This document shows, piece by piece, positions 1 through 38,408 of a DNA stretch of 38,408 nucleotides. Source of the DNA: an uncultured Nitrospira sp. (GTDB taxonomy: Bacteria > Nitrospirota > Nitrospiria > Nitrospirales > Nitrospiraceae); NCBI GenBank assembly GCA_902500825.1, contig CABVRX010000011.1, forward strand, positions 1 through 38,408, read 5' to 3'. The position numbers and the translations under genes were made by a program. The notes beneath the pieces were generated by a model that searched no databases, was not told the DNA's origin, and saw nothing but the letters and a program-made list of their open reading frames with translations. The stretch's first letter is position 1. The number at the start of each line of letters is the position of its first letter.

Positions 1-124
1 CCTTCGGCATAGGCCAGATCCCACCTGGCAAGGCGCTCTTTTCATAGTATTTCTTCTCAGCACTTGAGCCTGCTCGTGCCTGAATGCGCATTGGTCGTAG
101 AGCAGTGGCGTAGGATTTAGGCAT
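1..124 (-). CDS. Unknown protein, N-terminal part only (runs off left edge)
   Basis: Reading leftward from an ATG at 124 there are 41 open codons with no stop before the window edge. A strong ribosome binding site (GGAGGA) lies about 6 nt upstream of the ATG, which makes this a likely true gene start. The visible peptide begins MPKSYATALRPMRIQARAG and is basic, with no signal peptide or membrane segment. I do not recognise a family. The rest of the gene lies outside the window, so function cannot be judged. It is divergent from the fluoride channel gene to the right. Confidence 0.5.
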   Translation of the reverse strand, partial: MPKSYATALRPMRIQARAGSSAEKKYYEKSALPGGIWPMPK

Positions 125-185
125 GACAAGGTCCTCCATTATTGTGCAGTGTTATCCTGTAGTTGGCTCCCAGGTTTTCGTAGAG

Positions 186-206
186 ACAGATGTGCAACAG
201 ATGTGC
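186..206. repeat. Two adjacent copies of an 11-bp unit
   Basis: The 10-bp word ACAGATGTGC occurs at 186-195 and again at 197-206, a period of 11 bp, about one helical turn. It lies about 60 bp upstream of the leftward gene start at 124. It could be an operator for a dimeric regulator or simply a short tandem duplication. Nothing else distinctive is seen between 125 and 510. Confidence 0.3.
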
Positions 207-510
207 CGGGAAAGCATGCTGATCAGTAGCGTCAATACTCCCAAGAAGTAGGGACTAAAGTATTTTTCGAAGAAGGATTTCGCATGGAATGGAGTGGAGT
301 TGAATCCAAATTGATACAAGCAGAATCAAAATGGCCGCTGGATCCAGGATTCCCGCTGCAGGCACCATCTGTATAGATTTCGATCATACGACCCTTCGTT
401 CCATGATTAGCGTCAGGATTGTACTACGACATCTTCTCTTTCCACTATCGCAAATACGACAAGGACTCAACCGGCCAGGTGACTCGATTGAACGACTTCA
501 GTACAATGGC

Positions 511-927
511 TTGTTGAACATCCCATTTTGGAGCACACGCCCTCTGCGTACCCTCTTTCTCATCGGCACAGGCGGGTTCATCGGCTCAATCCTGCGCTAC
601 CTCGTGGGCGGTTATGCGCAACAACTGAGCAAGAGCATCCAGTTCCCCTTCGGCACCCTGACCGTCAACCTTGTGGGATGTCTGCTGATCGGATTTCTGG
701 CTGAGCTAGCCGATCAGCGCGGTGTCATTCCGGCAGAAATCAGGTCCTTTCTGATCATCGGTCTATTGGGCGGATTTACGACCTTTTCGGCATTTGGGAA
801 CGAAACGATGAACCTCTTGCGGGATGGAGAGCTCTGGCTCGCCGGCTGGAATATCGTCGGCCACACCATCCTGGGCCTCATCGCAGTATGGCTCGGCTAC
901 TCCACCGCCTATTTACTCTGGAAGTGA
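511..927 (+). CDS. fluC: Fluoride ion channel FluC (CrcB family)
   Basis: FluC/CrcB proteins are small inner-membrane channels that export fluoride as dual-topology dimers. The product shows the family pattern: an N-terminal GTGG..GS.LRY segment, an FPFGTLTVNLVGC helix, and the diagnostic GGFTTFSAFGNET segment, followed by a fourth hydrophobic helix. With a TTG start at 511 the protein is 138 aa, near the usual 120-130 aa. The frame stays open upstream to an ATG at 331 and contains an ATG at 403, but that extension does not resemble FluC and no start has a convincing ribosome binding site, so the start is uncertain. I see no fluoride riboswitch upstream. Function is confident, start is not. 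Confidence 0.85.
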   Translation: MLNIPFWSTRPLRTLFLIGTGGFIGSILRYLVGGYAQQLSKSIQFPFGTLTVNLVGCLLIGFLAELADQRGVIPAEIRSFLIIGLLGGFTTFSAFGNETMNLLRDGELWLAGWNIVGHTILGLIAVWLGYSTAYLLWK

Positions 928-1209
928 ACGCTGCGCGTTGAACATCGAGCTTCGCTCCATTCAAGAACGGCCCCGGTGGCGGAATAGACTCTACGCATCT
1001 TCCTATTTAGTCGCTCGTCGTTACAATCCAGCCACGGCATCATTTCAGCCTCACGAAGTTGCTCGAAATCACTCTCAAATGGGGCTGCTGTGCCGAAAAT
1101 TGCCTTCCTAGCGCCTTCACATCAGCAGCATCCGACTGTGCTCAACATGGCTGATTTTGCGGCATCTTTGTCATTGTGCCATTCGCAGATTGATGGGAGG
1201 ATACGGCAC

Positions 1210-2220
1210 ATGAAACAGAACAGACGAACAAAGCACCACATACCTCGCACCATCGCACTGCTTGGCTTTAACGGTGTCGCAGCCCTCGATATCACTGGCC
1301 CGCACGAAGTCTTTTCCGTGTCGTCCTACCTCGCACAAGAGAAAGCCGTGTCGCCTTATCGCATCCTGCTCCTGGCTGATCAGGCGGGCCCAGTTCGCGC
1401 GGCTTCAGGACTCGGCCTGATTGCAGATGCGTCATGGCATGATTTCCAGGATAAGGTGGACACACTGCTGGTCTGCGGTGGGCCTCACATGGCTACGCTC
1501 CAACGTAATCAGAAACTCTTGGTCTGGCTTCGTACCATGGCGCGCCGCAGCAGACGGATCGGTTCTATCTGTACGGGCGCCTTCCTACTCGCAGAAGCTG
1601 GCCTGCTTAATAATCGTCGCGCAACGACTCATTGGAGAGAAGTCACGCGATTGGCCAAAGACTATCGATCGATCACGGTCGAACCAGACGCAATTTACGT
1701 CAAGGACGGCCCTATCTACACATCCGCCGGCATCACCGCCGGCATGGATCTGGCTTTGGCGCTCGTGGAAGAAGATCTCGGACGTGACATGGCGTTGGCT
1801 GTGGCGCGCATGTTGGTCCTATTCCTGAAACGTCCCGGCGGGCAATCCCAATTCAGCACGCAACTCCAGGCGCAAGCCGTCGAGGGCCAACGATTAGCAG
1901 ACTTCCTGAGTTGGTTGGCCAATCATCATCACGAATTCATGACCGTGGAGGATATGGCCTCGCAAGCCGGTATGAGTCCTCGAACATTCACGCGCATCTT
2001 TGTTACAGAAACCGGAGACACACCAGCGCTCTACTTGGAGAAGGTTCGCCTGGAACACGCGGTTCGCCTGCTGGAGACAACTGACACGTCTCTTGACATC
2101 ACCGCGCAAGAATGCGGCTTCACCGGTCGAGAACAGTTACGCCGTACCTTTCAACGTCACAAGGGCATCACGCCACGGGACTATCAGAAGCGCTTTCAGA
2201 CAGCCAAAACCACGCCATAA
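1210..2220 (+). CDS. GlxA-family transcriptional regulator (DJ-1/PfpI domain + AraC-type HTH)
   Basis: 336 aa from an ATG at 1210 preceded by GGGAGGA. Residues about 13-190 form a DJ-1/PfpI glutamine-amidotransferase-like domain, with the nucleophile-elbow Cys121 in GSICTGAFLLAEAG and the LDITGPHEVF segment. Residues about 235-335 form an AraC-type DNA-binding domain with two helix-turn-helix units (MSPRTFTRIF and the classical GFTGREQLRRTFQRHKGITPRDYQ). This is the GlxA/InhR type of regulator. The next gene starts 11 nt after its stop, so the two are almost certainly one operon. Plausible role: ligand-sensing regulation of the neighbouring DJ-1 enzyme, as known for the isonitrile hydratase locus of Pseudomonas. 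The ligand is unknown. Confidence 0.88.
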   Translation: MKQNRRTKHHIPRTIALLGFNGVAALDITGPHEVFSVSSYLAQEKAVSPYRILLLADQAGPVRAASGLGLIADASWHDFQDKVDTLLVCGGPHMATLQRNQKLLVWLRTMARRSRRIGSICTGAFLLAEAGLLNNRRATTHWREVTRLAKDYRSITVEPDAIYVKDGPIYTSAGITAGMDLALALVEEDLGRDMALAVARMLVLFLKRPGGQSQFSTQLQAQAVEGQRLADFLSWLANHHHEFMTVEDMASQAGMSPRTFTRIFVTETGDTPALYLEKVRLEHAVRLLETTDTSLDITAQECGFTGREQLRRTFQRHKGITPRDYQKRFQTAKTTP

Positions 2221-2231
2221 GGAGGTTCGTC

Positions 2232-2870
2232 ATGCGGTTGAAAATTGCTTTTCTCGTCTACGACGGGGTCGCAGAACTCGATTTCGTCGGGCCACGGGGA
2301 GTGTTCTTTGCATCAAATTGGCTCAGAAAAGAACAAGACCATCTGTATCTCGTCGCGTCATCCCTGAAGTCGATTACGACCTTGGAAGGTATGAGGGTGC
2401 CGCCAGATTATGATTTTGACGGTGCCCCTCTTCCAGACATCTTGGTCGTGCCCGGTTCAGCCGATCCCGCACCACAGTTAGACCATCCCGAGCTCCTGGC
2501 CTGGGTCGAGGAAGCCAGTCGGCACTGCACATGGACAACGAGCGTCTGCACCGGAGCGGCCATCCTGCTTGCAGCAGGACCAGCCAAAGGACGTCGTATC
2601 ACCAGCCATTGGATGATGCGTGACGCCTTACGAGCGCAGAAGGAAGTAACCGTCGTCGACCATGTTCGGTATGTGGCAGATGGACGCTTAGTAACCAGTG
2701 CCGGCGTCAGTGCCGGGATCGATATGGCGCTGTGGGTGGTAGGCCAGATCCGAGGACCGGAACATGCGCGTGAAGTCCAGCACGCTCTGGAATACTATCC
2801 AGAACCACCCTACCAACTAGCCTCCAAGACGACACCGAGCAGCCTCGGAGCCTTGTCGGCTGAACAATAG
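2232..2870 (+). CDS. DJ-1/PfpI family protein, isocyanide (isonitrile) hydratase-like
   Basis: 213 aa from an ATG at 2232; GGAGG immediately follows the stop codon of the upstream regulator gene, so the two are cotranscribed. A DJ-1/PfpI fold is shown by the N-terminal MRLKIAFLVYDGVAELDFVG strand-turn and the nucleophile elbow TSVCTGAAILL. Asp17 and Cys106 match the positions of Asp17 and Cys101, which are catalytic in Pseudomonas isocyanide hydratase, and a Thr follows the Cys as in that enzyme. The common GPxEVF segment reads GPRGVF, lacking the usual Glu. Expected reaction if functional: hydration of isonitriles to N-formamides in the cytoplasm. The substrate is inferred from family resemblance only. 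Confidence 0.8.
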   Translation: MRLKIAFLVYDGVAELDFVGPRGVFFASNWLRKEQDHLYLVASSLKSITTLEGMRVPPDYDFDGAPLPDILVVPGSADPAPQLDHPELLAWVEEASRHCTWTTSVCTGAAILLAAGPAKGRRITSHWMMRDALRAQKEVTVVDHVRYVADGRLVTSAGVSAGIDMALWVVGQIRGPEHAREVQHALEYYPEPPYQLASKTTPSSLGALSAEQ

Positions 2871-2880
2871 TCCCCGTATA

Positions 2881-2906
2881 AAGAAACTGGAGGCTCCGCG
2901 TTTCTT
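2881..2906 (+). terminator. Hairpin downstream of the DJ-1 gene, probable transcription terminator
   Basis: AAGAAAC (2881-2887) and GTTTCTT (2900-2906) are perfect inverted arms around a 12-nt middle containing GGAGGCTCC, which can pair further. It lies 10 nt after the stop of the DJ-1 gene and ends in a pyrimidine-rich TTTCTTCC stretch. The symmetric arms could also work for the leftward transposase gene. Confidence 0.5.
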
Positions 2907-2993
2907 CCTGACAAGGGCGGGAGAAGGTTGATCACCCTGCTTGCAGGATGCCCATCGTTGGCTCTTTCCAGCAACAGGTTTTTCGGTAGTGCA

Positions 2994-3842
2994 TCATTTT
3001 GCCTGAGCCTCAGCTTGTTCGACCAGGCCTACGATCTCATCAATCGTCCAGACATGGTCTGAAATACCCGCTGCCATGGCTGGCGTGACTCTCAAGGTTT
3101 GATGAATCCGCACGAAGTTGTAATGCATATAGTGCAAGGCGACTGACAGCGCGTGATTCTCGATCTTCTTACTGAAAGCATTGGTTAACCGAGTGAACCG
3201 AGTGAACCGACGGATACTCATCCGCATCGTCAGGTTTTGCCGTTCCACATAGGAAGTACTGATGCAGCAGGCATCAGGATTGCCCATCACAACTGACTTC
3301 GTAGCCCCAACACAGACAGGGGGACTATAACGCTTCTGTCCTTCTCCTGTGTCGCCGTAGATCTTCACGAGCTGAGCAAAGTCCACATCGCTGCCAAACG
3401 CCCCCTCAATCGCTTGCAAATAGGGTTTGTGGCCGTCCGCTGTGATTTGCACCCGATGGGCCAGGCGACTAGCCAGATCATCGACAAGCTCACAGGCTGT
3501 CCGGGCATCCCGGCTTCCAATCCTCCACGAAGGCACAAGCTTACTGTCGGCATCAATGGCAACCCATGTCCATACGTCACCTGCCTGTCCGCGCTTTTCA
3601 TCGGGAACATTCTTTTGCTTGGCATAGACGAAGCTCCAGATCTCGTCTAGCTGTAAGCGCTTGCAGGTCAGGTTTTTAAACGTCCTATCCTGATAGTCGG
3701 CGCACATCCTCGCCGTATCGATAAACAGCTTGGCTACTGTATTGAACGCGACATCCGCGATACGAGCCGTAGCCCGCATGCTGTTGCCTTCGACGAGAAG
3801 GTTGATGATCTGGGCTCGTTTCGCACTATCCAATTTGTTCAT
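2994..3842 (-). CDS. IS1-family DDE transposase
   Basis: 282 aa; an N-terminal helix-turn-helix (residues about 8-45, GNSMRATARIADVAFNTVAKL) is followed by a DDE catalytic core with Asp66 in LQLDEIWSFVYAK, Asp136 in ITADGHKPY and Glu200 in TSYVERQNLTMRMS. This is the single-ORF branch that databases call IS1 family. No frameshift or stop is seen, so the gene looks intact. I find no convincing terminal inverted repeats or target duplication, so the element's limits are unknown. A 9-bp tandem duplication adds three residues (RFTRFTRLT instead of the usual RFTRLT). Its promoter sits directly against the ATG (see 3849-3878). The AT-rich DNA beyond it marks the edge of an accessory patch. Confidence 0.88.
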   Translation of the reverse strand: MNKLDSAKRAQIINLLVEGNSMRATARIADVAFNTVAKLFIDTARMCADYQDRTFKNLTCKRLQLDEIWSFVYAKQKNVPDEKRGQAGDVWTWVAIDADSKLVPSWRIGSRDARTACELVDDLASRLAHRVQITADGHKPYLQAIEGAFGSDVDFAQLVKIYGDTGEGQKRYSPPVCVGATKSVVMGNPDACCISTSYVERQNLTMRMSIRRFTRFTRLTNAFSKKIENHALSVALHYMHYNFVRIHQTLRVTPAMAAGISDHVWTIDEIVGLVEQAEAQAK

Positions 3843-3848
3843 GCTTAT

Positions 3849-3878
3849 AGTATACTGAACTTATATGCTTAGCGTCAA
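3849..3878 (-). promoter_or_regulatory. Sigma70-type promoter of the transposase gene, predicted leaderless start
   Basis: On the minus strand TTGACG (3873-3878) and TATACT (3849-3854) are separated by 18 nt. Only six bases lie between the -10 box and the ATG at 3842, so the expected transcription start falls at or next to the A of the ATG. No ribosome binding site could then be present in the mRNA, which implies a leaderless message. Confidence 0.65.
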
Positions 3879-4000
3879 GCTATATTTAAAGCTTACTTAT
3901 CAAATATTTATATATAATTGAAATAATCGCGCAAAAATCGCGTTGCTTTTGTCGTTCGCATGGTATAGGATTCGAACACATAAACCAAGGAGAATTTCCA

Positions 4001-4615
4001 ATGGCTATACCAATAGAATGGCGCGTACGTCAGATCCTCACCTCAGAACGTGAATCGAAAATTGATCGTTGCTATGTACGCGCCATGGAAGATTGGATGA
4101 ATAGCCAAGATCGTCCCAAGCTCAGTAGATGGCAAAGAACGCGAGCCAACAATGTCTTTGAGTACATGACCAACCATTTACTTGCGGAATTCGAATCAGA
4201 CCAAGGGGCGAAGTTCATTTGGGCATCAGAGAGCTTTAAGCTTATTTTTGATGGAGAATTAATTATTCGATTTAAGAAGGCAAATCGAAATGGGGTCGGC
4301 TCAAATATTGGAACAAATGCCGAGTTTAATTTTTGTGACCCACAGATGGAAATCCCTGGCTTGCCAGAGATTCAGAAGATAGAAATAGACTATACGCTCA
4401 ACGTTACTGGCACTGAGATCTCGGAAATTAATGTGGTAGCCAGAAATGGTGAAAAAGCATTGTGGAGCTATCTCATTACTCCCAGTGGTGGAGCGCCTGT
4501 TCTCCCGATTCATCCACCGCAACCTCTGAGCCCAAGCATAGATGAGATGGTGCGTCCTCGTAAGCAGGACAAAGAGGATAAGGACAAGAAAGACATTTCG
4601 CAAAATGGCGAGTAA
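4001..4615 (+). CDS. Unknown protein paired with an ImmA/IrrE protease gene
   Basis: 204 aa from an ATG at 4001 with AAGGAG about 8 nt upstream. I do not recognise the family. It is predicted cytoplasmic: no signal peptide or membrane segment. The first about 60 residues are rich in charged and aromatic residues and likely helical; residues about 70-160 alternate as in a beta-rich domain; the last about 40 are a low-complexity tail, proline-rich and then Lys/Asp/Glu-rich. The gene ends 3 nt before the ATG of the XRE-ImmA/IrrE gene, so the two are translated from one message. In other systems such pairs are toxin-antitoxin or induction modules; that is analogy only. Base composition is more AT-rich than the flanking housekeeping genes, consistent with acquisition. 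Confidence 0.75.
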   Translation: MAIPIEWRVRQILTSERESKIDRCYVRAMEDWMNSQDRPKLSRWQRTRANNVFEYMTNHLLAEFESDQGAKFIWASESFKLIFDGELIIRFKKANRNGVGSNIGTNAEFNFCDPQMEIPGLPEIQKIEIDYTLNVTGTEISEINVVARNGEKALWSYLITPSGGAPVLPIHPPQPLSPSIDEMVRPRKQDKEDKDKKDISQNGE

Positions 4616-4618
4616 GAT

Positions 4619-5701
4619 ATGACTTTTGTAAATTCAGGATTGTTGAGGGTAGCAAGACAATCGCTGGGCCTCTCCCAAGGAGAAGCGGCAAGCAAGATCA
4701 ACATTCCCCAAGTAACGCTATCTCGTTATGAGAACGCTGTTGCAATCCCCTCACCAGAAGTTCTTGTAAGGGCCGCGCAGATTTATGATGTGCCGGTTTC
4801 CTTTTTCGAACAGACAGACGTGGTTCTGGGAGCGCCGCTCAGCGTACATCCGATGTGGAGAAAGAAGCAGAGCGTTACCGTCAAAGAGATGGATAAGATC
4901 ATTGCGGAGATCAATATCCGCATAATGCAGATACGCAGAATGTTGGCAGGGGTCGAGTTTGTTCCGGAAATGACTATTCCCAAATTTGATATTGAGGAGT
5001 ACGGCGAGGATGTGGAGCATATTGCCGCTCTGGTTCGGTCTCATTGGATGATCCCTAAGGGGCCAATCTTGGACCTGACTGCCATAGCTGAACGCGCCGG
5101 GGCAATGGTTATCTATTCTTCTATGGGCGATAGTTCAGTGAGTGGCGTAACAATTCCTGTACCGGGTCTCTTGCCTGTCATTTTTCTTAATTTTGATCAG
5201 CCCGCCGATCGCGCAAGGTTTACGTTGGCACATGAACTTGCACATCTTGTAATGCACAGATTTCCCAATCCATCCATGGAGAAGCAGGCCAATGCCTTTG
5301 CCAGCGCATTCTTGATGCCAGCACGTGACATTCAGAGTGCTTTCATTGGGAAACGCATTGACCTGAGTAGGCTTGCGGCTCTTAAACCTGAGTGGAAAGT
5401 ATCGATGCAGGCCCTATTATATCGTGCCCAGTCTTTGGGACTCGTACCGGAGAGGCAAGCATCTTACTTGTGGCGGCAATTCAGTTTTCATAGGATGAAA
5501 ATTCATGAGCCTATAGAGTTAAATTTTGCATTGGAAGAACCAGGTGTTCTGTCTCGGATGCTCAAGTTGCACCTTGAAACATTTGGGTATTCAATCCCGG
5601 ACTTCGCAAAGATGTTGCATTGGCACGCACACAGGCTAAAACAACTTTACAACCTAAAAGACAGTTACCAAACTCAAGGAGTGGGTTTGAAGCTGGCTTA
5701 A
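4619..5701 (+). CDS. XRE-family regulator with ImmA/IrrE metallopeptidase domain
   Basis: 360 aa. Residues about 5-65 are a Cro/C1-type helix-turn-helix (LRVARQSLGLSQGEAASKIN..QVTLSRYENA). Residues about 150-260 are a COG2856 zinc metallopeptidase domain with the HExxH motif His205-Glu206-x-x-His209 (LAHELAHLVMH) and a likely third ligand Glu221 before QANAFASAFLMP. The C-terminal about 70 residues are helical. Such fusions bind DNA and, in ImmA and IrrE, cleave a partner repressor; in HipB/HigA-like arrangements they act as antitoxins. The gene is tightly coupled to the unknown 204-aa gene (3-nt gap), so that protein is the natural substrate or partner candidate. It converges on the next leftward gene with a 4-bp gap. 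Confidence 0.88.
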   Translation: MTFVNSGLLRVARQSLGLSQGEAASKINIPQVTLSRYENAVAIPSPEVLVRAAQIYDVPVSFFEQTDVVLGAPLSVHPMWRKKQSVTVKEMDKIIAEINIRIMQIRRMLAGVEFVPEMTIPKFDIEEYGEDVEHIAALVRSHWMIPKGPILDLTAIAERAGAMVIYSSMGDSSVSGVTIPVPGLLPVIFLNFDQPADRARFTLAHELAHLVMHRFPNPSMEKQANAFASAFLMPARDIQSAFIGKRIDLSRLAALKPEWKVSMQALLYRAQSLGLVPERQASYLWRQFSFHRMKIHEPIELNFALEEPGVLSRMLKLHLETFGYSIPDFAKMLHWHAHRLKQLYNLKDSYQTQGVGLKLA

Positions 5702-5705
5702 ATAA

Positions 5706-5930
5706 TCATTTCTTGTTTTTCCAGCGTTGCGTTGCTGCTTTTTTGGCAATTTCTACGCGCTGCTTCTTGCTCAGTTTGGCCGCACGTGCCTTTCCACCCT
5801 TCTGGCCTAAAGTAACGGCAGAGGGGTCTCTTAAATCTTCCACCTTGTCAGTTATTTCTCCCACACTAAGGTCCACAATGAGCTTACCGAGTTGGTTGGG
5901 ATCACGCGGGCGCTTAGGCTTCTTCTGCAT
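5706..5930 (-). CDS. Small basic protein with GGKARAAKLS...KKAATQRW motif
   Basis: 74 aa from an ATG at 5930; ATG at 5942 and a TTG at 5966 are in-frame alternatives. The TTG would overlap the stop of the upstream gene as TTGA. The N-terminus KKPKRPRDPNQLGKLIVDL and the C-terminus QKGGKARAAKLSKKQRVEIA match a widespread small-protein family I recall only as hypothetical. The strongly basic tail suggests nucleic-acid binding, but that is inference. It lies at the edge of the accessory patch, convergent with the ImmA/IrrE gene. Confidence 0.65.
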   Translation of the reverse strand: MQKKPKRPRDPNQLGKLIVDLSVGEITDKVEDLRDPSAVTLGQKGGKARAAKLSKKQRVEIAKKAATQRWKNKK

Positions 5931-5962
5931 ACCGCTAAGCATGCCACAGATGCAGCGAGGTT

Positions 5963-6451
5963 TCAATGACCAGATTCAAACTGATGCACTACAGACGAGG
6001 GGCCTCGGTTGAACTCCTGAATAGCGCGTGTTAGACTTTCAACGAGCCCGGTGGGGCCGGCGAGTAGGTGAGACCCGCTTTCAGCGGCGTCAGCCTTCGC
6101 CATATCTTCTGGCACCGGGCTCAACTCACCGACTTCAATTGACTCCACCGAATACAATGAATTGGGCTGGATAGGATTTGTATGTTCCAGTACGGTAATT
6201 TTTGCTAAACGTGCTTCATGGCCAATACGCAATGGAGCAAACCTGCGATGCACAGCTGATATTTCAGGGCTTTTGTTCTTGTCCGTTTTACTCCATCCTT
6301 CCACGGAATCCGCAAACAGCCGGTCGAGATTCGCCACGGCCATCGCATGCTCACGTGGTGACTCCGATTGCGTGACAGCGCTCGCGCTCAGCATTTTATC
6401 AAGGCTGTTTCGTGCCAGCGTAGCCCGCATCCCATCAGCACTCACCAGCAT
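5963..6451 (-). CDS. Truncated polyvalent-protein fragment with an LPD3-like domain
   Basis: 162 aa from the first ATG (6451), but the frame is open back to a TGA at 6581-6583, and the 43 upstream codons read like coding sequence (LTVPDHWKRVIESQKLRPAA...) without any start codon. That indicates loss of the N-terminus. Residues about 60-105 (EISAVHRRFAPLRIGHEARL..KITVLEH....LYSVESIEV) resemble the LPD3 domain found in large polyvalent proteins of phages and conjugative elements. I infer a relic of a much larger mobile-element protein. It is followed by the small basic protein gene, whose TTG alternative start overlaps this stop. Functional status is doubtful. Confidence 0.55.
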   Translation of the reverse strand: MLVSADGMRATLARNSLDKMLSASAVTQSESPREHAMAVANLDRLFADSVEGWSKTDKNKSPEISAVHRRFAPLRIGHEARLAKITVLEHTNPIQPNSLYSVESIEVGELSPVPEDMAKADAAESGSHLLAGPTGLVESLTRAIQEFNRGPSSVVHQFESGH

Positions 6452-6660
6452 CCGACCACGAAATTCATTTGCTGCGACCCGTGCTTCTCGAAACGTAGCA
6501 GCTGGTCTGAGCTTCTGAGACTCAATGACCCGCTTCCAATGATCCGGTACGGTGAGTGCATTTGATGCATCATCGTTTGTTCAGCGAACTTGTAGCCGAG
6601 CCGTGTCTTGTGCAATTACTAGAAGGCTGGTACCAACAGAATACAGCAGATGGATTATCT

Positions 6661-7761
6661 CTACGATACAGATCCCGCAATCTTCGGAGTTGAGGTCGTC
6701 ACATCTCCATTCTGTGCTCGATGCAGGAGCGCGTGATCCATAAGCACCAGCGCCAGCATGGCTTCGGCAATCGGCGTGGCGCGGATGCCGACACAGGGAT
6801 CATGGCGGCCGTTGGTTTCAACCGTAACTGGCTTACCCTGCTTATCGATGGATCGTCGTGGAATGCGAATACTGGACGTGGGCTTGATGCCGATGCTCAC
6901 GATAATATCCTGCCCCGTCGAGATACCGCCAAGAATGCCACCAGCATTGTTGGAGAGAAAGCCTTCCGGCGTCAGTTCATCGCCATGTTCAGAGCCACGC
7001 TGCGTCACAGCGGCGAAGCCCGATCCAATTTCCACGGCCTTCACTGCATTGATACTCATCATCGCCGCGGCCAGGTCCGAATCGAGCTTCGCATAGACCG
7101 GCGCGCCCCACCCCACCGGCACATGCTCGGCGATCGTCGTGACTTTAGCACCGACTGAATCCCCTGCCTTGCGTAGCTCGTCCATGAAGGATTCCAACTT
7201 GGGTACGACATCCGGATCAGCAGCGAAGAATGGGTTCTGTCCTACCGACTCCCAAGTTCTGAACGGCAACTCATGCGGACCAAGCTGACTCAGATAGCCT
7301 CGAATCACGACACCATATTTCTCGCTGAGCCACTTTCTCGCAATGGCAGCGGCGGCAACTCGAACCGCGGTCTCACGGGCCGATGCACGGCCTCCGCCTC
7401 GATGATCGCGAATCCCGTACTTCTGCCAGTAGGTATAGTCGGCATGGCCGGGACGGAAGGTGTCGGTCAGATTGCCGTAGTCGCGGCTGCGCTGATCTTC
7501 GTTCCGGATCAGCAGCGCGATCGGCGTACCGGTTGTTGTCCCCTCGAATACCCCGGAGAGAATCTCCACGGTATCCGACTCTTGGCGCTGCGTCACATGG
7601 CGCGACGTACCGGGTTTGCGACGGTCGAGGTCTTTTTGGATATCTTCAGTCGCAAGTGAAAGACCCGGTGGACATCCATCGACGACGCAGCCGATCGCCG
7701 GTCCATGACTCTCCCCGAACGATGTGACGGTGAAGATTCTGCCGAAGGTATTGCCGGTCAT
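6661..7761 (-). CDS. aroC: Chorismate synthase
   Basis: 366 aa. Converts 5-enolpyruvylshikimate-3-phosphate to chorismate using reduced FMN, the last common step to aromatic amino acids. Family signatures are clear: [20 protein letters not shown] at the N-terminus, the central [20 protein letters not shown] segment, and [18 protein letters not shown] and [17 protein letters not shown] near the C-terminus. Length is normal. The ATG at 7761 lies 15 nt after the aspS stop, so it is the promoter-distal gene of the leftward aspS cluster. Confidence 0.97.
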
Positions 7762-7776
7762 GCGGGCTCGAGTTCC

Positions 7777-9540
7777 CTATTCGACGATATCCAGCTTAAT
7801 ACGCAACTCCTTGAGTTGATCGGGACTCACCGCAGACGGCGCGTCGGTCAGCGGACATTGCGCCTTCTGAGTCTTGGGGAAGGCGATGACGTCGCGAATC
7901 GAATCGGCGTTGCCCAGCAGCATGACCAACCGATCCAACCCAAACGCAATTCCCCCATGTGGCGGCGCCCCGTACTCCAGCGCATCGAGCAAGAAGCCAA
8001 ACTTAGTCGAGGCTTCGTCCTTGCCGATCCCGAGGAGATCGAACACTTTGCTTTGCACATCACGGCGGTGAATACGAATACTTCCTCCACCGATCTCGCT
8101 CCCATTCAACACCATGTCGTAGGCTTTCGCCCGCATTTTCAACGGATCGGCCTCGAACAGCGGCAGATCCTCATCAAGCGGGGCGGTAAATGGATGGTGC
8201 ATGGCCACATACCGTTTCTGTTCGTGATCGTAGTCCAACATGGGAAAATCGATCACCCACAACGGCTTCCACGCGGAGGAGTCGATTAACTTCAACTCTT
8301 CTCCCAACAGCAGCCTAATCCGCCCCATCACATCGTGGACGACCGACGGTTTATCGGCACCGAATAAGACCAGATCGCCAGGCTTCGCCTCAGGCAGCGC
8401 AGCCGCAAATGCTTCGGCCTTCAAGAATTTTGCAATGACCGACTCAAGCTGCCCTTCCGCTGTGATTTTGAGCCACGCCAGACCCTTTGCACCGAAGCTC
8501 TTCGCCGTTTCTCCCAATGCATCGATGCGTGTTCGTGAAAGCGATGCGCCACCTTTCACGATCAGCGATTTGACGATACCGCCTTTGGTCGCCGCATCCT
8601 TGAAGACTTTAAACTCGCTCGCCGCGCCAAATGCCGTCATATCGTAGAGCGGCATATCGAACCGGAGATCAGGCTTATCCGACCCATATCGGCCCATTGC
8701 CTCCGCGTAGGTCATCCGTGGAAAGGGCGTGGGCAGATGAATACCCCCGACTGCACTAAAAATGGTTACGATCATGCGCTCCATGAGGTGCATGACCTGC
8801 TCGCGATCAACGAACGACATTTCGAGGTCGATTTGGGTGAATTCGGGTTGCCGATCGTTGCGGAGGTCTTCATCACGGAAGCAGCGCGCAATCTGATAAT
8901 ACCGATCGACTCCACCGACCATCAGGACTTGCTTGAACAATTGCGGCGACTGCGGCAAGGCAAAGAACTGCCCGGCATTGACACGGCTCGGCACCAAATA
9001 GTCCCGAGCGCCCTCCGGTGTGCTCTTAGTCAGAATCGGCGTCTCGACTTCCAAAAATCCTTCAGCATTCACAAATTCTCTGGTGGCCTGCGTGATCCCA
9101 TGACGTAAACTCAAATGCCGCTGCATCCTGGGTCGACGCAAATCCAAAAAGCGGTACTTCAACCGAATTGCTTCAGTTACCTCCGCATCGTCTTCGATCA
9201 CGAACGGTGGCGTTTTGGCCTCATTCAGAATGTCCACCTCGTCGACGAAGACCTCAATCTCTCCGGTGGCGAGATTCGGATTCTTCGATTCATCCGGCCG
9301 CACCATGACATGGCCGGTGACCGATACGACACACTCGCTGCGGAGCGAATGGGCGATCTGGTGAACCTTGGGATTTCGTTCTGCGTTGAATACGACCTGT
9401 GTGATGCCCGTTCGATCACGAAGATCGATGAAAATGACCATGCCATGATCGCGCCGTCGCTGGACCCAGCCGTTCAGCACAACGGTCTGCCCTACCTGTT
9501 GCTTCTTCAACTCGCCGCAGCGATGTGTGCGGATTTTCAT
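7777..9540 (-). CDS. aspS: Aspartate-tRNA ligase
   Basis: 587 aa, bacterial-type class II aspartyl-tRNA synthetase. The N-terminal anticodon-binding OB fold (residues about 1-105) is followed by the catalytic core with motif 2 [20 protein letters not shown], the QSPQLFKQ segment, the bacterial GAD insertion (about 290-420) and motif 3 [14 protein letters not shown]. Whether it also charges tRNA-Asn cannot be told from the sequence. Its ATG overlaps the stop of rluB (ATGA, 9537-9540), showing translational coupling, and aroC follows 15 nt downstream. Confidence 0.97.
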
Positions 9541-10382
9541 GCCGTTCTCGCTTTCTTTCCAACATACTTCTTGGTCTTGAGCGGTCTCGCCCAGCCCTCG
9601 CGCCTGACCAGCCGCTTGGGACCAGCCATGGGCTCTGCTCCCTTTTCGACCGAGGTCACGCGTTGCTCAACCAATTCGCGCAAGGCATTGGCTTCTCGAT
9701 CGGTGAGGAACCGAAACTCACCGGGCTCCAGATTGCCAAGCGCCAGTGGCCCCATCCTAACCCGCATCAGCTTGATCACCATATGCCCCACGGATTCCAA
9801 CATGCGTTTCACTTGATGCTTGCGGCCTTCCCGAATCGTGATCTCCAGCCAGGAGTTCGCCTCAGCTCTCTTTATCTTCTTGACCACCGCCGGGCCCGTC
9901 ATGCCATCCTCTAGTTTGACTCCGCGCTGGAGTTGGCTGATCTCGGCATCTGTCAGCACACCTTTGACCTTAATCAGATAGGTCTTGGGCACATGATAGC
10001 GCGGATGCAGGAGGGCCTGCGCGAGCTCGCCGTTATTCGTCAGCAACATCAACCCTTCGCTGTCGAAATCCAACCGACCGACTGGGAACACGCGAACGTA
10101 TACACCACGCAAGAAATCCTTCACGGTCGTCCGTCCACCCGGATCCTCCAGCGTGGACATCACGTTCTTGGGTTTGTTCAACATCAGGTACACAAAGGGC
10201 TGCGCGGAGGTCAGGTGTTTCCCGTCGACCTTCACATGATCACGGGCGGGATCGACCTTCGTTCCGAGTTCCGTGACGATCTTGCCGTTCACCGACACTC
10301 GTCCCGAGGCGATCAGTAGCTCCGCCTTTCGGCGTGACGAAAGCCCCGTACTGGCGATGAGTTTTTGGAGCCTGACTTCCAA
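9537..10382 (-). CDS. rluB: Pseudouridine synthase, RsuA/RluB family
   Basis: 281 aa from a TTG at 10382 preceded by AGAGGGAGAAGAG; this start places the S4 domain at the very N-terminus as usual, whereas the frame open to 10448 adds unrelated residues. The S4 RNA-binding domain ([29 protein letters not shown]) is followed by the synthase core with catalytic Asp in [19 protein letters not shown] and the C-terminal [12 protein letters not shown] motif. It probably modifies 23S rRNA (RluB) rather than 16S, but RsuA/RluE-type specificity is not excluded. The C-terminal tail is Lys/Arg-rich. The stop overlaps aspS as ATGA. Confidence 0.88.
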
Positions 10383-10395
10383 TGCTCTTCTCCCT

Positions 10396-10530
10396 CTACT
10401 CGTTGAGTGGGGCCAGGATGGCTTCAATTGCGCGCATGCACCGAGCACCGCCCGCTTTGATCACAATTCGATCAATCTTGCGTGCGCGGTGCGCGAGCAC
10501 GGAAGCCACATGGCCGCGCTCAATTCTCAC
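10396..10530 (-). CDS. 44-aa ORF overlapping the guaA stop (GTGA)
   Basis: A GTG at 10530 overlaps the TGA stop of guaA by four bases (GTGA), and the frame runs 44 codons to a TAG at 10396-10398, 13 bp before the rluB start. The peptide begins [20 protein letters not shown] and contains [20 protein letters not shown]; it is basic and likely helical. Overlap at one end and close packing at the other fit a genuine gene in the guaA-rluB gap, and it fills nearly all of it. I do not recognise it. A chance frame is possible because it is so short. Confidence 0.45.
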
Positions 10531-12083
10531 TCCCATTCAATGGTGCTCGGCGGTTTCGAGCTGATGTCGTACACCACCCGATTCACCCCTTTCACTTCGT
10601 TGATGATCCTATTTGACATGCGGCCCAGCACATCATTTGGAATCTTCGCCCAATCGGCAGTCATGCCGTCCACGCTGGTGACGGCGCGAATCGCCATGAC
10701 GTTCTCATAAGTCCGTTGATCACCCATCACCCCGACGGTTCGAATCGGCAACAGCACGGCAAAGGCCTGCCAGATCTCACGATACAGACCGGCACTTCTG
10801 ATTTCTTGATCGACGATGGTTTCCGCCGCCCGCAGAATCGCCAACCGTTCCGGCGTCACTGCGCCAAGCACGCGGATCGCCAGGCCAGGTCCCGGGAACG
10901 GTTGCCGCCAGATAATCTCGTCCGGCAATCCCAGCTCTTTCCCCAACACCCGCACTTCGTCCTTGAATAACTCTCTCAGCGGTTCGATAAGCTTGAGCTT
11001 CATGCGAGCCGGCAATCCGCCGACATTATGATGGGTCTTGATCGTAGCCGATGGGCCTTTGAAACTGACGCTTTCGATCACGTCGGGATACAGCGTACCC
11101 TGGACGAGATATTTGACGCCTTTCAGCTTCTTGGATTCAGCCTCAAAATGCTTGATGAACTGCCGTCCGATGATCTTTCGTTTTCGCTCCGGATCCGTCA
11201 CACTTTTCAAGCCTGAAAGAAACTGCTTGGTACCGTTTAGAATTCGTACATTGAGATGCAACTGCGATGCAAAGGTCTTCTGGACTTGATCACGTTCACC
11301 CGCCCGCAAGACGCCATTATCGACGAAGATGCAGGTGAGTTGATCGCCGATCGCCCGGTGTGTCAGCGCCGCCGCCACCGATGAATCCACACCGCCGCTC
11401 AGCGCACAGATGACTCGCTCCTTGCCGACCTGTTCGCGAATTTGCCCCACCGCGGTCTCGACGTAGGACTGCATGGTCCAGGTCGGTTTACAGCCACAGA
11501 TTTCATAAACGAAGTTCTGTAGAATCTTCGTGCCTTCCGGCGTGTGAGCCACTTCGGGATGGAACTGGAGACAATAGACTCGGCGCTTGTGATCGTTTCG
11601 CTTCATCGCCGCGACAGGCGAGTTATTCGTATGCGCGATCGATTGAAAGCCCGGCGGCATCCGCTCGATGCGATCCCCATGGGACATCCACACGGCCGTC
11701 GATCGATCGGTTCCGACTCCTTTGAAGAGGTCTCCGGCATCGTCGATGATCAGATCGGCTCTGCCATACTCGCGATGGGTCGACTTCGCGACTGCTCCTC
11801 CGGAAAGATGAGTCACTAACTGCATGCCGTAGCAAATGCCGAGGATGGGAATATTCTGGTCGAATAGTTCCTTCGCGACAACCGGAGCCTTCTTCTCGTA
11901 GACACTGGATGGACCGCCGGAAAGGACAATGCCTTGTGGCCGATAGGCGAGAATCGTCGCCAACGGGACCGTGCAGGGAAGAATTTGCGAATAGACCTGC
12001 GCTTCGCGAATGCGGCGGGCGATCAGTTGCGTGTACTGCGACCCGAAATCGAGAACCAGAATTCTATCGTGCCAGAGTTCCAT
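10527..12083 (-). CDS. guaA: GMP synthase (glutamine-hydrolysing)
   Basis: 518 aa. Converts XMP, glutamine and ATP to GMP. The N-terminal class I amidotransferase domain (residues about 8-195) shows the nucleophile Cys in GICYGMQL and the His/Glu pair in [10 protein letters not shown]. The ATP-pyrophosphatase domain has the PP-loop [14 protein letters not shown], and the C-terminal dimerisation domain ends [17 protein letters not shown] as in most bacteria. Length is normal. It follows guaB after a 126-bp gap and its stop overlaps a small ORF. Confidence 0.98.
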
Positions 12084-12209
12084 GAATGAGAAGCTTATGG
12101 CTGATGACTGATAGCACAGAAAGAACAGCCCGGAAAGAAATCGGTAGACGGATGGAATCGTCCAGCGTTTTTGCTATCTGCTATACGCCATACGCAATTC
12201 GCCCTTACC
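12084..12209. other. guaB-guaA intergenic region with degenerate short repeats
   Basis: No gene is seen. The region contains related words such as GCTTATGGCTGATGACTGATAGC near 12094-12116 and GCTATCTGCTATACGCCATACGC near 12173-12195, the kind of degenerate CTGATAGC-rich filler that I associate with Nitrospira intergenic DNA. No clear terminator or promoter was found. Confidence 0.3.
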
Positions 12210-13676
12210 TTATTCCCAATCCATCCGATAGTTCGGCGCCTCTTTGGTAATGATCACGTCATGCACATGGCTCTCACGGAGGCCGGCCACGGACTGTCTG
12301 ATGAAGGTGGCATTCCGTTGCAAGTCGGCAATCGTTTTACAGCCACAGTATCCCATCCCCGATCTCACACCGCCGACCAACTGATACACCACGGCAGCCA
12401 ACGGACCTTTATACGGAACACGGCCTTCAATCCCTTCGGGCACCAGCTTCTGAGCGGGACGTCCTCCTTGCCCGTACCGATCGCCTCCTCCTCGCTCCAT
12501 CGCGCTGATCGAACCCATGCCGCGATAGACCTTGTAGGTCCTGGCTTGATACAGCACCGTTTCACCGGGAGACTCTTCCGTTCCGGCAAAAAGACCGCCG
12601 AGCATCACAGAAGACGCCCCGGCGGCCAACGCCTTCGTGATATCACCGGAAAACTTGATGCCTCCATCAGCAATCACCGGCACGCCACTCCCATTTAGAA
12701 CTTTCGCGCAATCCGCAATGGCGGTCAGTTGCGGCATCCCGGCGCCCGACACGATCCGTGTCGTGCAGATCGATCCTGGTCCGACCCCGACCTTGACCGC
12801 ATCGACTCCGACCTTGAGGAGATCTTTGGCCGCCTCTGCAGTTCCAATGTTTCCGGCAACCAGTTCGAGATCCGGATACAGCTTCTTGATCATCTTCGCG
12901 GTATCCAGCACGGCTCGTGAATGACCGTGCGCCGTATCGATCACCACGAGGTCCACGCCGGATTTCTTGAGAAGGGTCACGCGCTCTTCCGTATCCTGTC
13001 CGACTCCGACTGCCGCCCCGATCCGTAAACGCCCATGACCGTCCTTACACGCGTTGGGATATTTGATCCGTTTCTCGATGTCCTTGATAGTAATGAGCCC
13101 CTTGAGTTCAAATTGCTTGTTCACCACCGGTAATTTTTCGATCCGGTGCTCATGAAGAATTTCTTTGGCCTTCTCCAGGCTGGTGCCCTCCGGCGCCGTG
13201 ATCAAGCGATCTCGCTTCATCACCTGCGACACTTTAAGATCCATCCTGCTTTCGAACCTCAGATCGCGGTTGGTGAGAATCCCCACCAGCTTGCGTCCCT
13301 TGGTAACGGGGATGCCGGAGATTCGATATTTCGCCATCAGCTGGTGCGCGTCACGAATCGTTTCGTCCGGAGAAATGGTGACAGGATCGAGGATCATCCC
13401 GCTTTCGGACTTTTTGACTTTATCCACCTCCATCGCCTGATCCGCCGGAGACAGCACGCGATGGATGATCCCGATCCCCCCTTCGCGCGCCATCGCGATC
13501 GCCAGCCGAGATTCCGTGACAGTATCCATGGCCGCGCTGACGAGGGGGATATTGATCCGGATATTGCGCGAGACGAAGGTGCCGGTATCGACTTCATTGG
13601 GCACAATCTGCGACTTAGCCGGCACGAGGACCACGTCGTCGTACGTCAGTCCTAATCGCGGTTCTTTGTCAAGCAT
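12210..13676 (-). CDS. guaB: Inosine-5'-monophosphate dehydrogenase
   Basis: 488 aa from the ATG at 13676, which has GAGGAAG 2 nt upstream and begins [22 protein letters not shown] as the family does; the frame open further right belongs to the overlapping neighbour. It oxidises IMP to XMP with NAD, the committed step to guanine nucleotides. The TIM-barrel core is interrupted by two CBS domains (about 95-205). The catalytic loop Cys is in [17 protein letters not shown], and the flap [17 protein letters not shown] is present. It starts 10 nt after the NHL-protein gene stop and is upstream of guaA, so guanine nucleotide genes are grouped. Confidence 0.97.
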
Positions 13677-13686
13677 CGCTTCCTCT

Positions 13687-16653
13687 TCACACGTTCTGCG
13701 TTCGTTGCGCTTGCTCCAATTCGGCCAGCTCCTCCGCCTCGCCCTGCAACCGCTCGCTGCCCTCATCCGCCGGCATGAATTGCTGCACCCGCGTGTTGCC
13801 GCTGTCGACGACAAAGACGCTCCCCTTCGCATCGACGGCGAGCCCGTACGGAAAATTGAATTGCCCGGCCCCGTTCCCGAATCCGCCCCACTGGGTGATG
13901 AAATTGCCTTCGCGGTCGAACTTTTCGATCCGATGATTTCCCGTATCCGTCACATAGACATCCCCGGCTCCGTCGACCGTGATGCCCCAGGGCGAACGCA
14001 ATTGCCCTGCCTCCTGTGCCAATGAACTGCTGGCATGCCCGGCCGTCGGACTGCCTCCCCACTTCGTCAACAGTTGCGGCAAGACATTGGTACTGGTGTC
14101 GAATTTCTGAATGCGGTGATTCCCCATATCGACGACATACACCGCCCCATCCTCCGGATCAACCGCCACTCCGCGTGGAAAATAAAACTGTCCGTCTCCG
14201 TTGCCGAAGCTCCCCCAAGCCATGATGAACTCACCGGACATGTCGAATTTCTGCACGCGGAAATTGGCGCTGTCGACGACATAGAGGTAGCCGCGCACGC
14301 GGTCGGCTGCAATGCCCCAGGGCGCATTAAACTGTCCTTCACCGTTTCCGCGCGAGCCGAACTTCATGAGGTAGCCGCCGAGCTTCCCATCGAACTTCTG
14401 AACTCTGTGGTTGTTGGTATCCACCACCCAGACATCGCCCTTGCCGTCACAGGCAATGCCGGTGGGGTTGTGAAAATTTGAATTAGCCGAGCCGAAACTT
14501 CCCCACAGAATGATGAAGTTCCCGGCATTGTCGAACTTCTGCACACGATTGTTGCCGTTGTCGACGACAAACAACGATCCTTGCTGATCGGCGCACAGTC
14601 CGTACATCGGCGCCATAAACTCTCCGCCGTGCAACAGCGATGCGCCTCGTCCTGGCTTTCCCCATTTCGACACGCACACATAGCCGGATGTATTGACCAA
14701 AATTGTGGTGCTGGCCGGCGTGGAGACGTTGTTACCGATATCTTTGAACCACACATAAATGGTTTTTGGTCCGTCTCCATGCGAGAGAATGAACGGGATC
14801 GTGGCACCGAACTTGATCGCCGGCGTCGCATCCACCCACCCCGGCGTTCCGGCCACGGGGGTCAACGGACTTTCAGAAATGAAATAGGCCCCGACCCCCG
14901 AATCCAAATCGGTCGCCGAAATCGTCACCACGACATCAGGCGAGTTGGTCATAAAGGCCCCATGATTAATCACCGCGTAGGGATTCTGCGGCGCCGTGAT
15001 ATCGATGAGAACAGGCGTCGCCGTCACTTCTTCCGACGGTCCGCTTTCCGTCCCGTCTTCGAACAACGCAGTCACGGCATAAAAATACGGGGTGTCGTTG
15101 GTGAGACCTTCATGCGTGTAGGGGTTCGTCACGCCTTCGATCTTCGTCGCCCCCTCGAGCGTGACATGAGATGAGGTGCTGAAATAGAGATTGTAGGCCT
15201 GCGCGCTGGACACTTCCATCCAGCTCAGGAACACTTCTGTGTCGCCGGCTTTGACGGCAAGGCTGCGTGGTGGCTGCACAGCACCTGGTTCCACCGTTTC
15301 CGTCGGCTGGTCCTTTCCGCGATTCATCTCTTCTTCGGTCGGCACATATTTCACGACGCGGTTGTTGCCGCTGTCGACGACGTACACACTCCCTTCCGTA
15401 TCCACCGCGATGCCGTAGGGGAAGTTGACTTGCCCCTCCGTTTTCCCGCGGTTCCCGAATGAGCACAGGAATGTCCCGTTGCCGTCGAACTTCTGAATCC
15501 GGTGGTTGCCGCTGTCAACGACATAGACGTTGCCTAACGCATCACAGGCGATGCCCCACGGCGACTTGAACTGTCCTGGTCCATGGCCTTCCCGTCCCCA
15601 CTTCGTCAAGAAACTTCCACGGGTATCGAACTTTTGGATGCGGTTGTTGCTCTCGTCGGCCACATAAATATTGCCGATGAAATCAACCGCGACTCCGCGC
15701 GGGAAAAAGAAGGCGCCGTCGAAACTGCCGTCACGACCCCACTTCAGCAGCGGCTGGCCGTCGGCTTGAAATTTCTGAATGCGCGAGTTGCTGGTGTCTG
15801 AGACATACACATTGCAGTCATGATCGGTCGTAATGCCCCAGGGCACATCGAAACGCCCCATATCGGCCCCACGCCAGGCGAACCCGAACTTGCCCCAGGC
15901 TTTCTGCGCGTTGCCTTCGAGATCAAACTTCTGTACCCGGTTATTGCCGCTATCAGCCACATAAACGGTATCGTCCGGCCCGATCGTCAACCCGCGGGGA
16001 TAGTAAAACTGGCCTTCCTGCGGACTGGGTTCACCGCCCCATCGAGCCAAGAACTGTCCGGCCTTATCGAATTTTTGGATCGAATGGTTATCGGTATCAG
16101 CCACATAAATGTTGCCGTCCTTGTCGAGCGCGATCCCCGTGGGCGAGTTCAACTCCCCGTCGCCTACCCCCTCATGACCGATGACCATGGAGAGGAGATA
16201 GGGCGATGGAATGGCCATCACTTCTTGCGATTCCGGACTTTCGCCCTTTGGAGTAACGACAGTCACGACATAGTGATAACAGGTGCCGTTGGCAAGGTCG
16301 TCATGGACGTACGGACTGGAAGCACCTTCCATGCAAATCGCCTTGTCTTTCTTCACACCGATCGCGCTCTTGAAATCTTCAGGGCCGGCGATGGGACGGG
16401 TCAGCTCTGAGAACTTGATCTGCACGCCCTTACTCGTCTGAAAATAGAGGTTGTAGTACATGGCATCCGGTACCGGGTCCCAGGTAATGGTAATGCGCCC
16501 ATTCCCTGGTTTTGCTTGAATGCTCTGCGGAGGCGACGGCAGCTCTTCTTCCTCTGCCACTGAATCTCCGCCACCCCATTCTCCCTGGAGCCCTTCGATA
16601 CAGAGGAGGAACGGATTACATGTAACTGTGTTGTCAAAAAGCCATGCTTTCAT
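13687..16653 (-). CDS. Large NHL-repeat protein: two six-bladed propellers with FN3/Ig-like domains
   Basis: 988 aa from an ATG at 16653 (TGAGG about 10 nt upstream; a GTG lies one codon earlier). Order: short N-terminus; FN3-like domain (about 40-150); six NHL repeats (about 160-450); FN3-like domain (about 470-555); an Ig-like segment (about 560-655); six more NHL repeats (about 665-960); a charged helical tail. Repeats follow the pattern G.f..[23 protein letters not shown]. The last three blades of both propellers carry FPRG, SPWG and FPYG in the same order, so one propeller copied as a unit. NHL propellers usually bind proteins or other ligands; no catalytic motif is seen. No classical signal peptide is visible despite extracellular-type domains. 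It is the first gene of the guaB cluster. Confidence 0.88.
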
Positions 16654-16896
16654 CACGGTGTTGCCTCAGTTTGCTTTGTGGGACAATTCAGAAACAGTGG
16701 AACTTTCAATCGCTTAGACTTGGATTGGTCACTCTAGCAAAGCAACGGAAATAGAGTCAAGACAACGGTCTCCGTGCATGAAAAATGATACCGTGCGGAA
16801 ACCCTCTATGGTATCCATAGCTGAATCGATTACAATGCGTCGGTTACCAATGGAAAACCCGTGATCAGATTTTAGACGATTCAAAGGTGAAGAATT

Positions 16897-17070
16897 ATGA
16901 GAATGTTTCAGGTCAGACAAACTGTCACGTATGAACTGACGACGGCCGCAGGAACAGAACAGGAAGCCATTTTAAAAGCCAAAGGCATTCCATTAGTTCA
17001 ATGGACCGCCGAGGCCGATGAAATCACGGCGGAGATGGTCGATGAGACCGACGAAATCGACGAATACTGA
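16897..17070 (+). CDS. 57-aa acidic protein of unknown function
   Basis: The ATG at 16897 has AAGGTGA about 7 nt upstream and the frame ends in TGA at 17068-17070; a second ATG is two codons later. The peptide begins MRMFQVRQTVTYELTTAAGT and ends in an acidic tail (EMVDETDEIDEY). No cysteine, signal peptide or membrane helix. The good ribosome binding site and sensible composition support a real gene. It precedes the cytochrome gene by 81 bp on the same strand; cotranscription is possible. Family not recognised. Confidence 0.6.
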   Translation: MRMFQVRQTVTYELTTAAGTEQEAILKAKGIPLVQWTAEADEITAEMVDETDEIDEY

Positions 17071-17151
17071 ACGACCTATTCTATTTCTTTGCTCCGTTTC
17101 CCTAGGACACTGACGGCGCTTAGCCGGCGCTCGTCATCAGGAGAAAAAACC

Positions 17152-17661
17152 ATGCGCGTGATTCAAACAATCCAAGCATCAACATTGTGTTTGATCTTCA
17201 TCACTGTGGCGGCTACTGCAGCCGCTGCCGGAGACAAGGGACGCTCGACGAGTCAACCTACGCCGTTGGACAAAAAGACTGAAGATCGAGCACGATATGT
17301 CATCAAGATCGCCGGGTGCAACGATTGCCACACGACCGGCTATGCGGAAGCTGCAGGGAAAATTCCCGAACAAGACTGGCTCAAAGGAGATGCGATGGGC
17401 TGGCGCGGTCCGTGGGGCACAACCTACGCGAGTAACTTGCGGCTCTATGTGCAGAAGCTCTCGGAAGCCCAATGGATCAAGGTCTCACGTTCGGTTGAAT
17501 TGAGACCGCCGATGCCGTGGTTTGTCCTGCGCGAAATGACCGAGCAGGACCTGCGCGCTATTTATCGCTTTATCAGAAATTTGGGACCAGCCGGCGAACC
17601 GGTACCCGCCTATGTTCCGCCGGATCAAGAACCGCCGAAGCCTTATATCCAGTTCCCCTAG
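17152..17661 (+). CDS. Periplasmic monohaem c-type cytochrome
   Basis: 169 aa from an ATG at 17152 with AGGAGAAAAAACC directly before it; the longer frame to 17089 would add residues before the signal peptide. Residues 1-27 form a Sec signal peptide ending in an alanine-rich cleavage region. One haem-binding motif C56-N-D-C59-H60 is present. Met residues in PPMPWFVLREM are candidates for the distal ligand. The C-terminus is proline-rich (PPDQEPPKPYIQFP). A role in periplasmic electron transfer is likely; partners are not evident in the neighbourhood. A hairpin follows the gene (17681-17709). Confidence 0.88.
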   Translation: MRVIQTIQASTLCLIFITVAATAAAAGDKGRSTSQPTPLDKKTEDRARYVIKIAGCNDCHTTGYAEAAGKIPEQDWLKGDAMGWRGPWGTTYASNLRLYVQKLSEAQWIKVSRSVELRPPMPWFVLREMTEQDLRAIYRFIRNLGPAGEPVPAYVPPDQEPPKPYIQFP

Positions 17662-17680
17662 CCGAAAGAAACTTCAGAAT

Positions 17681-17709
17681 GGGCATGCGAAAGTGTTCGC
17701 GCCTTGCCC
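17681..17709 (+). terminator. Two-tier hairpin after the cytochrome gene
   Basis: GGGCA (17681-17685) pairs with TGCCC (17705-17709) and inside it GCGAA (17687-17691) pairs with TTCGC (17696-17700) around an AGTG loop. It begins 19 nt after the cytochrome stop. Only a weak TATTA follows, so termination may be partial or the hairpin may protect the message. Confidence 0.5.
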
Positions 17710-17808
17710 TATTACCCTGACCAACCCTCAGCGTTGGGATCTGATTCGGATCCTGATTAGAACTTGCCAGCACCACATATAGCTTAGTATATGCCAGGTC
17801 GACTTCTT

Positions 17809-18516
17809 CTACGGTCGAAGCGCAAACTGCTTTTTGAATTGGTGAAGACAGGAGTCACCGGCACTGCCTAATTGCGATTTCAAAATCGCACCAGAATTGG
17901 CAACAACCTGCAGAATGGTAGGTGCCGCGTCTTCAATCTTTCCTTCTGACTGACAGAAACTTTGCCATTCAATTGTCCCTTCAGGAAAGCGAAGAAGCCT
18001 GGCTCTCCCAGTATAATAGATCCGATACGTGTTTGGGCTAAGCGGGCCAGCCGAGTTAAGCGACCAGGAAGTCGTCTTGAAATCGAAAATCAGGCCTTTT
18101 TGAAATTGCTTTTTTAGTACATCCAGATTGTCATTGATCAATGCTTCATCCAAAAGTTTTATATTTTGAAGCGACTGCCGACGTGACAAGTTTTCCAGAA
18201 ATGAACTTTTAATCTTAAACATCGGATCTTCGAGTTGATAATCGGTTACCACCTGACGTCCAGACTCTATCGCCTCGCGTGCTTGAATAGCGCCTGCAAC
18301 CGCTCCTCCCACTGCACCAAACATCATGGCAGCTCCACCTGCGTTCACCACTTCTGGCGTACTCGCACTAAATTGTGCTGGCACATAGTGCACTGCAAAA
18401 ATCTGCTCTTCATTCTGTAGGTTTCCATACGTTGCTGAGGTTATTCTTATTTCATTCGACGAGCAGGCCACTAGCAGAATCACAACTGCCGAGGAATAGA
18501 CAAGCAAACGGATCAT
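17809..18516 (-). CDS. Predicted lipoprotein with glycine-zipper segment
   Basis: 235 aa from an ATG at 18516 with AGGAGG about 7 nt upstream. A lipoprotein signal peptide ends in LLVAC with Cys18 as the lipidation site. Residues about 58-82 (GGAAMMFGAVGGAVAGAIQA) form a glycine-zipper-like hydrophobic segment that could insert into or span a membrane. The remainder is a mixed alpha/beta region without a motif I recognise. It appears to be a single-gene unit. Likely envelope-located; function unknown. Confidence 0.8.
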   Translation of the reverse strand: MIRLLVYSSAVVILLVACSSNEIRITSATYGNLQNEEQIFAVHYVPAQFSASTPEVVNAGGAAMMFGAVGGAVAGAIQAREAIESGRQVVTDYQLEDPMFKIKSSFLENLSRRQSLQNIKLLDEALINDNLDVLKKQFQKGLIFDFKTTSWSLNSAGPLSPNTYRIYYTGRARLLRFPEGTIEWQSFCQSEGKIEDAAPTILQVVANSGAILKSQLGSAGDSCLHQFKKQFALRP

Positions 18517-19073
18517 TCCACGCCTCCTATGTCACACCGAAGATTCTGGGCTATTTACTGCAAACCAGAAGATTAAGACTCGCAATATTTAGCAGACAAC
18601 CTAACGTTCGAATCATGTTTATATTCTCGCGAGCACACATCGCGCACTAAGAAGCGTTGAACTACGACCTTAGCAAGCATATGCAAAAACAGAACGAGGC
18701 GGCCAGGAAAACAGCAAATGAACTCGGATGATCATGCAGCAAGGAATGGATGGTGCGGGTGACTTACTGGTAAGTGCTTCAGAAGTTAACTGGTGGTGAT
18801 CCCTTCGCCAAGCTTAGAGCAAACAGTCTACGAGCGAAATTTGCGGGACGCTGAACTAGGTCAAGTAAGCTGATACTTCATACATATGCAGCCCGTCCAC
18901 TTTAGTTCGTATAGAACACCAAAATGATCATGCCAAAGTCGTGGGACAAACCTCCCACCTTATCGCCACGCACCGGTGCATTAGTGGCACACCTCACCCC
19001 TGACACACCCTACGTATTGCCCTTTACCGAAGGCTCAACACCTGCTACCGGTGCTTTTGGCCATCAAGTATTT
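18517..19073. other. Non-coding stretch, no gene identified
   Basis: About 560 bp with no frame that looks coding. It contains the upstream region of the lipoprotein gene at 18516 and the 3' side of the small leftward transcript described at 19074-19693. CACC and GGTG words near 19037-19052 can form a weak hairpin followed by CTTTT on the plus strand. No promoter or repeat stood out. Confidence 0.4.
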
Positions 19074-19154
19074 CTAACTCTTTTTGTATACGACTAAGCC
19101 ACCGATGAAGATTGCAAGCATGACAGACGCGAACATCAAGAAGGTACCGTCCAT
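19074..19154 (-). CDS. 26-aa single-pass membrane microprotein
   Basis: ATG at 19154 with GAAAGGAGCGAATC in front (GGAG 8 nt upstream) and stop TAG at 19074-19076. The peptide starts MDGTFLMFASVMLAIFIGG, continues with LVVYKK and ends in Ser: a short polar N-terminus, a hydrophobic helix of about 18 residues and a positively charged end, so N-out/C-in insertion is expected. Size and shape recall small subunits of respiratory complexes (CcoQ, CydX type) or membrane regulators, but no specific homologue is recognised. It ends a predicted transcript that also contains a 23-aa ORF and a structured region. Confidence 0.65.
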   Translation of the reverse strand: MDGTFLMFASVMLAIFIGGLVVYKKS

Positions 19155-19229
19155 GATTCGCTCCTTTCGTCCGTACCAAGAACTCAGACGTTGCGTTTTT
19201 CTCGCATTGCTTTCTCAAAGGCCTTGGAT

Positions 19230-19500
19230 GTTCTGAACCTCTACACTCCGCTCAGGTTCACTGAATCTTGATACATCCGTATAGACTCGCTGCGGGCGAC
19301 CCTTTCCCGGTGAGAGGGCCACCCGCGCAATGGTGCTTAGGACACCAAGGGAATCTCTTTATGATTGGGAACCGCGCGAAGAATGGGCGAATGGGTTAAG
19401 GTGTGCTTCGCTGGAAGCACTGAGATCCGTTTGCCAGCGTATTCTTACGCCAACCTCAAATCTCCACGGCATACCTAATACGTGAGTCCCCTACGCGGGG
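19230..19500 (-). ncRNA. Structured RNA region (run of hairpins) upstream of the microprotein
   Basis: At least five local inverted repeats lie in about 270 bp without a coding frame: TGAACCT/AGGTTCA (19234-19260), an arm pair at 19292-19298 and 19320-19326, TGGTG/CACCA (19331-19347), GTGCTT/AAGCAC (19403-19420), GCGTA/TACGC (19437-19450) and CCCC/GGGG (19488-19500). Two stems gain G-U pairs only when read on the minus strand (19292-19326 and an extension of 19437-19450), matching the direction of the promoter at 19664-19693 and the microprotein. I could not match it to tmRNA, RNase P, SRP or 6S RNA, or to riboswitches I know. It may be a long regulatory leader. Confidence 0.4.
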
Positions 19501-19524
19501 AAGCGATAACCGATGGAGAACCGG

Positions 19525-19596
19525 CTAGCGTGACTGGCTTGGCACCCGCCCATGGCTCGGCGGGCCGACGTGATCCGGTGGACTGAGGTCTTCCAT
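19525..19596 (-). CDS. 23-aa ORF behind a perfect Shine-Dalgarno sequence (leader-peptide candidate)
   Basis: AGGAGG stands 8 nt before an ATG at 19596; the frame ends with TAG at 19525-19527. The peptide starts MEDLSPPDHVGPPSHGR and is rich in proline, including two Pro-Pro pairs, which slow ribosomes. It lies between a predicted promoter and the hairpin region on the same strand, the usual place for a leader peptide that senses translation. Short length means it could be chance. Confidence 0.4.
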   Translation of the reverse strand: MEDLSPPDHVGPPSHGRVPSQSR

Positions 19597-19663
19597 CTCC
19601 ACCCCCTCCTGTTAAGGAATGACTCGAAGCATTGCACACACGACAAGTCAATGGACTATTTCT

Positions 19664-19693
19664 TCAATACTCCTATTGAATCTTCTCTGTCAA
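19664..19693 (-). promoter_or_regulatory. Predicted sigma70-type promoter for the leader/microprotein transcript
   Basis: On the minus strand a perfect -35 TTGACA (19688-19693) is followed after 18 nt by TATTGA (19664-19669). The expected start near 19657 would give a transcript containing the 23-aa ORF, the hairpin region and the 26-aa microprotein. The -10 box is only a moderate match. Confidence 0.45.
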
Positions 19694-19804
19694 TAAAAAG
19701 AATCTATGCCTCATCAGACTGACTCAAGCATAAGCTATGCCATTTGCATCGTACGAGAGCCTGACCAGACGGCATGGCCTTCTTTGTCTAATAGTTTTGA
19801 GGTA

Positions 19805-19820
19805 CACCAGCTCACTGGTG
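19805..19820 (-). terminator. Hairpin just after the CuAO-like gene
   Basis: CACCAG (19805-19810) and CTGGTG (19815-19820) are perfect arms around a 4-nt loop, 5 nt beyond the stop codon of the leftward CuAO-like gene. No T-run follows, so it may stabilise the message end or terminate weakly. Confidence 0.35.
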
Positions 19821-19825
19821 CACCC

Positions 19826-20812
19826 CTAGCGCTGTACACGGAGGATGGGACCAAGGGTAAGCCATTTCGTTGGACCCAAGGCGGACATGTGAGGCAAGTG
19901 GGCGACGTACCAGAACACAATGTCTTGCTCTTGTACTCCCTGGTTATCTTCGTCATATCCGAGTTGTCCTCGGGCCCCGAAGGTCCAGGGAACGTCCTCA
20001 CTGGCCTTGGCCCGTCGAATTGCCACATCCAGATCGGCAAACTGGTCTCGCTCGCCGTCATCCTTCAGTGGCACATACCCGGTACCAGGCAGGATCCACA
20101 CACCATGCCCATTCAGTTGGTCACGGACAAACCACGCCTTGTGAAGTGCTGGAATCTTGACGTCGTTTCGTTCATTCGTGTACTTGCGCCATCCCGGTCC
20201 CCAACCTCGATCCGCACTTCCCTCCTCATGGACAAAGACCTGATCCATGCCATTTCCGTTGATGTCAAAATCGAACCGCCAATACGGATGATGGTCGTGG
20301 TTGGTGTTGCACGACAAGCCTCGGCTGTGTAGGACAGGACGAAGTTCTCCGTCCTCCGACAGGTGCCATGCTTGATAAAGGTGATATTCCCCAATCCTGG
20401 CATAGATCCCAAGCTCGAGCCACTTCACATTATTCTGAGTTGAGCTTTCCGTGCAAACTTTCTGGTCGCCGCAATTGACGACCGGCACCAGATCCTGCCA
20501 CCGCAGACGGTCCTGAAATGGGCCGCATCGTCCGCTGTCAGCCCGCGAGCCGAACCAGGTGAAGGGATTCCACCAGACCATCTCTTTCACATACTTTACT
20601 CGTACGACAGGCATGCTGGCCTTGGTGAGGATCAACTCATCGGCGTACTTCACGTTTCGCAACGCCAAGCCCGTGTTGTCCCGAACTTCCCAGTCAAAAC
20701 TCCACCGTCCCCAATCTACGTGTTCGGACTGCGTCTCGGCCATGGCGTACTCGGACCAGACGAGGGCACAGAGCACGAACAAGAATAAGCTGGTGGACCA
20801 GATGCGTGTCAT
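19826..20812 (-). CDS. Secreted compact copper amine oxidase-like catalytic domain protein
   Basis: 328 aa from an ATG at 20812 with GAGGAG about 8 nt upstream. Residues 1-25 are a signal peptide (cleavage after AMA). The rest aligns with the catalytic domain of copper amine oxidases as I recall it: WSFDWEVRDNTGLALRNVKY matches the domain start; Asp92 in ADSGR matches the catalytic-base DSGE; Tyr143 falls at the topaquinone precursor position, with Trp149 and Asp154-Gly155 at the right spacing; His172-x-His174 with Arg179 and Asp181 match the HQH copper ligands; His308 in WYVAHLPH is the third ligand. The residues flanking the Tyr are Glu and His instead of Asn and Asp/Glu. The domain is shorter than usual and stands alone. 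Activity is unproven; it might bind copper without forming the cofactor. Confidence 0.72.
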   Translation of the reverse strand: MTRIWSTSLFLFVLCALVWSEYAMAETQSEHVDWGRWSFDWEVRDNTGLALRNVKYADELILTKASMPVVRVKYVKEMVWWNPFTWFGSRADSGRCGPFQDRLRWQDLVPVVNCGDQKVCTESSTQNNVKWLELGIYARIGEYHLYQAWHLSEDGELRPVLHSRGLSCNTNHDHHPYWRFDFDINGNGMDQVFVHEEGSADRGWGPGWRKYTNERNDVKIPALHKAWFVRDQLNGHGVWILPGTGYVPLKDDGERDQFADLDVAIRRAKASEDVPWTFGARGQLGYDEDNQGVQEQDIVFWYVAHLPHMSALGPTKWLTLGPILRVQR

Positions 20813-20822
20813 CCCATTCTCC

Positions 20823-21614
20823 TCACGAGCGAGACGGCTCTTCACCGGCCTCAAGGACCTTGTCCTCAGTCAGATCAACCACCGCCCAGTATTTCGGATC
20901 TCCGTCCTGTCCTTTTGAGAAAGTGATCCAAATTGTCCGGTGTGCATAACCTGGGTCGTTTCTGAAAAATCCCCGGTCTGGCTGCATCAGCAATCCATGT
21001 CCTTGGAGCTGCTCCACCTTGCCGGCCAGTCGGGGATCGGCCTTGGCCAATTCAATCCCCCGTTGAACATCCTGTTGGCCCTCCGGCGGCTGATAGCCCT
21101 CAAGACGAGAGGCGCTCAGAACGTTCGCGGCCTTCATCTGAACTTCCAGCGCAACGTTTTGACCATAACTGTAATAGACCAGCCTGACCAAACCTGTGGC
21201 ATGCGGACAACACCCGAAAGAAACCTTGCCAATCGGCGGGATGCGATCGGCGTCGATGAAGGCCCATCGAGTGCCCAGCAGAGCCGTGACGCGGCGATCA
21301 CTCTCAGCAGCCTTCCGCAATATCGCAACCTCCTCTGCGGTCAGCACGGCCGGCGCATTCACGGCGCGCTTCGTGCCTGCATCCTGGACGGTCCCCACCA
21401 TCTTCGGTTTGTGGTGGCCGACGATATCCTCACCAGTAAACTGGAAGACGTGTGGAGCAGGGACCTTACCGGGAAGTGTGACTTTCTGTACCGGAGTTTC
21501 GGGATCTTCTGGTCCAAACGGCCCACGCGACCCGGCATCGAGACTACAGCCATAGCCAAGGCCGATCGTCGCGAATAGCAAGAGGAGACTGCACCGCAAG
21601 ACTCGATCGTTCAT
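20823..21614 (-). CDS. Lipoprotein resembling the accessory (N2/N3) region of copper amine oxidases
   Basis: 263 aa. Lipoprotein signal peptide ending LGYGC (Cys23). Segments LTAEEVAILRKAAESDRR and, near the end, YWAVVDLTEDKVLEAGEEP follow the pattern of the N2 and N3 domains that precede the CuAO catalytic domain (LTAEEI.. helix and VDL...VV strand). FGCCPH and VYYSYG occur between. Its ATG overlaps the stop of the coiled-coil gene (ATGA at 21611-21614), and the CuAO-like gene starts 10 nt after its stop. I infer a membrane-anchored partner of the secreted catalytic protein. The domain match is from pattern memory and is moderate. Confidence 0.62.
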   Translation of the reverse strand: MNDRVLRCSLLLLFATIGLGYGCSLDAGSRGPFGPEDPETPVQKVTLPGKVPAPHVFQFTGEDIVGHHKPKMVGTVQDAGTKRAVNAPAVLTAEEVAILRKAAESDRRVTALLGTRWAFIDADRIPPIGKVSFGCCPHATGLVRLVYYSYGQNVALEVQMKAANVLSASRLEGYQPPEGQQDVQRGIELAKADPRLAGKVEQLQGHGLLMQPDRGFFRNDPGYAHRTIWITFSKGQDGDPKYWAVVDLTEDKVLEAGEEPSRS

Positions 21615-22126
21615 GTCAACTTCCCGGCAATTCCCAAGACGAGTTTGGAGATCTGCGCGGCTGCCTTGATGACGGCGGCCCGTTTTTTTCTCGAAGCCGC
21701 ATCCAGAATGGCTTCCTTCATGAGATCTTTGTAAGTCTTGACCTCATCCCTGCTGAAGGGAACGATCTGTGCGATAGTCTCATTATTAAAGGTGTTGGCC
21801 AGTTGGACATACAGATTGGAGATTTCCGCGGCATAAATCCCGCGGCGAAGCGGATCGTTCTTGTAGGTTTCAAATTTTTTCCGGAGCGCGGCGACGGCTT
21901 CGAGGAGCGCCTTTTGGCGAACTTTGGTTTCGTCTTCCTTCCCGACCACAAATTCGGCCGTTCCTAACTGGTCAATCAGCGCCTTGGCTTCTTCGCGCGC
22001 ATGATCCACCTGAACAGACAAATTGCTGATCTCCAGGTGGGCACCTTCGGCAGTTTCCATCACCTGCTTGATCAAGCGATCGTTGTCTTCCAGGAAACTG
22101 ATGACCCCTCTGGTACTGGTCTCCAT
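21611..22126 (-). CDS. Cytoplasmic coiled-coil protein of the lipoprotein/CuAO-like operon
   Basis: 171 aa from an ATG at 22126 with GAGGAGG about 6 nt upstream. No signal peptide. Almost entirely helical and charged, with heptad-like stretches (residues about 10-60 and 75-105), ending in an alanine/lysine-rich, weakly hydrophobic segment (RAAVIKAAAQISKLVLGIAG) that could associate with a membrane. It lies between two lipoprotein genes: 10 nt after the upstream one, and overlapping the downstream one by four bases. Family not recognised. Confidence 0.75.
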   Translation of the reverse strand: METSTRGVISFLEDNDRLIKQVMETAEGAHLEISNLSVQVDHAREEAKALIDQLGTAEFVVGKEDETKVRQKALLEAVAALRKKFETYKNDPLRRGIYAAEISNLYVQLANTFNNETIAQIVPFSRDEVKTYKDLMKEAILDAASRKKRAAVIKAAAQISKLVLGIAGKLT

Positions 22127-22136
22127 GATGCCTCCT

Positions 22137-22847
22137 CTATTGCCCGTCGTCTTTCTTCAGCTTGTCCAGAAGGTCGACCAAGTCGGAGGTGAAGGTATGC
22201 CCGTGTTGCAGGGTCCTTGAGCGGATGATACGTGAGCCCGTGACTTCCTCCAACGCGTCATTGACGGTCCGGGAATGATTCAGAATCTCCATGATGCGCT
22301 CCGACTGCTCTGGGGCCTGCTCCACCAAGGCAGTCACGAACTCCGGATCGATCGAAGCCAAGCCCGACTTATCCGCATAACGCTTCAACTGCGCATGGAT
22401 CGCCGCCGCGTGCTTCCACGAGTCGTTTAACGCATTGGCCGTATCGCGCAAACCACAAAAATCTTCCTCAAACTGATCCCACACCGCTTTTTCCAATCCT
22501 TGATACTCGGCTAAATACATTTGGCCGACGAGATAGGCGGCCGCGTACGCTGCGTCTCCTTTTTTACTAGCAACATTCCGGTACGAAGAGAGCACGAATT
22601 GATGCTTGGCTTCCTGGGCCTGCAACGCTTTAAAACTCTCGTGGAGAGAGCTGCGAGCCTGCTCCAGGAATTTGATTCGGGTTTCGGTTTCTTTCTGGAA
22701 CAGGTCGATATTCGTCTGAGCCGCATCGATCTTCGTACCTTCCTGACGGATCAGGTCGCGAACAGCATCACTGTGAATCGAATGACAGCCCGCTGCGCTG
22801 ATTATGATGAGCCCGATGATCAAGACGCTGGCTATAGGTCGAAGCAT
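22137..22847 (-). CDS. Predicted lipoprotein, helical
   Basis: 236 aa from an ATG at 22847 (GGAGG about 6 nt upstream). Lipoprotein signal peptide ending SAAGC (Cys21). The mature part is helical, with a likely coiled coil at about residues 30-85 (IDAAQTNIDLFQKETETRIK and onward), then an Ala/Tyr-rich helix (GDAAYAAAYLVGQMYLAEYQ). No catalytic motif is seen. It is the second gene of the operon, 30 nt after the first. It shares general architecture with the first lipoprotein (lipobox plus long helices), which might reflect duplication or just similar roles in the envelope. Confidence 0.75.
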   Translation of the reverse strand: MLRPIASVLIIGLIIISAAGCHSIHSDAVRDLIRQEGTKIDAAQTNIDLFQKETETRIKFLEQARSSLHESFKALQAQEAKHQFVLSSYRNVASKKGDAAYAAAYLVGQMYLAEYQGLEKAVWDQFEEDFCGLRDTANALNDSWKHAAAIHAQLKRYADKSGLASIDPEFVTALVEQAPEQSERIMEILNHSRTVNDALEEVTGSRIIRSRTLQHGHTFTSDLVDLLDKLKKDDGQ

Positions 22848-22877
22848 ATCGGTTTCCTCCCGCTTAGTCTCGATTTA

Positions 22878-23510
22878 TCATCGGCGTAAGGTCCGTACCG
22901 CGTCTGCGAGCGACTGAACTTCGTCACGGGATAACGTGACATCAATATCCAGGTATTGCTTAATAATCGCATTGATTCGGTGAAGAGCTCCCACGTTGGT
23001 ACGGTACTGATCGAAGGCCGTCAGGTCCACGGCCGAGGCGGCCTGTGAGTCTTTTGTCACACGTTGCTCGACTCGGGTGATGAGTTCGGGAAGCTTCTGG
23101 AGGAGATTGTTCATGTCGCCGGTGCCCGCCTGAAAGACGACCTGCCCATTCGGCCCTTTCCGCTCCGGGAGATTCTTGAGGCGAATGTCGTTGATCAACG
23201 CGATGACTTCAGGCCCCAGCAATTCGGCATCGTCTTTCGCCAGTTCCACATCGGCCACATCAGTCAATTTGGGATTGGTCGCGGCCCATTGCAGCGCCAA
23301 GTTGAGCTTGAGCCTGGTTTGAACATGGCGATACCACTGGTGATGCCGTTCGGTGACGTTCGTCACCAACTCTCGATATTGCTCCATCAACCGCTGGTTC
23401 CCGGCATACGCCTGATCTTTGGCGATCAATGCCTGTTTGACTTCCGGCGGAGTGGCGCAACCGAGACAGACCAAACTCAGCGCGACAATAATGGTGTGCG
23501 CCGCTTTCAT
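22878..23510 (-). CDS. Predicted lipoprotein, helical, first gene of the operon
   Basis: 210 aa from an ATG at 23510 with AAGGAGGAATCGCC directly upstream; the frame open to 23534 would disrupt the signal peptide. Lipoprotein signal ends VCLGC (Cys18). The mature part is mainly helical (QRLMEQYRELVTNVTERHHQ and later segments), no cysteines, no recognised domain. It heads the five-gene leftward operon ending with the CuAO-like gene. The 200 bp upstream hold no convincing promoter; TATACT near 23678-23683 on the minus strand is a candidate -10 box without a good -35. Confidence 0.75.
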   Translation of the reverse strand: MKAAHTIIVALSLVCLGCATPPEVKQALIAKDQAYAGNQRLMEQYRELVTNVTERHHQWYRHVQTRLKLNLALQWAATNPKLTDVADVELAKDDAELLGPEVIALINDIRLKNLPERKGPNGQVVFQAGTGDMNNLLQKLPELITRVEQRVTKDSQAASAVDLTAFDQYRTNVGALHRINAIIKQYLDIDVTLSRDEVQSLADAVRTLRR

Positions 23511-23707
23511 GGCGATTCCTCCTTTCCAACTCACGCCTGGAACGAACTTTCACGAGAAGGCCCCCTGCCGCATGACCACACTCTGCGGTGCGATTGGAGC
23601 GGCGTCAGGGTAACGGGCACGATCACCCGCTGCAAATGAAATATGTTGGTATTATGGGCTTGTTAGGCGTGCAAGTATACCTAGACTAGTACGATCCAGT
23701 AGCTTTC

Positions 23708-24892
23708 CTAGGGGAGCCCACGTAGGATTTCTCGGTAGTACTCATCGAGCATCGCCGAACGAGACTCTTCAACGATGACCAATTGCCGCTGGTCGAACGT
23801 GTTGGCGCAGTAGAGATAGTGCTGCGATCGAGAGATCCCACGCTCTGCATGCACTTGTCGGCCATCGGGTGCTTGGCGGGTGGTCTCCCTGATGACCTCT
23901 CGATCTTTCAAGTGTTCCCAGGCCGTTTGTGCCGAAGGCCAATGATTCTCGTAGAGCGGCACGTTGACATCGCCTGCTGACCTCGCATCGGCGTCAGGAT
24001 CGAAGCGCTGTCCCTGATCCTGCTCCGGCTCCTCATCCCAATTCAGAGTCGCCTCACCTCCCCGATACAGCACATAAAACGGGCCGTCCTCTACCGCCTC
24101 CTCGACGGTTCGATACCGAATCAGGGTTGGACGTTCGGCGAGCCGCAACTCTCTGTTCACCAATGCGCGCTGAAACGGCACTCGTCTGGCCAACTGCCGC
24201 GTTTTCTCACTCACGATCATGCGACCGGATGGGTTCACGACCCGGCACAGCCCGTCCAGTCGAATCGCAAGCCCTGTCCGCCGTTCGAATGACAGCTGCT
24301 GCGCGGGACTGTATTCTCGCTCAAAGGTTCGCCAACTCTGGCTCGGAAGCCCGAGGTCGTGTTCGGCCTGCACCAAGGCATGGGTCGCTACCACGACATC
24401 GTATGTACCTGAGAGCGGCTGAGTTTCCACATCCACGCACTCAAAGCGGAGGTTGTGCAACCCAAGCTTGTCGGCCTTTTCCTGGGCGACCACGACGGAA
24501 GCGGATGATCGATCGACACCCACGAAATTCTTCTCTGGGAACAGGCGCGCATAGAAGGTCGTCAGCACTCCGATGCCGCAGCCGAAATCGAGGATGTCTT
24601 TCGCTTGGCTCAGATGGGCCGCAGTCCGCCAACCAATCTCCTCGTAATATTCATACCGTTGGCTATAGAGAACCGGATAGATCCTCGGATGTGCGGTGAG
24701 ATCATAAAAGGCGATTTCATCACGATGATCTCCTTCCCGTTTTTGTTCGGCATGAAAGGCGAGCTGTCTCAGCTCTTCGGACGAGAGTTGCCGTCGCTGC
24801 CATGCAAAATAATCGCGGTCCGATGAGAAGTGCCTGAACCCCCACCAGGCAAGATGCTCGCGAATCGCTTGCTGCAGGGAATCAGCGTCCAT
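23708..24892 (-). CDS. SAM-dependent methyltransferase (class I)
   Basis: 394 aa from an ATG at 24892. Residues about 95-230 are a Rossmann methyltransferase domain: motif I DFGCGIG at 102-108, the acidic ribose-binding Asp127 in FVGVDRSS, and a VVVATHALVQ strand as motif IV. About 90 N-terminal residues (aromatic-rich, WWGFRHFSSDRDYFAW) and about 160 C-terminal residues flank it and probably define the substrate; neither is recognised. A soluble cytoplasmic enzyme is expected. It stands between the CuAO-like operon and the ProA-like gene with gaps of over 120 bp on both sides, so it may be transcribed alone. Confidence 0.8.
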   Translation of the reverse strand: MDADSLQQAIREHLAWWGFRHFSSDRDYFAWQRRQLSSEELRQLAFHAEQKREGDHRDEIAFYDLTAHPRIYPVLYSQRYEYYEEIGWRTAAHLSQAKDILDFGCGIGVLTTFYARLFPEKNFVGVDRSSASVVVAQEKADKLGLHNLRFECVDVETQPLSGTYDVVVATHALVQAEHDLGLPSQSWRTFEREYSPAQQLSFERRTGLAIRLDGLCRVVNPSGRMIVSEKTRQLARRVPFQRALVNRELRLAERPTLIRYRTVEEAVEDGPFYVLYRGGEATLNWDEEPEQDQGQRFDPDADARSAGDVNVPLYENHWPSAQTAWEHLKDREVIRETTRQAPDGRQVHAERGISRSQHYLYCANTFDQRQLVIVEESRSAMLDEYYREILRGLP

Positions 24893-25021
24893 TTTTAATG
24901 CGCTTGCTCAAACGGACTGTCGGAAGGCCGCAAACAGTGAGAATCACGAGGCGTGCGTGGTGAGTGTGCGTTGAACGGTCGAACGGCTAAGCACGAAACC
25001 GGCGTCGTGTTCAGCGTGCGC

Positions 25022-26389
25022 CTACGGTCTCTTCAGCATGATGGCATCAAAGTACGTTTCGGGTACCGGATGCGGAAGCCGAAGTTGTCCCGACCCGAAC
25101 GCCACATATTTCTCGCAGGTCAGCTGCTCCAGACCGATCGGCCCCTTCGCATGCAGCTTCCCCGCGCTCAGCCCCACATCGCTCCCCATCCCGAAACTAT
25201 CGCCTGAATGAAGCCTGGTAGACGCGTTCACCAGCACCGCCCCGGCATCGACTTCCCTAGTGAATCGCATGGCGGATTCGTAACGTGTGGTGGCAATTCC
25301 CGCAGTGAGACAGGGACCGTGCATTCTGATATGGGCCAGCGCCTCATCAAGGCTTTCGACCATTTTCACAGCCAAGGTTGGACCGGCAAACTGAGTCTGC
25401 CAATCGGCCTCAGTCGCCGGAATGATCGCGGTATGCCCCGTCATCGCCATTTGTCCCATGAGCGCAACCGTCTTCGGGCACGCATGCACTTCTATCTTGA
25501 ATTGGTCCAGCAGACGATTGATCAACGGAGGCAAGAACTGCCGTCCTACAATCTGCTGCACCAGCAAGGTATCCAGTGTGTTGGAGGCTCCCGCTTGCTG
25601 CACCTTGGAGTTGATCACCAAGTTTTGTGCGACTGAAATATCAGGATCTTCATCGATGTAGAAATGCGTGAGGCCCCCGTCATCGCTCAGAATCGGAACC
25701 TTGGCTTGTTCAGAAACCGTCTTTCGTAAACCGGCTCCACCCCGCACGATGATTGCGTCGAGATATTTCCCCGATCGAATCAGGTCGAGCGCAACTTCTT
25801 TCTCTTGGCGATCAACGAGTACCCAGGCGCCGGCGGGTATGCCGTTCGTCGTGGCCGCCTCACGAAATCGTGCATCCATCGCCTGATGCGTCAGTTTCCA
25901 TTCCGGAGCGCCGCGAAAGATACAGAGATTGCCGGATTTGAGGCAGAGCGCGATCGATTCCGCGGTGACGAGCGGACTCCGTTCGGAGATCACGCCGATC
26001 ACTCCGATCGGCACCCTCACCCGAGAGACTTGCAACCCATCCGGACGTTCCTGTCGCGACGTCATGGCGCCGACGGGGTCCGGCAGATCGGCGATGAAAT
26101 GCAGCCGCTCGACGATCTCCTTCATCTGATCAGCTGTCAGACGAACGCGAGCCACGGCGGCCTTCATCCGATCCTTCGTGTCCGCCTTCTCAAAGGACTT
26201 TCCCACGGCCTCGACATCTTTGGCGTTTTCCGCGAGAATGACGTCTTGGCCGGCAGCAACTCGATCCGCAACGGCATGCAGAGCTCTCGATTTCACGGGA
26301 CCGGGAAGCCGGCCAAGACTGATCGCGGTGCTCCGGCAGTCCTTCAGGAGCTTATCGATGTATAACTTGATGGGGACTTCAATCGCCAT
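25022..26389 (-). CDS. proA: ProA family (glutamate-5-semialdehyde dehydrogenase) with Ser at the catalytic Cys position
   Basis: 455 aa, aldehyde dehydrogenase superfamily, overall clearly ProA-like: VPIGVIGVI.ER.P.VTAES.ALCLKSGN, DAIIVRGGAGL, VPILSDDGG.THFYID, and GLSAGKLHAKGPIGLEQLT near the end. ProA reduces gamma-glutamyl phosphate in proline synthesis using an active-site Cys in a CNA.ETLL segment. Here the segment reads GASNTLDTLL; codon 269 (25583-25585) is TCC, Ser. The Arg-Pro-Asn of the usual ESRPNVT is also changed (ERSPLVT). It is longer than common ProA (about 420). It may be a divergent paralogue with altered or lost reductase activity; no proB is nearby. It could still be the only ProA, which the window cannot tell. 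Confidence 0.75.
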   Translation of the reverse strand: MAIEVPIKLYIDKLLKDCRSTAISLGRLPGPVKSRALHAVADRVAAGQDVILAENAKDVEAVGKSFEKADTKDRMKAAVARVRLTADQMKEIVERLHFIADLPDPVGAMTSRQERPDGLQVSRVRVPIGVIGVISERSPLVTAESIALCLKSGNLCIFRGAPEWKLTHQAMDARFREAATTNGIPAGAWVLVDRQEKEVALDLIRSGKYLDAIIVRGGAGLRKTVSEQAKVPILSDDGGLTHFYIDEDPDISVAQNLVINSKVQQAGASNTLDTLLVQQIVGRQFLPPLINRLLDQFKIEVHACPKTVALMGQMAMTGHTAIIPATEADWQTQFAGPTLAVKMVESLDEALAHIRMHGPCLTAGIATTRYESAMRFTREVDAGAVLVNASTRLHSGDSFGMGSDVGLSAGKLHAKGPIGLEQLTCEKYVAFGSGQLRLPHPVPETYFDAIMLKRP

Positions 26390-26584
26390 ACTGGGTCCAA
26401 GGATTCATTGCAATCACTCCATCTCCCTGAGACAATGTCACATTTAGGGCGTCGGACTATACCACGCGTTTTTTTCACGAGTAAATAAGCGGAAAGCCTC
26501 GCAGCCCAACCTGTTACAATTAGACCTTAGAACAGCAAGCGAGAGTGTGGCGTGTCGCGTTGGCGCAAGAGAGAAGGAGAAGCA

Positions 26585-27418
26585 ATGTGCTCATTAGTTC
26601 TGGTCAATAGACGCGGTGATCTCAGGCCGGGTCTCTGTGTATTCCTGGCAGCGTTACTGGGAGCTTGTGCCCAAGTCAAACCGGTCAACCCTCTGAATCC
26701 TCCGACGCAAGCCACGCCCGAACAATCGGCCGACCGAGAGCGGGAGAATCATCCTCCCAAGGTCGTACAAGCCAGGCCCAACGGCAGCAGTCCTCAACAA
26801 TGCCTGGTCAATTTCGACGATGAGACCGCGCTGGAACATATCTTTGGCCAGGCCAGATCAACGCTGGCATACAGGACGACCCGAATCGGATTCGGGCCCT
26901 TGCAGATGTGTGATCCGTCGAAACATAGCGACTGCTGGGCCTACCGCCAACGTTGTTCACGAAGCGATGTCAACTTCGACACCATCGGTCTCACCCATTT
27001 CCATTTGAACATGGAAACGGGGATCGAGTGCTACACCCTTCCGGATCCGGGGGATGGGCTCGGTCGAGGGTTCGGCAAACTGGTGGACTTTAAATGCACC
27101 GACGTCGATTGGACGAAGACTCCCCGCGTCCTGTCCTCCCACGATCAAAATCAGTGGATCAAAATCTGGGTCGGCAACGTCGACAATCATGCGCCCACAT
27201 ATTTTGATATGGAATCGATTTCGGTGCTGCCGGATACAGCGATTCAACTCTGGTTCCGGAAACGCGATGGAACTTGGTGGTTCTGGCCCGAGCTGAAGGC
27301 CGGCAGCACCTGGATCCTCCGCGACCAGGTCCGCGATGTGTCGGAGGTTCGGATCCGAGGTTCCAAGTCTGGACGAGCTAGTTCCTATATGATCGGGTCG
27401 GTGATCGTTCGCGACTAG
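26585..27418 (+). CDS. Predicted lipoprotein of unknown function
   Basis: 277 aa from an ATG at 26585 (GAAGGAG 5 nt upstream); the longer frame from 26552 would bury the signal peptide. Lipobox LLGAC with Cys28 after a somewhat long, Arg-containing N-region. A Pro/Gln/Glu-rich linker (residues about 30-75) leads to a compact domain with six or more cysteines (MCDPSKHSDCWAYRQRC, ECYTLP, FKCTDVD), suggesting disulfides, and a Trp-rich C-terminal part (DGTWWFWPELKAGSTW). No family recognised. Divergent from the ProA-like gene and convergent with the transporter gene. Confidence 0.75.
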   Translation: MCSLVLVNRRGDLRPGLCVFLAALLGACAQVKPVNPLNPPTQATPEQSADRERENHPPKVVQARPNGSSPQQCLVNFDDETALEHIFGQARSTLAYRTTRIGFGPLQMCDPSKHSDCWAYRQRCSRSDVNFDTIGLTHFHLNMETGIECYTLPDPGDGLGRGFGKLVDFKCTDVDWTKTPRVLSSHDQNQWIKIWVGNVDNHAPTYFDMESISVLPDTAIQLWFRKRDGTWWFWPELKAGSTWILRDQVRDVSEVRIRGSKSGRASSYMIGSVIVRD

Positions 27419-27449
27419 ACGGATGAAGTCCGAAGCAAGCGATACGCAC

Positions 27450-28769
27450 TCACACTGTACTGCGAGGACTCTCCGTTGTCGAAGGTGACGTAGATACCGA
27501 CCGGCGCTTTTCTTGTCGGGCCAGTATAGTGGCAAGCCAGGCCCATACCCCCATCAAGGGAACCAACGCCCAAGCCATGTGGATAGGAGTGGCACCGAGA
27601 GCCTTCACCGCCGTTACGAGCCAGGCGGTTGATGCGTCACCCCCACGAGAAATGGCCGTATCGATGAAGTTCTTGGCCTTATATTTTTCTTCACGACTGA
27701 CCACCGTGAACAGAACCTCCCGTGCTGGTTTAGACAGCGCGTATTCGCCCACCCTCCGCAACACGGAAAAGACCACATAGACCGCGAGGCTCGGCCACAA
27801 GGCGATCCCCAGAAATCCCACCAGACTGATCGCCGGCAAGAACAGGAGACCCGCCACGAGACCAAACCGGCTGACGAGTCTTCTGGTAATGAAGATTTGC
27901 GTGAGCCAGGTCAGGAGGTTGGTCGTAAAGTCCAGCGTGGAAAAGAGCCGCGTGCGGTCCTCCGGTTGGTCGAGATATTCCGAGACCAAGCGTGTCTGCT
28001 CAAAGTAGAGGAAGGTCGCGGTCATCGTCAGGATCGCCAGGTAGCCGCAGATCCCGAGCAAGTAAAGCGACGAGAAGGTCAGACGGACACCCGCGAGAAA
28101 GCTGCCGTGAAGTGGCTCACCCTGCTGCGGCTGATGGTGGAGAGTCTGTGTCCGTCCCCATCGCTCCAATCGATACACGCATCCGATGCAAGCGCCTAAG
28201 AACAGGCTGGACGCCACCATCAGCGCCGAAATCGGGAAGACGAACGTGAGCCCCGTAGTGATGAGCGGACCAAGCAACGCTCCGCTGCTTCCACCGGCCG
28301 CAATCACTCCGAACAGCCGAGCCCCCTGCTCCGGTGTGAATAGGTCGGCCATGAAACTCCAGAAGACAGACACAATGAACAGATTGAACACCGACAGCCA
28401 GACAAAAAATCCACGAGCCACCCACTCGGGATGCAGATGACTCGCCATCAACACATAAAAGCCCAACAGATTCGTGATGAAAAACGCATAGACGGTCAGC
28501 AGCAACCGATAGCGCGAACATCGCGCCGAGAGCCACCCAAATAGCGGCGTAGCAGCGAGCATGGTGAGGAATGTCGCGGTCATCATCCAGGGAAGATGTT
28601 TCAACCCGCCTTCGATGGCCATTTCGTCGCGCACGGGACGGAGAATGGAGTATCCGCACAGGAGACAGAAAAAATAGACAAAGGCCCAAGCCAATGGGAC
28701 CAGCTCCTCCCGCTTCGCGCCGAGGGACTCAGCCCATCGAATGAGAACTGTTTGACCCAGCTCACCCAT
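27450..28769 (-). CDS. MFS-type transporter, ATP/ADP translocase (nucleotide transporter)-like
   Basis: 439 aa from an ATG at 28769; a TTG at 28805 would add 12 residues and neither start has a clear ribosome binding site. About twelve hydrophobic helices. The first helix segment GYSILRPVRDEMAIEGG is typical of the COG3202/Npt-like group related to bacterial and plastid ATP/ADP translocases; free-living members have unknown substrates. A conserved-looking MADLFTPEQGARLFGVIAAGG loop and EYALSKPAREVLFTVVSREEKYKAKNFID near the end support that group. Inner-membrane location. It is divergent from the threonine aldolase gene. Confidence 0.8.
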   Translation of the reverse strand: MGELGQTVLIRWAESLGAKREELVPLAWAFVYFFCLLCGYSILRPVRDEMAIEGGLKHLPWMMTATFLTMLAATPLFGWLSARCSRYRLLLTVYAFFITNLLGFYVLMASHLHPEWVARGFFVWLSVFNLFIVSVFWSFMADLFTPEQGARLFGVIAAGGSSGALLGPLITTGLTFVFPISALMVASSLFLGACIGCVYRLERWGRTQTLHHQPQQGEPLHGSFLAGVRLTFSSLYLLGICGYLAILTMTATFLYFEQTRLVSEYLDQPEDRTRLFSTLDFTTNLLTWLTQIFITRRLVSRFGLVAGLLFLPAISLVGFLGIALWPSLAVYVVFSVLRRVGEYALSKPAREVLFTVVSREEKYKAKNFIDTAISRGGDASTAWLVTAVKALGATPIHMAWALVPLMGVWAWLATILARQEKRRSVSTSPSTTESPRSTV

Positions 28770-28860
28770 GCGTGCCCAGTGTAGCAGGTGTGCTTTCGCC
28801 TGCAAGTTCTAGATCTGTTAGAATGCGCAAACCATACGGAATTTTTAGGAGACAGCACAT

Positions 28861-29892
28861 ATGATCGATCTTCGCAGCGACACCGTGACCAAACCGACGG
28901 ACGACATGCGAAAAGCCATGGCGCGCGCCGAGGTCGGCGATGACGTCTATGGCGAAGACCCAACCGTCAATCGCCTCCAAGATATGGCGGCGGCCATACT
29001 CGGCAAGCGGCTCGCGCTCTTCGTCCCTTCCGGAACCATGGCCAATCAACTGGCGATTCGATCACACGCTCAACCGGGACAGGAAATTATCGTCGAGAGC
29101 AAGAGTCATGTCGTTCGCTATGAACAGGGAGCAGCCGGGGCGCTGGCCGGCGTGCAACTTCATTGGGTGACGGGTGAGCGGGGGATCATGACTGCTGAGC
29201 AGGTGGAAGCTGCCATCAGGCCAAACGATCCGCATAGCATCACGACGGCCTTGATCTGCATCGAGAATACGCACAATGCCGGAGGCGGTACGATTTATCC
29301 GCTTTCCACGATCGAAAAAATCCGAGCCCTCGCCGTGAGACATGGCATTCCCATGCACCTCGATGGGGCCAGGCTCTTCAATGCCGTGGCCGCCACTACG
29401 TTGCCCGCGGCGGTGTACGCCCAACACTTCGAAACCGTTTCCCTCTGCCTCTCGAAGGGGTTAGGGGCCCCCGTTGGATCGTTGCTGATCTCCAACGATC
29501 AGCGACTCATGGATCGCGCACGCCGCTTTCGCCGCATGTATGGCGGCGCGATGCGCCAAGCGGGCATCCTAGCCGCCGCCGGCATCTATGCGTTGGAACG
29601 GCATGTCGCTCGGCTCAAGACCGACCATGATCATGCGAAAAAACTGGCTCGCCTACTGCAGCAAATTCCCGCGATCCAGATCGCGCCGCAGCACGTAGAA
29701 ACGAATATCGTCATGTTCGATATCGTCGACGAGCGGCGCTCCTCGGCCCAGCTGATGGCCGCCCTCAAAGAACACGGCGTGCTTGTCAACGCTGTCGGAG
29801 GACAGAGCTATCGAGCCGTCACTCATCTGCAGATCACGGACAAGCAGATCGACGAAGCCGCTGCCGTCTTTGCCAACATCCTCACACGTTGA
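28861..29892 (+). CDS. ltaE: Low-specificity L-threonine aldolase
   Basis: 343 aa, ATG at 28861 with TAGGAGA about 9 nt upstream. PLP-dependent fold type I enzyme that cleaves threonine or allo-threonine to glycine and acetaldehyde. Signatures: [16 protein letters not shown] at the N-terminus, the [11 protein letters not shown] helix, [24 protein letters not shown], and the PLP-binding Lys199 in [14 protein letters not shown]. Length is normal. Stereo-preference cannot be read from the sequence. Confidence 0.95.
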
Positions 29893-29901
29893 TCCTTCAC
29901 A

Positions 29902-29930
29902 TTGACACCATATTCCTCTATCCATAGAAT
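29902..29930 (+). promoter_or_regulatory. Near-consensus sigma70 promoter
   Basis: TTGACA (29902-29907), 17-bp spacer, TAGAAT (29925-29930): perfect -35, optimal spacing and a 5/6 match at -10. The start is expected near 29937, leaving a leader of about 125 nt before the nucleotidyltransferase gene. A tiny frame (ATG at 29988, eight codons) lies in that leader. It begins 10 bp after the ltaE stop. Confidence 0.7.
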
Positions 29931-30062
29931 GCGTTAGTGGTACAGTTCCTGCTGCATTCCATGCAACACATGGGAGACCGGCGAGAATGACCGACAAGTC
30001 CTTTGCGGGTTGATTCATATGGTTTCCAAACATGATTCATCACGACCGTTAAGAGCAATTTT

Positions 30063-30845
30063 ATGAATAACACCACAACCAGCATTCCCACTCGTGAAGA
30101 ACTGAACGCCGAGCTGCTCGAGGTTCCTGAACCTCCGGATCAGCCGGAATCGCCGCCTCCCCCGGGATTTGAAGACAATCTGGAAGTTGCGTTACGGCAC
30201 ATCAAAGGCCGAAGGGGCGGCGACCTCGTGGGCGTCCTACTCGTCGGATCGGGAGCCCGGAAGGCCCTCACTCTTCACAGCGATATCGACCTGATCGCCC
30301 TCGTCAAGGGAGAGGCCGACGGTCACGAAATCCTCCGTGTCGATGAGCGCTTAATAGATATTCGCTACCATGGATATCGCTCCGTCGAAGAGGACCTCAC
30401 GTACTCGCTTCGGCTCCCCTCGCTGCTTCGAAAAGGCAGAATCCTCTACGATCACGACGGCATCTGTGCGAAACTGATCGAAACGGTCCACCATCGCTTT
30501 CGCCAAGGTCCGCCACCGCCTTCGATCAACGAACAGATTCGCCTGAAGGCGGAGTGTTATCACCTGTTAGGAAAAGCGCAGGATCTCGCGGACAAGCCGG
30601 GAACGGCTCACTACTTGTTAACGTTGTTTTACGAGGATTGCATTTCGGCATTCTTTCGTTTGAGAGGGTTTTGGTTGGTCGCCCCGGTAGACGTTCATCG
30701 ATTCATGTTTTCGCGCGAACCGGCGCTCGCCGATCTAGCCGGACAATTCCTGACGGCCACCTCCCTCACGGATCGACTCAACTTTGGCCAGCACTTTGCC
30801 GATCTCCTCTTTAAGGATGTCCCGAATCCTGCTCGTATCGACTGA
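30063..30845 (+). CDS. Nucleotidyltransferase (Pol-beta/MNT fold) with HEPN-like C-terminal region
   Basis: 260 aa from an ATG at 30063 (weak ribosome binding site). After a proline-rich N-terminus (residues 20-35), residues about 50-120 show the nucleotidyltransferase core GS-x(10)-DxD: Gly62-Ser63 and Asp74-Ile-Asp76 (VGSGARKALTLHSDIDLIAL), with a possible third carboxylate in RLIDIRYHG. The C-terminal half (about 150-255) is helical (AECYHLLGKAQDLADKPGTAHYLLTLFYEDC) and resembles the HEPN-type helical bundles that often accompany MNT domains, here fused in one chain. It may transfer a nucleotide to a protein, RNA or small molecule. Served by the strong promoter at 29902-29930. Confidence 0.75.
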   Translation: MNNTTTSIPTREELNAELLEVPEPPDQPESPPPPGFEDNLEVALRHIKGRRGGDLVGVLLVGSGARKALTLHSDIDLIALVKGEADGHEILRVDERLIDIRYHGYRSVEEDLTYSLRLPSLLRKGRILYDHDGICAKLIETVHHRFRQGPPPPSINEQIRLKAECYHLLGKAQDLADKPGTAHYLLTLFYEDCISAFFRLRGFWLVAPVDVHRFMFSREPALADLAGQFLTATSLTDRLNFGQHFADLLFKDVPNPARID

Positions 30846-30929
30846 CCGGGACTTTGACTGGCTGCCCTAATACAAGGAACGTGTTTCGCACAGAGCGTGA
30901 GTGAAGCCGCCGCACCAACCTGCAGATCG

Positions 30930-30963
30930 ATCGTCGGTCACCGCATCAGCGGTGACCGACGAT
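30930..30963 (+). promoter_or_regulatory. Perfect 15-bp inverted repeat just upstream of gnd
   Basis: ATCGTCGGTCACCGC (30930-30944) and its exact reverse complement GCGGTGACCGACGAT (30949-30963) flank an ATCA loop. The right arm ends 5 nt before the gnd ribosome binding site AAGGAG (30969-30974). No T-run follows, so it is unlikely to be a simple terminator. Candidates are an operator for a dimeric repressor or an mRNA hairpin affecting translation or stability. Confidence 0.75.
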
Positions 30964-30981
30964 AAACCAAGGAGCTTGCTT

Positions 30982-31875
30982 ATGGAACTGGGATTCATCG
31001 GACTCGGTAAGATGGGAATGAACATGGTGACACGCCTTCGGCCCGATCATCATCGGGTGGTGGTCTATGATCGATCCAACGAATTGATCAAACAGGCGGA
31101 GAGCCAGGGCTGTGTCGGTTCTTCGTCCCTCTCTGATCTCGTCGGGAAACTGAGTGTCCCGCGTGTCGTCTGGGTGATGGTTCCTTCCGGAGCTCCTACC
31201 GAAGAAACCATCCAGGCCGTGGCTGCTCTTTTACAGTCCGGCGACATTATCGTGGATGGAGGAAACACGAGATTTCACGACGATGTGCGGCGCGCTGCAG
31301 AACTGAAGAAAAAAGGTATTCACTATGTCGACGCGGGAACCAGTGGAGGAGTCTGGGGGCTGAAAGTCGGTTATTGTCTTATGGTCGGCGGAGAAGCGGC
31401 CGCCGTCAAACGGCTTGAACCGGCGTTCAAGACCCTGGCTCCTGAAAACGGCTGGGCCCACGTCGGCGCAGTCGGGGCCGGGCACTATGTAAAAATGGTG
31501 CATAACGGTATCGAGTACAGCATGATGCAAGGCTATGCCGAAGGATTTGAGTTGATGTCAAAAAGCGAATATAAGCTCGACCTCGCGCGCGTGGCAGACT
31601 TGTGGATGCACGGGAGCGTCGTCCGATCCTGGCTTTTGGAACTGGCCGCTGACGCGCTCAAAGACGATCAAAAGCTGGAGAAACTAAAAGGGTATGTTCA
31701 AGACTCCGGAGAAGGCCGTTGGATGATCGCCGATGCCATCGAGAAAGATGTCCCGGTTCCCACCCTCACTACGGCGCTCTTCACACGGTTTCGATCACGG
31801 CAAGAAGAATCGTTTGCCGAAAAGATGCTGGCGGCCCTGCGGAATGCCTTCGGTGGTCACGCCGTCCGGCGATAA
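30982..31875 (+). CDS. gnd: 6-phosphogluconate dehydrogenase, decarboxylating (short NAD-type)
   Basis: 297 aa from an ATG at 30982 with AAGGAG 7 nt upstream; the frame to 30901 runs through the inverted repeat and is not used. Oxidatively decarboxylates 6-phosphogluconate to ribulose 5-phosphate. Rossmann motif GFIGLGKMGMNM at the N-terminus, IIVDGGNTRFHDD, the substrate-binding GTSGGVWGL..GYCLMVGG, and HNGIEYSMMQGYAEGFEL. The length of about 300 aa marks the short, usually NAD-preferring class. Its stop overlaps the next ORF as TAATG. Confidence 0.93.
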   Translation: MELGFIGLGKMGMNMVTRLRPDHHRVVVYDRSNELIKQAESQGCVGSSSLSDLVGKLSVPRVVWVMVPSGAPTEETIQAVAALLQSGDIIVDGGNTRFHDDVRRAAELKKKGIHYVDAGTSGGVWGLKVGYCLMVGGEAAAVKRLEPAFKTLAPENGWAHVGAVGAGHYVKMVHNGIEYSMMQGYAEGFELMSKSEYKLDLARVADLWMHGSVVRSWLLELAADALKDDQKLEKLKGYVQDSGEGRWMIADAIEKDVPVPTLTTALFTRFRSRQEESFAEKMLAALRNAFGGHAVRR

Positions 31876-31955
31876 TGACTCTGCATCACAAATATTCGGC
31901 TGAAAGCGATTCAACGTTGGCAGACTTTCTCAACACGCTGCTCGGGAGATCGTAA
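31875..31955 (+). CDS. 26-aa ORF linked to gnd and zwf by TAATG overlaps
   Basis: The ATG at 31875 shares a base with the gnd stop (TAATG) and the ORF's own TAA at 31953-31955 shares a base with the zwf ATG (TAATG). The peptide begins MTLHHKYSAESDSTLADF and ends NTLLGRS. No membrane segment. Two exact stop/start overlaps in a row are unlikely by chance and suggest it is translated, either as a functional peptide or to carry ribosomes from gnd to zwf. It also provides GGGAG in its last codons as the zwf ribosome binding site. Confidence 0.6.
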   Translation: MTLHHKYSAESDSTLADFLNTLLGRS

Positions 31956-33502
31956 TGACCCAAACGAACAGTCAACGGATCGACATCAGTCCGGCCCAGG
32001 AACCGCTGCCGCCCGTCGAACCTTGTACACTGGTGATTTTCGGCGGTTCAGGAGACTTGGCCCGCAGACGCCTCATTCCCGCTCTCTATAATTTATTGCT
32101 CGACGGATTGCTGCCGTCAAACTACGTCGTGCTCGGCCTGGGTCGCACCCCCATGAGTGATGAAGAATTCCGGTCGACCGTTCGCGATGGTGTGATCAAA
32201 CATTCCCGGCAAGCTTTGATCGAAGAGACCTGGAGCGTCTTTTCTGAGCACCTGTTCTACTTGGCAGGAGGAAACGACGACGCTCAGACCTATCTGCGAC
32301 TGAAAGAACGGGCCGAGGAACTCGAACGTAAGTTCCAGCTGCCAGGAAATCGCATTTTCTACCTCAGCATCCCTCCCAGCTCCTTCACCGACGTCTGCGA
32401 AGGATTATCCCGTTCCGGGCTCGCAGGAACTCCTGGGAATCGATCACCTTACACGCGCATCATCGTGGAAAAACCGGTTGGGCGAGACCTGGCTTCCGCA
32501 CAGACCATCAATGAAGTCACGGGCCGCGTCTTCGATGAATCGCAGATTTTCCGGATCGATCACTACCTGGGCAAGGAGACGGTTCAGAATCTCATGGTCG
32601 TGCGCTTCGCCAACAGTATCTTCGAGCCGATCTGGAACTACAAATACGTCGACCACGTTCAAATCACCGTGAGCGAAGCCGAGGGTGTGGGGACCAGGGC
32701 AACATACTACGAAGAGGCCGGTGCGCTGCGGGACATGATCCAGAATCATTTACTGCAATTGCTCTGCTTGGTCGCCATGGAACCACCGTACTCACTCGAC
32801 CCCGACGTGGTACGAAATGCCAAGATGGAAGTACTTCGCTGTTTGCGGCCCATCACGGCCAAGGATGTGGAAAAGTTCACCGTGCGGGCCCAATACACGG
32901 AAGGGACGGCCCATGGCACACCGGTGCCGGGCTATCGCCGCGAAAAGGGCGTAAAGCCGAACTCCACCACTGAAACTTACGTGGCGATAAAATGTTTCGT
33001 GGAAAACTGGCGTTGGTCAGGGGTGCCGTTCTATTTGCGGACGGGTAAAGCGTTGCCGCTGCGGGCCAGCGAAGTCGCCGTTCAATTCAAAGACATTCCA
33101 CAGATCCTCTTCAATGCCAGCGGACAGACGCCTCAAGCTCCGAACGTCTTAGCGTTGAAAATTCAGCCTGAGGAAGGGCTCACGCTCCGAATCGTCTCCC
33201 GGGTACCGGGCACCCGTGCTCAGACTCATCCGGTTGAAATGGATTTTAAATACGGAGAAGCGTTCGGGCGACCATCCCCGGAAGCCTACGAACGCCTCCT
33301 GCTCGACGTGATGGCGGGAGACGCGTCCCGCTTCATGCGCCGCGATGCTGTGGAAGCGTCTTGGGCCTGGATCACTCAGATCCTCGAAGCCTGGGACAAA
33401 TCGGGACAACGGTGGCTGCCTGAATACCAAGCCGGGACATGGGGACCGGTTGAAGCGGATCGGTTGATCCAAAACGACGGCCGAGCCTGGCGAGTGCTGT
33501 AA
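31955..33502 (+). CDS. zwf: Glucose-6-phosphate 1-dehydrogenase
   Basis: 515 aa. First enzyme of the oxidative pentose phosphate pathway, oxidising glucose 6-phosphate to 6-phosphogluconolactone. Nucleotide-binding GGSGDLARRRLIPALYNL near residue 30, the catalytic RIDHYLGKE motif near residue 200, and the C-terminal domain with FYLRTGKALPLRASEV are all present. The start at 31955 is fixed by the TAATG overlap with the small ORF, with CGGGAG upstream. It is followed after 21 bp by a convergent thioredoxin gene. No 6-phosphogluconolactonase gene is found in the cluster. Confidence 0.97.
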   Translation: MTQTNSQRIDISPAQEPLPPVEPCTLVIFGGSGDLARRRLIPALYNLLLDGLLPSNYVVLGLGRTPMSDEEFRSTVRDGVIKHSRQALIEETWSVFSEHLFYLAGGNDDAQTYLRLKERAEELERKFQLPGNRIFYLSIPPSSFTDVCEGLSRSGLAGTPGNRSPYTRIIVEKPVGRDLASAQTINEVTGRVFDESQIFRIDHYLGKETVQNLMVVRFANSIFEPIWNYKYVDHVQITVSEAEGVGTRATYYEEAGALRDMIQNHLLQLLCLVAMEPPYSLDPDVVRNAKMEVLRCLRPITAKDVEKFTVRAQYTEGTAHGTPVPGYRREKGVKPNSTTETYVAIKCFVENWRWSGVPFYLRTGKALPLRASEVAVQFKDIPQILFNASGQTPQAPNVLALKIQPEEGLTLRIVSRVPGTRAQTHPVEMDFKYGEAFGRPSPEAYERLLLDVMAGDASRFMRRDAVEASWAWITQILEAWDKSGQRWLPEYQAGTWGPVEADRLIQNDGRAWRVL

Positions 33503-33523
33503 GAAAGTCTTAGCCGGGATCAG

Positions 33524-33856
33524 TTACTTGTCCAACGCAATCTGAATCTGTTTGTCAATCTCAGCTCGCGTTCCCAGCCCTCCGATAAATCTTACAAACT
33601 CGCCGTCGCGATACAACGCCAGTGCTGGAAGCGATGAGATTTCCAATTCGGCAGGAATTTGAAAATTTTCGTCCACGTTCATCGTAAGGATGAGAAGATT
33701 CGATCCCCTATCGGCTTGCAAGCATTTGAGCTCCGCTATGAGGGCACGGCAATGGCCGCAGCCTGGCTTCCAAAATTCCACCAACACAGGGACGGCGCTT
33801 GTCTCGACCACCCGATCAAACTCTCGATCAGTGACGGCCTGGAGCAGGTAACTCAT
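33524..33856 (-). CDS. Thioredoxin-family protein
   Basis: 110 aa. Thioredoxin fold with the redox motif Cys33-Gly-His-Cys36 (FWKPGCGHCRAL) and a cis-Pro loop (ISSLPALALYRDGE). The classical WCGPC is replaced by GCGHC, so redox potential and partners probably differ from the housekeeping thioredoxin. No signal peptide: cytoplasmic. The ATG overlaps the stop of the SGNH hydrolase gene (ATGA at 33853-33856), giving a two-gene leftward operon, convergent with zwf. Confidence 0.9.
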   Translation of the reverse strand: MSYLLQAVTDREFDRVVETSAVPVLVEFWKPGCGHCRALIAELKCLQADRGSNLLILTMNVDENFQIPAELEISSLPALALYRDGEFVRFIGGLGTRAEIDKQIQIALDK

Positions 33857-34491
33857 GAGTGAGTGTCTTGCATCAACAACGGCTTCAGGATGCGCGCGAC
33901 ATACTCGGCAAATAACTGATACCCAGCGGTGGTCAGGTGAATCCCGTCGTTCGAGTACTGTTCTGCCAATTGCCCGCTTTCAGGATCCACAGTGGCTGCG
34001 AAAAGATCGACGCAGACAAGGCCCTTGGAGTCGGCGTACTCTTGGATAAGCCTGTTCAATCGGCTTCGACGGTCCAGATGCTCGACGATCCACTCTTGGC
34101 CTGCCGCGTCCCCCGGACTGCCCTCTACTCGTATCGAAGGAACCATCACCGGAATGGGCACACTTCCCATTGCGAGCGTCTGCTCGTACATCCTGGCCAG
34201 GTTTCGGATGATGTCGGACGGTGACATGTTGCACCCGAGATCGTTCGTGCCTCCGAGGATCGACACGTAGTCCGGCTGATAATCGAGCACATCGCGCCGA
34301 AATCGCATGACCATTTCGGCCGTCAACTCACCACAGATTCCTGAGACTCGTACGTGCCCTGCACGGCTTAAAAGAAACTGTAAGAATTGTCCGTATGGGG
34401 TCTCTTGTCCGGTTGGATTGTCTCTGGTTGGGGACTGAAAACCCGCCGTCAGGCTATCTCCGAAACAGATGACGAGTGGAGGTGTACTCAT
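33853..34491 (-). CDS. SGNH/GDSL-family hydrolase
   Basis: 212 aa. The four conserved blocks are visible: GDSLTAG with nucleophile Ser13, Gly in GICGELTAEM, Asn in ILGGTNDLG, and the Asp/His pair in SNDGIHLTTAGY. Likely an esterase, thioesterase or lysophospholipase; the substrate is not predictable. No signal peptide, so cytoplasmic unlike TesA. Translationally coupled (ATGA) to the thioredoxin-like gene. Confidence 0.88.
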   Translation of the reverse strand: MSTPPLVICFGDSLTAGFQSPTRDNPTGQETPYGQFLQFLLSRAGHVRVSGICGELTAEMVMRFRRDVLDYQPDYVSILGGTNDLGCNMSPSDIIRNLARMYEQTLAMGSVPIPVMVPSIRVEGSPGDAAGQEWIVEHLDRRSRLNRLIQEYADSKGLVCVDLFAATVDPESGQLAEQYSNDGIHLTTAGYQLFAEYVARILKPLLMQDTHS

Positions 34492-34622
34492 TAGTGCGGC
34501 TCGATTCTACCGATGCCTCTCGTGACAAACAAGCCGCTGGTCAAGCATGTATCTGGAGCAGATCAACTGTAAAAAACGGCGAATTTCTTGACGAAGCGGT
34601 GATCTGCCGGTAGGTCATACGT

Positions 34623-36422
34623 ATGACGACGGACCTCAAAACGGCTCAAGAAATGATGGCCGCCGCAGTCGCCGCTCGCGCCGCTGAAGATCCGGAGATC
34701 GTCTCCGTCAAACGTGTCCTTAAATTACTGGATAAAACCGCCAAATCGAACCGGACGTACGGCTCAACCAACCCCGTCGCTCAGAAGTTTACGCAGCAGC
34801 TGTTCGAGGAATTGACCCATCACCTCGCTGCTCATTCAAAATTGGCTTTCCTGGTTCAACGGTCTGAATTGCTCTGCAAAGACCATGTCGTATACCAGGC
34901 GGAAAAGGATGGGGGGAGCGAGAGCATAGCCTTCAAGCTGTACGCAGACGGCATCCGAGAACTAGTCCTACACCAAAGTCTCTCGCAGGAGGATCTGTCG
35001 TTTTTCCTCGCTTCCTTATGGAGCAACGTCGACTCGAATGAGGATGACGATGATATTGTCACGCGCCTGTGGTCTCGGAATCTGTCGACGATCACGTTCG
35101 TGACGGCTGAGGAACTCTCAAAAGTTTCAGCAGGGAACGACGGATTTATTCGTCTCGACAGCAGCATGAGTTCCTCGGATTCGACACTGAGGGAGTTGTT
35201 GGACCGAGAACGGGAACGCAAAAGGCGAAACGCGACAGGAACTGACCCCGAGAAAAGCGGTTCCGGAAACGCCAAAAGCCGTTTCCAGTCCGGGCTTGCG
35301 GGTTATGAGGTCACGGAAGAAGAGCTTGCCGCACTGGCACAAGAAATCGAAGCAGAGCGAAAACAAGATGGTCTCATCTACATCCTGGACATGCTGACCG
35401 CGATCCTCGCGTCAGAGAAGTCTCGTGCCTTGCTGACGAAACTCTTCAGTCTGTGGGGCACTGTCGTGGAATCGCTTCTTCGCGAAGGCAAATGGACGGT
35501 ATTGGAGAACGTCTTAAGTCTCCTCCACGAAACGGATGCCTTGCGGCCAGATCTGAGTGAGGAACACAAGCAACAACTAGCCTCTCTCCTCAACGGACTC
35601 GGTCGCACGGAACGGGTGAAGATGATCGAGGTCTATCTCAATCGAAACTCCGACGCCGACGTGAAAGGACTGTCCACCATTTTGTTGCTGATGAAAACGG
35701 ATGCTATCGTTTCGCTTTGCTCGCTTCTTGCGAATGTCACATCGCCGGTCCACCAAGCCATTGTCTCGGAAGCTCTCGCGGTCTTGGCAAAAGATCACCC
35801 GGATTCTTTGTTGCGAGGATTATCAGATCGCAGGCCCGGATATGTTCGTAATCTGCTTTCCATCCTCATCAAGTGGAATAACCCCAAGTTTTCCGAGCCG
35901 GTCGAAAAATTGATCCGGTACCCCGACGCGCAGGTTCGTCGTGAAGTGATCCGGGCGCTCAGCCTGTTCCGACCAAACGGCAACGGCGCGAAGCTCGTTT
36001 CCATGTCAACCGACGAGGATGAAGGAGTCCGATTTGCCGCACTCAAGCTGCTCATGTCCGGCCAGTACACCGCTCCCTTCTCCCTTTGGTCTCCGCTTCT
36101 GTCGGAAGAAGGGTTCATGGATCGCCCCATCAGCGAGCGCCGAGCTGTCTTTCAGGCTGTCCGCGCCACATGCGGTGACGAAGCCGTCCCCTACTGGCAA
36201 GGCCTTTTGACTGAATGGGTCTGGATGAATCGAAGGAAAAAGGAAGAGTTGGCGGTCATCGGGGCAGAAACACTCGGGAAGCTCGCCACCCCCGCCGCCA
36301 TTGCAGCACTCTCGCTTGGAGCTCAAAAGGGAAGCGCGACGGTTCGCCAGGCATGCGCCGCAGCATTGTCGCAAGCTCAGCGGCTACAACGCGGCGGCCC
36401 CTCCACTGGTGCAACCCACTAG
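34623..36422 (+). CDS. HEAT-repeat protein with N-terminal domain shared with the next gene
   Basis: 599 aa. Residues about 25-150 form an N-terminal domain (KRVLKLLDKTAKSNRTYGSTNPV ... LAFLVQRSELLCKDHVVYQ ... LSQEDLSFFLASL) that resembles the N-terminal part of the HD-GYP protein encoded next. A charged linker follows (RERERKRRNATGTD). From about 245 to 590 the protein is helical with HEAT-like units, clearest at PDAQVRREVIRALSLF, DEGVRFAALKLLMSG and ATVRQACAAALSQAQ, suggesting a protein-binding scaffold. Cytoplasmic. It is followed after 10 nt by the HD-GYP gene, so both are one operon. Start at 34623; GGTAGG 8 nt upstream may be its ribosome binding site. Confidence 0.82.
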   Translation: MTTDLKTAQEMMAAAVAARAAEDPEIVSVKRVLKLLDKTAKSNRTYGSTNPVAQKFTQQLFEELTHHLAAHSKLAFLVQRSELLCKDHVVYQAEKDGGSESIAFKLYADGIRELVLHQSLSQEDLSFFLASLWSNVDSNEDDDDIVTRLWSRNLSTITFVTAEELSKVSAGNDGFIRLDSSMSSSDSTLRELLDRERERKRRNATGTDPEKSGSGNAKSRFQSGLAGYEVTEEELAALAQEIEAERKQDGLIYILDMLTAILASEKSRALLTKLFSLWGTVVESLLREGKWTVLENVLSLLHETDALRPDLSEEHKQQLASLLNGLGRTERVKMIEVYLNRNSDADVKGLSTILLLMKTDAIVSLCSLLANVTSPVHQAIVSEALAVLAKDHPDSLLRGLSDRRPGYVRNLLSILIKWNNPKFSEPVEKLIRYPDAQVRREVIRALSLFRPNGNGAKLVSMSTDEDEGVRFAALKLLMSGQYTAPFSLWSPLLSEEGFMDRPISERRAVFQAVRATCGDEAVPYWQGLLTEWVWMNRRKKEELAVIGAETLGKLATPAAIAALSLGAQKGSATVRQACAAALSQAQRLQRGGPSTGATH

Positions 36423-36432
36423 GAAGCGGATC

Positions 36433-37983
36433 GTGAAAGAACACCAGTCCAAACCTCTGCAAAACCCGTCCAGCGAAGATGCGACACAGCCGATCCTGAC
36501 ACACGAAAAGTCCCTGTCGCAGAAGATCGGCCAAGGATCAGAAGCCGGAGATATTCTCGACCAACAGCTGGTGATGCTGGGATTTCAGCTCATCACACAG
36601 TTAAATACACTGATTAAGACGTCCAAGATCCATGGCCGGGCCAACGCCGCTCTCGACAAACCCGTCGAAACGATGCTGACCCTCATTGAAACCCTCGCCC
36701 ACGACCAACCGGTCACCTTGTGGGTGCAGGACGATTTTCTCTTCCTCGGCGAGAACCATCTGAAAGTGACCGCGCAACAAATGCTGGTCGTCTCAAGTAT
36801 TCTTGACGCCTTGAAAAAGTGGAAGATCGGCGGGCTGACCTTTTCTTCCTCGGTTTCTTCCAAGGACCTCCGAGAGTTCGCCCATCTCTTCGTCAGTCTT
36901 GACTCGGCAACAAAGTCGATCGAAGACTTCCGACAGGAATTGACGAACCTAGCCGTGGCAGGCATCGAACTGAAAGACCCTCGATTCCTCAACCTGAAAG
37001 AACATCTTGCGGAAGACGGGAATTCAAAGGTTCGGCACAAAGCACGCTCGAAAGCCGCGTATGGGAAAGCCACCGACGCGGTCGGCAATCTGGTTCAGTC
37101 GTCCCGTGACGGCAAAGCTCTGAACTTTAAGCAGGCGAAGCGGGCCATTCAAAATATCGTCGACTTGATGCTGCAGGACGAGCCGATCATGCTGGGTCTC
37201 ACAACGCTTCGCTGTCACGATCAGTACACTCACAACCATTCGGTCAACGTCTCGCTGCTCTCCATCGCGCTCGCCAACAGAGCAGGCTATCCGAAAGTCG
37301 AGCTGGCCGATCTCGGCCTAGCCGCGCTGTTTCACGATATGGGAAAGTCGACTATTCCCCTTGAAGTTCTGAATAAACCGGGTGAGTTCACGGAAGACGA
37401 ATGGACGATGATGCGCAACCACCCCACTGAAGGAGTCTTGAGCCTGACGCAGTTGCGCGGCATCACCAACCTTCCGGCGCGCATGGCCGCAGCATCCTTT
37501 GAACATCACATGAACTTGGACTATTCGGGCTATCCCAAACTAGAGACACCGTGGAAGTTGTCTCTGACAGGTCGCATTCTCACGATCGCCGATTGCTACG
37601 ATGCCATGACGTCGTCCCGCGTCTACCGCCGTGAACCGATGTCCCCTTCAAAAGTGCTGAACATGATGCTTGGGAAATCCGGGAGGAGTTTCGACTCGAC
37701 CCTGCTCAAACTCTTCGTCAATTGCGTGGGTATCATCCCGATCGGAAGCCTGGTGGTCCTTGACTCCGAGGAATTCGCCGTCGTGCTCAAGCCTGCCGCC
37801 GACAAGGCCGAGAGCGAACGTCCGGTCGTCAAAGTCATCATCGATGCGCAGGGGACTCCCATCGAGAACGGTCCCGAGTTGGACCTGACCGAGAAAGACG
37901 AGATTAGCGAGTATCGTCACAGCATCATCCGGCTGATCGACAACACGGAGTACAAATTCGATACGAGCCGTTACTTCCTCTAG
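36433..37983 (+). CDS. HD-GYP domain protein (probable cyclic-di-GMP phosphodiesterase)
   Basis: 516 aa from a GTG at 36433 with TAGGAAG upstream; the frame open to 36301 lies inside the previous gene. Residues about 45-155 form an N-terminal domain like that of the HEAT protein (LNTLIKTSKIHGRANAALDK ... VTLWVQDDFLFLGENHL ... SSKDLREFAHLF). The HD-GYP domain follows (about 235-440): His301-Asp302 in LFHDMGKSTIP, His330 in RNHPTEG, His358-His359, and Gly366-Tyr-Pro, then ADCYDAMTSSRVYR. The signature HHExxDGxGYP reads HHMNLDYSGYP, losing the Glu and one Gly. HD-GYP enzymes hydrolyse cyclic-di-GMP; activity is likely but the altered signature leaves doubt. Confidence 0.9.
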   Translation: MKEHQSKPLQNPSSEDATQPILTHEKSLSQKIGQGSEAGDILDQQLVMLGFQLITQLNTLIKTSKIHGRANAALDKPVETMLTLIETLAHDQPVTLWVQDDFLFLGENHLKVTAQQMLVVSSILDALKKWKIGGLTFSSSVSSKDLREFAHLFVSLDSATKSIEDFRQELTNLAVAGIELKDPRFLNLKEHLAEDGNSKVRHKARSKAAYGKATDAVGNLVQSSRDGKALNFKQAKRAIQNIVDLMLQDEPIMLGLTTLRCHDQYTHNHSVNVSLLSIALANRAGYPKVELADLGLAALFHDMGKSTIPLEVLNKPGEFTEDEWTMMRNHPTEGVLSLTQLRGITNLPARMAAASFEHHMNLDYSGYPKLETPWKLSLTGRILTIADCYDAMTSSRVYRREPMSPSKVLNMMLGKSGRSFDSTLLKLFVNCVGIIPIGSLVVLDSEEFAVVLKPAADKAESERPVVKVIIDAQGTPIENGPELDLTEKDEISEYRHSIIRLIDNTEYKFDTSRYFL

Positions 37984-38068
37984 CCGTTGCACACGACGCG
38001 TCTGACACCCCAGACCCATCGCTCCCCGTCGCTTGACAGTTTGAAATCCGATCTTCGACAATGCGCAC

Positions 38069-38408
38069 ATGGGTGGACATATCCTCATCGAGCAATTGGA
38101 GTTTCGCGGCCGCTGCGGTGTAACGCCCGAGGAACGCGCTCGTCCTCAACCCCTCGCCGTCGATTTGGAGTTGGGCTGTCGACTGGAGACAGCAGGATTG
38201 TCCGACGATCTTGCTCACACGATCGACTACGCGAACGTGGCTCGGCGTATTGTCGAGATTGGAACTGATCAGGAGTCTCAGCTGCTGGAAACATTAGCTG
38301 AACGCCTCCTGGCAGCGCTGTTCGATGAATTCCCCGTCGATCATATCAAGTTGTGGCTGCGGAAACTGCATCCTCCGATTTCCTTCGTGACCCGTTCCGT
38401 CGGAATCT
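38069..38408 (+). CDS. folB: Dihydroneopterin aldolase, N-terminal part (runs off right edge)
   Basis: 113 codons from an ATG at 38069 with no stop before the end of the window. Folate pathway enzyme converting 7,8-dihydroneopterin to 6-hydroxymethyl-dihydropterin. Family marks: ILIEQLEFRGRCGVTPEER, TIDYANVARRI, LLETLAERLLAAL, and KLHPPI near the visible end with the catalytic Lys. Nearly the full normal length of about 120 aa is present. No clear ribosome binding site is seen, so the exact start is less certain. It lies 85 bp after the HD-GYP gene. Confidence 0.88.
   Translation, partial: MGGHILIEQLEFRGRCGVTPEERARPQPLAVDLELGCRLETAGLSDDLAHTIDYANVARRIVEIGTDQESQLLETLAERLLAALFDEFPVDHIKLWLRKLHPPISFVTRSVGI

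Follow-up and report, generated by a model that had tools for sequence, protein, structure and literature searches.

A candidate two-subunit, envelope-anchored copper amine oxidase encoded by a five-gene block in Nitrospira

A block of five genes in an uncultured Nitrospira sp. probably encodes a copper amine oxidase (CuAO) of the topaquinone (TPQ) type that is divided into two subunits and anchored in the cell envelope, with three helical proteins as lineage-specific accessories. The window analysed here is a stretch of 38 408 nt (contig CABVRX010000011.1 of assembly GCA_902500825.1). The genome to which it belongs carries an AmoA gene (G000:C2:330998-331705), which identifies the window as DNA of a comammox Nitrospira. 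The genes of the block, in the direction of reading, are as follows.

P0005, 22878..23510, minus strand: 210-aa probably helical lipoprotein, lipobox Cys18 (CLGC)
P0004, 22137..22847, minus strand: 236-aa probably helical lipoprotein, lipobox Cys21 (AAGC)
P0003, 21611..22126, minus strand: 171-aa probably helical protein without an export signal
P0002, 20823..21614, minus strand: 263-aa lipoprotein with CuAO domains D2 and D3, lipobox Cys23 (GYGC)
P0001, 19826..20812, minus strand: 328-aa secreted protein consisting of a compact CuAO catalytic domain (D4) on its own, ATG start

From P0005 through P0004, P0003 and P0002 to P0001, the genes are spaced by 30, 10, -4 (an ATGA overlap) and 10 nt, and the block spans positions 19826-23510. 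An earlier note on this DNA had described five closely packed leftward genes, and all five open reading frames were recovered in place. More than 20 further Nitrospira loci carry all five genes in identical order as judged by tblastn, and a profile search recovered the block in additional genomes, the two sets overlapping in that some loci are the same contigs. The block occupies at least two chromosomal contexts, with flanking genes that vary among subgroups, and dN/dS lies between 0.04 and 0.13 across all five genes. The constant gene order, the low dN/dS and the varied flanks together indicate that the five reading frames are not a chance set. A single gene broken by a sequencing or frame artefact was rejected as well, as the same split recurs in dozens of genomes and P0001 starts with a signal peptide of its own. 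When relatives were scanned with simple pattern rules, 74 of 75 copies of P0001 carried a signal, and a lipobox was present in most copies of P0002, P0004 and P0005.

P0001 matches the Pfam family PF01179 at 34.7 bits (cut-off 27) and is the sole over-threshold match to this family in its genome. Its Sec signal peptide ends AMA|ET. The AlphaFold model has a pLDDT of 58.9 and a pTM of 0.62, with residues 71-101 below 50; CuAOs account for 50 of 50 among the Foldseek matches listed (best E 5e-10), and superposition on AGAO (1avk) with VIA-align gives a Z of 19.9 and an rmsd of 3.4 Å over 255 residues. The domain is compact, at about 300 residues against the usual 400 or so, and alignment with E. 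coli TynA places the roughly 100 absent residues in large deletions, which perhaps include the β-hairpin arms that partners of the homodimer exchange. Comparison of shallow alignments with TynA by hhalign returned low probabilities, yet kept D4 in register. The alignments to TynA give the following candidate active-site positions.

Tyr143 codon, 20384..20386, minus strand: aligned with Tyr466 of E. coli TynA, the topaquinone precursor
His172-x-His174, 20291..20299, minus strand: pairs in the alignment with TynA His524/His526, the HxH copper ligands
His308, 19889..19891, minus strand: pairs in the alignment with TynA His689, the third copper ligand
Tyr74 (gate Tyr), 20591..20593, minus strand: pairs in the alignment with TynA Tyr369, a conserved residue of the active site
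Asp101 in a CGP[FY]xD motif, 20510..20512, minus strand: proposed catalytic base (TynA Asp383), from sequence only

Conservation at these positions was assessed in 76 full-length rows, which range from 92% to about 29% identity, include proteins from Microvirga, Variovorax and Nonomuraea, and in some cases represent the same contig twice. Tyr74, Asp101, Tyr143, His172, His174 and His308 are invariant in all 76. The likeness of the [YF]-x-D segment at Asp101 to the base motif was judged by eye, and the model pLDDT there is below 50. The residue preceding Tyr143 is Glu in 60 of the 76 rows, Trp in six, Gln in five and Asn in one, and the residue after it is His in 66, Arg in six and Asp in four; the T-x-x-N-Y-D/E consensus, and its Asn in particular, is thus not kept in the compact D4 family. 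The Asn preceding the TPQ tyrosine has been described as strictly conserved in CuAOs (PMC3382800). In the N381A variant of AGAO, TPQ still forms, 180-fold more slowly, and kcat is 160-fold lower (PMC9491219). Of the 76 rows, 74 have both Cys96 and Cys168; Microvirga lacks the two together, a single case that hints at a disulfide linking the loop of the putative base to the HxH loop. The residues that never vary speak for an active TPQ enzyme; the missing Asn and the reduced D4 give genuine grounds for doubt.

The domains that P0001 lacks appear to be supplied by P0002, as predicted folds of its two segments indicate.

D2-like domain, P0002 residues 85-175, 21090..21362, minus strand: assigned by fold comparison
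D3-like domain, P0002 residues 178-263, 20826..21083, minus strand: assigned by fold comparison

P0002 has no match in Pfam, NCBIfam or the PDB by sequence, so its D2-D3 identity is visible through fold comparison only. The model (pLDDT 64.4, with low confidence in the first 85 residues or so) finds CuAOs in all of its top 38 Foldseek matches, and by far its best fold matches are D2 and D3 of the E. coli and Arthrobacter CuAOs. Specifically, residues 85-175 superpose on residues 93-184 of the E. coli CuAO (VIA Z 9.2, rmsd 2.9 Å, 85 residues), and residues 178-263 on residues 100-196 of AGAO (VIA Z 8.8, rmsd 2.7 Å, 82 residues). The arrangement of the two domains relative to each other does not match (rmsd about 13 when both are superposed together), and our claim is therefore restricted to the single domains. 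The earlier note had read the 263-aa lipoprotein as carrying CuAO N2/N3-like segments and the 328-aa protein as CuAO catalytic-like; the former agrees with the separate D2 and D3 matches, the latter with the above-cut-off Pfam score and the fold match to D4, and neither predicted fold proved to be unrelated to CuAOs.

P0003, P0004 and P0005 are probably helical, judging from their sequences. Searches of their families against Pfam, NCBIfam, the PDB, PHROGs and PADLOC gave nothing beyond weak coiled-coil-like matches, the two pairs of trio proteins that were compared had no recognisable mutual relationship, and a search of phages gave no relative. A match of P0004 to a phage head protein (E 1.4e-4) was judged to be a chance match of a helical protein. 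The lipobox cysteines, Cys21 of P0004 and Cys18 of P0005, are invariant among relatives. By the same pattern rules neither an export signal nor a lipobox occurs in any of 57 copies of P0003, and the window copy has no signal and no alternative start upstream that would supply one. The proposal in the earlier note that the operon adds further envelope partners thus fits the two lipoproteins, P0004 and P0005, and does not fit P0003. Invariant lysines are few in P0004 and P0005, and P0003 has none.

The distribution of these genes was surveyed in 396 Nitrospirota genomes, together with a GTDB-wide scan that used close-relative patterns. The catalytic profile finds matches in 55 of the 396, every one belonging to the window's order, and 50 genomes hold a full-length catalytic gene of the window's type. 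P0005 is present in 43 of these 50; the seven that lack it are G379, where the contig ends, G039, one Nitrospira, and five members of another family. Six genomes are pair-only, with the catalytic and D2-D3 genes and no trio. Conversely, P0005 occurs without an intact catalytic gene in just four genomes: G041, with frame-split catalytic pieces, G024, with decayed catalytic remnants, G324, in which P0005 and the catalytic gene are both fragments, and G179, a contig-end scrap. In the loci that were read, the D2-D3 gene adjoins the catalytic gene, save at L066 and at loci that are decayed or cut by a contig end. In two further genera (L125 and L126; G355 and G312) the trio lies on the opposite strand, convergent to the pair, and is still its neighbour.

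The catalytic gene is therefore not found apart from the other four in most relatives, and the division of the enzyme into a membrane-anchored and a secreted catalytic part, which the earlier note had suggested, is supported by both the folds and the survey. Since the trio is absent from one Nitrospira, from a second family and from distant pairs including one on a Microvirga plasmid, the catalytic/D2-D3 pair is the core of the system. The trio is under purifying selection and tied to the pair in the window's family, and it is dispensable in other lineages. Several copies of the operon are decaying (L077, L076, L128 and L130), with frameshifts, stops or catalytic-gene remnants; in L077, P0005 and P0004 persist, and P0003 and P0002 were not detected.

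CuAOs of known structure form homodimers whose subunits, of 70-80 kDa each, contain every domain in a single chain (PMC3382800). P0001 resembles TynA/ECAO, AGAO and HPAO in its D4 β-sandwich, copper HxH...H ligands, TPQ-precursor Tyr and gate Tyr, and has an Asp in what may be the base position. The α/β domains D2 and D3 exist here as well, but in the partner P0002. D2-D3 and D4 are thus made as two proteins, each with an export signal of its own and the D2-D3 one a lipoprotein, and the Nitrospira block holds three additional genes. No single D2-D3-D4 polypeptide was found in any pair locus read, each of which has two genes. Single-chain compact CuAOs of about 540 aa do occur elsewhere (L079, L080, L132, the Variovorax WDL1 plasmid L087 and Nonomuraea L088), and some genomes with split pairs also carry one. 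These have the same shortened D4 and the same invariant residues, and differ in being one chain with no signal peptide seen and no trio; their N-terminal part matches the D2-D3 profile weakly. They form one branch of the tree (support 99/100). The branch length of TynA exceeds 8, and because TynA is too distant the tree does not root the origin of the split. In Variovorax, the fused gene (L087:2296-3885) lies upstream of a galactose-oxidase-like gene, which represents another type of copper radical oxidase.

More distant pairs are found in a second Nitrospira group (group 2: L064, L065 and L067) and on a plasmid of Microvirga ossetica (L086), where a D2-D3-like gene lies directly upstream of a compact D4. 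Their D4 domains are 32-35% identical to P0001 (34.9% in Microvirga ossetica), and the group-2 pairs retain the Tyr-Asp combination. They differ from the window's pair in that the N-terminal part is not an obvious lipoprotein, D4 has long C-terminal extensions and the trio is absent. The Microvirga catalytic protein (L086:4884-7076) runs on into repeated WKANNEPWQGPV-type units, and its annotated start (5256) removes the D4 N-terminus. One genome, G012, has a second, distant copy at L066:6011-7567, a group-2 catalytic gene with no D2-D3 partner detected alongside, and also holds a complete group-2 pair elsewhere (L067). At a contig edge (L078; G000:C7:1-909), the window's genome holds another, more distant fragment of a compact CuAO catalytic domain. 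In the literature searched we found no description of a split CuAO or of a CuAO from Nitrospira; one abstract (PMC11327836) records that a Ca. Nitrospira transcribes an 'amine oxidase' and does not state the type.

On the reading that we prefer, P0001 would be exported by Sec, bind copper through His172, His174 and His308, and have Tyr143 converted to TPQ. With Asp101 serving as the base, it would use O2 to oxidise a primary amine, which may be small or protein-bound, and would yield an aldehyde, NH3 and H2O2. P0002 would dock on P0001 in the periplasm in the manner of the N-terminal domains of one-chain CuAOs; it would hold the catalytic domain at the membrane and give the substrate entrance its shape. 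P0003-P0005 may adapt the assembly to a substrate or a location particular to Nitrospira. Support for contact between P0001 and P0002 is indirect, and comes from their complementary domains, adjacency, translational spacing and fused relative. The last of these is a Rosetta-stone argument: a fused compact CuAO with the same D4 suggests that the halves are in contact.

An oxidase of this type might instead modify proteins, cross-linking envelope proteins, perhaps the trio itself, via their lysines rather than catabolising small amines. CuAOs are described as accepting substrates as small as methylamine and as large as polypeptides (PMC3382800), the trio shows tight linkage in the window's family, two of its members are lipoproteins that share the compartment and could act as substrates or scaffold, and no aldehyde-metabolising gene is stably linked. 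The pair-only lineages argue that the trio is not an obligatory substrate, however, and invariant lysines are few in P0004 and P0005 and lacking in P0003, and we consider this explanation unlikely. Lysyl oxidases (LOX/LOXL) offer a possible analogy in chemistry, with copper, a quinone and protein amines; LOX is not homologous to TPQ-containing CuAOs (PMC3382800). A bolder version, in which all five proteins form a lipid-anchored CuAO that makes TPQ without the canonical Asn and acts as an envelope protein-lysine oxidase, with the trio presenting the substrate or being the substrate, strikes us as less probable still.

The complex could also be a pseudoenzyme or copper-binding structural assembly that has kept D4 and the copper site and either does not make TPQ or does not use it on amines. 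Loss of the strict Asn, a residue after Tyr143 that is mostly His, and the large D4 deletions would fit such a protein. A mere copper site needs none of Tyr143, Asp101 and Tyr74, however, and these are invariant together with the histidines in all 76 rows, and group-2 pairs keep the Tyr-Asp as well; we regard a structural role as rather improbable. That the genes are mere neighbours, comprising a stand-alone compact oxidase, an unrelated lipoprotein and unrelated helical genes, is consistent with the six genomes that have the pair without the trio. Against this, P0002 supplies exactly the D2-D3 fold absent from P0001, the linkage outlasts changes of flank and an inversion, and a fused relative exists, which leaves coincidental proximity very hard to credit.

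No stably linked aldehyde dehydrogenase or substrate gene was found in the loci compared, and a proA-like gene of the aldehyde dehydrogenase family (25022-26389) was rejected as a fixed partner in amine catabolism because it is missing from loci with other contexts. The window also encodes a 989-aa protein (13687-16656), rich in NHL repeats and with an fn3-like domain, which lies close to the operon in 15 of the 26 loci compared, and a weak IS1-type transposase match at 2994-3842 may mark the remains of a mobile element. The catalytic gene is present in all 24 near-complete genomes of the Nitrospiraceae genus g16, in one as fragments only, and no AmoA match was found in this genus. Many AmoA-bearing genomes, including that of the window, have the catalytic gene, and many others are without the operon. 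A comammox-specific function was therefore rejected.

If active, the enzyme would be a CuAO with its accessory and catalytic domains on different proteins, so that the roles of D2-D3 could be tested by omission. It would also form TPQ in the absence of the consensus Asn, on which known CuAOs depend to work at normal speed. Given the carriage of the gene throughout genus g16 and in many comammox genomes, an active enzyme would also matter for what these nitrifiers do with organic amines, NH3 and H2O2 at their surface.
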